From: Chromatiaceae bacterium
GTDB taxonomy: Bacteria; Pseudomonadota; Gammaproteobacteria; Chromatiales; Chromatiaceae
Assembly: GCA_022340805.1 (NCBI GenBank)
Contig: JAJDNF010000033.1
Location: 62,001 to 126,000, forward strand
DNA length: 64,000 nucleotides
Direction: 5' to 3'
Shown: one piece after another, positions 1 through 64,000 of the stretch
Layout: each line of letters starts with the position of its first letter
Position numbering within the stretch: the first letter of the stretch is position 1
Made by a program: the position numbers and the translations under genes
Notes under the pieces: model-generated
What the model was told of the DNA's origin: nothing
What the model saw: only the letters and a program-made list of their open reading frames with translations
Database searches by the model: none

Positions 1-129
1 ACCAAGCTGGTAGAGTTCAGCAGCGCCTTCGCACGCTATCATTTCGAGTTCGCGCGCACCGAACAGGACGAGGCGACAGAGGATGGCCGCCCCGGCGATG
101 AGTTCAGCGATCTCTGGGCCAATCTGTGA
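1..129 (+). CDS. C-terminal end of a truncated CDS (unknown product)
   Basis: Open frame from base 1 to TGA at 127-129 (…RPGDEFSDLWANL*); family not recognised. Confidence 0.5.
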   Translation, partial: TKLVEFSSAFARYHFEFARTEQDEATEDGRPGDEFSDLWANL

Positions 130-200
130 GGTGATGCATGCTTGGCTCATGTTCTGCGAATCATCAAGCCGGACGATTTGACGACGAGGATAAAGGACCT

Positions 201-2324
201 ATGGCTGGCCAACCCGAACGAGCGGTGCAACCTCTGGAAGTCGCGGGCAACCCGGTTGAGATGCTGGTCATTGGGTGTGCGCTGGGCGTCGCAGACGGAT
301 TCGCCAACGCGCTGCGCAATCAGGGGCAGGCCGCCCACCTCAAAACAGCAGAGACCCTCGAGTCACTCGAGCAGCAACTGACAAGTGGTCACTGCGGCCT
401 GGTGGTGCTGAACGCAGAGGCAGCTGACCTGCCCGCTCTCCAGATAGTGACCAAGATCCGTGCAAACAACCCGCAGGCAAGCATCCTTCTGGTCGGCAAG
501 AACCTCGCTGCACACAAATTGTTCGCCATCGATCACGGCTTGCAGGACCTGATCGACATCGATGACGATGAACATATTGCGCTCGCTGTCCGGCGCGAAC
601 ACCAGACTCACATGCTGCGCCGGGACGTGCGGCGACTGCAGCGCCAATTGCTGGAGGCTGAAGAGCGCAGCAACCTTCTGGTACAGAGCTCGCGCGATGC
701 CATCGCCTATATCCACGACGGCATGTACCTGAACATCAACCAGGCCTACCTGGATATGTTTGGTTACGAATCCGCCGATGAACTGGACGGCCTGCCGATT
801 ATGGATATGATCGACGCCGAATCGCGTGGCAACTTCAAGATGGCGCTGCGCAAGGTCAGCGAGACCGGAAAGCACACAGAGGAATTCCGCTGTGTCACCA
901 GTGACGGTCAATCATTCAATGCACGTATGGAATTTTCGCCCGCCACCATCGATGGCGAGAAGTGCACCCAGGTGATGATCCGTGACCAGAGCCAGAATCT
1001 GGCCCTGCAGAAGCGCATCGAGGAACTGACCAGCAAGGATGCCCAGACCGGTTTCTTCAACCGCCAGGCTTTCATGGAACGTCTCGAGGCGATGATGGGC
1101 GGCCCCGAAGCCACCGAAACAGGCCATGCACTGGTCCAGCTGTCGATCACCAATTACGCGGAAATGCGGGAAACCTGCGGATTCGGCTGTGCCGAACAGA
1201 TGCTGACCGAGGTGGCCAACGTGCTGGCCGCGACGGCTACGCGCGCGCACACCCTGGCGCGTTTCGGCGATCATGACTTCATGATCCTGTGCGATGACGA
1301 GGAACCTGCGCTGGAGGTGGCCGAGCGCTGTCTGCACAACCTGCGTGGCCACGCGTTCAAGAGCATCCAGGACTCGCCGGCCAAACCCGCCTACGCGATC
1401 GGCGTGACACGCACCGAAAAGGGTGCGGACATGAGTGCGCATGAGCTGATAAACCGCTCCTGCCGGGCAACCGGCATCGCCCGCTCCGAAGGCGAAAACC
1501 GCGTGGTTTTCTACAACGAACAGATGCCGGGCGACACCAAGCACCTTGCCGAGGCCGATGCCGCAGTCGTGAAGATGATCGACAATGCGCTCGCCAACGA
1601 CGGTTTCCGCCTGAAATACCAGCCCATAGTCAGCCTGCAGGGCGATACCCGCGAGAACTACTCCGTCTACTTGAGAATGATCGACCAGCAGGGCCAGGAG
1701 CTGGTGCCCGATGTCTTTCTCTCGCCAGCGAGCGATGCGAGCCGCCTGGCCGAAATCGACCGCTGGGTGGTGCGCAATGCGATTCGCGAACTGGCCAGCC
1801 ACCGCCGGGATGGCAAGAAGATCATCTTCTATATCATCTTGTCGCGCGCCGGCATCGAGGACGACTCGATGTTGCTGTGGATCTGCGACTGCCTGCGGGA
1901 ATTCCGCGCCAAGGGATCCTGGCTGGTGTTTCAGTTCCGCGAGAGCGACCTGCGCAACGCCCTGCAACCCGCCAAGGAACTGATCGTCGGTCTTAAGAAG
2001 ATCAACTGCCGGATCGCGATCAATAGCTATACGGACACGGATTCGACCGATGCCCTGCTCAAGCACCTCGACATCGACGTGGTCAAGCTGTCACCTGAGT
2101 TCATGCGAGGCCTGGCAACCGAGGCACAGCGGCAGGACCACATGAATACGGTAAACCGCAAGTTGCAGGATGCCGGCTACAAGACCATCGCCAGCAGCGT
2201 CGAGGACGCCGGCAGCCTCGCGATCCTATGGAATATCGGGGTGAACTACATCCAGGGCTATTTCCTGCAAGAACCGTCGAGCACGATCACCTTCGAGGCA
2301 GAGCACGAGGAACAGCTGCGCTAG
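201..2324 (+). CDS. FimX-like multidomain protein (receiver-like, PAS, degenerate GGDEF, degenerate EAL)
   Basis: PAS region; GGDEF position reads RFGDHDF; EAL position reads YSVYLRM; ATG at 201 preceded by aaagga (ORF opens at 138). Confidence 0.75.
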   Translation: MAGQPERAVQPLEVAGNPVEMLVIGCALGVADGFANALRNQGQAAHLKTAETLESLEQQLTSGHCGLVVLNAEAADLPALQIVTKIRANNPQASILLVGKNLAAHKLFAIDHGLQDLIDIDDDEHIALAVRREHQTHMLRRDVRRLQRQLLEAEERSNLLVQSSRDAIAYIHDGMYLNINQAYLDMFGYESADELDGLPIMDMIDAESRGNFKMALRKVSETGKHTEEFRCVTSDGQSFNARMEFSPATIDGEKCTQVMIRDQSQNLALQKRIEELTSKDAQTGFFNRQAFMERLEAMMGGPEATETGHALVQLSITNYAEMRETCGFGCAEQMLTEVANVLAATATRAHTLARFGDHDFMILCDDEEPALEVAERCLHNLRGHAFKSIQDSPAKPAYAIGVTRTEKGADMSAHELINRSCRATGIARSEGENRVVFYNEQMPGDTKHLAEADAAVVKMIDNALANDGFRLKYQPIVSLQGDTRENYSVYLRMIDQQGQELVPDVFLSPASDASRLAEIDRWVVRNAIRELASHRRDGKKIIFYIILSRAGIEDDSMLLWICDCLREFRAKGSWLVFQFRESDLRNALQPAKELIVGLKKINCRIAINSYTDTDSTDALLKHLDIDVVKLSPEFMRGLATEAQRQDHMNTVNRKLQDAGYKTIASSVEDAGSLAILWNIGVNYIQGYFLQEPSSTITFEAEHEEQLR

Positions 2325-2337
2325 CCGCCAACGAAAA

Positions 2338-2353
2338 GGCCCCTTGCGGGGCC
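2338..2353. terminator. Short GC hairpin between convergent genes
   Basis: GGCCCC-TTGC-GGGGCC stem, weak T tract. Confidence 0.45.
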
Positions 2354-2378
2354 CTTGGCTTCGCGTCCTGGATCCAGC

Positions 2379-2876
2379 TCACCAGGGCATGAAGGCATTC
2401 ATGAACGACATCGGTCTGCCTACACTGTAGCTGAGCCGCCCCATATCCGCCTGCATATTCTGCGTCGCGCGCCCCATGGTGTGCGTAGCATGGGTCATCG
2501 ACTGAATCGCACCGTCCATCGAATCGAGGTTGGCCAGCATCGGCTCCAGCGTGGCCACCTTACGGTCGATCGAATCCATGGTCACGGTCATCGCGCGAAT
2601 GTTGGCGGTGAGCTGGCCCATGTTCTCCGACACGTTCTGCATATTGCCCGCGAGCGTCGTCATGTTGGTGTCGACACTGATCGCCAGGTAGTGCACATCC
2701 TTGGCCAGGTTATAGATAAGGTAAAAGCCATAAGCGGCAAGAATGATGAACGCGAATAGGGAAGGATAAACGATTAATTCCCATCGACGCGCACTGGATT
2801 CGAAAACCTCTGACAGTCTTGCGTATTCCACGTCGGTGTCGATGACGCTGTCGGCGACTTCGTTGGCGTTGCTCAC
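2379..2876 (-). CDS. Single-TM coiled-coil membrane protein, hypothetical
   Basis: One hydrophobic segment (LIVYPSLFAFIILAAYGFYLIY) then heptad-like Met/Asn-rich region. Confidence 0.7.
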   Translation of the reverse strand: MSNANEVADSVIDTDVEYARLSEVFESSARRWELIVYPSLFAFIILAAYGFYLIYNLAKDVHYLAISVDTNMTTLAGNMQNVSENMGQLTANIRAMTVTMDSIDRKVATLEPMLANLDSMDGAIQSMTHATHTMGRATQNMQADMGRLSYSVGRPMSFMNAFMPW

Positions 2877-3010
2877 GAGGCATCCTCAACTGGGTTCATT
2901 CGTAGTTGCTAAAGTTACCATAAACTCGCGCGCCCAGGATATAAGAATAATTTGCGAAAGCGGCAGGGACGCGCGCCGACCGGGCAACTGGGTGTAACGC
3001 GTGCTGCGCC

Positions 3011-3748
3011 TCAGGGTCTCAGTTGATCGGCCCGAAGGTCACCATCAGCCTGAAGAATATCAATGACTTCGAGAAGCTTCTTACCCTCCCCCGCAGCCTT
3101 CAGTCGGACGCCCGCCTCGAAATAGGCATCCAGGGCCTGGGTCGGCTTACCCATCGACCGATAGAGATTTCCCAGCTCGCCAAATGCGTCGGCGTCTGCC
3201 GGATAGGCGCTGATCAGGATCATGTAGGCGGCCTCGGCGGCCTCGAAGTCACCGTTCCAGAACGCCCGTCGGGCCTGCTGCACAAGATCGTCGCGCGGTC
3301 TGGCCGACGGATCTGAGCGCGCCTCGTCCGAGGCCGGACGGAACGACCGATCCACCTCATCCGTACCTGGCGTCACGCCAAGGTGAGCCAAACGCGAGCC
3401 CTCATAGAGCGGCAGGCTGCCACCGATCAACCTGGGTGCCTTGTAGGCTGGCTCCGGTGCCTGCACGGCGACCGCCCCAGCCCGCGTCGCAGCCGGCTTA
3501 TGCGGCACCGCCACCGAGGCCGGATTCTTCAGCTCGGGCTGCTCCGGCGCGCTGCCTGGACCCCTCGTGACCACGTTGTCTGCGGGAACCTGCATGCTGT
3601 GCGTTGCCACCGGGGGCGCCTGTCGGACAGGCCCCAGCTCGATCACGCCAAACACCAGTAGTCCGGCCAACACGAACCCGGTCAGACTGAACAAGACCAG
3701 GTGGCTGGTCAGCCAGCCCAAGACGATCGAAACCAGGCTGATGGGCAT
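3011..3748 (-). CDS. TPR-containing membrane-anchored protein
   Basis: N-terminal hydrophobic segments, C-terminal TPR-like helices (AEAAYMILISAYPADADAFGELGNLYRSMGKPTQALDAYFEA); ATG at 3748 close to parA stop. Confidence 0.7.
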   Translation of the reverse strand: MPISLVSIVLGWLTSHLVLFSLTGFVLAGLLVFGVIELGPVRQAPPVATHSMQVPADNVVTRGPGSAPEQPELKNPASVAVPHKPAATRAGAVAVQAPEPAYKAPRLIGGSLPLYEGSRLAHLGVTPGTDEVDRSFRPASDEARSDPSARPRDDLVQQARRAFWNGDFEAAEAAYMILISAYPADADAFGELGNLYRSMGKPTQALDAYFEAGVRLKAAGEGKKLLEVIDILQADGDLRADQLRP

Positions 3749-3756
3749 AAGAAGGC

Positions 3757-4392
3757 TCAGGCCAATATATCGGCGTACAGCACGGCGGCCAACGCGTTCC
3801 ACTCGGCCGCGCCCTTACCGCGCGGCTCCTGCTCGAACACCGTCAGGCCCTCACTAAACGAACGCCTGTATACCGTGCGCTGCGCAAGGCGGGGTTTCAG
3901 GTAGCGGATACCCGGCAGAGACACCAGCGCGGCCGCGGCCTCGTCAGACTCGCGGACCGCCCGGTGGGTATCACCCCGGTTGATGAATCCGAGCACCTCG
4001 GGCCTGTCTTTGCCGACAATCGAATCGACGAAACGCAGGAACCGCTGCGTGGACCAGATATCGGCCTGACTCGGCGGCACCGGCACCAGGACGCGGTCCG
4101 CAATCGACACCGCGAGCCTGAGATTGTCCATCGAGGCCGTGCCGACATCGATCAGGACCTCCTCGCGTTTGAGCAGGCCGCGACGGTCTTGCATGCGCGA
4201 GGCGTCCAACAGCTCAACCATCGGCTGAAAACCCTCCTCGCGCCTGACGTCGAGCACATCGGTCAGGGTAGCCTGGGGGTCTGCATCGATCACGGCGACA
4301 TCGCGCTCGGCCATCGCCAGCCAGATCGCGAGGTTGAAGGTAACTGTGCTCTTTCCTGACCCGCCCTTGAGGGTTCCGATTACCGTGATCAT
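3757..4392 (-). CDS. ParA/MinD-family ATPase
   Basis: Deviant Walker A KGGSGKST and VIDADPQ motif. Confidence 0.85.
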   Translation of the reverse strand: MITVIGTLKGGSGKSTVTFNLAIWLAMAERDVAVIDADPQATLTDVLDVRREEGFQPMVELLDASRMQDRRGLLKREEVLIDVGTASMDNLRLAVSIADRVLVPVPPSQADIWSTQRFLRFVDSIVGKDRPEVLGFINRGDTHRAVRESDEAAAALVSLPGIRYLKPRLAQRTVYRRSFSEGLTVFEQEPRGKGAAEWNALAAVLYADILA

Positions 4393-4410
4393 TCAGGTCC
4401 CTAGTGGGTA

Positions 4411-5385
4411 TCAGCTGCCGCTACACCAACTGCAGGAATCCGCGAATCCGGAGTCCTCATAGGTTGTCACCCAGCCAGGCAGTTTGTGCTGGGTGGAATT
4501 GCCACCAACCTCGCCGCGCCACGCAACGCGTTCGTCGCCGCGCTGGCTGCGCCCATAAGCGGCCGGGCGGAACGCGACATCGGCGCGAAGGGTACTGCGC
4601 TGCGCGCCGGACACCGGCCGCCACTGAAAGCGATTCAGACCTGCCGGCGCAGGATTGAGTCCAGCCATTCGAGAACCAGGCACCTGCCACGCGGGCGCAC
4701 TGACGGTTCGGTATCCGTACTGTTGGGGAGCAGTATAGACGGGCGCCTGGTACGCGAACCGCGGGGCCGCCTGGGGAGGTCGGTCGGCCGGACGCCAACT
4801 GCCATATGCCGGCGGATAGCCAGCCGTACCCGGCCGGAATTCAGCCGTTCGGGGTGCCCCCGCAACCGGATACCGCGGCCACCCCTGAACGCCGGGCTGC
4901 GCCGTCCACGGCTGCTCCGCAGGACGCCAGGGGAGCTGGCGCACGAACACAGGCATTTGCTGCTGCCACGCCTGAGCCATGTCGCTGAATGGCTGAACCC
5001 AACCCGGCGCCGGGTACATCATAGCGGCAGGCATCTGCTGCGCCTGGTAGGACTGATAGGGCCGGTAATGCGGATAAGGCTGATAAGCATCCTGCACTCC
5101 GCGCATCGCCACCGGATAGTCACCGGTGTGCGGCGCAGCAGCCAGCTGCGGCGTGCGCTGCCGGGACTGCTGATAGGTCACCGGATACGCATATGGATTT
5201 GGTGCCGACCAGGGACGAAACGCCGGCACATTGGCGACCCGCTGCACGGGCGCGCCGGATGCCGAAACGAAACCGGACGCGGGCCGCCACTGCTGACCGA
5301 AGGCATACGCTTCGCTGCCCGGCAGGATCGCACTGGAGAAAACGACAATTCCACCAAAAACAATTATCTGTCTTGCAAACTTCAT
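4411..5385 (-). CDS. Secreted Pro/Gln/Tyr-rich protein with repeated [FW]RP motifs
   Basis: Signal peptide-like N-terminus; QWRPASG, AFRPWSA, PWRPAEQ, EFRPGTA, SWRPADR, QWRPVSG, AFRPAAY; RBS aggaag upstream. Confidence 0.65.
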   Translation of the reverse strand: MKFARQIIVFGGIVVFSSAILPGSEAYAFGQQWRPASGFVSASGAPVQRVANVPAFRPWSAPNPYAYPVTYQQSRQRTPQLAAAPHTGDYPVAMRGVQDAYQPYPHYRPYQSYQAQQMPAAMMYPAPGWVQPFSDMAQAWQQQMPVFVRQLPWRPAEQPWTAQPGVQGWPRYPVAGAPRTAEFRPGTAGYPPAYGSWRPADRPPQAAPRFAYQAPVYTAPQQYGYRTVSAPAWQVPGSRMAGLNPAPAGLNRFQWRPVSGAQRSTLRADVAFRPAAYGRSQRGDERVAWRGEVGGNSTQHKLPGWVTTYEDSGFADSCSWCSGS

Positions 5386-5485
5386 CTTCTTCCTCTGTTA
5401 TTCCCGGGCCGCGGCGAACGCCACAACGTCAGCAAACGGGGGGCCAAAGAGCACTGTCGTGCGGGGCTACGCCAACGCAAATGAT

Positions 5486-6085
5486 TCACCACGTCGGCCA
5501 GTACCCGCCATATACCGCGGGCGGCGCGGTCCCGGTGCCGGGATACGGCATGTAGCCGGATGCATAAACCTGTCGATACCCGGGCGTGGCGCGCTGCATC
5601 TCCTCGTACGCCGGCTTGCGTCGGTGTGGCGCCGGGCGGAACTGGGATTGTAACTCTGATTGTCCGGGCTCCGATGTGCCGCCCGGTGGGTTCCCAACAG
5701 GCCCGTACAGGGACTGGCGGTCATCCGGTCTAAACCTCACGCCGAGGTGCTGCGCCGGCCTTGACGGGCCGACACTGCGCATCCCAGCTGCTGCCGGGGT
5801 TGCGCGACCGTACCTCGACTCCGACCCCAACACGGCCACGGTTCGGGGCCTGACTGCCGATGTCCTCGACCTTGCCTGGCCGGCGACCTGCTGGGGCCGC
5901 CAGCGTCCAACAGTGACCGCCGCCTCGCGGCGGTTCCACGGTCGAAACTGCGGTCGCTTTGACGGGGACGAATAGGCGGACCAGCTCGGATAGGCGGCTT
6001 GCGCCGCCGAAAGGGGCGCGATTCCCAGCGAGGCCAGGTTCGCAAGCCCCAGCACCACACTGATGGAAATCACCCGCGCTAGCAA
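5486..6085 (-). CDS. Secreted [FW]RP-motif protein, paralogue 1
   Basis: Probable TTG start 6085 after aggagg; signal peptide ending SAAQA; GVRFRPDDRQSLYGP and ELQSQFRP blocks shared with next gene. Confidence 0.65.
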   Translation of the reverse strand: MLARVISISVVLGLANLASLGIAPLSAAQAAYPSWSAYSSPSKRPQFRPWNRREAAVTVGRWRPQQVAGQARSRTSAVRPRTVAVLGSESRYGRATPAAAGMRSVGPSRPAQHLGVRFRPDDRQSLYGPVGNPPGGTSEPGQSELQSQFRPAPHRRKPAYEEMQRATPGYRQVYASGYMPYPGTGTAPPAVYGGYWPTW

Positions 6086-6144
6086 AGTTGCCACCTCCTG
6101 GTTGACGTGCAGTCCACGCAGACAGGGATTGCATCGACGCCTGG

Positions 6145-6192
6145 CCACAATATATACCCTGCGCAATAGCTGTCAACCACAATATCTTGTGT
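6145..6192 (-). promoter_or_regulatory. Candidate NrdR-box pair (minus strand) with adjacent DnaA-box-like 9-mers
   Basis: CCACAATATATACCCT (6145-6160) and CCACAATATCTTGTGT (6177-6192), 32-bp spacing; part of block identical to nrdA promoter. Confidence 0.7.
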
Positions 6193-6457
6193 ATAAAAGC
6201 TGTGGAAAACCGTGTAGAAGCTGTGCGGGACCTGTGCAAGCCCCGTCCCTCAAGGCCATTTTTTTCAATCAATTCCGCAGCTTGTATGAATACCAAACGA
6301 CTGAAACAAGATGTGAATCCGCGCGCACCCCGCCCGGCCCAAGGCCGGCAGGGCCCCATCGCCGGCCCGACCACGGTATCGCGGAATCTTGACTTGTAGG
6401 ATCGTGAAGACGAAGCCATCCGAATATGGCCTGCCGGCTAAGGATGGCGGATATTCC

Positions 6458-7051
6458 TCACCACTCGGGCCAATGCCGCCCATAGCCCGGCAGCGGGGGT
6501 GGAGCCATCATCGGGTAAGGCAAGATAGGCGGTGGCAGCGATGGCGCCGACGATGCATCCTCGGCGCCATACAAGTCCTCATAGGTGCGCTTAGCCCTTT
6601 TTTCGGTCGGTCGGAACTGCGACTGTAACTCTAGCGACTGGGGATCGGTTGGCGTGCCACTGGTGGGCATACTGGGCTGGCCATAGGGCGATTCGCGCTC
6701 GTCCGGGCGGAAACGCAGGCCAAGTTCCTGGCCTCGTGTAACCGGTACGGCCTTGCGGGCCCCTGCACGGCCGCTCGGCGACACCGGTCCCCGGCCCTTG
6801 CGGTCGGCCAATACCCCAGGGGCCCGGCGCGGCTGCCAGGAGACCCACGCCGGCCGGTACGATCTGCGGCCGGACAGGGCAGACATCGGCGCGGCCTGGC
6901 GCGTGATTGCGAGGACCGGGCGAAACCGATGCGCGGACGCGACACCGTCAGGCGAACGACTCGCTTGGGCGGCAGACCAAGGCAAAACCGCGACATTGGC
7001 CAGGGTCACAAGCCCCAACCCAACAACGCTGTAAAGCAGCCGCGCGACCAA
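6458..7051 (-). CDS. Secreted [FW]RP-motif protein, paralogue 2
   Basis: Probable TTG start 7051; signal peptide ending SAAQA; GLRFRPDERESPYGQ and ELQSQFRP blocks; ends GYGRHWPEW (paralogue 1 ends YGGYWPTW). Confidence 0.65.
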   Translation of the reverse strand: MVARLLYSVVGLGLVTLANVAVLPWSAAQASRSPDGVASAHRFRPVLAITRQAAPMSALSGRRSYRPAWVSWQPRRAPGVLADRKGRGPVSPSGRAGARKAVPVTRGQELGLRFRPDERESPYGQPSMPTSGTPTDPQSLELQSQFRPTEKRAKRTYEDLYGAEDASSAPSLPPPILPYPMMAPPPLPGYGRHWPEW

Positions 7052-7138
7052 GATACCTACCCTCCGGTACCGACTCCACCGTGCGGCACCCGTCTCAATA
7101 CAGGTCGGCATCGCCCGGTCGAATCTTTACGCCTGCCT

Positions 7139-10100
7139 TTAGTTTAGACCGTCTCCACTTGGTTTTTCCAAACTTTTCAACTGGATACCCCGTCTACCTG
7201 AAGCCTTTTTTCGGCTCCGCGCGGCAGCGGGCTTGGCCGACGCGCCGGCCCTTACCACCGGCCTGTTCGAACCGGCGGCTTCTTTCGCCGCGGGTGGGCT
7301 CGCTTCGGTCGCACCTTTCCTGGCCGACGTCTCGTGCGCAGTCGTCTTCTTGGCAACACCCGCCCGGGCGCCCGGGCGGCGCGCGGCGGACGCGCCCTGC
7401 GCCCTGGTTTTGCTCCCAGAGGCCTTCTTCACGGCCGCCTTTTTCGGCACCGACTTGGCTACCCGGGGCGATTCGGCGTGATGTTTCCTGGCGACCCGCG
7501 GTGCCGATTCCTGTGCAGGGGCCTGGGCCACGTCCGCAGTCATGTTGGCCAGTGTCTTGCTGGAGGCATGCCCGGCCCCCTGCGCTCGCGGTGTCGCCTC
7601 GGCGGTGCCGGCCGGAGGCACTGCCACCGCATGCGACCCGGTCCGGGCGGCTTTCTTCACACCGCGTTTCGACTTGAACGGCCTGGCGGCCCAGCCGACC
7701 AGCACCGCTGCAGCGCCAATGACAGTGAACATCACACTGGCAAAACCACTCCAGGCGCGCACCCAGAGCGGGTCACCAACCCGCGGACCACCACCCTGAG
7801 GACCGTTCGGGCCACCGTCCGGTTCATCACGCTTGGAAAACTTGCGGCACTTGGTGCTGCCGGCAACGGCGCACAGCGAGTCGGCAGCCGCGACGCAGCC
7901 CAGCGGGATGACCACCAGCGTCAACAGCGTCGAAACCAACACGCCGGAGGCCAGCGAGATGGCCATACCCTGAAAGATCGGGTCAAAAAAGATCACCGAC
8001 GAACCAGCCACCAGCGCCAGCGCGGTGATCAGGATCGGGCGTGTACGCGTTTTACATGCGGTGATGACCGCGTCGACGACCGAGTCCCCCTCCTGGATTC
8101 GGTGCACCGAGAAGTCCACCAGCAGGATCGAGTTGCGCACGATGATGCCGGCCAGTGCGATCCAGCCGATCATCGAGGTCGCGGTGAACTCGCCGCCCCA
8201 ACCCGCCTGGAAAAACAGCGTGTGCGCCGGAATGATGCCGAGCAGGGTCAGCGGGATAGGCGCCATGATCAGCGCGGGTATCCGGAAGTTGCCGAATTCC
8301 CAGACGACCAGGATGTAGATCAGGACCAGCGCAGCGCCGAACGCGATACCCATGTCACGGAAGGTTTCGTAAGTCACCGTCCACTCGCCGGCCCATTCGA
8401 TCCCGGAGGTGCTGTCGTCGGGTGGAGGACCGGTATAAAAGATGTGTTCGCAAAGCTGAGCGCCATCGGGGGTGCGACAACCCAGTTCATGGAGCTTGTC
8501 TTCGACCTGCAGCATGCCGTAGATCGGCGCCGCCAGGTGACCACCCACGTCGGCCACGACGTACTCGACCGGACGCAGGTCCTTGTTGTAGATGATGTCG
8601 GACTCGGTGCGCCGCTCGAACGTGCCGAGCTCACGCAGTGGCACGGTGGCGCCCGAGTTGGGGGACAGCACCAGGATGTCGCCAAGCCGGTTGATCTGCG
8701 AACGCTCGGCGAGCGGCACCTGGATCACGATATTGATCGGTTCATGGCCGGCGCGCTGCTTGACGTCGCCGAGCACGAATCCGCCCAGCGCCATGGACAA
8801 CTCGCGGTTGATGTCCTCCACCGAGATACCGCGCCGCTGCGCCTTCTCCTGATCGACCTCGAAATGCCAGTAGTCGTAGGGTTCGCGCATGTAGTTGTCG
8901 ACGTCACGCAGGCTCTCGGTCTGGGCAAAGATTTCGGTCAGGTCGTGCGCCACCTGGCGCCGCGTATCCGGATCGGGGCCATGCACCTCGGCGACCACCG
9001 ACTGCAGCACCGGCGGTCCCGGCGGCATCTCGACGACCGCGAAGCGAGCGCGGCTACCCTCGACCAGCGCCTTGACCTGCTCACGCGCATCGACCGCAAT
9101 CTCGTGACTGGAGCGCGAGCGCTCGCCCTTGTCGAGCAGCTGGACCTGCACCTCGGCCTGCCACGAGGACTGGCGCAGATAGTAGTGACGGACCATGCCG
9201 TTGAAATCGAACGGGCGCGCAGTCCCAACATAGATCTGTGCCGCCGTCACTTCGGGCATACGCCGCAGGCGCTCGGCAATCATGTGCGCCATGTTGCCGG
9301 TGTCAGCCAGCGCGGTGCCCTCCGGCATATCCAGGACGACCGAGAATTCCGGCTTGTTGTCCAGCGGCAGCATCTTCACCGCCACCCACTTGAAGTAGAA
9401 GAACGAGCACATCACCAGCAGCGCGCCCCACATGGCAAGCTTGAACAGCCGCGCCTTGCTCCGGTCGAGGATCATCGGCATCAGGACGCGCCGGTAGAGA
9501 CGCTCCAGCCACTCGGCCTCCTTGAGTTCGCGCTTTTCGGCGCTCTCTAGGTAATGCATGGTCGGGCGGAACATGCCGTGGATCGCAAACCAGGGCGTGA
9601 ACACAAACGCCGCAAACAGCGATATGCCCATCGCCACCGAGCCCAGTACCGGAATCGGCAACATGTAGGGGCCCATCATGCCGGTAACGGCCCCCATTGG
9701 CAGCAGCGCGCCTATCACGGTAAGCGTCGCCAGGATGGTCGGGTTGCCCACTTCGCGCACCGCGTCAACCGCGGTGGCCATGTCGGTCTTGCCTTCCTCC
9801 AACCAGCGCCGGTAGATGTTCTCGACCACGACGATCGCATCGTCGACCAGGATGCCGATCGAGAAGATCAGCGCGAACAGCGACACCCTGTCGATCGTGA
9901 AGTCGAGCAGCATGGCGCACAGGATCGTGAACAGCAGCACCACCGGCACGACGAACAGGACCACGAACGCCGGCTTGAGCGCGCGGAACGCGATCCACAC
10001 CAGCAGGAATACGAACATGGTCGCGACGAACAGCTTGAAGATCAGTTCGTTGACCTTTTCCTCGGCAGTCTTGCCGTAGTTGCGCGTAATGCTGACGTGG

Positions 10101-11176
10101 ACGTCGTTGGGGATCATCCGACCGCGCAGGTTTTCGACGCGCTGGATGATCGCCTCGGCGACCTTGACCCCGTTGGTGCCCTTCTTTTTCGCGACCGCGA
10201 TCGTGACGGCCGGCACACTGACCGCCTGATCGGGGTCAGCGGCAGCCGCCCCGGTGTAATAGGCGACCGTCTGCGAGGCATCCTCAGGCCCCTGCCGAAC
10301 GTCGGCCACGTCGTGCACGTAGACCGGCACGCCGTTGTGGCTGCCGACCTGCAGCCGATTGATATCGTCGACCGTTTCGAGGAAGGCGCCGGAGACCACC
10401 ATCATGTGCGAACCGCCGGATTCGACACCACCCATCTGCTGCTCGACATTGGACCCGGTAATCGCCTGCGCGACCTGGGCCAGGCTCAGACCAAAACCGG
10501 CCAGACGCTCCGGGTAGACCTCGACGGTGACCTGTTCGGCTCGCCCTCCGACAACGAAGCTGTCGCCGGTCTCGGGGATCTCCTTGATATGCTGCATGAC
10601 CGACTGCGCCAGGCGGCGCAACTGCGAGTCGTCGACATCCGGGACCCCGTCACCGTTGTAGTCTTTCTCCGACCACAGCGTGAGCGTCACCACCGGGACG
10701 TCGTCGATGCCCTTCGCCTTCACCAGCGGTGGCTTGACCCCCGGAGGAATCCTGTCCATGTTGGACTGGAGCTTGTCATTGACCTTGACCAGCGACTTCT
10801 CCATCTCCTCGCCGACGTCGAACTGGATGGTCACGATGCCCATGCCGCGCTGACTGGCGGAATAGACGTGATCCACACCCTGGATCTCGTACATGATGCG
10901 TTCCAGCGGCTGCACCGCCAGCGACGCCACCTGCTCGGGATCGGCCCCGGGGTACTGCACGATCAGGTCGATCATCGGCACCGAGATCTGCGGATCCTCC
11001 TGGCGCGGCGTTGCCAACAGGCCGAGGATTCCCAACATCAGCATCGCCAGGTACAGCAGCGGCGACAGCGGCGAGTTGATAAAAAAGCGCGCCATGTTCC
11101 CGGCGAGGCCGAGATGGGCCGTCGGGTGGGTGCCTGACTCCGAGCCGTCGGAGGGACGCTGTTCGAGATCGCTCAT
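7139..11176 (-). CDS. RND-family efflux permease with Lys/Ala-rich histone-H1-like C-terminal tail
   Basis: AcrB/HAE1-like sequence through TM repeats; C-terminal ~190 aa rich in K/A/P/R. Confidence 0.85.
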   Translation of the reverse strand: MSDLEQRPSDGSESGTHPTAHLGLAGNMARFFINSPLSPLLYLAMLMLGILGLLATPRQEDPQISVPMIDLIVQYPGADPEQVASLAVQPLERIMYEIQGVDHVYSASQRGMGIVTIQFDVGEEMEKSLVKVNDKLQSNMDRIPPGVKPPLVKAKGIDDVPVVTLTLWSEKDYNGDGVPDVDDSQLRRLAQSVMQHIKEIPETGDSFVVGGRAEQVTVEVYPERLAGFGLSLAQVAQAITGSNVEQQMGGVESGGSHMMVVSGAFLETVDDINRLQVGSHNGVPVYVHDVADVRQGPEDASQTVAYYTGAAAADPDQAVSVPAVTIAVAKKKGTNGVKVAEAIIQRVENLRGRMIPNDVHVSITRNYGKTAEEKVNELIFKLFVATMFVFLLVWIAFRALKPAFVVLFVVPVVLLFTILCAMLLDFTIDRVSLFALIFSIGILVDDAIVVVENIYRRWLEEGKTDMATAVDAVREVGNPTILATLTVIGALLPMGAVTGMMGPYMLPIPVLGSVAMGISLFAAFVFTPWFAIHGMFRPTMHYLESAEKRELKEAEWLERLYRRVLMPMILDRSKARLFKLAMWGALLVMCSFFYFKWVAVKMLPLDNKPEFSVVLDMPEGTALADTGNMAHMIAERLRRMPEVTAAQIYVGTARPFDFNGMVRHYYLRQSSWQAEVQVQLLDKGERSRSSHEIAVDAREQVKALVEGSRARFAVVEMPPGPPVLQSVVAEVHGPDPDTRRQVAHDLTEIFAQTESLRDVDNYMREPYDYWHFEVDQEKAQRRGISVEDINRELSMALGGFVLGDVKQRAGHEPINIVIQVPLAERSQINRLGDILVLSPNSGATVPLRELGTFERRTESDIIYNKDLRPVEYVVADVGGHLAAPIYGMLQVEDKLHELGCRTPDGAQLCEHIFYTGPPPDDSTSGIEWAGEWTVTYETFRDMGIAFGAALVLIYILVVWEFGNFRIPALIMAPIPLTLLGIIPAHTLFFQAGWGGEFTATSMIGWIALAGIIVRNSILLVDFSVHRIQEGDSVVDAVITACKTRTRPILITALALVAGSSVIFFDPIFQGMAISLASGVLVSTLLTLVVIPLGCVAAADSLCAVAGSTKCRKFSKRDEPDGGPNGPQGGGPRVGDPLWVRAWSGFASVMFTVIGAAAVLVGWAARPFKSKRGVKKAARTGSHAVAVPPAGTAEATPRAQGAGHASSKTLANMTADVAQAPAQESAPRVARKHHAESPRVAKSVPKKAAVKKASGSKTRAQGASAARRPGARAGVAKKTTAHETSARKGATEASPPAAKEAAGSNRPVVRAGASAKPAAARSRKKASGRRGIQLKSLEKPSGDGLN

Positions 11177-11247
11177 GCGTTTGTTCTAAATCCGTTCTGC
11201 GCTTAGGCGCCAAGCGATACAAAAGGCGCCATGGGTGTCCGCGGCAC

Positions 11248-12390
11248 TTACTGGCCGCGACTCCGGGTCATGATGTCAGGACCGGGGTTCGGGTAGACGC
11301 GGTCGCCCGGGGCGATACCGGAGAGCACCATGGTCATGCCATTGTCCAGTCGTTTGCCCTGGCGGATCATGCGCAATTCGGGCTCGCCCTGTTCGTTCTG
11401 AACGTAAACGACCGGCAGGCTGCCGCGATAGCGGATGGCCGTACTCGGGATCACCGGCTGCTGACCCTTCGTGGGTGCGGTGGCATCCGGGATCAGCACC
11501 TTGGCGTACATGCCCGGTTTCGATACGCCCTGAGGGATGTCAAACTTGACCTTCACGGTATGGCGCTGCACGTCGGCCATCGGAAACACCTGCGCGACGC
11601 GCACCGCGACCGGCTCCGGGTGATCGTCGAAGGTGGCCGCATTCTGCAGCACGCTCATCGGCTGCAAGCCCCTTGCGAGGCTCGCCGGCACATCCACCTC
11701 GATCTGCAGCCAGGTGACGTCGGCAAACTTCAACATCGGCAGCCCGGGCTGGACGGTATCCCCTTCCTCGACGTATTTCTCGACGATCACACCGTCGAAC
11801 GGGGCCAGGCTCTTGGCATCGCGCAGTTTCGCGTCGATCGCGCGAATCTCGGACTGCGCCTGCAGCATCGCGCTGCGTGCCTGCTCCATCCGCGTACTCG
11901 AGGCATAAAGGTCCGCGCTGCGCTCGGCCCCGCGGTCACGCTGACCCATGAAACCCTCAGCCGGGCGGGTGAACATCTGGTCGAACAGGTTGGGTATACC
12001 CATACCGCCAGGGGCATTCGCCGACTGCGGCGACCACAACTCGCGCGAATACTGCACGCCCGCATTGCGCAGCTGCGCGTCGGCCGACGCCAACTGGGCA
12101 TAGGCGGCACTGCGCTTGGCCAGCAGCTCGTCCTCTTCGAGGGCGACCAGCGTGGTCCCGGTCTCGAAGGTCTCACCTTCGATACCGGCGATGAACTTCA
12201 CCCGGCCGGGCAGCTGGGCGGCCAGGGTCACCTCCTTGAACGGCACCACACTGCCACTGACCACCACGGTCGGAACCTCGGAGGACTCCTTGACGACAAA
12301 GATGTCTTCGAACTCACGGTCCCGCGCAAAGGTCGGCGCAGATAGCGCTACTGCGGCGGCGGTGACGGTGGCAATCAGAATCTTGTGCAT
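11248..12390 (-). CDS. HlyD-family periplasmic adaptor of RND system
   Basis: Signal peptide, lipoyl-like VVVSGSVVPFKEVTLAAQLPGRV, coiled-coil; immediately upstream of RND gene. Confidence 0.85.
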   Translation of the reverse strand: MHKILIATVTAAAVALSAPTFARDREFEDIFVVKESSEVPTVVVSGSVVPFKEVTLAAQLPGRVKFIAGIEGETFETGTTLVALEEDELLAKRSAAYAQLASADAQLRNAGVQYSRELWSPQSANAPGGMGIPNLFDQMFTRPAEGFMGQRDRGAERSADLYASSTRMEQARSAMLQAQSEIRAIDAKLRDAKSLAPFDGVIVEKYVEEGDTVQPGLPMLKFADVTWLQIEVDVPASLARGLQPMSVLQNAATFDDHPEPVAVRVAQVFPMADVQRHTVKVKFDIPQGVSKPGMYAKVLIPDATAPTKGQQPVIPSTAIRYRGSLPVVYVQNEQGEPELRMIRQGKRLDNGMTMVLSGIAPGDRVYPNPGPDIMTRSRGQ

Positions 12391-12879
12391 TATTCAGTAA
12401 CCTGTGGTTGCGTCGAACAACGAGCCACCGGTCGTGAGCTGACGGCGGGCCCGCCGGGGCGGTCAGTTGCTTGTGCGAGATTCGTGCGCGGGAGGTGCTG
12501 GCGTGACGCATCCAACGTCGACCTCGCGACCTTCGCGGGTGCGCATGCCGAAGGGTGCGGCCAGGTGGCGTTTGGTGCAGTAAGCAAGCCACTTCAACTC
12601 CCTGACTATGCGCAAAAAAACTACTCGATTGCATGTAGATGCACGGCCTTTTGCGGACCGTTTCGAGATACTTCCGGGTCGGGGGATTATCCGCCAGTCG
12701 CAGCGCCAAATGCAATAAAACAATACCCCGCCCCAGACCACGGGACGGCGCCTGGCGGCCATGTCCAAGCGGTTCGCGGACCAAATGCGCCGGTACGGCT
12801 AAACGGAAGCTGCACCTTGCTCGTCCCAAAAGGGTACCATGCGAAAAACAACCGCTGAGGACATGAGGAGTAAGGTCAT

Positions 12880-14421
12880 ATGCGTGGTGCAGGCCCGGTC
12901 ATCGAGACCCGTCTAAAACATCTCGAAGCCCACCTGGAGCAGGAAAACCCAGTCCTGCTGACGACGGTTCAGAGCTTCCGCGAACTCGACAAGGTCGCCT
13001 ATAAAATGGGCCTGTTCAGCCCTGAGCAGTCGTTCGCGACGCAGATCCCGTGGTGGCCACTGATATCGGTACTCGGTACCTTTTCCGCCGGCAAGTCGAC
13101 CTTCATCAACCACTACCTCGGCAGCAAACTGCAGCGCAGCGGCAACCAGGCGGTCGACGACAAATTCACGGTACTGTGCTACAGCAACCACTCCTCGACC
13201 CACGCCCTGCCCGGCGTGGCACTGGATTCCGACCCGAGGTTTCCGTTTTACAAGGTCAGCGGCGAGATCGAGAAGGTCGCCGCGGGTGAGGGCTCGCGCA
13301 TCGATGCCTACCTGCAACTGAAGACCAGCGCGAGCCCGGCCCTGCGCGGCAAGATCCTGATCGATTCGCCGGGATTCGATGCCGACGCGCAACGCACCTC
13401 GACACTGAAGATCACCGATCACATCATCGATCTCTCGGACCTGGTACTGGTATTTTTCGACGCGCGTCACCCCGAACCCGGCGCAATGCGCGACACGCTG
13501 GATCACCTGGTATCGAAGACCATCTCACGGCCGGATTCCGGCAAGTTCCTGTACATCCTCAACCAGATCGATACCACCGCGCGCGAGGACAATCCCGAAG
13601 AGGTGGTCGCGGCCTGGCAGCGGGCGATGGGCGAGCGCGGTCTGACCGCTGGGCGTTTCTTTGCGATCTACAACGAAGAGGCGGCCACACCGATCCCGGA
13701 CGAGGCACTGCGCCGCCGTTTCCGCGGCAAGCGCGATGCCGACCTTGCCGAGATCCACGAGCGCATGGAGCAGGTCGAGATCGAGCGTGCCTACCGCATC
13801 GTGGGGTCGCTGGAAAAGGCCGCGCGCGGCTTCGAGGGAAAGGTCGTGCCGGCACTCAATCAGCTGCTGCAGCAATGGCGCAGACGCACCCTGATCGGCG
13901 ACGCGGTTGCCGCCGTGCTGCTCATCGCCGCGTTTATCGGCATCACCGTGCAGCTGGGCCAGTGGGACGGCATGCAACTGAAGGCCGACTGGTGGAGCAC
14001 CCTCACCGCCACGCCGAAGAGCATCTACTTCACCGCGCTTGGGGCCTACCTGGTATGGCTCGCGGTGCATTTCGGGGTTCGCCGCGTGGCCGCCAAGTCC
14101 CTGCTCGGCACAGCGCAGCGCCTCGGTCAGCAGCAGGGCATTCGCGGCAGCCTGAAAGAGGCATTCCGGCTCAACACTAGGCCGTGGCGCAGCATCTTCA
14201 GCCGCAGCCCCGCAGGCTGGGGACGCCGCAGCCGCAGGCGCATCCAACAGGTGCTGGAAGATACCGACCGCTACGTGCAGGAACTCAATGACCGTTTCGC
14301 CAACCCCTCGGGCAACCCACCCCTGGAACTGGCCGCCGCACAGCTCGATGAGCCGGACGAGCCGGAGGAGCAGGGGTCACTCACCGCGCACCCAGCAGCG
14401 CGGACCGGCGACAACGACTGA
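12880..14421 (+). CDS. Dynamin-like GTPase with TM segments
   Basis: P-loop GTFSAGKSTFIN, DSPGF G3 motif, two hydrophobic segments in C-terminal half. Confidence 0.75.
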   Translation: MRGAGPVIETRLKHLEAHLEQENPVLLTTVQSFRELDKVAYKMGLFSPEQSFATQIPWWPLISVLGTFSAGKSTFINHYLGSKLQRSGNQAVDDKFTVLCYSNHSSTHALPGVALDSDPRFPFYKVSGEIEKVAAGEGSRIDAYLQLKTSASPALRGKILIDSPGFDADAQRTSTLKITDHIIDLSDLVLVFFDARHPEPGAMRDTLDHLVSKTISRPDSGKFLYILNQIDTTAREDNPEEVVAAWQRAMGERGLTAGRFFAIYNEEAATPIPDEALRRRFRGKRDADLAEIHERMEQVEIERAYRIVGSLEKAARGFEGKVVPALNQLLQQWRRRTLIGDAVAAVLLIAAFIGITVQLGQWDGMQLKADWWSTLTATPKSIYFTALGAYLVWLAVHFGVRRVAAKSLLGTAQRLGQQQGIRGSLKEAFRLNTRPWRSIFSRSPAGWGRRSRRRIQQVLEDTDRYVQELNDRFANPSGNPPLELAAAQLDEPDEPEEQGSLTAHPAARTGDND

Positions 14422-14433
14422 ACAGCCTCAGCG

Positions 14434-15333
14434 ATGCCGCGAATCGGCATTGACCTGGGCGGGACCAAGATCGAGGGCATAGTCCTGGAACGGGACGGAC
14501 GCATCTCGATACGCGAGCGCGCCACCACCCCGGCAGGCGACTACCCTGCCACGCTCGCGGTGATCGTTGCGCTGGTGCAGCGGCTCGAGCAACAGCGCGG
14601 CCAGCAATGCAGCATAGGGGTCGGCACGCCGGGTGCGCTGTCGCCGCACAGCGGGCTGCTGCGCAACGCCAACTCCACCTGCCTCAACGGCCAGGCGCTC
14701 GACCGGGACCTCGCTGAGCGGCTGGGGCGCCCGGTGCGCATCGCCAACGACGCAGACTGCTTTGCGCTGTCGGAGGCCAGCGACGGCGCGGCGAGCGACG
14801 CGGCGAGCGTATTCGGCGTGATCGTCGGCACAGGTACCGGCGGTGGAATCGTGGTCCATGGCCGGCTGCTCGACGGCCCCAACAGGATCGCCGGAGAATG
14901 GGGCCACAACCCCCTGCCCTGGCCCGCCGACGACGAGCGGCCCGGACCGGCCTGTTACTGCGGCAGGAACGGCTGCATCGAGACCTTTCTTTCCGGTCCT
15001 GGGCTGGCGTTCGATTACCGCCCGGGCGCGCCTAAGCTGTCGGCCAAACAGATCGCGCAGCGCGCCGCGGACGGCGAAGCAGCCGCCGAGGCCTGCCTGG
15101 CGCGATACGAAGACCGCATGGCCCGCGGTCTGGCCAGCGTCATCAATATCCTCGACCCCGAGGTGATCGTGCTCGGCGGCGGGCTGTCGAACATCCAGCG
15201 GCTGTACCGAAACGTACCGCGCCTGTGGCCGCGCTACATATTCTCCGACGTGGTGCGCACCCGCCTGGTCCCGCCGGCACATGGCGACAGCAGTGGCGTG
15301 CGCGGTGCCGCCTGGCTGTGGCCGACGGCATGA
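14434..15333 (+). CDS. ROK-family sugar kinase
   Basis: GIDLGGTKIEG, GTGTGGGIV, CYCGRNGCIETFLSG ROK zinc motif. Confidence 0.9.
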   Translation: MPRIGIDLGGTKIEGIVLERDGRISIRERATTPAGDYPATLAVIVALVQRLEQQRGQQCSIGVGTPGALSPHSGLLRNANSTCLNGQALDRDLAERLGRPVRIANDADCFALSEASDGAASDAASVFGVIVGTGTGGGIVVHGRLLDGPNRIAGEWGHNPLPWPADDERPGPACYCGRNGCIETFLSGPGLAFDYRPGAPKLSAKQIAQRAADGEAAAEACLARYEDRMARGLASVINILDPEVIVLGGGLSNIQRLYRNVPRLWPRYIFSDVVRTRLVPPAHGDSSGVRGAAWLWPTA

Positions 15334-15370
15334 AAGTTCGCCGGTTTGCGGCACCGCGAACGAGCCGTGT

Positions 15371-15441
15371 GTAACCCCTGTTACCGAATTGTTGAAATCG
15401 TGTAATCTGGACACCATCATTAGAGGGTGTATCTGGGACAC
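15371..15441 (+). promoter_or_regulatory. Candidate operators upstream of nrtR-nadA
   Basis: GTAAC-CCCT-GTTAC at 15371-15384; GTGT-N7-ACAC at 15400-15414 and 15427-15441. Confidence 0.45.
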
Positions 15442-15451
15442 TTAGTAGGCC

Positions 15452-16138
15452 ATGCGCGCACCTCTGGAGACGTTCAGCTACGAATATCCCCACCCGGCGG
15501 TCACCACCGACGTGGTGGTATTCACCATCCGCGACACGCGTCTGAGCATCCTGCTGGTGAAACGGGCGAATCCACCCCACCAGGGTTGCTGGGCATTGCC
15601 GGGCGGGTTTCTCGACATCGACGAAGACCTGGACACCTGCGCGGCGCGTGAACTGCAGGAGGAGACCGGCATCAGCGGCCTCTATCTGGAGCAGCTCTAC
15701 ACCTTTGGGGCGACCCGCCGCGACCCGCGTGAGCGGGTCATCAGCGTGACCTATTACGCCCTGGTCCCACAGGACGCGCTGGCCACCCCGCGCGCGGCCA
15801 GTGATGCCGCCGAGGTCGGCTGGCACACCTTCGAGAATCTGCCGCCGCTGGCATTCGATCATGCGCAGATCATCGAGATGGCACATCGCCGCCTGGTGGC
15901 CAAGCTGGACTACTCGACGATTGCACTGCAGTTCATGGCCGAGTCGTTCACGCTGAGTGAACTGCAGGGTGTATACGAGATCCTGCTGAACCAGCCGCTC
16001 GACAAGCGCAACTTCCGCAAGCGCGTCCTGTCACTCGGCCTGATCGAAGAGACAGGCGGGCTGCGGCGCAGCGGCAAACACCGGCCAGCCAGGGAATACC
16101 GGGCCAGGCATCCCAGACGGGTGGAGATCATCAAATGA
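15452..16138 (+). CDS. nrtR: NrtR-type regulator (Nudix domain + winged helix)
   Basis: Nudix box [23 protein letters not shown] plus C-terminal winged-helix; overlaps nadA. Confidence 0.75.
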
Positions 16139-17208
16139 AGGCACAGCCGATCAAACCGCAACCGGTACCGCCACGCATCTCGGTGCCCAAACACCCGGTG
16201 TGGCCCAGTCTCGGCGCGGCAGAAAAGCAGGCGTTGAAGCAGCGCATCAGGGACCTGCTGCACGCCCAGAACGCGGTGCTTGTGGCCCACTACTACGTCG
16301 ATGGTGATCTGCAGGAACTGGCCGAGGAAACCGGTGGCTGCGTCGCAGACTCGCTGGAGATGGCGCGCTATGGCACCACCGCGGACGCCGAGACTCTGGT
16401 CGTCTGCGGTGTCCGCTTCATGGGCGAGACGGCCAAGATCCTGAACCCGGAAAAGCGCGTGCTGATGCCTGACCTGGGCGCCACCTGCTCGCTCGACGAG
16501 GGCTGCCCAGCGGATCTGTTCAGCGACTTCTGCGATGTCCACCCGGACCGGACCGTCGTGGTGTATGCGAACACCAGCGCCGCGGTCAAGGCACGCGCCG
16601 ACTGGATGGTGACCTCCGGCATCGCACTGCCGATCGTCAGGCACCTGCATGCGCGTGGCGAAAAGATCCTCTGGGCGCCGGACAAATACCTGGGCCAGTA
16701 CGTGCAGCAGCAAACCGGTGCCGATATGCTACTTTGGGAAGGTAGCTGCGTGGTACACGAGGAATTCAAGGGCTTCGCGCTGCAACGCCTGAAGCGCCTG
16801 CATCCCGGTGCCGCGGTCCTGGTGCACCCCGAGTCGCCGCAGGATGTGCTGCAGCAGGCGGACGTGGTCGGCTCGACGACCGCGTTGATCAAGGCCGTCG
16901 CGCTGCTGCCGAACGAAGAGTTTATTGTCGCCACGGACGACGGCATCTTCTGGAAGATGCACCAGCTGGCACCGGGCAAGCGACTGATCTCGGCGCCGAC
17001 CGCGGGCGCCGGTGCAACCTGCGAGTCCTGTGCGCACTGCCCGTGGATGGCGATGAACGCGCTGCAAAATCTCGAACAGGTGCTGATCAGCGGCGCCAAC
17101 GAGATCACGGTCGAGCCGGGCATACGCGACAAGGCGGTCAAATCGATCCAGCGCATGTTGGATTTCGCCGCCGAACACGACATCAGTGGCGCACTGCCGC
17201 GCCAATAA
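16135..17208 (+). CDS. nadA: Quinolinate synthase
   Basis: [23 protein letters not shown]…, conserved Cys ([26 protein letters not shown]). Confidence 0.95.
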
Positions 17209-17217
17209 GGAGTCCGC

Positions 17218-18729
17218 ATGTTTGCCACTGCAAAGCTCGGCCGGAAACTGAGCAAGGAGGCCTACAAGGCCGAAGTGGGTGACCTGCGCACGCAGTTGCT
17301 GGAGACGCAGATCGGGTTGCGCGAACACAATATCCCCGTATACCTGATCATCGCCGGTATGGAAGGCGCCGGCAAAGGCGATGTGGTCAACTCGCTCGAC
17401 GAATGGCTGGATGCGCGCGGCGTCAATGTCTACGCATTCTGGGACGAGAGCGATGAAGATTCGCGCAGGCCCAGGGCGTGGCGGTTCTGGCGCGCGATGC
17501 CCAAACGCGGCGAGATAGGCGTTTTCTTCGGTGGCTGGTACCTGAAACCGATAGAGCAGCGCTTCTCCGGCGAGTGGGACGACGCCAGGCTGGATCAGTG
17601 CATGCGCGGGATACGTGAACTCGAACGCATGCTGATCAACGATGGCGCGGTGATCGTCAAATGCTGGTATCACTTCTCCGAGGACGACCAGCGCCGCAGG
17701 CTCAAGGCACTGTCACGCAGCGACCGCAGCCGCTGGAAGATGCTGCCGAAAAAATCCAAGTTCAGCGAACAGTACCAGCGCTTCGAGGAGGTCGCAGACC
17801 GGGTCGTGCGCAGTACCGATATCGGGCGTGCGCCGTGGCACATCATCGAAGCCACCGACCCGCGTTACCGCAACATGACCACCGGACGCATCCTGCTGCG
17901 CGAGATGCAGGAGGCCCTGGCCCAGGCCCCGCACGCCGAGCGCCGCCTGGACGACTCCCCGTCCGGTAGCAACGGCGACATGCTGCCGAGCGCGCCCGAG
18001 GCGCGCATCACGCTGCTCGATCGGATCGATCTGAGCCAGACCATCGATCGCCGTGACTACGGCAAGCGACTGCGTGCACTGCAGACCGAACTGAACGAAC
18101 TCGCCTGGCACGCCTATACCGCGAACATCGCGACCGTGCTGGTGTTCGAGGGCGTCGACGCGGCCGGCAAGGGCGGCGCGATCCGGCGCGTGACTGAGGC
18201 CGTGGACAGCCGCTTGCGCGAGGTGATCTCGATCGCCGCGCCGACCGACGAAGAGAAGGCACATCACTATCTGTGGCGGTTCTGGCGGCATACCCCGCGC
18301 GCCGGACGCATGACCGTGTTCGACCGTTCCTGGTATGGCCGGGTACTGGTCGAACGGGTCGAGGGCTTCACGCCGCATGCCGCCTGGGCACGCTCCTACC
18401 TCGAGATCAACGACTTCGAGGAGCAGCTCACCGAGGCCGGCATCGTGGTGCAAAAGTTCTGGCTGCAGATCAGCAAGGAGGAGCAGCTCGCACGCTTCAA
18501 GGCGCGCGAGGATACGCCGTACAAACGGTACAAGATCACCGACGAGGACTGGCGCAACCGCGAAAAATGGGACGAGTACCGCGATGCGGTCAATGAGATG
18601 CTGGCAAGGACCAGCGCGCAACATGCGCCGTGGAACCTGATCGCCGGCAACGACAAGCGCTTCGCCCGCATCGAGGTGTTGGAGATCGTGACCCAGGCGC
18701 TGCGCGACGCGCTTAAGGCTAGTCGCTGA
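17218..18729 (+). CDS. pap: Polyphosphate:AMP phosphotransferase (two-domain PPK2 family)
   Basis: Two P-loop repeats (GMEGAGKGDVVN, GVDAAGKGGAIRR) and lid motifs. Confidence 0.88.
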   Translation: MFATAKLGRKLSKEAYKAEVGDLRTQLLETQIGLREHNIPVYLIIAGMEGAGKGDVVNSLDEWLDARGVNVYAFWDESDEDSRRPRAWRFWRAMPKRGEIGVFFGGWYLKPIEQRFSGEWDDARLDQCMRGIRELERMLINDGAVIVKCWYHFSEDDQRRRLKALSRSDRSRWKMLPKKSKFSEQYQRFEEVADRVVRSTDIGRAPWHIIEATDPRYRNMTTGRILLREMQEALAQAPHAERRLDDSPSGSNGDMLPSAPEARITLLDRIDLSQTIDRRDYGKRLRALQTELNELAWHAYTANIATVLVFEGVDAAGKGGAIRRVTEAVDSRLREVISIAAPTDEEKAHHYLWRFWRHTPRAGRMTVFDRSWYGRVLVERVEGFTPHAAWARSYLEINDFEEQLTEAGIVVQKFWLQISKEEQLARFKAREDTPYKRYKITDEDWRNREKWDEYRDAVNEMLARTSAQHAPWNLIAGNDKRFARIEVLEIVTQALRDALKASR

Positions 18730-18780
18730 ACGCCGCCTGGTGAGCCACACGCCCGGCCTAGTGCCCGCAATCCGTTGCTG

Positions 18781-19158
18781 ATGGACCAGGCCACGCTGAA
18801 ACTGGTCCACCAGGCCAGCGCGCTGCTGTCGATCTCCGGATTCCTGCTGCGCGGCGGCCTGATGCTCAACGGATCCGCGCTGCTTCGGCAACGCTGGATG
18901 CGCAGCTGGCCACATGCAATCGACACCGCGCTGCTGGTCAGCGGTATCTGGATGGCGCTGAACCTGGGGTTCAATCCCGGCAACAGCCCCTGGCTGACCG
19001 CAAAGCTGGCCGCATTGCTGCTCTACATCATGCTTGGCTTCATCGCGCTGCGCCTGGGCCGGACCCGGCGCATCCGGATCATCGCCCTGGTCAGTGCCAT
19101 CGCCTGCTTCGCGTACATCGTGAAGGTCGCGGTCACGCGTTCAGCGCTGCCGTTCTGA
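18781..19158 (+). CDS. SirB2-like membrane protein
   Basis: Four hydrophobic segments, SirB-like sequence. Confidence 0.7.
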   Translation: MDQATLKLVHQASALLSISGFLLRGGLMLNGSALLRQRWMRSWPHAIDTALLVSGIWMALNLGFNPGNSPWLTAKLAALLLYIMLGFIALRLGRTRRIRIIALVSAIACFAYIVKVAVTRSALPF

Positions 19159-19812
19159 ATCCTTCGTCTTGCCCAGCTGATCCAGTCTTATCGAGACCTG
19201 TGGCAGTTCCGGCTTCACCAGGCCGTCGCGTTCGATGCTGAAGTAACGCTGCCCGCTGATCATCGCCGAGACATCGGCAGACCTGCCCTTCAGATCCTGC
19301 AGCACCACGCTGTACAGATGGGCCAGCGTCACGATACCGACCAGGTTCGCCAGCCAGCTGTGCACGTGCGGCAGATACAGATGTGCCACCACCGGCATAT
19401 CCGGCATCAGCCAGCCGCTCAGCGCGAGCAGCGCAAGCGTCAGGAACAGCAGCAGATACAGTGGCTTCCACAGCGGGTTGTGGGCGAACCAGCTGGGCAT
19501 GGGGGCCTTGCCCAGTGACAGATAGAACAACAGGCTGGCGCGCATCCCGGCCAGCTCGGAGGCGCGCGGCCACAGGTGCTCCAGGCGCTCTGCTCCACTG
19601 CCGGCGAGGCCCAGGAACAGGCGCAGCGCGAGCGCGAACAGCAGCACGCCGGCGCCAAGATAGTGCACCTCGACGGCCGGCTCGGCCAGGCTGGGCGCAT
19701 TCGCGACCAGCCATCCGCTGCCCAGCAGCAGCAGCGTCGAACCGGCCAGCGACCAATGCGCCAGGCGCAGCCAGCCGCTCCATACCGCTACGCGTCGTAT
19801 CTGTTCAGCCAT
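19141..19812 (-). CDS. Cytochrome b561-family membrane protein
   Basis: VWSGWLRLAHWSLAGS…HYLGAGVLLFALALRLFLGL; four TM segments. Confidence 0.75.
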   Translation of the reverse strand: MAEQIRRVAVWSGWLRLAHWSLAGSTLLLLGSGWLVANAPSLAEPAVEVHYLGAGVLLFALALRLFLGLAGSGAERLEHLWPRASELAGMRASLLFYLSLGKAPMPSWFAHNPLWKPLYLLLFLTLALLALSGWLMPDMPVVAHLYLPHVHSWLANLVGIVTLAHLYSVVLQDLKGRSADVSAMISGQRYFSIERDGLVKPELPQVSIRLDQLGKTKDSERQR

Positions 19813-19898
19813 CGGATCACCCGCCCGGGAAAATAGCGCAAAGGATAACCTGCAGGCCCCGGGACCGGGCCATGATGGTTGTCAATCCGCCGGCCCGG

Positions 19899-20474
19899 TC
19901 AACGCCTCGCGGCGCTCCGATCCGCCGAGGTACGCAGCCAGGCCACGATGAAGTCCGCGACGGCCGCTGGCACGTTCAGCGGCAGGACCGGGAGAGAGAC
20001 TGGATCATCGAGTTCGACGTCGCTGGCAACAGCGATCACATCCGGATCCTCGAGGCACAACAGCGAGGTGCCAGGTTGCGGCCGATGCACCTCGATCTTT
20101 GCCAGGCGCTCGTCGCGGAAGCCCTCGACCAGGACCAGATCGATTGCGGTTGGATCGAGCCTTGCGACCAGATCACCGAGCCGGGGCTCGCTGTGCCCAT
20201 CGCCCTCCTCGATCCAGAAGGTGCGGTGTGGCGAGGCGAGCATCACCTGACGCGCACCGGCCTGGCGCAGCCGGTAGGAGTCCTTGCCCGGCACGTCGAT
20301 ATCGAAATCGTGATGCGAGTGCTTGATCGCGGCACAGCGCACGCCGCGCGCGGCGAGCAGCGGGATCAGGCGGATCAGCAGCGTGGTCTTGCCAGTACCG
20401 GAATTGGCGACAAAACCCAGCATCGGAGGTATGGCGGTATCGAGCACGCGAGGCACCGGTTGCGATTCTGGCAA
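19899..20474 (-). CDS. mobB: Molybdopterin-guanine dinucleotide biosynthesis protein MobB
   Basis: GFVANSGTGKTTLLIRL, IKHSHHDFDIDVPGKDSYRLRQAGA. Confidence 0.88.
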   Translation of the reverse strand: MPESQPVPRVLDTAIPPMLGFVANSGTGKTTLLIRLIPLLAARGVRCAAIKHSHHDFDIDVPGKDSYRLRQAGARQVMLASPHRTFWIEEGDGHSEPRLGDLVARLDPTAIDLVLVEGFRDERLAKIEVHRPQPGTSLLCLEDPDVIAVASDVELDDPVSLPVLPLNVPAAVADFIVAWLRTSADRSAARR

Positions 20475-20633
20475 CAGGATATCCCGCGCAGCCGCAGCTT
20501 TCAGCAGGTCGCGCCGGCTGGAGGGGGAAAATTCCCGGACGAGCCGCAGATGCGTCCGCTGTGGCAGCCGTAGACGGCCAGCTGCCGGGCCCCGGGCCGC
20601 GTACGGCTGTGAAATCCCGCCGGCGCGACGCCG

Positions 20634-21494
20634 TCAGGCGACCGGCTGCGCCGCTGCATCCGCGATCAGCCGACGCAGTTCCGCGACACAGGAGCCGCAG
20701 TTGGTGCCGGCATGCAGCGCCCTGCCGATGGCCTCCGGCGAATCCAGCCCCTGCTCGCAAATCGCCCGGCGCAAGGTGCCGACACCCACGCTGAAACAGG
20801 CACAGACGATCGCTCCGGCATCCTCCTGGCCGCTCGGCGGCGTGGCCCGCAACAGGCGTGCGCGTTCGCTGTCATCCAGCCGCTGCTTCCTGAACAGCGC
20901 CGCCAGCCAGTCGCGTGGAGGCAGCTCGAAGCCGGGCCCGATGATGATCACTGCATCCAGCCGACCTCCGATTATCCGCGCCGCCCGGTACTGGATCTGG
21001 GTCGAGTCATACAACTCGCGCCATTCCGCCGACGTGTCGCCGGCGTTCAGCTGTTCACGCACGCAGGCGGCCCAGTTGTCTGGTGACAGCTCGCGGTACT
21101 GCACGAAGCGTTCGATCGCGGCGTCCAGGATCGGGCGCACGCGCTTCTGGCTGATGCCGTCGACCACGTACGCACTGACCCCGGCGCGCGTGGCACGCGT
21201 AATGGTTTCGCCGTTGTCGTCCTGGGTGAACATGACGATCGGCCGCGGCGCACTCGACTGCATCGAGCGCAGGCTGTCGAGGGTATCGCGGCTAGGCGAC
21301 TCGATGTCCATGATCACCACGTCTGGATTAGCGGCCCCGACACATTGCACAAGGTTGTCGCGGCTGGAGGCGAAACCCACCACCTCGCAGCCAACCTCGG
21401 CCAGCGACCGCTCGACGGAAGTGCGACGTTCGCTGCTGTCGTCGACGAGCAGCACGCGCAGGCGTTTCGGCTGGGTATCGGTCTCTGGCATCAT
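20634..21494 (-). CDS. NasT-like receiver domain fused to C-terminal segment of assimilatory nitrate reductase (BFD-like [2Fe-2S])
   Basis: VLLVDDSSERR…PIVMFTQDDN… then RAARIIGGRLDAVIIIGPGFELPPRDWLAALF…GAIVCACFSVGVGTLRRAI…AGTNCGSCVAELRRL. Confidence 0.75.
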   Translation of the reverse strand: MMPETDTQPKRLRVLLVDDSSERRTSVERSLAEVGCEVVGFASSRDNLVQCVGAANPDVVIMDIESPSRDTLDSLRSMQSSAPRPIVMFTQDDNGETITRATRAGVSAYVVDGISQKRVRPILDAAIERFVQYRELSPDNWAACVREQLNAGDTSAEWRELYDSTQIQYRAARIIGGRLDAVIIIGPGFELPPRDWLAALFRKQRLDDSERARLLRATPPSGQEDAGAIVCACFSVGVGTLRRAICEQGLDSPEAIGRALHAGTNCGSCVAELRRLIADAAAQPVA

Positions 21495-21604
21495 TGGCTC
21501 GACTACAAATCTGGCCGGGTGCCAGGTGGCACCGGACGCTTCCTCTGGGCTTTGGCAGCGCGGCAGCTCACATCAGCAACCGCGCCGGTTCATCGAAGAG
21601 CATG

Positions 21605-21643
21605 AAAAAGGCCGCCGAACCAAGATCAATTGGGGCGGCGGCC
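21605..21643 (-). terminator. Intrinsic terminator upstream of the NasT-NasA chimera (minus strand)
   Basis: GGCCGCCG/CGGCGGCC stem followed by T tract on minus strand. Confidence 0.6.
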
Positions 21644-22106
21644 GGGCCAAGTCTGGCAATATCGACAGAGAGTTAGGAGAAATCACCGCGAAGCGATTTC
21701 GATGAAACCAAAGCACAGGCTGTGCCAATAACATTTTTACCATGCGGTATAGGGATTTACCGAAAGGGAGGCACGCCCCGGCCGCCGCAGCGACGGTGAG
21801 GACGCACCAGGCCCGTCGGCACCGGCCGGCATTCGCACCATTGTTGTGCACATATTCGTCGCGGCGAGACACTAGACCGCCGGTTGTGCCGACCGGCACA
21901 TGGACGGGCGCGCGCCGAACCGCCAGACCCATGTGGACCCCGGTTTGCATCGCGGTCCGGGTTGCAGCTTGTTCCGACGACGCGACTGACGTTTAATCGC
22001 ATCCCTCGCCGCTTTGTTGATGGCCTGGGTGAGGACCAAAACGGTCCGCGGCCAGGCGTCGAAGGACAAACAAAACTTTTTCCGCACCCGCTTGACTAAG
22101 GCTTGC

Positions 22107-22580
22107 ATGAACAGACCGCGCCCTCGTCTCTTTTGGATTGTCCTGCTGCTTGCACATCTCGCCGCACCGGCGCTGGCCGAGCCGGTCGATTTCACCCTGA
22201 AAGATCTCGACGGCAGGCCGGTGAGCCTGTCCGATTTCCGCGGCCGCTGGGTGGTCGTGAACTTCTGGGCCTCGTGGTGCAGCCCCTGCGTGCGGGAACT
22301 GCCCGAGTTGGTTAGCTACCAGCGCGCGAACCCCGAGGTACAGGTGATCGGCATCAATTTCGAGGAGACCTCGGCGGAGGAGTCGCGTGCCTTCCTCGAG
22401 CCGCTCAACGTGAACTTTCCAAACCTCAAGATCGGCAATTCACCGCTGGTGCCGTTCGAGCCGCTCGAAGGACTGCCGACAACCGCGATCGTCAGTCCCG
22501 CGGGCGAAATGCTCGAGCGCCACATGGGACCGGTGACCGCGATTCACCTGCAGACCATCGTCGATCGCAATCGGCGCTGA
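22107..22580 (+). CDS. TlpA-like periplasmic thioredoxin
   Basis: Signal peptide, NFWASWCSPCVRELPEL. Confidence 0.85.
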   Translation: MNRPRPRLFWIVLLLAHLAAPALAEPVDFTLKDLDGRPVSLSDFRGRWVVVNFWASWCSPCVRELPELVSYQRANPEVQVIGINFEETSAEESRAFLEPLNVNFPNLKIGNSPLVPFEPLEGLPTTAIVSPAGEMLERHMGPVTAIHLQTIVDRNRR

Positions 22581-22772
22581 ACCGGACCTGGATTACCACT
22601 CCAAAATATTCGTTGTTGCGGATTTTCCGAGGTACCCCGGGTGGGCTCGCGAACCCGATCCCGGGTGAGCGAATGTTGCCGGGCGGTCGTGGCCCGGACC
22701 CGGTCCTGCACCCAAGCCGGAACGATTTTTTAAGTCCCTGAAAGCGTTGGAAAAGCGCGCTTTGTTAGCGTG

Positions 22773-22869
22773 TTACCCACAAAAGACACACAGATTTCAC
22801 ACCGTTTTCCACAGCTTTTATACACAAGATATTGTGGTTGACACCTCGGAGACAGCGTATATATTGTGT
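22773..22869 (+). promoter_or_regulatory. nrdA control region: DnaA-box-like 9-mers and NrdR-box pair
   Basis: TTACCCACA 22773-22781, TTTTCCACA 22805-22813, TTATACACA 22818-22826; ACACAAGATATTGTGG 22822-22837 and AGCGTATATATTGTGT 22854-22869 (32 bp apart). Confidence 0.8.
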
Positions 22870-22966
22870 TCGATGTGGACGTCACGCTGTACGCTGGCAG
22901 CCCCGCTGCCCGATCGCGCAATGCGATCAGTCCACCAAGAATTAAATCACTCCAGGAGGAGCCTCA

Positions 22967-25879
22967 ATGGCAACCGAAGTCACGCAATCCAAAGGTGCTG
23001 CGGACAGCATCGCCGTCCCCCCAAACGACACCGAAACAGTCAGTGCCGGCCCCGAGATAAGCGCCCATGCGCCGGGCGGCATGAAGGTGATACGCCGCAA
23101 CGGCAAGGTCACCAATTTCGATGCCAACAAGATTGCTGTGGCGATGACCAAGGCCTTTCTGGCCGTCGAGGGCGGCAGCGCCGCCGCATCGCGACGTGTT
23201 CACGATCTGGTCCAGTCGCTTACCGAACAGCTGAGCGAGGCACTGTTCCGGCGCAACCCGGCCGGCGGCACCATCCATATCGAAGACATCCAGGACCAGG
23301 TTGAGCTGTCGCTGATGCGTTCCGGCGAGCACAAGGTCGCGCGCGCCTACGTGCTGTATCGCGAGGAACAGAAACGCAGGCGTGCCGAAGAGGCATCAAA
23401 GAAGCAGACCAGCAAGACGGAAAACCTGGTCAACGTCGTTCAGGCGGACGGCACCACCCGCCCGCTCGACGTGGATCGCCTGCGCAAACTGGTCAACGAG
23501 GCATGCGCGGGACTGGAGGCTGTGACATCCGAGTCGATCCTCGACGACACCTGCCGCAACCTGTTCGACGGCGTCAAGGAACGCGACGTGTCGCAGGCGC
23601 TGGTGATGAGCGCCCGCACGCTGATCGAGCAGGAGCCGAACTACTCGTACGCCGCTGCGCGCCTGCTTATGGACATGCTGCGCCGCGAGGCCCTGGGTTT
23701 CCTGCGCATGGACACCGGGGTCGCCACACAGAAGGAGATGGGCGAGCGTTACAGCGAGTACTTCACCTGCTACATAAAGTGCGGCGCCGACCTCGAACTG
23801 CTCGACAAGCGCCTGACCCAGTACGACCTGGCGCGCCTTGGCGCGGCGCTGAATCCGGAACGTGACCTGCAGTTCACCTACCTGGGCCTGCAGACCCTCT
23901 ACGACCGCTACTTCATTCATTCGAAGGGCACGCGTTTCGAGCTGCCCCAGGCATTCTTCATGCGCGTCGCGATGGGCCTGGCGATCAATGAGATCGACCG
24001 TGAGGGCCGTGCGATCGAGTTCTACAACCTGCTGTCGAGCTTCGACTTCATGAGCTCAACCCCGACCCTGTTCAACTCCGGCACACTGCGCCCGCAGCTG
24101 TCGAGCTGCTACCTGACCACGGTCGCCGACGACCTCGACGGCATCTACAGCGCCATCAAAGACAATGCCCTGTTGTCCAAGTTCGCCGGTGGCCTGGGCA
24201 ACGACTGGACCCGCGTGCGTGGCATGGGCGCCCATATCAAGGGCACCAACGGCAAATCACAGGGGGTGGTGCCGTTCCTCAAGGTCGCCAATGACACCGC
24301 CGTCGCGGTCAACCAGGGCGGCAAGCGCAAGGGCGCCGTGTGCGCCTACCTCGAGACCTGGCATATCGACGTCGAGGAATTCCTCGACCTGCGCAAGAAC
24401 ACCGGTGACGACCGCCGCCGCACACACGACATGAACACCGCGAACTGGATTCCGGATCTGTTCATGAAGCGCGTCGCCGAAGACGCGAACTGGACCCTGT
24501 TCTCGCCCGACGAGGCAACCGACCTGCACGATCTGACCGGCAGGGCGTTCGAACAGGCCTACATCCGTTACGAAGAAAAGGCGGCGCGTGGCGAAATGAA
24601 CGTCGCCAAGACGCTCAAGGCCAACGACCTGTGGCGCAAGATGCTCGGCATGCTGTTCGAGACCGGCCATCCGTGGATCACGTTCAAGGACCCGTGCAAT
24701 ATTCGTTACACCAACCAGCATGTTGGGGTGGTTCACAGTTCCAACCTGTGCACCGAGATTACCCTGCATACCAACGACAACGAGATCGCGGTGTGCAACC
24801 TGGGTTCGGTCAACCTGGCCGCGCATGTCGACGAAAACGGCCTGGACATGGCGAAACTGCAGAACACCGTCAGCACCGCGATGCGCATGCTCGACAACGT
24901 AATCGAATACAACTATTACAGCGTGCCGCAGGCGCGCAACTCCAACCTGCGCCACCGCCCGGTGGGGCTGGGCATCATGGGTTTCCAGGATGCGCTGTAC
25001 AAGATCCGCCTGCCCTATGCGAGCCAGGAGGCGGTCGAGTTTGCCGACCGCTCGATGGAAGCGGTCTCCTACTACTCGATCAAGTCCTCGACCGATCTGG
25101 CCGAGGAGCGCGGACGCTATCACAGCTTCGAGGGGTCATTGTGGAGCCAGGGCATCCTGCCGCTCGATTCACTCGCCCGCCTGGCCGAGGAACGCGGCAC
25201 GCACCTGCAGGTCGATGACAGCAGCACGCTCGACTGGGACAGCCTGCGTGAGCGAGTGAAAGGCGTCGGCATGCGCAACTCCAACACCATGGCGATTGCA
25301 CCGACCGCGACCATCTCGAATATCTGCGGCGTCAGCCAATCCATTGAGCCGACTTACCAGAACCTGTTCGTTAAATCGAACCTGTCCGGTGAGTTCACCG
25401 TGGTCAACCCGTACCTGGTACGCGACCTCAAGGCGCTCGACCTGTGGGATCCGGTGATGGTCAACGACCTCAAATACTACGACGGCTCGGTGCAGCCGAT
25501 CAGCCGTATTCCGGATGACCTCAAGGCACTGTATGCCTCGGCGTTCGAGATCGACGCGCGCTGGCTGGTCGAGGCCGGAAGCCGTCGTCAGAAATGGATC
25601 GACCAGGCGCAGAGTCTCAACCTGTACATGTCGGAGCCATCCGGCAAGAAACTGGACAACCTGTACAAGCTGGCCTGGGTACGCGGTCTGAAAACTACCT
25701 ATTACCTGCGTTCGATGGGTGCGACACACGTCGAGAAGTCAACCATGGACGACACCAGCCGGTCGAACAAACTGAGTGCGGTCGGCGGCAGCTATCGCGC
25801 GCTTTCCGTCGCTGATGCAGACAGCGCCGCGCCCAAGGCCTGCAGCATCCTCGACCCGGATTGTGAGGCCTGCCAGTAA
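22967..25879 (+). CDS. nrdA: Class I ribonucleotide reductase alpha subunit, two N-terminal ATP-cone-like regions
   Basis: NLCTEITL…, SSCYLTTVADDLDGIY, NSNTMAIAPTATISNI; repeated ATP-cone-like N-terminal segments. Confidence 0.95.
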   Translation: MATEVTQSKGAADSIAVPPNDTETVSAGPEISAHAPGGMKVIRRNGKVTNFDANKIAVAMTKAFLAVEGGSAAASRRVHDLVQSLTEQLSEALFRRNPAGGTIHIEDIQDQVELSLMRSGEHKVARAYVLYREEQKRRRAEEASKKQTSKTENLVNVVQADGTTRPLDVDRLRKLVNEACAGLEAVTSESILDDTCRNLFDGVKERDVSQALVMSARTLIEQEPNYSYAAARLLMDMLRREALGFLRMDTGVATQKEMGERYSEYFTCYIKCGADLELLDKRLTQYDLARLGAALNPERDLQFTYLGLQTLYDRYFIHSKGTRFELPQAFFMRVAMGLAINEIDREGRAIEFYNLLSSFDFMSSTPTLFNSGTLRPQLSSCYLTTVADDLDGIYSAIKDNALLSKFAGGLGNDWTRVRGMGAHIKGTNGKSQGVVPFLKVANDTAVAVNQGGKRKGAVCAYLETWHIDVEEFLDLRKNTGDDRRRTHDMNTANWIPDLFMKRVAEDANWTLFSPDEATDLHDLTGRAFEQAYIRYEEKAARGEMNVAKTLKANDLWRKMLGMLFETGHPWITFKDPCNIRYTNQHVGVVHSSNLCTEITLHTNDNEIAVCNLGSVNLAAHVDENGLDMAKLQNTVSTAMRMLDNVIEYNYYSVPQARNSNLRHRPVGLGIMGFQDALYKIRLPYASQEAVEFADRSMEAVSYYSIKSSTDLAEERGRYHSFEGSLWSQGILPLDSLARLAEERGTHLQVDDSSTLDWDSLRERVKGVGMRNSNTMAIAPTATISNICGVSQSIEPTYQNLFVKSNLSGEFTVVNPYLVRDLKALDLWDPVMVNDLKYYDGSVQPISRIPDDLKALYASAFEIDARWLVEAGSRRQKWIDQAQSLNLYMSEPSGKKLDNLYKLAWVRGLKTTYYLRSMGATHVEKSTMDDTSRSNKLSAVGGSYRALSVADADSAAPKACSILDPDCEACQ

Positions 25880-25912
25880 GGCGGCGCCGGGAAGACTACA
25901 GGAGCACGCAGC

Positions 25913-27043
25913 ATGTTGAACTGGGACGATCCACTCGCACCGATCAGTCAAGTGAGAAAGGCGCCTCCACCAGCCGGCCATGTGCCGGTCGAGGACGGCG
26001 TCGCCGAGCAACCGGCCGCCAAGGCGCTCCCCGAGGCCGACCTGCGCCCGGTCAACCCGGATGACAAGCGAGTCATCAACGGCATGACCGACATCAACCA
26101 GCTGGCACCGTTCAAGTACCCCTGGGCCTGGGAATACTTCCTCAACGCCAACCGCAATCACTGGACGCCGCTGGATATCGGCATGGCGCAGGATGTGCAC
26201 GACTATCATCACAAGCTGACGCTGGAAGAGCGCCACGTGTACGAGAACGTGCTTTCCTACCTGACCACCTCCGACATCCTGGCCATGCGCAACATCGGCC
26301 TGGCGGTGATGGAGAAGATGTCCGCGCCGGAGCTGCAGATCTACCAGGCGCGCCAGGTCTACGAAGAGTCGCTGCACACCTGGACCTACCAGCACTGCAT
26401 CGAGACCATCGGCCTGAACCAGAGCGAGATCTACAACCGCTACCGCGTCGTGCCGGAGATCAACGGCAAGATCCAGATCGCCAATCGCCGCCTCAACTCG
26501 ATCCTGCGCGCCGATATCGATCTGCGCGATCGCGATGAATTGCAGAACTTCCTGATGGCCTACATCTTCTTCGCAGGTATCTTCGAAGGCTGCTGGTTCT
26601 ACAATGGATTCAGTCCGATCTTCGCGCTGCAACGCCGCGGCCTGATGAAAGGTACCGCGGAGCAGTTTCAATACATCATGCGCGACGAGGTGTTGCACGC
26701 CTCATTCGGCATCCGCGTCGCCAAGCAGATCATGCTGGAAGAGAACATCCGCCCCGACCCAAAGGCGATGAGCGAGATGTGGGCCGAATGTGAGGCCGCG
26801 GAACAGGCCTATGCGGGCTATATCCTGCGCGACCCGATCCTCGGCTACAGCAAAGAAGACCACGTCGGTCAGTATCGCTTCATCGCCAACCGGCGGGCAC
26901 GCAGCCTCGGCTTCGATGAACCCTACCCGGGTGCCGAGCCGACGCTGGCCTGGCTCGACGAGCAAGCCAATCTGCGCAAAGAGAAAAACTTTTTCGAGAC
27001 CCGCGTAACCGAATACCAGGCCGGCGGGCTCAGATGGGAATAA
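25913..27043 (+). CDS. nrdB: Ribonucleotide reductase beta subunit, paralogue 1
   Basis: EESLHTWTYQH, FEGCWFYNGF, MRDEVLHASFG, C-terminal RVTEYQAGGLRWE. Confidence 0.9.
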   Translation: MLNWDDPLAPISQVRKAPPPAGHVPVEDGVAEQPAAKALPEADLRPVNPDDKRVINGMTDINQLAPFKYPWAWEYFLNANRNHWTPLDIGMAQDVHDYHHKLTLEERHVYENVLSYLTTSDILAMRNIGLAVMEKMSAPELQIYQARQVYEESLHTWTYQHCIETIGLNQSEIYNRYRVVPEINGKIQIANRRLNSILRADIDLRDRDELQNFLMAYIFFAGIFEGCWFYNGFSPIFALQRRGLMKGTAEQFQYIMRDEVLHASFGIRVAKQIMLEENIRPDPKAMSEMWAECEAAEQAYAGYILRDPILGYSKEDHVGQYRFIANRRARSLGFDEPYPGAEPTLAWLDEQANLRKEKNFFETRVTEYQAGGLRWE

Positions 27044-27100
27044 TGCCGACGACTCTGGCATAACAGGTCAATGCTGGAGGGGCCGCAAGAACTCTCGCCC

Positions 27101-27117
27101 GACATTTTCTTAATGTC
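27101..27117. other. Perfect inverted repeat in nrdB-nrdB intergenic spacer
   Basis: GACATT-TTCTT-AATGTC. Confidence 0.5.
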
Positions 27118-27255
27118 AGACGCCACCACCAAAGGGGGATTGAGGTCACTCCGGCACCAACAAGAAGGCAGCGCGACGGCACGCAAACCGGATGCAGCTG
27201 CGACACTCGCCCAACAGGCGACCATATCCACCATTTCGAGCAGACAAAGGGGGTA

Positions 27256-28569
27256 ATGATGCTTAACTGGGACGATCCCTTGCAGCCCAGCAGGGATACC
27301 GCCACGGCGCGAGGCAGCAGGCCAGCAGGTATCGCGCGCGGTGGCGACTCGCTGCGCCTAGCACAGGCAAAGGCTGCCGGGCGTCATCCGCATGCCGGCG
27401 ACGGTCTGGTCGACACCGGCCTGCTCATGGCAACAGCCGGCGCCGCGCCAAGCGTCGACCCCGATCCACACCATATCGTGGAACCGCTCGCCGACTACCA
27501 GGCCTCGGCCGAGTCGGGCGCAACCGGGCTCGAATCCCTCGAGATGGGTGCGGGCCGCATCCGCGTCGACGATAAAAGGATCATCAACTGCCACGCCGAC
27601 CTCAACCAGCTCGTGCCATTCAAGTACGAGTGGGCATGGCAGAAGTACCTCGATGGCTGCGCCAACCACTGGATGCCGCAAGAGGTCAATATGAACGCCG
27701 ACATCCAATTATGGCGCGACCCGAACGGTTTGACCGATGACGAGCGCACCATCATCAAGCGCAACCTGGGATTTTTCTCGACCGCCGACTCGCTGGTTGC
27801 GAACAACCTGGTACTCGCAGTCTACCGCCACATCACCAACCCGGAATGCCGCCAGTACCTGCTGCGCCAGGCGTTCGAGGAGGCATTGCACACCCACGCC
27901 TACCAGTACGTGATCGAGTCGCTCGGCCTCGACGAGGGCGAGGTGTTCAACATGTACCGCGAAGTGCCGGCGGTCGCACGCAAGGCCGAATGGGCCCTGC
28001 CCTTCACCCGGCACCTGGCCGACCCGAACTTCCACACCGGCACGACCGAGAACGACCAGCAGCTGCTGCGCGAACTGGTGGCCTTCTATGTGATATTCGA
28101 GGGCATCTTCTTCTACGTCGGCTTCACCCAGATCCTGAGCATGGGCCGACGCAACAAGATGACCGGCACGGCCGAGCAGTTCCAGTACATCCTGCGCGAT
28201 GAATCGATGCACATGAACTTCGGTATCGACGTGATCAACCAGATAAAGCTCGAGAACCCGCAGCTGTGGACCGACGCATTCAAGGCCGAGATCGTACAGA
28301 TGATCCGTGACGCCATCGCCCTCGAGACCCAGTATGCCTACGACACCATGCCGCGCGGCATTCTCGGCCTTAACGCCCCGATGTTCGAGGAGTACCTGCA
28401 GTTCATTGCCAACCGGCGCTGTGCACAGATCGGCCTGCCGGAACAGTATCCAGGCGCGACCAACCCCTTTCCGTGGATGTCAGAAGTACTGGACCTCAAG
28501 AAGGAGAAAAATTTCTTCGAGACCCGGGTCACCGAATACCAGACTGGCGGTGCCCTGAACTGGGATTGA
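27256..28569 (+). CDS. nrdB: Ribonucleotide reductase beta subunit, paralogue 2
   Basis: [45 protein letters not shown]-terminal [14 protein letters not shown]. Confidence 0.95.
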
Positions 28570-28605
28570 TCCCAGACGTACCGATGTTCCTCCTGTGATG
28601 TAATT

Positions 28606-28643
28606 GGGGCCGGCGGCAATGTGAAAGCCCGGCCCCTTTTTTT
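28606..28643 (+). terminator. Intrinsic terminator after second nrdB
   Basis: GGGGCCGG…CCGGCCCC stem followed by T7. Confidence 0.85.
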
Positions 28644-28810
28644 GCGCGCCGGCCCTGTGCCGGCATCCTGACGAAATGCGTAGCGGCCCGGCGACCCGAA
28701 CCGCCACGACCACATGGCCGGTTGTACTGCAGGGGATCCAAAGGTTCCGGAAACCCTGTCGACATCAGTTGTTTAGCGTTGATTGTTGCAGCAGTGCCAT
28801 AGGTACGGAA

Positions 28811-28857
28811 ACACAACATATAGTGTTTTATCGCATTTGAAGCACAATTTATTGTGA
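28811..28857 (+). promoter_or_regulatory. NrdR-box pair upstream of zinc-ribbon ORF
   Basis: ACACAACATATAGTGT 28811-28826 and GCACAATTTATTGTGA 28842-28857, 31 bp apart. Confidence 0.7.
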
Positions 28858-29050
28858 ATACATCGAAAATTCGGCTATCATTCTTCATGTTGGTTCAGAT
28901 GTACGGCTGGGCTGAAACGGCCACAGCTGCGCTCTGGCGACTGGGGAAAGACCCTAGACAGTCACGCCGGGCCGGCTAGGCAGGTCCGCCGCTACGCAAT
29001 ACTGCCGCTGCCACAAGGCAAGCCGCACGGTCAGCAACAGGAGGTCAGGG

Positions 29051-29260
29051 ATGCGTTGTCGTCATTGTCGGAGCGAGATGCAGCAGACGGACAGTGTGGC
29101 CGAGGGTGGTGCACGCCAGGTCTGGTATCAGTGCCCGCTGTGCGCGTCCAGTCAGACCGTATCGCAACCCTACGAAGCACGCCTGCGCCGCATGGGTGAT
29201 CTGCAGCGCTGCAGCAGCGACTGGCCACACGGTGCCACCAGGTACCGCGGGCCCTATTGA
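29051..29260 (+). CDS. Small zinc-ribbon protein (69 aa)
   Basis: MRCRHCRSEM…YQCPLCASSQ (CxxC…CxxC); caggaggtc RBS upstream. Confidence 0.6.
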   Translation: MRCRHCRSEMQQTDSVAEGGARQVWYQCPLCASSQTVSQPYEARLRRMGDLQRCSSDWPHGATRYRGPY

Positions 29261-29350
29261 AACGAACTCCAACGACTTCTCCAGCAGAAGGCATAGGCAT
29301 CGGGAAATAAGCGGCAGGGATGGCCGCAATAAGAAAAGCTGCACCATTCG

Positions 29351-29376
29351 GCCACCCTCAAAAGGGGTGGCTTTTT
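29351..29376 (+). terminator. Intrinsic terminator
   Basis: GCCACCC…GGGGTGGC followed by T5. Confidence 0.8.
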
Positions 29377-29576
29377 CCTGCGCGCCCGGTCTACCGAGCC
29401 CGCTTGCCCCGCATTGCACCAGCCGGATGACCCGGCCGACGTTTAAGCTGGCCGATTTGCGTGCCATTCGAACCGGATCAACCGCTTTCATCTCCACCGT
29501 CAGGCGTTACACTTCCGGTCCACGCGGTCGATACCGACTGAATAACAAGGTCCATGGCCCCGGAATCCGCCTTGAG

Positions 29577-31853
29577 ATGAGCGCAGTACACCCCAAAACG
29601 CCATTAACTGACGAACCCGCGATCCACACCGCGCATCTTGAACAGCTTTTCCGCTTGCAGCGCGACGCGCTGGAAATGATTGCGCTCGGTCGCGCTACGG
29701 ACGAGATCCTCGATCAGCTGTGTCGACTGAGCGAGGAACTGCTGCCCAACTCGGTGGCATCGATCATGCTGCTGGACCCCACGCGTAACCAACTGCACGT
29801 GCGTTCCGCGCCCAGCATCCCTAGCGCTGCAGTGGCGGTGCTGAACGGCCTGCAACCCGGCCCAAATGCCGGATCCTGCGGCACCGCGGTGTTTCGCAAC
29901 GAGCCGGTCTTTATCGACAATGTCCTGACCGATAAACGCTGGTCGGGCATGCTCGATATCGCCCAACAGTTCATGCTGCAGGCCTGCTGGTCCATGCCGA
30001 TCAAGGCATCCGAAGGTATCGTGATCGGCTCGTTTGCGCTGACCAGTTTCGAGCGCAGGTCTCCGGATCCGTTCCACAGGCGCCTGCTGGACACCGCGAG
30101 TTATCTCGCCGGGATCGTGCTCGAACGCGAGGTCCAGGCACAGCGACTGCGCACCGCCGGCATCGCCTTCGAACACATGCGCGAAGGCGTGATGGTGACC
30201 GACGCGGCTTGCAAGATTGTCCAGGTGAACCAGGGCTTCGAGCGTATTACCGGCTACAGCGCGACTGAAGCCATCGGCCAGACGCCCCGGCTGTTGAACT
30301 CGGGTCGACAGGACTCTGCGTTCTACCGCGACTTCTATCGGGCGCTCGACAAGCAAGGGGAATGGTGTGGCGAAATCTGGAACCGTCGCAAGAACGGTGA
30401 CATCTACCCGCAGTGGCTGTCGGTCAAGCGTGTCAACGATCACAACGGCGTACTTTCGAGCTACGTCTCGGTGTTCGCCGATATCACCGAGACCAAGGAC
30501 TCGGAACACAAACTCTGGCAATTGGCGCATCACGATGCGCTGAGCAATCTGCCCAATCGGCTGCTGCTGAACGCCCGACTGGAGCACGCCATGCAGCGGG
30601 CGCATAGGACCTCGGGAGGCCTCGCCCTGCTGTTCATCGACCTGGATCGCTTCAAGAACATCAACGACTCGCTCGGACACCAGGTTGGCGACGAACTGCT
30701 GTGCAAGATTGCCGCGCGTCTGCGGGCCGCCGTACACGAGGACGACACCGTCGCCAGACTCGGTGGCGACGAGTTCGTGGTTTTGCTCGACGATGTAGCC
30801 GAACCCAACGACGCACGCCGCATCGCCGAACGCATCATCGAACGAATTTCCGAGCCGGTCAGCATAAGCGGCCGCTCGCTGGTCACCACCGCGAGCCTCG
30901 GCATAAGCCTGTACCCGGGCGATGCCCAGGACCCGAACACGCTGCTCAAACACGCCGATGCCGCGATGTACCGGGCCAAGACCCAGGGCCGTAACCGGAT
31001 CGCCTATTACGCGCCCGAGCTGACCGATGAAATCCGGCAGCGACTGGAATTGGAACACGATCTTCGCCTAGGCATCGCCAGGCAGGAATTCAGCCTGCAT
31101 TACCAGCCGCAGTTTTCGACTGGCGACGGCCGGCTGATCGCTGTCGAGGCGCTGCTGCGCTGGAATCACCCCGAGCGAGGAATGGTTCCGCCGGCCACCT
31201 TCATCTCGATTGCCGAGGAGACCGGACTGATCAGAGAACTCGGTTGCTGGGTGACCGAAACCGCGTGCAGACAAGGCCGGGAGTGGCTGGACAAGGGCCT
31301 GCCTCCGTTCACCATCGCGGTCAACCTGTCACCCTATCAGCTGCGTGGCGACTGCGCTGCGTACCTGCGGACAATATTCGAGCGTACCGGGTTTCCGCCG
31401 GAATGGTTCGAATTCGAGGTCACCGAGACACTGCTGGTTGAAGACGGCGGCCACGCGCTGCGCCAACTCGCCGAGATGCGCAGACAACTCGGCATGCACA
31501 TCGCCATGGACGATTTCGGCACCGGCCATTCATCGCTCAGCCAACTCAAGCTGCTGCCAATCGGCAAACTGAAGATCGACCGATCTTTCGTGATGGGCCT
31601 GCCGGACAGCAGCGATGACACTGCGATCGTCAAGGCGATCATCCTGATGGCCCACACGCTTGGTCTGCAGGTCGTCGCCGAGGGCGTCGAGACCATGGCC
31701 CAGTGGCAGTTACTCTGCGACGCCGGCTGCGACCATGTGCAGGGCTTCCTGTTCGGTCGCCCGATGCCGGCTGAGGACCTGAGCGACCTCCTCGATAGAG
31801 GCCAGATCGACATCACCGCCCGTATCTACGAAGACCCGGGTCCCCGACCGTGA
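29577..31853 (+). CDS. GAF-PAS-GGDEF-EAL cyclic-di-GMP enzyme
   Basis: ARLGGDEFVVLL and AVEALLRW intact; ATG at 29577. Confidence 0.9.
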   Translation: MSAVHPKTPLTDEPAIHTAHLEQLFRLQRDALEMIALGRATDEILDQLCRLSEELLPNSVASIMLLDPTRNQLHVRSAPSIPSAAVAVLNGLQPGPNAGSCGTAVFRNEPVFIDNVLTDKRWSGMLDIAQQFMLQACWSMPIKASEGIVIGSFALTSFERRSPDPFHRRLLDTASYLAGIVLEREVQAQRLRTAGIAFEHMREGVMVTDAACKIVQVNQGFERITGYSATEAIGQTPRLLNSGRQDSAFYRDFYRALDKQGEWCGEIWNRRKNGDIYPQWLSVKRVNDHNGVLSSYVSVFADITETKDSEHKLWQLAHHDALSNLPNRLLLNARLEHAMQRAHRTSGGLALLFIDLDRFKNINDSLGHQVGDELLCKIAARLRAAVHEDDTVARLGGDEFVVLLDDVAEPNDARRIAERIIERISEPVSISGRSLVTTASLGISLYPGDAQDPNTLLKHADAAMYRAKTQGRNRIAYYAPELTDEIRQRLELEHDLRLGIARQEFSLHYQPQFSTGDGRLIAVEALLRWNHPERGMVPPATFISIAEETGLIRELGCWVTETACRQGREWLDKGLPPFTIAVNLSPYQLRGDCAAYLRTIFERTGFPPEWFEFEVTETLLVEDGGHALRQLAEMRRQLGMHIAMDDFGTGHSSLSQLKLLPIGKLKIDRSFVMGLPDSSDDTAIVKAIILMAHTLGLQVVAEGVETMAQWQLLCDAGCDHVQGFLFGRPMPAEDLSDLLDRGQIDITARIYEDPGPRP

Positions 31854-32158
31854 GAGGTAAGCTGATCCACGCCGGTGCGCTCGGCCTGGCGATGCTGCTG
31901 CTGATCTTGGTAGAGACCGCGCTGGCCAACAAATTCGAGACCATTGGCGGTGGATTTTCCGGCTCCTCGGGCAGCAAACGTGAATGGCTGCACAAGTTCT
32001 TCCTGGTGGGCGGCAGCATCAGCCTGATCGCGGCTGTCTTGTCGATGATCGTCCCGCACAGCAATCCACTGCTGCTGAACTTCAACACCTGGAAGCAATC
32101 GGCCATCGTGCTGTTCATTCTGGCCGCCGCGTTCTTCCTGGGTGCCGTGCTCGTATAG
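31850..32158 (+). CDS. Small membrane protein, hypothetical
   Basis: 102 aa with three hydrophobic segments, overlaps upstream stop. Confidence 0.6.
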   Translation: MRGKLIHAGALGLAMLLLILVETALANKFETIGGGFSGSSGSKREWLHKFFLVGGSISLIAAVLSMIVPHSNPLLLNFNTWKQSAIVLFILAAAFFLGAVLV

Positions 32159-32354
32159 CTTTTCACCGGGTTCGCCGACACGGGCCGAATGCGTCGCCCA
32201 GCCGATTCTTCGATCCGCAGCCCTTTTGCCGCACCCATGCCGGTCGCCCGACATGCCCCAAACCCCCAGAAAACACAACATAGATTCGCCGCATGCGCAC
32301 CGGTAAAGTACCGCCTCAGGCCATCATGCCGCAGCTTCCAACAGCGGGGACCGC

Positions 32355-32912
32355 ATGCAGATTGAACAGATTCAGTCCCACTTCGCCGGGATCATCGAGG
32401 GCTTGGGAGAAGATCTTCAGCGCGAAGGCCTGATCAAGACACCCGAACGGGCGGCCAAAGCGATGGCCTACCTGTGTCGCGGCTACAACCAGGATCTGAA
32501 CTCGGTCGTCAATGACGCGGTTTTCAGCACCCACAACGACGACATGGTGATCGTCAAGGATATCGAGCTGTACTCCCTGTGCGAGCATCACGTGCTGCCG
32601 TTCATCGGCCGCGCCCATGTAGCCTACCTGCCGCGTGGCAAGGTGATTGGCCTTTCGAAGATTGCACGCATCGTCGACATGTATGCGCGCCGGCTGCAGA
32701 TCCAGGAAAACCTCACCGTGCAGATTGCCAACGCGATCAGCGAGGTCATTCAACCCGCCGGCGTGGCCGTGACCATCGAGGCCGAACACCTGTGCATGAA
32801 GATGCGCGGCGTGGAAAAGCAGAACTCGACCATGAAGACCTCGGTTATGCTGGGCACCTTCCGGGAATCCCAGGCGACCCGGATGGAGTATCTCCAGCTG
32901 ATCGCCGATTGA
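32355..32912 (+). CDS. folE: GTP cyclohydrolase I
   Basis: [44 protein letters not shown]. Confidence 0.95.
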
Positions 32913-32958
32913 TCGGCGACGATCCTGCCGCCACCCCCGACACCCTCAAGAGCCAGAC

Positions 32959-33270
32959 ATGGACCCAATCAAGAACGTCTCAATATTCCCGAATGCCAAC
33001 GTGTACTTCGATGGCAAATGCATCAGCCACACGATCGAGGCCGCGGACGGCACGCGCAAATCGGTCGGCGTTATCCTGCCATCAACGCTGAATTTTTCCA
33101 CCGCCGCACCCGAGGTGATGCAGATCGTCGCCGGGGAGTGCCGGGTGCGTCTGGCCGGTGACGACAACTGGCAGGAGTACGCGGGCGGCGAACGGTTCGC
33201 CGTCCCGGGCGACAGCAGCTTCGATATCGAGGTCCGTGACACGCTGCACTACATCTGCCATTTCGGTTGA
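32959..33270 (+). CDS. ppnP: Pyrimidine/purine nucleoside phosphorylase (DUF1255 type)
   Basis: [33 protein letters not shown]…ICHFG. Confidence 0.85.
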
Positions 33271-33299
33271 ATGGAGGGAACCGCGGGCAGCACAGTCGC

Positions 33300-33833
33300 A
33301 TGACGGTGGCCGACGAAGAGATCATTGAGCGGATTCATCGCCGGACGCTGCAGCTGCTGCAAACCGCGGTGCCGCTGTGCAGGTCGCATCGCGCCCCGCT
33401 TCCCGACCCGCTGCTCAAGTTCGACCTGCGTGGCCAGGCCGCGGGCCAGGCTGTCTGGCGACGCATCGGCAGACCGGTTCTGCGTTTCAACCTGGATATT
33501 GCACGCCGCCACCCGACCGACTTCGTGGAGCGGACCGTTACCCATGAGGTCGCTCACCTGCTCACCGCTGCCTGCCATGGCCGCACACGACCGCACGGCG
33601 CGGAATGGCGGGCGGTGATGGCGCATCTCGGGGTGCCCGACCCGAGCCGTTGCCATGACTATTCGCTCGACGAGGCCAAGGTCCGGCGTCAGCGCCGCTG
33701 GGCCTATGTCTGCGCCTGCTCGCGGCATTTGCTGAGCACGACGCTGCACAAGCGCATTCTCACGAACCAGGCGCGATACCATTGCCGCCGCTGTGGGGCG
33801 CGCTTGCATCAGCCGCCGCCGGACAGCGATTGA
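33300..33833 (+). CDS. SprT-like zinc metalloprotease domain protein
   Basis: HEVAH motif and C-terminal zinc ribbon CHYxC/CRRC. Confidence 0.8.
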   Translation: MTVADEEIIERIHRRTLQLLQTAVPLCRSHRAPLPDPLLKFDLRGQAAGQAVWRRIGRPVLRFNLDIARRHPTDFVERTVTHEVAHLLTAACHGRTRPHGAEWRAVMAHLGVPDPSRCHDYSLDEAKVRRQRRWAYVCACSRHLLSTTLHKRILTNQARYHCRRCGARLHQPPPDSD

Positions 33834-33936
33834 GGGGCGAAATACTGTATGGCCCCGATTCCCAGGGATCACGCGCTTGCGCCGCCTGCGTCAGCCGATA
33901 AGCTAACGACTGCAAACGCCACGCGGACAAGCACCC

Positions 33937-34533
33937 ATGAGTGAAAAATTTCCAGAACTGAGCTTTCACAGCATGCCGATCGGCGCCGGCTACGCCCGTC
34001 CCGAACAGGATTTCCCGGGTGGACTGACGCCCAACAGCCCGGCGCTGGCGGCGATGACGGACCTGCGCAGGACCACCGCACTGACCGTCGAACGCAGCAA
34101 TACCCTGGCCGCCACGCGGGAGCGCATGAAGAAACTTGGCGTCCGGATGCTGCTGGTGACCGGTGCCACCGGCGCGGTCATGGGCGTGATCACTGTGACC
34201 GACCTGGACAGCGGCCGCCCCGAAAAGATCGCAGCCAAGACCGGCGAGCAGGCAGATGAACTCCTTGTCCAGGACATCATGACGCTGCGCGGACGCATCG
34301 AGGTGCTGCACCTGCAGGACATCGCCAATGCCAGCGTGGGCCAAGTTCTCAACAGTCTGCGCAGGGCCGGACGCCGACATGCGCTGGTGCTGGATAGTGG
34401 TGGCGCCGCCGAGGCACAGCAGATCTGCGGCATATTCTCGCTGACCCGACTGTGCGGCCAGATCGGCCTCGACATCCAGCCGGGCGAGCCGATCGAGAAT
34501 ATACAGCGGGCGCTGACCGGGGTGCTCGACTAG
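33937..34533 (+). CDS. CBS-domain protein
   Basis: Two CBS-like segments (LLVTGATGAVMGVITVTDL, HALVLDSGGAAEAQQICGIFSLTRL). Confidence 0.75.
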   Translation: MSEKFPELSFHSMPIGAGYARPEQDFPGGLTPNSPALAAMTDLRRTTALTVERSNTLAATRERMKKLGVRMLLVTGATGAVMGVITVTDLDSGRPEKIAAKTGEQADELLVQDIMTLRGRIEVLHLQDIANASVGQVLNSLRRAGRRHALVLDSGGAAEAQQICGIFSLTRLCGQIGLDIQPGEPIENIQRALTGVLD

Positions 34534-34554
34534 CGGTGGCCGGGCGCGGCGTGC

Positions 34555-34905
34555 TGCATTGTATCCACCAGAATGAGGTGCATTACGGCTTGCGCCTAAT
34601 GCACCCTACGTTTGTGGACACCAACACCACCCAGCGGATACAGGCCCATGCAGTTACGTGACGGCAGGATCACGGTAGCGTGCAATGGCGCAGCCTATTG
34701 CACCGTATCCGCCGGAATCGGGTAAATGATGGCTTGCGCCTACTGCATCACCCTACGTTTGTGGACACCAACACCACCCAGCGGATACAGGCCTACGAAG
34801 TTACGTGACGGCAGGATCACGGTAGCGTGCAATGGTGCAGCCTATTGCACCATATCCGCCGGAATCGGGGGCACTACGGCTTGCCACAGACGGGCCCAAC
34901 CTACG
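34555..34905. repeat. Degenerate tandem repeat, unit about 145 bp, just over two copies
   Basis: Repeated blocks tttgtggacaccaacaccacccagcggatacaggcc and ttacgtgacggcaggatcacggtagcgtgcaatgg at 144-147 bp period. Confidence 0.85.
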
Positions 34906-34925
34906 CCGATTAGGTCAGCGCGCCA

Positions 34926-35699
34926 CTAGAAGCGTCGATCGAGCCAGGCGTTCACGCTGCTCAACAACTCGGTCTCTTCGCCATCGAAAAAATGGTCTGC
35001 TCCCTCCACCCGCAGCTGCGTATAGTCGCCGCCCGCCTTGGCCGCCTGGCTGGCACGCTCCGGCGCACTCGCGACCACCTCAGGCAGGTCATCGCTGCCG
35101 TACAGGTCAAGTATCGGCTCTTTTAGCAGGGGCAACTGCGCCAGCGTGTCCATCGGACCACCGGGCAGTCCGCCCGACATGCCGATGGCCACGAAACCAT
35201 CAACCGGTTGGTGGGCCTGGCTCAGATAGAACGCAGCCATTGTCGATCCCTGGCTGTGCGCGACCAACACGACCTTGCTGAATCCCTTGTCGCGCAGATA
35301 GTCGATGGCAGCGTTGATCCGCCCGGGCACCCAGTCGTAGATCCCCGCGTACTCCGCGTGTTCTGCCTCGTTGGCCAGCACCGGCATCTGGATCGACAGG
35401 GTGTGCCAACCGGACTGGGTCAGGCCGACGCGCAGCGGTTGCACCACGGTGGGCCAGTTCGGATGTACGCCGGTTCCATGCATCACGATCGCCGCCTTGC
35501 CCAAACCCGCGTCGCCACTCGCGGTCTCGAGGGCGAGGAACTCGGCACGGCCGTCGTTGAGGTAGATCGCCTCGCCATCGAGCAGCGAATCGACAATCTG
35601 CCCGGCCCAGCGTGCTTCCTTGTCAAGGTCGCTGGCCCGGGCCGGGATGGTCAGCGCCAAACCGGCAAGAAGAATTGCAACAAGTCGCAGGATACGCAT
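34926..35699 (-). CDS. Secreted alpha/beta-hydrolase-fold protein (DUF3530-like)
   Basis: Signal peptide; VVLVAHSQGSTMAAFYL nucleophile elbow; ATG at 35699. Confidence 0.75.
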   Translation of the reverse strand: MRILRLVAILLAGLALTIPARASDLDKEARWAGQIVDSLLDGEAIYLNDGRAEFLALETASGDAGLGKAAIVMHGTGVHPNWPTVVQPLRVGLTQSGWHTLSIQMPVLANEAEHAEYAGIYDWVPGRINAAIDYLRDKGFSKVVLVAHSQGSTMAAFYLSQAHQPVDGFVAIGMSGGLPGGPMDTLAQLPLLKEPILDLYGSDDLPEVVASAPERASQAAKAGGDYTQLRVEGADHFFDGEETELLSSVNAWLDRRF

Positions 35700-35973
35700 G
35701 ACCTTCTCTCCCCTTTTGATGGTCGGACAGTTTAGCCGGGCCGCCGTCGACCGGGCCAGAGGAAACAAAAACGGCATTCCCGGGCCGTGCATCGCCTTTG
35801 CGGCGACCGGCCTACCGGCTAAGATCCGCGTACGAGCAGACAGGCATCGAACAGCGCTCCGGCGCATTCGACTGGGTGGCACCCCTCGGCTCGACCGCGC
35901 CGGGGTGCAATTGCTCGGGTAAGTGCGATGGCACTTGATCCACAACCACCAGCGGAACCCTTGCTGAAACGAG

Positions 35974-36117
35974 ATGAAGATCGCCCTGCTCGTGGTCCTG
36001 TTCCTGATCGGCAGCATCGGCGGTGCCATCCAGGCCTTGAAATACGTCGAGCGCCGCGACAAGCCGCGCCGCGACGCGCGCGCGACGCGCACCGATTCGT
36101 CATGTGAACCGGAATAG
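35974..36117 (+). CDS. 47-aa single-TM small protein
   Basis: MKIALLVVLFLIGSIGGAIQALKYVERRDKPRRDARATRTDSSCEPE; below ORF-track cut-off. Confidence 0.45.
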   Translation: MKIALLVVLFLIGSIGGAIQALKYVERRDKPRRDARATRTDSSCEPE

Positions 36118-36120
36118 GCC

Positions 36121-36498
36121 ATGCCTCGGAAACTCGTTTACGACATCGTCGAGTCACCGGCCCACCCCGATATCTCGGCGCTGTGCAACGCATTGGGTTA
36201 CCAACGCGAGGCATTCAGCTCGCAGCGCAAGGCGATGAGCAGCCTCAAGCGCGTTAAGCCCGACCTGGTGGTTGCAGATTTCTTTTATGGCTACGGCAAC
36301 AACTATGCCGGTGCCAATGTGAGCAATCTGGATGTCCTGCTGCGCAGCCTGCAGCGGTTTGCCCCCGACGCCCGGGTCATCGTGCTGGCCGATCGCGCAG
36401 AGTTGCCACATGTATCCAAACTCGCGGCATTGTTCGATCTGCATGCCGTCATTGCCCTGCCTGCCAGCGGCCAGGACCTCCAGGCCGCGCTGAGCTGA
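36121..36498 (+). CDS. Hypothetical protein, receiver-like
   Basis: 125 aa ORF in operon-like spacing. Confidence 0.55.
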   Translation: MPRKLVYDIVESPAHPDISALCNALGYQREAFSSQRKAMSSLKRVKPDLVVADFFYGYGNNYAGANVSNLDVLLRSLQRFAPDARVIVLADRAELPHVSKLAALFDLHAVIALPASGQDLQAALS

Positions 36499-36580
36499 AC
36501 CAAGCAGCCGCTCAAGCACGACCACGCTCATGCCGCTAGATTGGCAGCGAGACCGTTTGCGTTGATGGAGGGCACGCAGC

Positions 36581-36904
36581 ATGAACCAGGACCCCAATCG
36601 CCTGCTGATGGAACTCGAGCGCAGCATGCGCGCGATCAACCGCGAGGTGCTCAATCCACAGATTCAGGAGCTGTCCATCAACGGACTGCGCCCGGTGCTG
36701 TTCCTGGTCGCGAGCGCGCGCGCCCGTTACCTAAAGGCCTTGGTTGATCTCGGCGAAAGCGTGACCGACGGCCAGCCAAGCGATAGCCGGGTCGACGAAT
36801 TGGCCAGGCTGCGGCGCGAATACGATGAACTGGTGAGCGGCGCCAAGGCGCTTGAGACCGCGATTCAGCGCGGCTACCTCGACATCCTGCCGGCCAAGCG
36901 CTGA
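36581..36904 (+). CDS. Hypothetical protein
   Basis: 107 aa ORF, helical. Confidence 0.6.
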   Translation: MNQDPNRLLMELERSMRAINREVLNPQIQELSINGLRPVLFLVASARARYLKALVDLGESVTDGQPSDSRVDELARLRREYDELVSGAKALETAIQRGYLDILPAKR

Positions 36905-37048
36905 GCTCGCTCGAAGGTTCGGGTGCAGACCTGCTACAGGCGTGTATGCCCGACCTGCCGGTCGGCGCATGACAGCTCGTCGATGCCGGCGCCAGCGGTG
37001 CTGGCCGGCTCACCTGGCAGATCCGCGATTTTCGTCTAGCATGAGGGG

Positions 37049-37582
37049 ATGCGCCTGGCGAAACCCACGGTGAAACACCGCCTCTACCTGCTGACCGCGG
37101 CCCTTGCGGCCCTGGCCCCCACCGGGCAGGCGTCGGTTCGCGCACTGGACCCTGCGGACTATGCGAGCCACAGCGTGACCTGCGAGTTCCCGGTGAGATT
37201 GACCCGCGATTGCTCGATCTGGCAGGGTGCCACCCGGCCGATTGCATTTGGCGACTACCGTATGAGGCTTGCCGCGGACAGCGGCGGGAGGACCATCCTG
37301 GTATCGCAGTTGCGGCTTGGCCCGAGCCACAATGGCCAGGCCTTCCGCGACGGCGGGCAGGCCACTTCGCGTCGCACTGGCAGCATGGACGTCATCCGCG
37401 GGATCCGCACCGCGCTCGAGGATAGAGGCATCCACCTGGAACGCCTGCAGCCGATACGCAGCGGTCGTCGGGTCAACGCCTATCTTCTCGAGTTCTCCAC
37501 CAACGCCTACGACTATCTGAAGCAGTTCACGGTGCTGGAATCGGAGTATTGGCTGCCGAAAACGCGCAGCCGTATTCGTTGA
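37049..37582 (+). CDS. Exported hypothetical protein
   Basis: Signal-peptide-like N-terminus. Confidence 0.6.
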   Translation: MRLAKPTVKHRLYLLTAALAALAPTGQASVRALDPADYASHSVTCEFPVRLTRDCSIWQGATRPIAFGDYRMRLAADSGGRTILVSQLRLGPSHNGQAFRDGGQATSRRTGSMDVIRGIRTALEDRGIHLERLQPIRSGRRVNAYLLEFSTNAYDYLKQFTVLESEYWLPKTRSRIR

Positions 37583-37592
37583 CGGACGCGCT

Positions 37593-37850
37593 ATGTGGTA
37601 CCTGTATCTCGTGCGCTGCAACGATGGCTCGCTATACACCGGCATAAGCAAAGATGTGGCGCGCCGCTTTGAGGCGCACCGCTCGAACCGCGGTGCGCGG
37701 CGCCTGCGCGGCAGGGGGCCGCTGGAATTGGTCTACTCACACCCGCTCGGGGATCGCAGCCTGGCATTGCGGGTAGAACACCGGGTGAAGAAACTCTGCC
37801 GTGCAGACAAGGAGAAGCTGTTGCGCGGCGAGGCGCAGCTGCCAATCTGA
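37593..37850 (+). CDS. GIY-YIG nuclease domain protein
   Basis: WYLYLVRCNDGSLYTGISKDVARRFEAH. Confidence 0.9.
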   Translation: MWYLYLVRCNDGSLYTGISKDVARRFEAHRSNRGARRLRGRGPLELVYSHPLGDRSLALRVEHRVKKLCRADKEKLLRGEAQLPI

Positions 37851-37874
37851 GCGCTGCGTCTCGCGCAGGCAGGC

Positions 37875-38291
37875 TCAGGCGTCGATCGCCAGGCCTTTGC
37901 GCAACAGCGCGATCCGCTCGGCAAGCTCAGCAGCCCGGTAAGGCGCCGCAGCCGAGTGTCCCCATACGGGCCCAGGCCAGGCCGGATCACCGACTTGGCG
38001 AACCACATGATGCAGATGCAGTTGCGGCACCAGGTTTCCCAAGGCCCCGACATTCAGCTTGGTGCCATCGAACACCGCCATCAGGAAGCGCCCCACGCGG
38101 CACGACTCCGCCAGCAGCATAATCCGATCGTCAGTAGCAAGTTCGTAGATCTCGCGTATGCCCGCCCGCCTCGGCACCAGGATCACCCAGGGATAGCGCC
38201 GGTCGTTCAACAGCAGCACCTGCGACAGCGCGAGATCGCCGACCGGGTGACAATCGAGCGCGAGCTGGGGATGCAGGCTGAAACTTGGCAT
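37875..38291 (-). CDS. HIT-family hydrolase
   Basis: QLHLHHVVRQVGDPAWPGPVWG; ATG at 38291. Confidence 0.8.
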   Translation of the reverse strand: MPSFSLHPQLALDCHPVGDLALSQVLLLNDRRYPWVILVPRRAGIREIYELATDDRIMLLAESCRVGRFLMAVFDGTKLNVGALGNLVPQLHLHHVVRQVGDPAWPGPVWGHSAAAPYRAAELAERIALLRKGLAIDA

Positions 38292-38426
38292 AAAGACTGA
38301 GGATCCATGGTTCGGGCCGGCGAACGGCGCCGCATTGCGCGTCAATGCCCGATAGTGTGCCGATTCGACGGTCAGCGACTGGGCGATGTTGATCAGCCCG
38401 GGCCTACCCGTCAAGCGGGCCGCACA

Positions 38427-39206
38427 TCAGGAACGACCGCGATGCCTCGCACTGAACATGCCCAGCAGCCCGCTACGGTCCCTGCCCTGCTCCCAGGCCT
38501 GGTACTCCTTCACGACCTGCCGGTACAGCATCAGGATGCCGCGTATGCTTTTTGCGGCATGGATGTCCTGGCGCAGATCCTCCTGGATGCGCGGATCTGC
38601 CCAGGGCCCACCCCTGGCCTTGCGGATCAACGCCTTCGCCTGGGTCTGCAGGACCTGGCGCAGGTATTCGACGATCTCACGTTCGGCGTCCTGGCTGGTC
38701 TTGCCGGTCATCCCGGCGACCAACTGCGCGGCCTTCGCCGCATCGAGCAGGCCGGTCGCCACACAATCTCCGTGCAGCAACGCCTGCACCGGCATGCGCG
38801 CATCGTGTAGCTTCTCCTCCTGGCTCTTGACCACCGGCACGTACCCCGACTCCACGCGTGGTTCGCGCGCTGGCCTGGCCGCCACGTGCTCAGCCGCCAC
38901 CGCGCTACCGTCGATGCTCGTCCGGGCCCGCGTCTGGGCCTGTGCAACAGGGAGGTCGTGCTGGAGCGCGGATGGTGCAGGTGCCTGCGAGCGTCTGTCC
39001 AGTGCCCGCTTGAGCAGACGCAGTTGCTCATCGAGGATCGGGTCCATATCAGCCAGACCCGTATGGGCCGCGACGGCCATGCGCCGGTGGACAACGGCAC
39101 TGACCGCGCGCGCAAAGATCGACAGCACGCGCGCATCGCGGATGCCGAGCTGGGTGAGCATCAGCATCAGTCGACCGGTAACGTTGATCTCGATCGGATC
39201 GGTCAT
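38427..39206 (-). CDS. Hypothetical protein
   Basis: 259 aa ORF, ATG at 39206. Confidence 0.6.
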   Translation of the reverse strand: MTDPIEINVTGRLMLMLTQLGIRDARVLSIFARAVSAVVHRRMAVAAHTGLADMDPILDEQLRLLKRALDRRSQAPAPSALQHDLPVAQAQTRARTSIDGSAVAAEHVAARPAREPRVESGYVPVVKSQEEKLHDARMPVQALLHGDCVATGLLDAAKAAQLVAGMTGKTSQDAEREIVEYLRQVLQTQAKALIRKARGGPWADPRIQEDLRQDIHAAKSIRGILMLYRQVVKEYQAWEQGRDRSGLLGMFSARHRGRS

Positions 39207-39292
39207 CAGGAACGACGGGCCTGTGTCGGGGGGGCTCCTGGGAATATCGGTCGCGTTGCTGCTATTCTGAAACCCAGGCCCAAAAACCCTTC

Positions 39293-39598
39293 ATGGGGGA
39301 GAAGATGTCGCCGAATGCCGAGGGGGTGTGCTGGTCGTGCGGCGCCAAACTGATCGCGAACGACTATCAGCGCGAAAGCGAGTGCCCGGCATGCCGTAAG
39401 CAGACCCACGTGTGTCGCAACTGCCGATTCTACGAGGCCGGGCGTCCGAACGACTGCCAGGAGCCGATCGCCGAACCGGTGCGCGACAAGCAGCGTGCGA
39501 ATTTCTGTGATTACTTCGAGCCCCGGGACGACGCCTATCAGCCAGGCGCCGATGCTGACGCACTCAAGGCAGCGGCGGAAAACCTTTTCGATATCTAA
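39293..39598 (+). CDS. Zinc-ribbon hypothetical protein
   Basis: CWSCG…CPAC…CRNCRFYE cysteine pattern. Confidence 0.75.
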   Translation: MGEKMSPNAEGVCWSCGAKLIANDYQRESECPACRKQTHVCRNCRFYEAGRPNDCQEPIAEPVRDKQRANFCDYFEPRDDAYQPGADADALKAAAENLFDI

Positions 39599-39711
39599 AT
39601 ACTCACTATCCCGGACAATGCCGGGCTGGAGTCTGACCGCGGACTGACATGGATCAAGGTCCCCGCGTCCTCGCTGGCAAAGAATTGCATGATTCGATTT
39701 GGAGTTGATCG

Positions 39712-40074
39712 TTGGATATCGTAAGTTTGGTCATCACCTTTGTGCTCGCCGGATTGATGCTGTACCTGCTCGTCCGCCTGCCGCTCGCCATTCTTGGCAA
39801 CCTGCGCGCGGGTCACCGCTTCCGTGAGGGGCTTGCCGGGGCGCTCGAGGAACTACGCCTGTCGCGGATGCTCAAGTACCTGGGCATCGACCAGGCGGAA
39901 TACCTGCACAAACGCCAGGCCCTCGAGATCCGACAGCACATGGAGCGTTGCGACGCCTGCGATGCCAAATCCCGCTGTGACCAGGTGCTGGAAAAAGACA
40001 CGGCCGTCGAGACGGACGCACTCGGGTTCTGCGCCAATATCGACGATCTGAAGACGATTCGCGATCCGCGCTGA
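39712..40074 (+). CDS. Membrane-anchored cysteine-containing hypothetical (DUF6455-like)
   Basis: N-terminal TM; CDACDAKSRC…FC. Confidence 0.6.
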   Translation: MDIVSLVITFVLAGLMLYLLVRLPLAILGNLRAGHRFREGLAGALEELRLSRMLKYLGIDQAEYLHKRQALEIRQHMERCDACDAKSRCDQVLEKDTAVETDALGFCANIDDLKTIRDPR

Positions 40075-40090
40075 ACCGGTCCCGACAATG

Positions 40091-40840
40091 CTATCCCGGG
40101 TGACCCTGCGGCAGTGCGTCGACCGGCGTGCGGTCGCCCGCTGCAGGTGAGGCAATCAACCCGATCTGGCGGTCGGTCAAGGCCGAGAGCGCGGCCTCTG
40201 TCTCGCTGTAGAGCTCCCGCACGAAGTCGGTACCCGGGCCACGCCTGCGCAGGACCTGCGCAAGGGTCATGAGGTGTGTCCGAGCCTTGCTCAGATTGCC
40301 CGCGTTTTCCTGACGCCGCGCTTGGACCAGGTGGAACCTCGCCATCACCTCGGCACGACGCTCGCCCAACTCGGTACAGAAGACCAGACGCAACTCCCTC
40401 GCCAATGGCTGGCATAGCTCGCCCTGCCGCACCATCCCGCTCAGCAGATCCAGGGCACCGATGATCTGGCGGAAACCCCGCTCAGTGTCGATGGCCCCGA
40501 CGCCGCCGGCCGGCGCCACCCCCTCGGATTGCAGCGCGCGTTCGGCTGCCAGAAGTTTTTCCCCGATTTCCGGGTAGCGTCGATACAGTCGCCGGATTTC
40601 CTGGTATCCCACCAGCACGTTGCCGCGCAACATCACCCGCAGTTCGCGGGACAACGGTACGCTACGCACCGCCTCGAGCGAGCCGCTGATCGCGCCGACA
40701 TAGCCCTCGATCCGTCGGACGGATGCCCGGACCACCGCCTGATGCGTCTGGTAACGGCTGGCCACGCCAGCCATGAACAGTGTGGCCAAGGTCATCCCGA
40801 GCACCACCAGCGGCACGCCCCATTGTTCAACGACGGCCAT
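40091..40840 (-). CDS. Hypothetical membrane-anchored protein
   Basis: N-terminal TM, helical remainder. Confidence 0.6.
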   Translation of the reverse strand: MAVVEQWGVPLVVLGMTLATLFMAGVASRYQTHQAVVRASVRRIEGYVGAISGSLEAVRSVPLSRELRVMLRGNVLVGYQEIRRLYRRYPEIGEKLLAAERALQSEGVAPAGGVGAIDTERGFRQIIGALDLLSGMVRQGELCQPLARELRLVFCTELGERRAEVMARFHLVQARRQENAGNLSKARTHLMTLAQVLRRRGPGTDFVRELYSETEAALSALTDRQIGLIASPAAGDRTPVDALPQGHPG

Positions 40841-41028
40841 TTTGATCTCCGCAAGAGCCCCGGACTTGGTAACGGCGGCGCGGCGCGGAACCTGATCGAA
40901 ACCCCGGGGAGACTGTCAGCCAGATTTACACACACCGCCTTTGGCCACCCCGGGCAGGCACATAGGCACTTGTTTTAAATGCCGTTTCCCGCGCCGGCAG
41001 AATACTTGCTTCGAACAGAACGGGGATC

Positions 41029-41289
41029 ATGGCGCGGGGGCATCGAGCAGATATGACTAACTTTCGAATCTGGCGATGTTGGCCACTACTGCCCGGGTTG
41101 TTGATCGGGGGCGTCGAGGCGGCACCGATTGAGGGCGAAGTCAGCAGCAATGCCGCTGCGCTGCTGGTGCTGCTCGGCATCTGGGCCTTGCTGATGGGCG
41201 TGCGCAACCTGCGCGGGATACGCCACAAACGCCTGACCCCGGGTCACCAGATACCCCCCGACGAGACCGAAGACCGGCACAGTCACTAA
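41029..41289 (+). CDS. Small membrane protein
   Basis: 86 aa, signal/TM segments. Confidence 0.45.
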   Translation: MARGHRADMTNFRIWRCWPLLPGLLIGGVEAAPIEGEVSSNAAALLVLLGIWALLMGVRNLRGIRHKRLTPGHQIPPDETEDRHSH

Positions 41290-41388
41290 CCGCCACGCGG
41301 GGTCGCGCGATGCAACGCGTTTTCCCGACTATCCCTGGGCCTGCCTGCCGGCTAACCTTGCCCTAGTATTCCGTTTCCCAGTTCGGGG

Positions 41389-41802
41389 TTGGCTTCAAAG
41401 GTGGATCTGCTGATTTACGCAGTGCTCGGTCTCGCGGCGACTTGGCTGCTGTACCTCACGTATATGCATGTCGCCACGCGTGCGGCCGAGGGACGCTCCG
41501 CTGAACCGCTGTACGAACGCTTCCCTGCCCTCGCCTCGATCACAGATACGGCGTTGGTCTACTGTTTCAGCCCGCAATGCGGTCCATGCAGGTCGATGTC
41601 CAAAGAGGTGGAGATCCTGGCCGCCAGCGGTGCGCCGGTATTCAAGTTTGATATCACCGAAGATCCGGCACTTGGCCGTGAACTCGGCATTCGGGCAATG
41701 CCAACCCTGATCGTCATCGAAGGCGGCACGGTCGCGCGCATGTTGCTCGGGGTCAAGACCGTGGCCCAAATGCAGCGAATCTTGACCCCTAAGGCGCGCT
41801 AG
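41389..41802 (+). CDS. Thioredoxin-like membrane protein
   Basis: CFSPQCGPCRSMSKEVE, IRAMPTLIV. Confidence 0.8.
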   Translation: MASKVDLLIYAVLGLAATWLLYLTYMHVATRAAEGRSAEPLYERFPALASITDTALVYCFSPQCGPCRSMSKEVEILAASGAPVFKFDITEDPALGRELGIRAMPTLIVIEGGTVARMLLGVKTVAQMQRILTPKAR

Positions 41803-41843
41803 ACTGCGACCCAGGCGAATTACGACGGACGGCATCAATCGGC

Positions 41844-42590
41844 ATGGTCAAGGCGGTTGCTCGCGCCCTGTGGCTACTGGTGGGATGGGCTGAACTGCTC
41901 TTCCTCTCGCTCGTCCTGTACCCGTTGGCCTTCCTCCCGAACGCCTGGCGTGGTCGCTGGTATCGAGGCCTGTTTCGGACCTGGAGCCGGGCCTGGGTAC
42001 ATGCCCTTGGCGTGGATCTGCGTCTGCACCACAAGAACACCCGCCCCCTGCCGCAGCGATTCATCCTGATCGCCAACCACCCCTCGTCGTTCGAAGACGC
42101 GGGGATTCCCGCCCTGTTCGATGTCGACAGCCTGGCCAAGCAGGAGGTGCGCGACTGGTGGCTAGTGGGACGAATCAGCGCCGCGGCGGGCACCATCTTC
42201 GTGAAACGCGAGGCGCACGAATCGCGCGCCGCTGCGGCCAGACAGATCCGCCGTCACCTGGAGGCCGGGCGCAGCATTGCGCTTTATCCCGAGGGCGGCA
42301 TCAAGGGACCACGCCTGCAGCCCGCGTTTCGCCACGGCGCCTTCTCGATATCGCTGCAGACCGGGATTCCGATCGTGCCCGTGTACCTGCACTACGAGGC
42401 CCTGCACGACTTCCACTGGGCACGGCACAGCCTGCTCGAGAACATGCGCAATATCATGATCGCGCAGAACAACCGGGCAAACTTTTACCTGTTCGACGCG
42501 ATCGATCCACACCTGTTTCATGACAAAATCAGCTACTGCGACCACGTATACCGGCTGTATCAGCAGTGGCAGGCACGTTATCTCGACTAA
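41844..42590 (+). CDS. 1-acyl-sn-glycerol-3-phosphate acyltransferase family
   Basis: NHPSSFEDAGIP acyltransferase motif, YPEGGIKG. Confidence 0.85.
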   Translation: MVKAVARALWLLVGWAELLFLSLVLYPLAFLPNAWRGRWYRGLFRTWSRAWVHALGVDLRLHHKNTRPLPQRFILIANHPSSFEDAGIPALFDVDSLAKQEVRDWWLVGRISAAAGTIFVKREAHESRAAAARQIRRHLEAGRSIALYPEGGIKGPRLQPAFRHGAFSISLQTGIPIVPVYLHYEALHDFHWARHSLLENMRNIMIAQNNRANFYLFDAIDPHLFHDKISYCDHVYRLYQQWQARYLD

Positions 42591-42614
42591 CACCAACGCG
42601 GACGGCCCAGCAAT

Positions 42615-43031
42615 ATGTCATTCCCGGACCCGGCGGCCGCCGAGGCGGCCTTCTATGACGCGTTTCGCGAACTCGATCTCGAACGCATGAAGACTGTCTG
42701 GCTGGACTCGGCGGATACCAGCTGCATCCATCCCGGCGGGCCACTGTTGCAAGGTGCCGCAGTCGTCCTCGCCAGTTGGGGCGAGATCTTTCGCGACAGC
42801 CAGCCACCGCGGATTGAGCATCGCCTGGTTCAGGCAAGTGCGGATCAGCGCCTTGCGGTGCATACCGTGGAAGAAAACGTCAGCAGCGGCGGCGGGGAGC
42901 GCCGGGCTGTGATTCTGGCCACAAACGTATATGGCTACGTCGGGGGCAGCTGGTGGATGCTGGCCCATCACGCCTCCCTGCCGCTGGTCGATTCGGGTAC
43001 CGATCAGACGCGCAGCAGCGCTTTGCATTGA
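42615..43031 (+). CDS. SnoaL/NTF2-like protein
   Basis: DSADTSCIHPGGPLLQGAAVVLASWGEIFRDS. Confidence 0.75.
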   Translation: MSFPDPAAAEAAFYDAFRELDLERMKTVWLDSADTSCIHPGGPLLQGAAVVLASWGEIFRDSQPPRIEHRLVQASADQRLAVHTVEENVSSGGGERRAVILATNVYGYVGGSWWMLAHHASLPLVDSGTDQTRSSALH

Positions 43032-43083
43032 CCTCGACAAGACAGCGGCCGCGGCCGCTGTTTCGTGCCCCTCCGCTGGCCCG

Positions 43084-43596
43084 CTAGGGGAATGCCGGGA
43101 TCTGGGCCTCCTGGCCCTTGGCCTGGACGTCGGGATGGTGGCTGGTGATCAACTCGCGGATCTCCGTGACGCGCCTGAGCGGCACATCGACCATCAACAG
43201 GATCTGGCCGCGATCGATCGCGGGTTGGAAGCGCTTCAGGCGCGAGTTCGGGATGCTGACCGCAATCATCCCCGACACCCAGGATCCGACCATCGCACAA
43301 ACCACCGCGAGCACCAAAATACCCCCCATGCCAATCGCTTTGCCCAGGTCCGGATAGAACGACAGCGCCACGCCGGCCAGCGCACCGGTGACCCCACCAG
43401 CGATCAGGCCTATGCCGATCCCGTGCAGCAGATCGGAGCGCTGCAGCAGGTTGGCCAGGTGCAGACGGCCCAGGTTGCTGCCATCTTTGGCCAGGAAATG
43501 CATATGCTGGTCATCGATCTTGGCCAGCAGCAGTTCTCTTTCGATTGTCTCTGCCGTGACGAGATCCGGCAGGATGAAATATAACCTTCTGCGCAT
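43084..43596 (-). CDS. Membrane hypothetical protein
   Basis: Two glycine-rich TM segments. Confidence 0.65.
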   Translation of the reverse strand: MRRRLYFILPDLVTAETIERELLLAKIDDQHMHFLAKDGSNLGRLHLANLLQRSDLLHGIGIGLIAGGVTGALAGVALSFYPDLGKAIGMGGILVLAVVCAMVGSWVSGMIAVSIPNSRLKRFQPAIDRGQILLMVDVPLRRVTEIRELITSHHPDVQAKGQEAQIPAFP

Positions 43597-43803
43597 CTCT
43601 GTTGCCCCCTCGTTATTGCCGCGGGTCGGACCACTGCGTTGCCGGGCAACGCGATATACACCTTGACCCAGTATAGAAAATCCCAGGAAAACAGTCGGGC
43701 ATTATAAATTCTTTTGAACTGCCGAGCCTAAACGCAGACTATATGGCTATCGCTTATTACTGCAGTTTATGCGGCGGGGATTACCCGCCAGAGGAATTCC
43801 GCA

Positions 43804-44649
43804 ATGAAGAAGCTGTTATTGATTGTTGCCCTCCTCGGCATCGGCGCCCTCCGCTCGGCATCTGCCGATGTCCTGGTACTGGTGCACGGCTACCTGGGAA
43901 GCGCCCAGAGCTGGTACGAATCGGGTGTCATGGAGCGCCTGTCCTGGCGCGGCTACCGCCACGTCGGCACCTTTGGCTACAGCCCGCAGGGCCTGCTGTA
44001 CCAGGACCTGTACCAAGGGACTACCGATCGCCCGGTATTCACGGTCAACCTGCCCTCGCAGGCGCCGGTGGTGATCCAGGCCGATTGGCTCGCGGCCATG
44101 CTGCACGAGGTACAGAGGCGCTATCCGAAGCAACCGATCAACCTGGTGGCCCATTCCGCCGGCGGCCTCGTGGCACGGATGATGCTGGTGCGCCACGGCC
44201 AACTCGGTGTCAAACAGCTGATCACGATCGCCACCCCACATTTCGGTACCGGGCGGGCGATACAGGCGCTGGACGCGACCGACAATGGCGGTATGTTCGG
44301 TTTCGTCAAGAGCTGGTTGGTCAAACGCGCCACCGGCCCCGCACTGTATGCCACCGCGATGCAGAGTCGTGGCCTGTTGTTCGATCTTACCCCGCCGGCC
44401 CCGGGCAATATGCTGTTCTGGCTGAACCAGCAGCCGCACCCTGACATCGCCTACACCAGCATCATGCGCATCGGCACCTTCTATATGCCCGGCGACCAAC
44501 TCGTGCCACCGCTGAGCCAGGATCTGAATCGCGTCCCGACCCTTGCCGGCAAGGTAAAGACCTACTCGATGGCCGAGGGGCATATGCTGACCCCGCAGGA
44601 CGGAGATCTGATCGGCAACCTGCTCGCCGAGCCAAAGCCTAAGTCCTAG
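43804..44649 (+). CDS. Secreted alpha/beta-hydrolase (lipase-like)
   Basis: VLVLVHGYLGSAQSW; NLVAHSAGGLVARMM. Confidence 0.8.
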   Translation: MKKLLLIVALLGIGALRSASADVLVLVHGYLGSAQSWYESGVMERLSWRGYRHVGTFGYSPQGLLYQDLYQGTTDRPVFTVNLPSQAPVVIQADWLAAMLHEVQRRYPKQPINLVAHSAGGLVARMMLVRHGQLGVKQLITIATPHFGTGRAIQALDATDNGGMFGFVKSWLVKRATGPALYATAMQSRGLLFDLTPPAPGNMLFWLNQQPHPDIAYTSIMRIGTFYMPGDQLVPPLSQDLNRVPTLAGKVKTYSMAEGHMLTPQDGDLIGNLLAEPKPKS

Positions 44650-44672
44650 CGACCTGCGCTAAGCTAGACGGC

Positions 44673-45011
44673 ATGCTGGCGGCGTTGGAACAAACCGAAA
44701 GACTGTTGCGCGACTATGGCCGTACCTACGAGGCCAACCTCGTGTCGATCGCGCATGCGGCCTTCCAGCGTGACCCGAAGGCCGCATGCCGTGCCATCAA
44801 TACCGCAGAGTGGTGGGACAGCAGCCGATCGCTTGCGGCCATCGACCTCGCGGTCGAAGGTGGCTTCACCCCCGCCGCAAGACGCGACGCCCAGGCATTG
44901 CGCGAGGCCCTGATCCAGATCTTCACCACCATGCTGGCCTACGGCGAGCACAACGACGCCGGTGAAATCATCGTGTCCCAGTTCCGCAAGTGGCTGCAGT
45001 CACGCGTATGA
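44673..45011 (+). CDS. Hypothetical protein
   Basis: 112 aa ORF. Confidence 0.55.
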   Translation: MLAALEQTERLLRDYGRTYEANLVSIAHAAFQRDPKAACRAINTAEWWDSSRSLAAIDLAVEGGFTPAARRDAQALREALIQIFTTMLAYGEHNDAGEIIVSQFRKWLQSRV

Positions 45012-45145
45012 GGCGTGCACAGGCAGATCGTCAGGTAAGGTTCGCGGCGTTGCTGCCGCCAAACAGGACGGGGTCCGAGGCGCCAGCCGTCCACCCCTGA
45101 TTGAGCAGGCAAGAACAATAACACGGGCAAAACAGGGGACCGTAG

Positions 45146-45649
45146 ATGCAATCTTTCGATGTCTATTTTCTCGGCGAGCTGCTGCCTGATGTCGATCCAG
45201 CGGCCGCACGACGCGAGGTCGCCAGGCTCTTCAAGATACAGGAGGATGCAGCCGATCGGCTGTTTTCCGGCAAGCCCCTGCGTGTGAAACAGGCGCTCGA
45301 CGCGGACGGCGCGAGTCGCTATCGCGCGGCGTTCCGCGACATCGGGGCCCTGGTCCGGATCGTGCCGACCGGCTCGCCACCCCCGGTTGCACAGACAGCT
45401 GCTGCGGCCGCCGCGGCACCCAGCCCGGCGGGCAGCGGCCCGCGGACGCCGCCGGCAGCCAGTGACGGGATCACTCTCGCCGAGCCCGGGGCCATCCTCG
45501 ACGATACTCGCCCGCCGCCCGCGGCGACGTTCGACACCAGCGCACTACAGGCACTGCCGGCGAACAGCGGGAGCCTGGAGGACTGTCACGTGGAGAAACC
45601 GCACCGGCCGATCCCGGACATCAGCCACCTGAAACTGGTCGACGACTGA
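45146..45649 (+). CDS. Hypothetical protein
   Basis: 167 aa ORF with Pro/Ala linker. Confidence 0.6.
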   Translation: MQSFDVYFLGELLPDVDPAAARREVARLFKIQEDAADRLFSGKPLRVKQALDADGASRYRAAFRDIGALVRIVPTGSPPPVAQTAAAAAAAPSPAGSGPRTPPAASDGITLAEPGAILDDTRPPPAATFDTSALQALPANSGSLEDCHVEKPHRPIPDISHLKLVDD

Positions 45650-45675
45650 CAATCGGCAACGCCAACTGGACTCGC

Positions 45676-46515
45676 TCAGGGTTCGGCCAACGCGACCTGA
45701 CCCTTACCCGGACCGGGCCTGAGTTCGATGCGGAAAAGACCCACCGGGTACCTCGCTTCCGCACGCAGCGGCGCCTGGCCGGGCGACCGGCTGAGCCACA
45801 CGAACACCGACCGATGGGCGATTTGCTCGGTGCCGTCAGCGTCGCGCTGATAACCGTCGAAACGCAGTTTCCACGCAGGGTACATGGTGCCGGCCAGCAC
45901 CAACCGCTCGCTGCCCTCGACGCGTACCCGGTAGACGAAGCGCTCGCGGCCATTGGTTACCGGCAGGCTGTACTCTGCCTGGTCGTGCAGCGCCAAGGTC
46001 CGCAGCCACTGCAGCATACCCAGGCGATCCAGCAAGGCGCCGCCAGGTGCGGCCGTGTCTGGCCTGACACCCTTGTCGAGCTGGGCCATCTCGCTGCGCC
46101 CCTCCCGCCGTTCGAGGTCAAAATGCTGCACGCCGAGCGCGGATCTGTCGCGCAGGTAGAGGCGATGGCGCCGCCTGTTCGTCTGCTCGAAATCCTCGAA
46201 ACCGATCAACCCCCCGTCGCGCGGTGCGTTCCAGCTGCGAAACCGGTATCGGATTGGGTATAGCGCCTCGACCAGCGGATAGGCGGAGGAACTGACCTCC
46301 AGGCGCGCCTCGCCCAGCTCGGCCACGCCGCCTGGCAATCGCGTCTGCAAGACAAGGTCTGCAATCGGCACGTCCTTGCCGAGCGAGAACGCCCCACGGT
46401 AGCTCACCTGGTATTGCAGACGTTCAACCGATTCTGCCAGTCCTGAGCCGGCCTGCAGCGCGAGCAGCAGGCCGTAGAGCAGCAAGGCTCGAAACGTCTT
46501 CAGGTTCGGAGGCAT
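45676..46515 (-). CDS. DUF3108-like exported protein
   Basis: Signal peptide; beta-rich, LQYQVSYRGAFSLG. Confidence 0.7.
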   Translation of the reverse strand: MPPNLKTFRALLLYGLLLALQAGSGLAESVERLQYQVSYRGAFSLGKDVPIADLVLQTRLPGGVAELGEARLEVSSSAYPLVEALYPIRYRFRSWNAPRDGGLIGFEDFEQTNRRRHRLYLRDRSALGVQHFDLERREGRSEMAQLDKGVRPDTAAPGGALLDRLGMLQWLRTLALHDQAEYSLPVTNGRERFVYRVRVEGSERLVLAGTMYPAWKLRFDGYQRDADGTEQIAHRSVFVWLSRSPGQAPLRAEARYPVGLFRIELRPGPGKGQVALAEP

Positions 46516-46658
46516 GGCTCGCTCGCTGCGCTGCTTGGTCGCAGGCTTAGTTTAGCAAGGCCGCCTTGAGTTCCTTGGCATAGCTCATGCTTCGTTAGAT
46601 ACGAAAGCTGGAAAAGGCGCGATAAGCGCCACAATATTGACGAAATCAGGACAAAATC

Positions 46659-46988
46659 GTGCCGAAATCTGTCACGAACGACAATTTATTGACGAATCCG
46701 CCACCGAACCGGCGGAATTTTGACGCATCTGACGTCAGGAACGGGCCGCCAAAGGCACCCGCAACCGCGGGCGCCGACCGGCAGGTCGAGTTGAGTCGCG
46801 CCCAGCAGTTCCTGATCCAGGAGGCGCAGCGTCCGCGTGCCAGCGCAGTCTCGACCCTCGAGCAGGCGCGCGCGCTGGCCGGCGAACTGCGCGCACAGCT
46901 TGCGGCCGATCCACGCATCGCGCTGCAGGCCTACTCCCAACTGAATGCAAATGTATTTGAGGTGGCCACGGCGCGCCCCAGCGCTTGA
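46659..46988 (+). CDS. Small hypothetical protein
   Basis: 109 aa ORF followed by two hairpins. Confidence 0.4.
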   Translation: MPKSVTNDNLLTNPPPNRRNFDASDVRNGPPKAPATAGADRQVELSRAQQFLIQEAQRPRASAVSTLEQARALAGELRAQLAADPRIALQAYSQLNANVFEVATARPSA

Positions 46989-47034
46989 ACCGCCAGACCG
47001 ATCTCGGCACAGGCGAGATCATATCTCGCCATTG

Positions 47035-47071
47035 ACCCGGCCCCGCCCTGCGGAAGCCGGGTTTTTCTTTT
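47035..47071 (+). terminator. Intrinsic terminator
   Basis: ACCCGG…CCGGGT followed by T-rich tract; preceded by perfect GGCGAGAT-cat-ATCTCGCC at 47012-47030. Confidence 0.7.
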
Positions 47072-47403
47072 CTGTGACGGCGCCACGGGCGCGAATCAAC
47101 AGCATGCCCTGGGGCGCCGGCACGCACAGGTACGGCCCCCGCAGATTGCCGCTCAGATCGTCTCCCCGGCCGGATCGTGGCAAAATTGTGCGCAAGACCT
47201 GCGCGCACCTTCGCGGTCTTCGCTTAATTGAGATTTCCGCTACCTAAACCGATCTGCTGCGATGCGCATCGTCTATCTCACACTCGGGCTGTTTGTGCTG
47301 CTGAACCTAGGAGTCGACTGTCGCATGCCGCCGCTGGCTCCTGCTGACTGCCGCGCTGTTGCCGGCGGGCTGGTCGATTGCGTTCGTCACGCGGTGACAG
47401 AAC

Positions 47404-47937
47404 ATGACTGATCCGCTGCTCAGGACCCTGTCGCCGGTCCATTTCGCCGACCTGCCGCAGGCCGCAGACGTGAACCGCGCGTTGATCGAGGCCTTCGAGC
47501 GCACCAGCGCGGCCTTGGATGTCAGGCGCACCCACAAATTTGCCGGGCGCTATGAAAACACCTATATCCCGGCGGAACGCCTGCCCGAACTGACACCGGT
47601 GCGCGATTTCGCGGTGCACCGTGCCGCAACGGTCCTCGGCATCGATGCACCGCACCACGGCTTCTGGTTCAACGAGATGCGGTCCGGCCAGCGCACCACC
47701 CTGCACGACCACGCAGAAGCCGATGAACTGCTGTCGGGCGTGTACTATCTCAGCTGCGCGCCGGGCAGCGGCCGCCTGGTCCTGCACGATGACGATGCGC
47801 AGATCCTGATCACGCCGCGGCCAGGCCTGCTGGTGCTGTTCCCGCCCGACCTGCCACACGAGGTCGAGCAGAACAGCAGTACCGAGACCCGCCTGTCGAT
47901 CGCGTTCAATTTTGGCCCGCCGCGCGCGGCGAGCTGA
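47404..47937 (+). CDS. 2OG-Fe(II) oxygenase-like protein
   Basis: LHDHAEADELLSGVYYL…HEVEQNSSTETRLSIAFNF. Confidence 0.65.
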   Translation: MTDPLLRTLSPVHFADLPQAADVNRALIEAFERTSAALDVRRTHKFAGRYENTYIPAERLPELTPVRDFAVHRAATVLGIDAPHHGFWFNEMRSGQRTTLHDHAEADELLSGVYYLSCAPGSGRLVLHDDDAQILITPRPGLLVLFPPDLPHEVEQNSSTETRLSIAFNFGPPRAAS

Positions 47938-48307
47938 TCGTCGAGGTCTCCAGTCGTTCGGTCTCGGCCAGCACCACGCGGCGACCGTCTGTGGTAACGA
48001 ACTCGCGATCCCCGATGGCACCGCGCTGTGCCCGGTATTCGGACGCGCGGCCGCTGCTGGCATCCACCACGCGGATGAAAATCACCTCGCTGCCGTCCCG
48101 CCAATGTTCATACAGCAGGAAAGTCGAGGTCAACAGCATCAGGCCCACCACCGCGATGGCAAGGCCCTTGATCGGCCAGCGCCGCGATGCTGGCGGATTA
48201 ACCAGGCGCGCCGGCGGGCGGTCGACTGGAGAGCGCGGTCTGCGGACCCTCCAGATCAACACGACCACCAAGATGACGAACAGCGTGAACAGGATTTTTC
48301 CGATCAT
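47906..48307 (-). CDS. Hypothetical membrane protein
   Basis: 133 aa, two TM segments; overlaps convergent gene. Confidence 0.5.
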   Translation of the reverse strand: MIGKILFTLFVILVVVLIWRVRRPRSPVDRPPARLVNPPASRRWPIKGLAIAVVGLMLLTSTFLLYEHWRDGSEVIFIRVVDASSGRASEYRAQRGAIGDREFVTTDGRRVVLAETERLETSTISSPRAAGQN

Positions 48308-48392
48308 AGGTGGATCTTAACTCGGAACGCGGTGATCCAGGCACACGCTTAATTCGCTATGATCGGGGCATCGTATACTCGGCAGCCAATCT

Positions 48393-49049
48393 ATGAATCA
48401 GGTTTTCGTCCGCACCGTCCTTGGCAGCGTCCTTGCGCTCGCCGCCGCAGTTTCCTCAGGGGCCGCCGATCTCGCGGTCGGGATCACCCCGCAACTGGAT
48501 GGCGTCACGGTGCAGCAGCAGCGCAAGCCGCTACGCATCGAGCGCAATCAGGATGAAGAGAACACGATCAGCGCGAGCTTTCAGCGTACATCGCGCAAAT
48601 GTCCGCCGTTTTGCATCCAGCCGATGAAGATAAGCGAAGGCGTCGAGACTATCGGCGAGGTCGAGATGCTGGGCTATCTCGAGCGCGCTTCCGGAGGCGA
48701 CGATTCGATCCTGATCATCGACTCGCGCGGACCCGACTGGCTCAGGCGCGGGACTATCCCCGGATCCATCAACATTCACTACAAGCGCCTGAGCCTGAAA
48801 TCGGCCGAAGAGGCCGAGATCGCGGCCATTCTGCACGATCAGTTTGGTGCGCAACGCGCCGGTGAGTTGTGGGACTTCCGCAATGCCAGGACCCTGGTGT
48901 TGTTCTGCAACGGCCCCTGGTGTGGGCAGTCACCCATCAACATCCGCGCGCTGCTGCGCCTCGGCTATCCGCCGTCGAAGTTGAAGTGGTACCGCGGCGG
49001 CATGCAGGCCTGGGAGACCGTCGCGCTCACCACCGTGGTCCCCGAGTGA
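48393..49049 (+). CDS. Exported rhodanese-like protein
   Basis: Signal peptide; LVLFCNGPWCGQSPINIRALLRLGYP…YRGGMQAWE. Confidence 0.8.
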   Translation: MNQVFVRTVLGSVLALAAAVSSGAADLAVGITPQLDGVTVQQQRKPLRIERNQDEENTISASFQRTSRKCPPFCIQPMKISEGVETIGEVEMLGYLERASGGDDSILIIDSRGPDWLRRGTIPGSINIHYKRLSLKSAEEAEIAAILHDQFGAQRAGELWDFRNARTLVLFCNGPWCGQSPINIRALLRLGYPPSKLKWYRGGMQAWETVALTTVVPE

Positions 49050-49065
49050 GGCGACAGCTCAAGTC

Positions 49066-49704
49066 ATGACAAGACAACTGACCGCGATCTGCACCCTGCT
49101 GCTGCTTCTGCTGACCGCCTGCAGTGAGCCCGACCGCCCCTCGATCGCACTGTACCTTGCGGTGCAACGCGGGGATCTCGACCAGCTGGAACGCCATATC
49201 TACTGGGGCGCCGACATCAATGCCAGGCTGCCGAACGGTCAGTACCCGTTGCAGGCCGCAGCAGAACAGGGTCGTTTCGTGATGGTCAAGACGCTGCTCA
49301 AGCACGGTGCCGCGCTGGAAGCCACCACGGAGCGGGGCGAAACCGCACTCGATCTCGCCGTCCTCGGCGGACGCACCCAGGTGGCCGAACTGCTGATCGC
49401 CCAGGGTGCGCAACTGGACGCCTCGCTGCTGCTGCTCAAGGCGGCCCAGGTTGGCGTCACCGACCGCGACACCGTCAGATTCCTGATCGATCGCGGTGCG
49501 GATACCGAACAGCGCGATGCTGATGGCGACACCGCCCTGCTGATCGCCATCCGCCAGGACAACCACCGCCTCGCCAGCCAGCTCGTCAGCCGCGGTGCCG
49601 ACGTGAATGTGAAGACCGCGGACGGCATGTCTGCCCTCGCCCTGGCGCGCAAACTCAACCTCACCGAACTGGTCAGCCTGCTGCAACGCCAGGGCGCCCA
49701 GTAG
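49066..49704 (+). CDS. Ankyrin-repeat lipoprotein
   Basis: Lipobox LLTAC; ankyrin repeats. Confidence 0.85.
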   Translation: MTRQLTAICTLLLLLLTACSEPDRPSIALYLAVQRGDLDQLERHIYWGADINARLPNGQYPLQAAAEQGRFVMVKTLLKHGAALEATTERGETALDLAVLGGRTQVAELLIAQGAQLDASLLLLKAAQVGVTDRDTVRFLIDRGADTEQRDADGDTALLIAIRQDNHRLASQLVSRGADVNVKTADGMSALALARKLNLTELVSLLQRQGAQ

Positions 49705-49805
49705 GCAGGCGTTATTGCTGCCGCGCCAGTCCGGCACTGGCGGTGCGACGGGTCCTTTGCTAATGTCGCGCGCCTCAACAACTTGTCCAGGACGGAGAAT
49801 CACCC

Positions 49806-50090
49806 ATGGCAAGCACCCCCGACGAACTCACCATCAACTACAGCGAAGGCGGCATCGATGTGGTCAAGGAACTGGACAAAGAGGTGCTGTCGAAGGGTGC
49901 CTGGACCACGATCCTGTTTCGTTACCAGGACTGGGATGCGCGCAAGGAGGAGTACAGCAAGGACAAGTACTCGATCCGTCGTTACCAGAAACGCAACGGC
50001 GAATACCAGCAGAAATCCAAGTTCAATATCTCGAGCCCGGACCAGGCCCGACAATTGATCGATGCGCTCAACAAGTGGCTGGCGGACTGA
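49806..50090 (+). CDS. Conserved hypothetical protein
   Basis: 94 aa ORF with aggacggag RBS region. Confidence 0.65.
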   Translation: MASTPDELTINYSEGGIDVVKELDKEVLSKGAWTTILFRYQDWDARKEEYSKDKYSIRRYQKRNGEYQQKSKFNISSPDQARQLIDALNKWLAD

Positions 50091-50221
50091 CCTTCGCATG
50101 GGCGTGGGGCGATCTCGGCGCGGCGGTTCGCAACCCGCACGGGGTGCCCTAGGCACCAGCCGTAATGCACCTGGTTCCGGTGGATAGCACGCAAATATGA
50201 TTGGCGGCTGGCTGCCGGGTC

Positions 50222-50878
50222 TTACTCGGTCGCCCGGCCTGCCGCGATCAGGGCCTTGGCCTGGACGATCCACTGTTCGCGTTCGATGCGCCCCCTGAAC
50301 CGCAGATGCGCGTTCACCCACTCGACGTTCTGAGGCGTCCAGGCGGCGATCTGTTCGAAGCGCAGAATCCCCAGTTCCTTCAGCACCAGGGCGATCTTTG
50401 GCCCAATCCCCTTGATCTGCTGCAGGTCGTCCGCCGCGCCCGCGTGCTCGCTCGGCGCCGCTGGCGGCGCGACGGCGTCACTGCCGGTCGCAGCCGGCAC
50501 CGACGCCGCAAGAGGCTGCACCTCCGGCGATGCGGCCTGCGCAGCCGCCAGCGCATCGTGGCAGGCGTCGAGTTCACCCTGCAACGTGCGTAACACGGCC
50601 TCATCGACTGCGGCCTGACTGGCCGCACCCTGCAGCGCGGTGAGCTTCTCGGTCAACTGCTTGCGTTCGGCCTCGCAGTTGCCGCGCGCGTTCACCGCCG
50701 CGTCCACCTCGGTGCGCAATGCGCGCGCGTCGGCCTCCGCGTTGGCCATACGGGTCTGCAGCGAGGTCCGCGCACTGTTTGCAGCGATGCGGCAGAGGTA
50801 CCAGCCGAGGATCAGGCCGAGCAGCCCGGCGATCAGCAGCGAGATGAATGTCTGGGTGATCAGGTAACTCATGTCCAC
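50222..50878 (-). CDS. Membrane protein with C-terminal helix-hairpin-helix-like domain
   Basis: LQQIKGIGPKIALVLKELGILRFEQIAAWT. Confidence 0.75.
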   Translation of the reverse strand: MDMSYLITQTFISLLIAGLLGLILGWYLCRIAANSARTSLQTRMANAEADARALRTEVDAAVNARGNCEAERKQLTEKLTALQGAASQAAVDEAVLRTLQGELDACHDALAAAQAASPEVQPLAASVPAATGSDAVAPPAAPSEHAGAADDLQQIKGIGPKIALVLKELGILRFEQIAAWTPQNVEWVNAHLRFRGRIEREQWIVQAKALIAAGRATE

Positions 50879-50887
50879 TCCGTGGGA

Positions 50888-51634
50888 TTACTGAAGGGGC
50901 AGCACGTCGAAGGTTATCCGGCGGTTCGCGGCACGTCCCTCCGGGGTGGCGTTGCTGGCAATCGGCTGGCTGTCGCCATATGCAACAATCTGCATCCGCT
51001 CGGCCGGGATGCCGGCGAGGTAGAAGAACCGCTCGACGGCCTCGGCGCGCGCCTGGCTGAGGCGCAGATTGAACGTGCGATCGCCGCTGGCGTCGGTGTG
51101 ACCGCCGATCACGATATGCGTATCCGGACACTGATAGGCGACAGTCGCCAGATCATTGAGCAGCGCGTAACTGTCCAGCATCGGCGAGGCCGCGCCGGCC
51201 TCGAAATGCACGCTGCCCAGCGAGGCCAGACGCGCCATCGTGCGCTGGCAGGCTCCGGCATCCATCGGGTTCGACAGATCACCGCCCAGGCGCACGATGC
51301 GGCTGGGTTGGAAGCGCGGATTGAGCGGGTCATCCTTGTCGGTCAGCGAGTCCGGGGGCTGCAGGCCGCTCGCATCGACCACGCGCACCCCCCACACCTT
51401 GCGGGCAATGCCGGCAACGTACTCGGCGGTGAGCTTGGGCGACAGCTCGCCGCTCAGGCGCAGATCGCGACCGACGGCCGAGATCTCCAGACCATCGATC
51501 GCATAGGCCGCGAGTTCCCGCTGCACGCGACCCGCGAGATCGTCTTCGATCACGCCGTGGCGCATGGCCACGGTCGCCCAGGTCAACAGCAAAAGGCTGG
51601 CCAGCGCCACCAGGATAGCGGTACTTCTCGACAC
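50888..51634 (-). CDS. OmpA-family protein
   Basis: C-terminal VIGGHTDASGDRTFNLRLSQARAEAV; GTG start 51634 after ggagg. Confidence 0.85.
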   Translation of the reverse strand: MSRSTAILVALASLLLLTWATVAMRHGVIEDDLAGRVQRELAAYAIDGLEISAVGRDLRLSGELSPKLTAEYVAGIARKVWGVRVVDASGLQPPDSLTDKDDPLNPRFQPSRIVRLGGDLSNPMDAGACQRTMARLASLGSVHFEAGAASPMLDSYALLNDLATVAYQCPDTHIVIGGHTDASGDRTFNLRLSQARAEAVERFFYLAGIPAERMQIVAYGDSQPIASNATPEGRAANRRITFDVLPLQ

Positions 51635-51805
51635 CTGATTCCTCCCCGCAGACGTGCTGCGCCCGCGCGTTTTTTGCCGCAAGGGCGTCAGGGAAGCGCT
51701 GATCCACCCCGGAGCTTGCGGCGTGGCACAAATCACGTTTGCGCCGCAGCTTGCCCTGGAAGATCCCGGACGGGCCTGTTCAGCGTTTCCTCAGCGGGCG
51801 CTAAT

Positions 51806-53113
51806 TTACCCCAATTCGCCACTGATGTTGCGGCAATGTGTCTCACGCACGCGCGTGGCGGCCAGCACGGCCAGCACGGCAAACCCGAACGACAGCCACA
51901 GGCCATTGCGGTAATCCACCCAGGCATAGCGGCGCAGCCCGTCGGCCAGCTGGCCATCCCAGGTCAGGTCCAGGACCCAGCCAAACACCGGCTGCATGAT
52001 CGCTGCACCGAGGAACAGCCCGGTGTTGACCAGCGCGATCGCCATCCCGGCGCTGCTCGGGGCGCACACCTCCTTGACTGCCGCGTAGGTCAGCACGAAA
52101 CCGCTCGCGCCCAGGCCCAACAGACCGTAAAGCAGGTAGCCCGATGCCCCGGGGCCCCAGTCGAGCAGCAGCAGGCACAGCCAGGCCGCGGCCGACAGCA
52201 GGCCGGTCGCCAGGATGACCGGCCGACGCAATCCCAGGTGATCGGACAGCCAGCCCATGAACAGGCAGCCCACGGCGAAGCTGATCAGGCTGATCGTCGT
52301 GTACAGCGAGGCCTCGGTCCTGGCCAGTCCGTGCACATCCTGCAGCAGGGGGACACCCCACAGACCCACGAAGCTGAACATATTGCCGGTCACGCCCAGG
52401 TTGACCCAGAACCCTGGCCAGGCGGTCAGGTTGCCGTAGACCGCCTTCAGTGCGGCCGGCCAATGCGGGTGCGCGCGTGCATGCGCCGGCAGGCCCTCCA
52501 TCTCGCGCACCGAGGGGAAACCCGCCTCCTGCGGCTGGTTGCGCACGAACAGCCAGGTGACAAGTGCCATCAGCAGTGACATACCGCCGATGCCAACGAA
52601 GATCTCGCGCCAGCTGAAAAAACCCAGCGCCCAGGCCAGCGGCGCCGCCGCCATGATCGACCCCAGATTGCCAAGCAGCAGGGTCAGGCCGCTGACCCGG
52701 CCATAGTGGCGGTCGCTGAACCAGAACGCGTTGCTGCGCATCAGGCCGACGAATACCACCGACACGCCCAGGCCGACCAGAAAGCGCCCGACCGAGGCCA
52801 TCGCAAAATCACCCGCCAGACCGAACAGGATCGAGCCCAGCCCGGCGACCAGTGAGCCCACGGTCACGCTGATCCGCGGGCCCAGGGTATCCGCCAGGAT
52901 ACCGGAGGGGACCTGCATCACCGTGTAGACGTAGTAGTACATCGCCGCCAGCGAGCCGAGCGCGGCACCGCTGGTCTGGAACGACTGCATCAGATCGGAG
53001 GCGACTGCGGCCGGCGCCATGCGGTGAAAGAACACCAGCATGTAGGAGATCACGAGGATGAAATAGATCCGCCAGCGCAGCGCGTTGAAGGCGACGTATG
53101 ACGCATGGCTCAT
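51806..53113 (-). CDS. MFS transporter
   Basis: 12-TM hydrophobicity pattern, MFS-like. Confidence 0.88.
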   Translation of the reverse strand: MSHASYVAFNALRWRIYFILVISYMLVFFHRMAPAAVASDLMQSFQTSGAALGSLAAMYYYVYTVMQVPSGILADTLGPRISVTVGSLVAGLGSILFGLAGDFAMASVGRFLVGLGVSVVFVGLMRSNAFWFSDRHYGRVSGLTLLLGNLGSIMAAAPLAWALGFFSWREIFVGIGGMSLLMALVTWLFVRNQPQEAGFPSVREMEGLPAHARAHPHWPAALKAVYGNLTAWPGFWVNLGVTGNMFSFVGLWGVPLLQDVHGLARTEASLYTTISLISFAVGCLFMGWLSDHLGLRRPVILATGLLSAAAWLCLLLLDWGPGASGYLLYGLLGLGASGFVLTYAAVKEVCAPSSAGMAIALVNTGLFLGAAIMQPVFGWVLDLTWDGQLADGLRRYAWVDYRNGLWLSFGFAVLAVLAATRVRETHCRNISGELG

Positions 53114-53525
53114 GGCACGACCTTAGCCCGCATCCATCACCGGCCGGAAAGCAGCCGTGGCGTAACAGGCGGAAATGGCGATAGAAATGATTGAATCTGT
53201 TCGTGACCCAAGATTAACACCCTGTTTCCGCTGCCCGCCTACCCCGGTCCTGGCGGTTTCTCGCTCGCGCCGGCTGCGAAATCCGCCAGCATCCGTGATG
53301 CCGGTGACAGATGCGGGTTAGTTGGACGATGGTGGCTGAATGCCGCAACGACCCCGCGGGCCTTGTTCGATTGGCGGCAGATAGATCGGCAGGCCTTGCG
53401 GTCTCCGCTGGCGCGGCATGATCGCACCGCTGAGATACACAGACAAAGTCATCGGCAGCAACGGAGCGGACGCGCCATGCGCGAATCGCACCACGGGCCG
53501 CACATCCGCACGCCGAACAGGCAGC

Positions 53526-54965
53526 TCAGATACCCAGTTCCTCCGGCCAGTCGAGCAGCGCGTCGATCACCGCGCGCTGCGCCGCTGTCAGCGACAGGTC
53601 GACCGCCAGGCGCGACAACTGCCGGCGGTAATCGTCCAGCACGATCGAGGCCCCTGCCCCCGGCTGCGTCAGGCGTTCGCGGCGGAACTCCTCCCAGCGC
53701 AGACGCTCCTGGCGGTCGAGCGTCTCCGGCCAGTTGCGCGCCCGGTAGCGGAACAGCAGTTCGTGCAGCTTGGGCGCCTCGAAGCCCGGGTGCAGCGTGG
53801 CCAGTTCGGCCGGCAAAGCGCCCCTGACCTGCTCACAAAGCCGGCGGTCGGCCTCGGACAGAAATCCGCCGTAAAGATCACGGTCCGGGTCGGACTGTGC
53901 CGGGAACGCCCCCGCCGAATCGAATACCGCGGCCAGCTTGGCCGCCAGGCCGGGGGCTGCACGCAGTGCCTCTATGTGGCGCTGCTCGGCCGCAGCATCC
54001 ATCTGCCACTGCTCACGTGCCGCAGCAGTGATGGTCCCCATCGGCACGATCACCGGGGCGCGGTTGATGTGCACCACCTTGAGCGGTATGCGCTCGACGC
54101 CGTCCGGCAGGTCGGCGCTGGCGGTGTAGAGCCGGGCGCGGATCTCGTCGGCCGAAAGTTCGAGCAAGGTGCCGGGATCGGCGCGCAGATCGTAGACGAT
54201 CACGCCGTTGCGATTGACCGGGTGCATCGCCAGCGGCAGCACCGCGGCGATGCAGCCCCGGCTCGCCGGGTAGCGCGCCGAGACATGCAGCACGGGCTGC
54301 CACGCCCGCACGTTGAGCTGCGCCGCGAGCTTCTGCTTGTCGCGGTTGTGCAGCACGAAATCGAACAGCTTGGGCTGGCGGGCGCGGACCAGCCGGGCGA
54401 GCGCGATAGTCGCGCGCACGTCGGCCAGCGCATCGTGGGCACCGCTGTGCTCGATGTCATTGGCCGCGGTCAGGTCCTCGAGCCGGAAGCTGGTCACGCC
54501 CGGTTCACGCTCCGGCCATTCGATCCCGTCCGGGCGCAGCGCGCGGGTGAGACGCACCACGTCGATCATGTCCCAGCGCGAATTGCCGTTCTGCCACTCG
54601 CGTGCATAGGGATCGAAGAAGTTGCGGTACAGGCCGTAGCGCGTCACCTCGTCGTCGAAGCGCAGCGAGTTGTAGCCGAGCGCGCAGGTGCCGGGCCGGG
54701 CCAGTTCGGCATGGATGAAGCGGAAGAAATCGGCCTCCGGGGCGCCCTTCTCACGCGCCAGCTGCGGGGTGATGCCGGTGATCAGGCAGGCCTCTGGCTG
54801 GGGCAGGAAGTCGTCGGCCGGTCGCGCATAGATCACCAGCGGCTCGCCAACCGGGTTGAAGTCGGCATCGGTGCGCAGACCGGCGAACTGGGCGGGCCGA
54901 TCGACGGCCGGCTGCGCCCCCCAGGTCTCGTAATCATGCCAATAAAAACTGCGCGGCTCGCTCAT
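53526..54965 (-). CDS. sbcB: Exodeoxyribonuclease I
   Basis: FYWHDYETWGAQPAVDRPAQFAGLRTD…; ATG at 54965. Confidence 0.93.
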   Translation of the reverse strand: MSEPRSFYWHDYETWGAQPAVDRPAQFAGLRTDADFNPVGEPLVIYARPADDFLPQPEACLITGITPQLAREKGAPEADFFRFIHAELARPGTCALGYNSLRFDDEVTRYGLYRNFFDPYAREWQNGNSRWDMIDVVRLTRALRPDGIEWPEREPGVTSFRLEDLTAANDIEHSGAHDALADVRATIALARLVRARQPKLFDFVLHNRDKQKLAAQLNVRAWQPVLHVSARYPASRGCIAAVLPLAMHPVNRNGVIVYDLRADPGTLLELSADEIRARLYTASADLPDGVERIPLKVVHINRAPVIVPMGTITAAAREQWQMDAAAEQRHIEALRAAPGLAAKLAAVFDSAGAFPAQSDPDRDLYGGFLSEADRRLCEQVRGALPAELATLHPGFEAPKLHELLFRYRARNWPETLDRQERLRWEEFRRERLTQPGAGASIVLDDYRRQLSRLAVDLSLTAAQRAVIDALLDWPEELGI

Positions 54966-55017
54966 GCCTGCCCGTTGCGTCTTGATGACAGAGATCCGCC
55001 CCGCCCGGCTGCCGCGG

Positions 55018-55704
55018 TCACCCCGGCCTGGCCCAGGCGACCTGATTGCGCAGATATACCGGCAGGGCCCGCTCCGCGACCACCGCCGCGCCTTCGCCAA
55101 ACAGTGCAGCGGCGATCGTGGCGACGTCCTGCGCATGCACCATCGCATCGGCGTGCACCGGCGGCGGCACCGAGCAGCACTGCGCGAGCTGCGTCGGATA
55201 GGCGGCCCAGCCGCTGCCAACGCCCACCCAGTCCTGGCCATTCACCGGCGCCACCTCCTGCGGCGCACACACGCGTTCGTCGATCACCGGTCGCATGATC
55301 GCGCCGGCGTCACTCCGGTAGACGCCCCAATAGACCTCGCCCATGCGTGCATCGAACGCGCTCAATACGGCCTGTGCGCGATGTTCACGGTGCGCGCCCT
55401 GGGCGAGTGCCTGCAGGCTGGACACCGGCACCACCGGCAGATCCGCACCAAACGCGACGCCCTGGATCACCGATGCGGCTATGCGCACGCCGGTGAAGGC
55501 GCCGGGGCCGCGCGCAAAGCCGAGCGCATCCAGGTCGGCGAGACGCAACCCCGCCTCGGCCAGCAGACCGTCCATCATCGGCAGGATCAGCTCGCTGTGA
55601 CGCCGTGGCGCCACCTCGAAGCGCTCGGCCACCGTCTGATCGATCAGCAGCGCCGCCGAACAGGCGTCTTCGGTGGTATCGATCGCCAGCAGCCTCAAAG
55701 CCAT
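55018..55704 (-). CDS. tsaB: tRNA threonylcarbamoyladenosine biosynthesis protein TsaB
   Basis: LLAIDTTEDACSAALL; GPGAFTGVRI. Confidence 0.93.
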   Translation of the reverse strand: MALRLLAIDTTEDACSAALLIDQTVAERFEVAPRRHSELILPMMDGLLAEAGLRLADLDALGFARGPGAFTGVRIAASVIQGVAFGADLPVVPVSSLQALAQGAHREHRAQAVLSAFDARMGEVYWGVYRSDAGAIMRPVIDERVCAPQEVAPVNGQDWVGVGSGWAAYPTQLAQCCSVPPPVHADAMVHAQDVATIAAALFGEGAAVVAERALPVYLRNQVAWARPG

Positions 55705-56678
55705 CAGGGCAGCAACACCGTCGACCCGGTGGTCTTGCGCGCCTCGAGATCACGGTGTGCCTGCGCAGTCTCCGCGAGCGGATAGGTCTGGTTGATCTGG
55801 ATCTGCAGCAGTCCGTCCGTGACCGCGCCGAACAGCCGGTTGGCCCCCTCTTCGAGCAGCGCGCGCGTTGCGATGTGCGTGGCCAGCGTCGGGCGCGTCA
55901 CATACAGCGAGCCCTTGGGCGCCAGGATCGCAGGGCTGAACGGCTCGACCTTACCCGAGGCATTACCATAGCTCACCATCACGCCAAACGGCCGCAGCGA
56001 ATCGAGCGAGGCCATGAAGGTCGCCTTGCCGACTGCATCGTAGGCGACCGCGACCCCCTCGCCGTCGGTGAATTCACGCACCTTGGCCGGGATGTCCTCC
56101 TGCCGATAGAGGATGATGTGATCGCAGCCGTTGGCCCGTGCGATTTCCGCCTTCTCCTCACTGCCGACGCAGCCAATCACGCGCGCGCCCAGGTGCTTGG
56201 CCCACTGGCTCAGCAGCGAGCCGACGCCTCCGGCCGCCGCGTAGACCAGGATGCTGTCACCCGGTTTGACCGGGTAGGTGCGGAACAGCAGGTAGTGCGC
56301 GGTCAACCCCTTGAGCATGATCGCTGCGGCCTGCCGCTCGCTGATCGTCTCGGGCAGCCTGACCAACCGGTCCGCGGCGATCAGGCGCGCCTGTGCATAA
56401 GCGCCCTGGGTCATCGGGTAGGCGACCCGGTCGCCCACCGCAAGATGCTCGACACCCTCGCCGACAGCCTCGATCACACCAGCCGCCTCCATGCCCAGCA
56501 CCGCGGGCAGCTCGCCCGGTGGATACAGGCCATCGCGCTGATACACGTCTATGTAGTTGAGGCCACAGGCGCGCTGACGCAACAGGACCTGGCCCGGCCC
56601 GGGCGCGCCGACCTCGACCTCCTCCCAGCGCAGCACCTCGGGCCCGCCGTGGCCGTGAATTCGGATGGCATGTGTCAT
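55704..56678 (-). CDS. Zinc-independent quinone oxidoreductase (MDR family)
   Basis: AAGGVGSLLSQWAKHLGARVIG; ATG at 56678. Confidence 0.9.
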   Translation of the reverse strand: MTHAIRIHGHGGPEVLRWEEVEVGAPGPGQVLLRQRACGLNYIDVYQRDGLYPPGELPAVLGMEAAGVIEAVGEGVEHLAVGDRVAYPMTQGAYAQARLIAADRLVRLPETISERQAAAIMLKGLTAHYLLFRTYPVKPGDSILVYAAAGGVGSLLSQWAKHLGARVIGCVGSEEKAEIARANGCDHIILYRQEDIPAKVREFTDGEGVAVAYDAVGKATFMASLDSLRPFGVMVSYGNASGKVEPFSPAILAPKGSLYVTRPTLATHIATRALLEEGANRLFGAVTDGLLQIQINQTYPLAETAQAHRDLEARKTTGSTVLLP

Positions 56679-56868
56679 GGGAACACCCTCGCAGGGAAAG
56701 GCTCGATTCTCGTTGCCATCGTCGGGCAACACAAGCCGGGGATGATTTGGCCGCACAAATGGCGTGGGCATGCGCCGATGGATTGCGGCAATCTAGCGCA
56801 GTGCCTCAATCTGACTGGCAGCTATTTTGGCAAGCCGATATGGGCCGTCGGTCCTGCGACTCGCGGTG

Positions 56869-56897
56869 GGTGCATTGGGCGCAGGCCGCAATGCACC
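56869..56897. repeat. GGTGCATT…AATGCACC inverted-repeat element
   Basis: Same 8-bp arms as 34577-34605. Confidence 0.6.
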
Positions 56898-57057
56898 GGA
56901 TAACGGCATATACGGTGCGATACGCAGCGCTATGGCAACCTCTCGTTTCTGTCGAGACCGAGCGTGCACCAGCGATCAAATACGGCGCACCACACCAGGA
57001 GCCTGCCCGCCGGGGCATGGACCCGCACGACACATTTGAGAAGAGGATTTGAGAACA

Positions 57058-57999
57058 ATGGATATCAAGGCCCTGTTCGATGCCGAACCCAAGTCACCTT
57101 TGTATGTCGCGATCAACCGCGTGCTGGTGCGCAATGACCCGAACCTGTTGCGCATGATGAAGGAGGCCAGCAGCAAGATGTGCCTGGCTACCGCACTCAC
57201 CCCGGGCTTTCGCGGCTTCGACCTGATGCGCCAGCGCGGCACCTGTCCGATGGGGATGCGTTGGGCGGCCAGCTCGGACATGTCGGCCGAGCTGTCGCAT
57301 ATCTGGATCGACCAGTTCACCTACTGGGATTCGTGGCAGGCGCATGAAAACTTCCACGAGACCTTCGAGGACGTGGTGGTCGAATCCTGTGCCAAGTGCG
57401 GCGGGATGCTGCTCGACGGTCCGGAAGAGCCCGTGTTCCGCATCGTCAAGAGCGAGCTGCCCAAGCTGATCTCGAAGAACCAGATGATGAAAAAGGGCTT
57501 CGAGAACCATGGCGACACCCGCGGCTACGCGATGGACACCGGCCAGTCGGTGAGCGTGCTGGCCACCCACCACGTAAAACCGGGCAGGGAGGCCGAGTTC
57601 GAGGACGGCGAGATCCAGACCATGGAGATGCTGCAGGAGACCGCTGGTGTGATCGGCTACCAGATCCTCAAGCGGGTCGGACTGTCGACGCTGGGTAGCG
57701 GGCATGCCACCGTCGAATCGATCATGGAGGACCTCAAGGACAGCTCGGGCAGCAAGCTCAGACGCACGGCCGAGGTCTGGGAGGGCTACACGATCCCGGC
57801 AGAGTACCTGACCATGGTCGAGTTCGAGGATCTGCCCGCGGCGCAGGGCGGCATGCCGCACGTCAACGTCAAGCCGGAGATCCTGTTCGTGCACGGACCG
57901 AAGGTGCTGAACAACTGTCTGACCATGCCGACCGTGCGCATCTCCGACAGCATGTTCCGCGAACACAGCTACCGCGAGATCCTGCAGGGCATCCGTTAG
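57058..57999 (+). CDS. sor: Sulfur oxygenase reductase homologue
   Basis: YVAINRVLVRNDPNLLRMM…KMCLATALTPGFRGF…FTYWDSWQAHENFHETFEDVVVESCAKCGGM…GREAEFEDGEIQTMEML. Confidence 0.85.
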   Translation: MDIKALFDAEPKSPLYVAINRVLVRNDPNLLRMMKEASSKMCLATALTPGFRGFDLMRQRGTCPMGMRWAASSDMSAELSHIWIDQFTYWDSWQAHENFHETFEDVVVESCAKCGGMLLDGPEEPVFRIVKSELPKLISKNQMMKKGFENHGDTRGYAMDTGQSVSVLATHHVKPGREAEFEDGEIQTMEMLQETAGVIGYQILKRVGLSTLGSGHATVESIMEDLKDSSGSKLRRTAEVWEGYTIPAEYLTMVEFEDLPAAQGGMPHVNVKPEILFVHGPKVLNNCLTMPTVRISDSMFREHSYREILQGIR

Positions 58000-58276
58000 C
58001 GAAACCCTGAGTCAGTCAGCGCTGTGGCGGCACAGGGACGTGTCGCCAAGCTCGGCCGCGCCGAGCGGCTGATTGTGCTGCGCGGCGCTGCGACGCCGGG
58101 CCGACAGTCAGTAACCCGCTTCGCATTCCAGGGTGCGTCGCTTGCTATTCGCCTTGTATATCGCTGACCATAGCGCGCAGCAAGCTACAAGCTGCCGCCT
58201 GCAACCTGCCAGGTGGGCTGCGGCGGCAGAGCGCGGCCCAAGGGCACCACCCATACCGAACCGAGGGGTAACCATC

Positions 58277-59092
58277 GTGGAAAGTAAGACGCAGCAAACG
58301 TCCAGCGAGTGGGACACCTCGAGCAGCGACGAATTCTTCGAGTACTACGCCGAACGCAGCGCCTCACCGCGTGACATAGCACGCTTCACCGGCGCCCGAG
58401 ACTACGTGTTGCGCGTGATGCAGCAGCATGGCATCGATATCTCGGCGCTCGAGGTCGCCGACATCGGCTGCGGTGCCGGCACGCAGAGTTTTCTGTGGTC
58501 CGACCTCGGCCATCATGTGCACGGCATCGACGTCAATGAACCGCTGATCCAACTGGCCCGCCGGCGCGCGGAAGAGAAGGGCTATGAGGTCGACATGCGG
58601 GTCGGATCGGCCACCGAGCTGCCGTGGGAGTCAGAGTCGATGGACGTCTGCCTGCTGCCCGAACTGCTCGAACATGTGCCCGACTGGTGGCAGTGTCTCG
58701 ACGAGGCAAGCCGCATCGTCCGGCCCGGCGGCTTCCTGTACCTGACCACGACCAACAAGCTGTGCCCGGTGCAGCAGGAATTCGGTCTGCCCGCCTACTC
58801 CTGGTACCCGGGCCCGCTGAAGCGCCACTATGAGAAACTGGCCGTGACCAGCCGCCCCGAGCTGGTCCAGCACGCGACCTACCCGGCAGTGAACTGGTTC
58901 ACGCCGTATCAGCTCAAGCGCGAGGTAAGGCGCCGCGGCTTCCGCAACGTCTACGACCGTTTCGACTTCGTCGACACCGCGGGCAAATCGGCAGCGGTGC
59001 AGGCCGTGGCCGCTGCGATCAAACATCTCCCGCCGCTGCGCTTCCTCGGCCACATGGGCACCAGCTACAGCGCGGTCATCGCGCAGAAGTAA
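58277..59092 (+). CDS. Class I SAM-dependent methyltransferase (UbiG-like)
   Basis: VADIGCGAGTQSFLWSDLGHHVHGIDVNE; GTG start after ggggtaacc. Confidence 0.8.
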   Translation: MESKTQQTSSEWDTSSSDEFFEYYAERSASPRDIARFTGARDYVLRVMQQHGIDISALEVADIGCGAGTQSFLWSDLGHHVHGIDVNEPLIQLARRRAEEKGYEVDMRVGSATELPWESESMDVCLLPELLEHVPDWWQCLDEASRIVRPGGFLYLTTTNKLCPVQQEFGLPAYSWYPGPLKRHYEKLAVTSRPELVQHATYPAVNWFTPYQLKREVRRRGFRNVYDRFDFVDTAGKSAAVQAVAAAIKHLPPLRFLGHMGTSYSAVIAQK

Positions 59093-59212
59093 ACCGCGCG
59101 CCGGGTTGCCAGCGGCCGTCGATACGGATTCCGCGACCCCGCCAATTCAGCGGCCGGAACGGCACATGCCTTGTGGAACGCCCAGCGCAACCGCCGGGCA
59201 ATGCGATGCACC

Positions 59213-60058
59213 TCAGGGCAGTTGCGCTTGCAGCGAGAAGTCCGCGCCATCCCCCAGCGCCAGGCAGTCCCTCAGCGCCGGCATCACGGCGTCCAGCGTG
59301 GCGTGCAGCGTCCAGGGTGGATTGATAACGAACATGCCGCTGCCGAACATCCCGGCCGGGGTTGCAGCGGCGGCACGCACCCGCAGCTCCACCTGCAGCC
59401 AGGCCGGCGCAGGCAGCCGGCGCAGGCGCTCGCGCAACTGCTGCGCCTCCCTGCGCCGCAGCAACGGGTACCAGACCAGATAGCTGCCCGATGCAAAGCG
59501 CTTCAGGGCCTGCCCGAGGGTATCCTCGACACGCCGATAGTCGGTCTTCACCTCGTAGGGCGGATCGATCAGGATCACGCCGCGGCGCGTGGGCGGCGGC
59601 AGCAGGCCGATCAGGGCAGCGAAGCCATCCTGCTCGGAGACCTGCACCTGCCGCCCTGTGGACCTGAACAGCCTGCCCAGAACCTGCACGTCCGCCGGGT
59701 GCATCTCGAACAACCGCATCCGGTCTTGTGCGCGGATCAGTGCAGCTGCCAGCGACGGCGATCCGGGATAGCGTCGCAACACGCCGCCCTGGTTGAGGCG
59801 ATGCAGCAGCGTGACGAAATCCGCCAGCGGTGCGGGCAGGCCGGGACGGTCCCACAGCCGGGCCACACCCTCGGCGTACTCGGCATTCTTGGCCGCTGCC
59901 TGGCCTTGCAGATCGTAGCGCCCGGCACCGGCATGGGTATCGACGAACCAGTAGGGCTTGTCCTTCCGATTGAAATACCGGAGCACCTCGAACAGCACGA
60001 AGTGCTTCAGCACGTCGGCGTGATTACCGGCGTGAAAAGCGTGCCGATAGCTCAGCAT
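59213..60058 (-). CDS. rlmJ: 23S rRNA (adenine2030-N6)-methyltransferase
   Basis: MLSYRHAFHAGNHADVLKHFVL; LIDPPYE. Confidence 0.93.
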   Translation of the reverse strand: MLSYRHAFHAGNHADVLKHFVLFEVLRYFNRKDKPYWFVDTHAGAGRYDLQGQAAAKNAEYAEGVARLWDRPGLPAPLADFVTLLHRLNQGGVLRRYPGSPSLAAALIRAQDRMRLFEMHPADVQVLGRLFRSTGRQVQVSEQDGFAALIGLLPPPTRRGVILIDPPYEVKTDYRRVEDTLGQALKRFASGSYLVWYPLLRRREAQQLRERLRRLPAPAWLQVELRVRAAAATPAGMFGSGMFVINPPWTLHATLDAVMPALRDCLALGDGADFSLQAQLP

Positions 60059-60079
60059 GTCAGACGGCCGGCAGCTGTT

Positions 60080-60493
60080 TCAGACATTCGGCGAGGCGAG
60101 CACGGTGACGACCACTCGGCGATCATTGCGCGGTCCGTCGAACTCGCAGAAGAAGATGTTCTGCCAGCGCGACAGCCCGAGCCGCCCCCCGATAAGCGGT
60201 ACGGTCTCCGAGGGACCGACCAGGCCTGCCTTGAGGTGCGCATCGCCGTTGCCGTCCTGCGCATCGTGGCGCCAGACGCCGCGCGGGATGACCCGGCGCA
60301 ACAGGTCGACCACGTCGGTCTGCACGCTCTCGTCCCAGTTCTCCTGAATCATGATCGCCGCGGTCGCACCCTGTGCATACACATTCACGATGCCCTCGCG
60401 CACCCCGCTGCGCTGTACGACCTCGCCGACCTGGTCGGTGATGTCGACCAGGGTTTCACGCGTCTGCGTCGCCAACTGGACAATGTCGCGCAT
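60080..60493 (-). CDS. YjbQ/UPF0047 family protein
   Basis: GIVNVYAQGATAAIMIQENWDESVQTD…WQNIFFCEFDGPR; start could be upstream (ORF opens 60577). Confidence 0.85.
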   Translation of the reverse strand: MRDIVQLATQTRETLVDITDQVGEVVQRSGVREGIVNVYAQGATAAIMIQENWDESVQTDVVDLLRRVIPRGVWRHDAQDGNGDAHLKAGLVGPSETVPLIGGRLGLSRWQNIFFCEFDGPRNDRRVVVTVLASPNV

Positions 60494-60640
60494 CACCTCG
60501 TCCCTTCCCTCCTGCAGCGTGACCGCACACGATCCGCTCAATCGACTTTCGTCGATGGATCGGATCGAAACTATCACTTTTTATCGGCACCCGGATGCAG
60601 CTTATAAAAGATGCCATCCAGGAACCGCGGCTGACATCTT

Positions 60641-62332
60641 ATGCCCATTTTCAACGAGATTCGCTTCGACAACCTGCGCGGCGACCTGTTCGGCGGCGTG
60701 ACGGCGGCCATCATCGCGCTGCCGATGGCCCTTGCCTTCGGCGTGGCCTCGGGTGCCGGGCCCGCCGCCGGGCTCTACGGCGCCGTGCTGGTCGGCCTGT
60801 TTGCCGCCCTGTTCGGCGGTACCCCGACGCTGATCTCGGAACCGACTGGGCCGATGACGGTGGTCATGACGGCGGTCATCGCCAACCTGATCGCGGCCAA
60901 CCCCGAACAGGGCATGGCGATGGCCTTCACGGTGGTGATGCTGGCCGGGATCTTTCAGATGATCTTCGGCGCGCTCAAACTCGGGCACTACGTGACCATG
61001 ATGCCGTACACGGTGATCTCCGGTTTCATGACCGGGATCGGCGTGATCCTGGTTGTGTTGCAACTCGGCCCCTTCCTCGGCCACGCAACGCCACCCGGCG
61101 GGGTGATCGGCACATTCGAAGCGCTGCCGGCGCTGATCGCCGACATCCAGCCCGCCGAGACGGCCCTGGCCGTATTCACCTTCGGCCTGATCGTACTGTT
61201 CCCCAAGCGCCTGCGCCGACTGCTGCCACCGCAGCTGCTGGCACTGGTCGTGGGCACGCTGGTCTCGCTATTCCTGTTCGCCAACATGGACATCCGGCAG
61301 ATCGGCGAGATACCTACCGGCCTGCCGGCGCTCCACATGCCGGTGTTCACGGCCGCACAGTGGCAGTTGATGGTCGTGGACGCGGCGGTGCTCGCGGTGC
61401 TCGGCAGCATCGATGCGCTGCTGACCTCGGTGATCGCCGAGAGCATGACACGCAAGGAGCACAGCTCGAACAAGGAGCTGTTCGGCCAGGGCATGGGTAA
61501 CCTCGCCTCCGGCCTTTTCGGCGGCATCGCGGGCGCCGGCGCGACCATGGGCACCGTGGTCAACATCCAGGCCGGCGGCAGCAGCGCCCTGTCGGGGCTC
61601 ACCCGCGCCCTATTGCTGCTGATCGTCGTGATCTGGGCAGGACCGCTGACCGCGCACATCCCGCTCGCGGTGCTCGCCGGGATCGCGCTTAAGGTCGGCT
61701 TCGACATCATCGACTGGTCCTTCCTGAAGCGCGCGCACCGGGTGTCATCGAAGGCGGCGATGATCATGTACGGTGTGATCGGGCTGACGGTGTTCGTCGA
61801 CCTGATTACCGCGGTGGCGCTCGGTGTGTTCGTCGCCAACGTGCTGACGATAGAGCGCATGGTCAGGCTGCAGAGCCGTTCGGTGAAGACCATCAAACAC
61901 TCGGATGGGGCCGACGATCTTACCCGGGACGAGCAGACCCTGCTGGAGCAGGCGAAGGGCCGGATACTGGTGTTCGAGCTGGGCGGGCCGCTGATATTCG
62001 GTGTCGCCAAGGCGATCTCGCGGCAGCACGCGGTACTTCCCGATCACGAGGTGCTGATCATGGATTTCACCGGGGTGCCGGTGCTCGGCGTCTCGTCGTC
62101 GCTTGCGCTGGAGAAGATGATCCTGGAAGACCTGGAGCGGCGGCACCCGGTGTTCGTCGCCGGCGCCGAGGGTGACGTGATGCAGCGACTCGAGACCCTC
62201 GGACTAATCGACGCCCTGCCCGCCGAACACATCGTCCGCACGCGCCAGCAGGCTTTAGAGATAGCCACGAGGCTCCTGGAGGACAGGAGCAACGGCGGCA
62301 GCCGGCAGGCCGGCCAGGCAGCAGTGGCATGA
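60641..62332 (+). CDS. SulP-family anion transporter with C-terminal STAS domain
   Basis: FGVASGAGPAAGLYGAVLVGLFAALFGGTPTLISEPTGPMTVVM; STAS MDFTGVPVLGVSSSLALEKMI. Confidence 0.92.
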   Translation: MPIFNEIRFDNLRGDLFGGVTAAIIALPMALAFGVASGAGPAAGLYGAVLVGLFAALFGGTPTLISEPTGPMTVVMTAVIANLIAANPEQGMAMAFTVVMLAGIFQMIFGALKLGHYVTMMPYTVISGFMTGIGVILVVLQLGPFLGHATPPGGVIGTFEALPALIADIQPAETALAVFTFGLIVLFPKRLRRLLPPQLLALVVGTLVSLFLFANMDIRQIGEIPTGLPALHMPVFTAAQWQLMVVDAAVLAVLGSIDALLTSVIAESMTRKEHSSNKELFGQGMGNLASGLFGGIAGAGATMGTVVNIQAGGSSALSGLTRALLLLIVVIWAGPLTAHIPLAVLAGIALKVGFDIIDWSFLKRAHRVSSKAAMIMYGVIGLTVFVDLITAVALGVFVANVLTIERMVRLQSRSVKTIKHSDGADDLTRDEQTLLEQAKGRILVFELGGPLIFGVAKAISRQHAVLPDHEVLIMDFTGVPVLGVSSSLALEKMILEDLERRHPVFVAGAEGDVMQRLETLGLIDALPAEHIVRTRQQALEIATRLLEDRSNGGSRQAGQAAVA

Positions 62333-62527
62333 GCAGCGCGCGCGGCAAGCTATCGATGAATCGCGTGCGACCCATAGTTCATAGACCTGCATCTATCACG
62401 GTCGCGCCCATTTCCGATTTCCGTTACTTGGGTTCGCCCACTACTCTCACCACTCGAGGCTGCAGCCGCGCAACGGCGGCAGTCGCGCGAACCGCTCATC
62501 GGGCACAACGGCTTGGGAGAAAGAAAC

Positions 62528-62842
62528 ATGCAGGCGATAGAGCAACGGGACGGGGCAGGCTGCGACTCCGCCGCAGACCGCGCACTGGGACAGATCGGCA
62601 GGTGTCTCAGGCGCGGCTGCGTGATCTGCATCGAACACGCACCGGCGATGGCGCCACGTTTCACGCCCTGGCAGACCTGGGGGAAACGCTGCTGTTACAG
62701 CGGCGACACGCAGGAGATCTATACCGAGATCGACCGCTGTCGCGACGCCCACGCCGATCATCACATACGACTGAACATCGAGGACTACAGCTTCCGCAGC
62801 CGTTTCTCGCTGGTGGTGCACAGCCCGACCAACGAGGCCTGA
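62528..62842 (+). CDS. RuBisCO small-subunit-like protein
   Basis: QIGRCLRRGCVICIEHAPAMAPRFTPWQTWGKRCCYSGDTQEIYTEIDRCRDAHADHHIRLNIEDYSFRSRFSLVVHSP aligns by eye with CbbS core. Confidence 0.65.
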   Translation: MQAIEQRDGAGCDSAADRALGQIGRCLRRGCVICIEHAPAMAPRFTPWQTWGKRCCYSGDTQEIYTEIDRCRDAHADHHIRLNIEDYSFRSRFSLVVHSPTNEA

Positions 62843-62999
62843 GCCAGGCGAGTCGCCCTTCCCGGCACGGGCAGGCCGGCACCGGCCTTAGTGCCGTCCC
62901 CACGCGCCCGCCGTGCGGCCCATGCCAGACGATTGGCAGGGGTCGGCGCGGGCAAACTCAGCTATCCTGTTGCGCTCCTGCCCAGGACAAGGCGCCGGG

Positions 63000-63614
63000 A
63001 TGATCGCACTCAGGACCTACGTCTATATCGACTCGCTGCAGCCGCAGCTGGCGGCCTACATGGCGACCGTGTCGCAGGGCTTTCTGCCGGTGCCCGGCGA
63101 CGCCTGCCTGTGGATCGAGGTGTCGCCCGGTATGGCGATCCACCGCCTGACCGACATGGCACTGAAGGCGACCCGGGTGCATCTGGCCCAGCAGGTCGTG
63201 GAGCGCGCCTATGGCTCGATGGTTGTCCACCAGCGCGACCAGAGTGACGTACGCGAGGCAGGACGACTGCTGCTCGCAAAGATGGGGGCGAGCCAGGAAC
63301 AGCGGGAACGGTGCCGGATCGCCTGGCAGGAGGTGATCCGTGGCATGACGCCCGACCACACGGTGCTGATCAACCGCCAGGACCGGCGCGGTTCGATGAT
63401 CCTCCCCGGCCAGAGCATGTTCATCCTCGAGACGGAGCCCGCCGGCTACATCGTGTACGCGGCCAACCAGGCCGAAAAAGCCGCCAACATCACGCTGATC
63501 GACGTGCGCGCGGTCGGCGCCTTCGGGCGCCTGATCCTGTCCGGCAAGGAAGGCGACGTCGACGAGGCCGCGGCCGCGGCGGTAGCGGCGATCGAGAATC
63601 CCTCCGGCACCTGA
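63000..63614 (+). CDS. Protein with two BMC-fold-like domains
   Basis: [51 protein letters not shown] and [53 protein letters not shown]. Confidence 0.65.
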
Positions 63615-63631
63615 CCCACGGCCAACCGTCC

Positions 63632-64000
63632 ATGCACCGCCGCGAACTGCTGAATCTGCTGGACCGACACCGCACCCGCTTCATGGACGAGGCAGCGCAC
63701 GTCACCCGTACCCGCGCCTTCGTCGCGGCCCACCAAGACTGCTTTCACTGCGACCTGTGGCCGGGACACGTGACCGGTTCGGCCTGGGTGGTCAACCCCG
63801 GCAGGGACAGTGTGCTGCTGCTGCACCATCGCAAACACAACCAGTGGTTCCAGCCCGGCGGACACGCCGACGGCGACGCCGACATCCTGCGGGTCGCGCT
63901 GCGCGAGACCTCGGAGGAAACCGGGTTGGACCCGTCGCACATCCGCTTGGTCGAAGACGCGATCTTCGATGTCGACATCCACCGGATAGCGGCGAGTCCG
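63632..64000 (+). CDS. Nudix hydrolase (truncated by window end)
   Basis: GGHADGDADILRVALRETSEETGL Nudix box. Confidence 0.85.
   Translation, partial: MHRRELLNLLDRHRTRFMDEAAHVTRTRAFVAAHQDCFHCDLWPGHVTGSAWVVNPGRDSVLLLHHRKHNQWFQPGGHADGDADILRVALRETSEETGLDPSHIRLVEDAIFDVDIHRIAASP

Follow-up and report, generated by a model that had tools for sequence, protein, structure and literature searches.

NrdR has been described as a ribonucleotide reductase-specific repressor, and in Escherichia coli nrdAB is controlled by NrdR-box pairs together with DnaA boxes. ATPases of the ParA/MinD type are described as positioning diverse cargos (PMC10241942). NrdR with dATP and ATP represses through paired boxes of 16 bp, which are separated by linkers of 15-16 bp and overlap the RNA polymerase site (PMC12176259), and linkers of 15-17 bp give efficient repression in vivo (PMC12051234). 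In Pseudomonas aeruginosa a target outside ribonucleotide reductase (RNR), namely topA, carries a single box, and no other promoter with putative boxes was reported there (PMC4409342). Regarding DnaA, the E. coli protein has a preference for two boxes separated by 2-3 bp, an arrangement that it binds at nrdA, where its effect is positive (PMC11317965). In the open-access literature we found no report of a full NrdR/DnaA promoter of the nrdA type ahead of a ParA cluster.

The stretch of DNA analysed here, called the window, comprises 64,000 nucleotides of a 3.49-Mb Chromatiaceae draft genome (~90% complete). It carries a 40-bp block, GTTTTCCACAGCTTTTATACACAAGATATTGTGGTTGACA, in two copies 16,593 bp apart, one ahead of nrdA and the other ahead of the FRP2 gene (Table 1). 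A preliminary description had reported the identity of the copies, the divergent orientation of the genes behind them, the unlikeness of the sequence outside the block and a second NrdR-like box at a 32-bp offset, and all of this holds: the copies are exact reverse complements, FRP2 and nrdA point apart, the flanks are at background (29/60 identical positions upstream, 6/14 in the spacer), and the second box is kept in both copies. The genome-wide search for the 40-mer, which that description had also proposed, returned exactly these two copies and not many; at up to 3 mismatches there was no further copy within the window, as in 100 shuffles, and none in the whole draft genome.

The block makes up one half of an nrdA-type promoter, the operator half, and consists of in-phase DnaA-like boxes, NrdR box 1 and, as its final six bases, a perfect -35 element, TTGACA. 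Toward each gene the order is the same: DnaA-like boxes, NrdR box 1, the -35 element, a 14-bp variable stretch, and NrdR box 2 lying over the -10 element TATATT. A consensus scan scored the two promoters alike (Table 1), and the near-invariant TATATATTGTG of the second box stands exactly 14 bp after TTGACA in both. The offset from box 1 to box 2 is 32 bp in all aligned promoters of the genus, which leaves a linker of 16 bp, and the predicted boxes overlap the -35/-10 region at FRP2 as well as at nrdA. In these respects the locus is like the NrdR regulon of E. coli (nrdAB, nrdHIEF and nrdDG) and P. aeruginosa, with paired 16-bp boxes and a 15-16-bp linker over the polymerase site (PMC12176259, PMC12051234); it differs in that a full box pair also stands at a non-RNR operon, whereas topA of P. 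aeruginosa has a single box (PMC4409342). By inspection against the pattern C.[AT].A[AT].[AT].G (PMC12051234), box 1 fits, and in box 2 the first C is replaced by G, at FRP2 and nrdA alike. The FRP2 promoter is followed by a short leader with a ribosome-binding site. At the same time, nrdR itself is encoded in the genome (TIGR00244, E 2.5e-61) and was found in 8/9 genomes of the genus; the one without it is a draft of 80% completeness.

Table 1. Coordinates of the promoter elements and genes in the window (positions counted from its first letter).
Feature	Position	Strand	Remarks
40-bp block, FRP2/ParA-operon copy	6171..6210	-	exact reverse complement of 22804-22843; 2 copies in this whole genome
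40-bp block, nrdA copy	22804..22843	+	same 2-copy genome count
In-phase DnaA-like boxes, FRP2 promoter	6188..6241	-	fixed alignment positions; enriched vs shuffles
In-phase DnaA-like boxes, nrdA promoter	22773..22826	+	enriched vs shuffles
NrdR box 1 ACACAAGATATTGTGG, FRP2 promoter	6177..6192	-	kept in all genus promoters
NrdR box 1 ACACAAGATATTGTGG, nrdA promoter	22822..22837	+	kept in all genus promoters
Sigma-70-like promoter TTGACA-16-TATATT, FRP2 operon	6149..6176	-	11/12 consensus matches
Sigma-70-like promoter TTGACA-16-TATATT, nrdA	22838..22865	+	11/12 consensus matches
NrdR box 2 (left half degenerate), FRP2 promoter	6145..6160	-	32 bp from box 1, over -10
NrdR box 2 (left half degenerate), nrdA promoter	22854..22869	+	32 bp from box 1, over -10
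MFP, periplasmic adaptor, same cluster	11248..12390	-	upstream of promoter
RND transporter, same cluster	7139..11176	-	upstream of promoter
FRP1, paralogue of FRP2	6458..7051	-	upstream of promoter
FRP2, small protein	5486..6085	-	signal-peptide-like N-terminus, three FRP motifs, TTG start after AGGAGG
FRP3, secreted-looking	4411..5385	-	three FRP motifs
ParA-type ATPase, ParF-like, KGGSGKS	3757..4392	-	Pfam CbiA 1.1e-14; plasmid ParF 4dzz 8e-12
TPR protein	3011..3802	-	overlaps end of ParA gene
Membrane + coiled-coil protein	2379..2876	-	highly conserved, 80-93% in genus
nrdA, class I ribonucleotide reductase large subunit	22967..25879	+	Pfam 2e-192
Two nrdB-type genes	25913-27043, 27256-28569	+	tandem after nrdA

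Concerning DnaA, the preliminary description had named two DnaA-box-like 9-mers overlapping a NrdR box. Both, TTTTCCACA and TTATACACA, are present in the block, and TTATACACA, the last of the array, overlaps NrdR box 1; the array, however, consists of about five boxes and not two. Counted from NrdR box 1 they lie at about -50, -39, -28, -18 and -5, share one strand and follow each other in fixed steps of 10-13 bp, mostly 11 bp, in agreement with the same-strand 2-3-bp gaps looked for in a DnaA-regulated promoter. Seven FRP promoters hold 17 DnaA-like boxes with at most one mismatch, against 2.5±1.6 in shuffles, and seven nrdA promoters of the genus hold 22 against 4.2±2.1. Perfect DnaA boxes vary among species, and some FRP promoters are without them. 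The closely spaced upstream boxes recall DnaA-regulated nrdA of E. coli with its double box TTATCCACA-aag-TTATGCACT (PMC11317965), whereas here about five weaker, in-phase boxes run into NrdR box 1, at the ParA operon as well as at nrdA.

On the left side of the window the genes follow in the order MFP-RND-FRP1, promoter, FRP2-FRP3-ParA-TPR-membrane coiled coil, and along the five genes behind the promoter the gaps are 100, 18, -46 and 134 bp, with no terminator-like site found in the FRP2-FRP3 stretch. FRP1-3 are secreted-looking, fast-evolving (about 30-45% identity between species), apparently low-complexity proteins which gave no match in Pfam or NCBIfam. Each contains three copies of the FRP tripeptide, a count reached in 0/2000 shuffles; the tripeptide is also present once in the TPR protein of the cluster and may be a shared binding motif. 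The ParA protein, 80-86% identical across the genus, has the deviant Walker A motif KGGxGK[ST] in the form KGGSGKS together with a ParA-family profile match, and it reaches 128 bits with the ParA partition equivalog NF041546, below the cut-off of 180. It resembles the cargo-positioning ParA/MinD systems (ParF, McdA, MinD) in this ATPase, whose nearest solved relative is plasmid ParF, and differs from them in being chromosomal and in its linkage to genes for an RND/MFP transporter, a TPR protein and a membrane coiled-coil protein. The core of the cluster (MFP-RND-ParA-membrane protein) is widespread in the family: the membrane protein was found in 128/148 family genomes, and RND and ParA adjoin its gene in most of the fetched loci. 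Records of the cluster include Thiocapsa, Halochromatium, Thiohalocapsa and Sedimenticola, and the genus of the window is represented only by metagenome bins assigned to Chromatiales or Gammaproteobacteria. On the nrdA side, the first nrdB-type gene (25913-27043) scores only 320 bits with the curated family, far below the 704 bits of the second.

Within the genus, sites were counted by strict pattern and profile searches of each genome. The promoter stands between two FRP-motif genes, ahead of FRP2-FRP3-ParA-TPR-membrane protein, in 7/9 genomes, and its two-box/-35/-10 layout is the same there and at nrdA wherever nrdA was found. In these searches the strong matches in each genome are essentially only the nrdA and FRP2 sites. 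Two genomes have the nrdA site only: in G006 the ParA operon is retained but both FRP2 and the promoter are missing, and in G007 neither the FRP genes nor the membrane protein is present. With search filters off, no promoter remnant was found in G006 and three other promoter-less loci. In G002 no nrdA was detectable, probably due to draft gaps, and G005 has a second, weaker site at a contig end which is probably its nrdA promoter.

Beyond the genus, the promoter recurs at the same place in two genomes of a sister genus, G165 (L189, Milos-ODIII6) and G174; there it stands after an FRP1-like gene and directly before the FRP3-like and ParA genes, FRP2 being absent. The presence of the promoter without FRP2 indicates that it serves the ParA operon, and FRP2 as the specific target is ruled out. 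Among 94 cluster loci searched, a strong match occurred only in six loci of the genus and in one of the sister genus (L189). In the tree of the cluster proteins the two genera group together, and the promoter-bearing pair stands apart from the promoter-less members of the sister genus, with a support for this pair of only 65%; one gain and two losses would be the simplest history of the promoter, though not a proven one. In a third genus (G062, L288, contig G062:C23; locus 2416-2498, minus strand) an nrdA-type promoter precedes the cluster, 85 nt upstream of its first gene, MFP; since this position in the cluster is a different one, a separate recruitment is likely.

How the two blocks of the window came to be identical can be explained in more than one way. 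A recent event in this strain, by which one of the inverted promoters took over about 40-45 bp of the other through copying or gene conversion, would agree with the 40/40 identity here as compared with 27-35/40 for the same pair in G001, G003, G004, G008 and G165 (27-38/40 over all other compared genomes). The chance of such identity is 10^-7.8 with the columns taken as independent, a figure that ignores the relatedness of the sequences. However, the 40-mer seems likely, from its matches elsewhere, to be close to the ancestral operator: it agrees at 39/40 positions with nrdA of the sister-genus genomes G174 and G175, at 38/40 with the ParA-operon promoter of G174 and with nrdA of G006, and at 37/40 with the FRP promoter of G008, and a 30-bp run is common to non-orthologous promoters of different species. 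If the 40-mer is near-ancestral, its retention in both copies suffices for the identity, and with near-identical 40-mers at nrdA and the ParA operon of the sister genus, old recruitment under strong constraint is to be preferred; the recent copy is thereby weakened and we regard it as unlikely.

Together with the anatomy, conservation and near-exclusivity of the sites and the presence of nrdR, all of which are observed, we consider it probable that the two blocks are operator halves of one promoter design, common to nrdA and the FRP2-FRP3-ParA-TPR-membrane-protein operon and predicted to be under NrdR/DnaA control. Points against this reading are the unlike spacers and upstream regions of nrdA and FRP2, the missing left C of box 2, though it is missing at nrdA to the same degree, the lack of perfect DnaA boxes in some FRP promoters, and the small number of strong non-nrdA sites elsewhere in the family. 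As DnaA titration sites are known in E. coli, the FRP copy might instead be a decoy that binds DnaA or NrdR incidentally and leaves the downstream operon unregulated, but this is quite improbable in view of the fixed -35/-10 geometry, the fixed place 5' of the operon in two genera, the short leader with its ribosome-binding site and the additional occurrence in front of this cluster in G062. An origin by chance or as a generic repeat has next to no standing: AT-rich palindromic boxes are indeed short, yet only two copies exist in the genome where none is expected, a count which rules out the generic repeat, and conservation across genera refutes chance.

For the shared promoter design, the following course may be proposed. 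The common ancestor of the window's genus and its sister genus would have gained an nrdA-type promoter behind FRP1, in front of the gene that follows; constraint would then have preserved it, apart from losses in some lineages. NrdR would bind the box pair, and DnaA on the upstream in-phase boxes would modulate promoter activity, probably upward, as it does at nrdA of E. coli. With the same NrdR/DnaA logic at both promoters, the ParA operon would be made together with ribonucleotide reductase when replication draws down dNTPs, so that co-expression with nrdAB in replicating cells is predicted. The preliminary description had supposed that a replication- or dNTP-linked promoter was copied or convergently retained to drive the FRP cluster; the core of this, an nrdA-type promoter that drives the FRP cluster as well, is well supported by conservation across the genus and the sister genus, whereas the promoter serves a five-gene ParA operon in which FRP2 is not an essential target, and old recruitment with retention takes precedence over a recent copy. 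The coupling is not essential, as the promoter is absent from the ParA operon of G006 and from most genera.

On these sequence comparisons we rate the ParA-operon promoter as a new, conserved, putative non-RNR branch of the NrdR/DnaA regulon, and they suggest that an envelope system of small secreted proteins and a ParA-type ATPase may be made in step with DNA replication. A full box pair with a DnaA-box array, kept at the ParA operon of two genera and in a third probably the product of a separate gain in front of the cluster, would be a concrete replication-linked switch on an envelope or positioning system, and the promoter offers a handle on the function of the MFP-RND-FRP-ParA-TPR cluster, which is uncharacterised and conserved across Chromatiaceae and Sedimenticola relatives. 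Only tentatively do we go further and propose that a dNTP- and replication-sensing nrdA-type promoter was recruited at least twice, at different positions, to this chromosomal ParA/RND/FRP envelope cluster, where it would couple the construction or positioning of an envelope structure to chromosome replication.

In the whole family a strong site was found in 117/213 genomes. Judged from their coordinates relative to nrdA matches, most sites appear to lie just ahead of nrdA, and strong non-nrdA sites elsewhere are few, though not zero. Among second sites checked individually, those of G008, G014, G022 and G144 lie ahead of unrelated genes. The third site of G008, at an unrelated place (L079 1473-1546, G008:C21), is followed by a short ORF (~50 codons) and a coiled-coil ORF of 295 aa, with a transposase-like gene nearby; a mobile element may be making use of the nrdA-type promoter of its host here. 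Strong NrdR/DnaA-like sites also precede an ORF of 489 aa that shows weak similarity to GGDEF (L290, G022:C17) and a 72-aa ORF resembling a small ribbon-helix-helix protein (L321, G014:C197). A second, diverged nrdB-like gene (334-357 aa, 25-33% identity to the second nrdB of the window) stands behind an nrdA-type promoter in L317 (G133:C247) and in L297 (G107:C180). What is more, the nrdA open frames of many relatives are ~1350-1440 aa long, and their match is interrupted around residue 444 or 596, a pattern suggestive of inteins.
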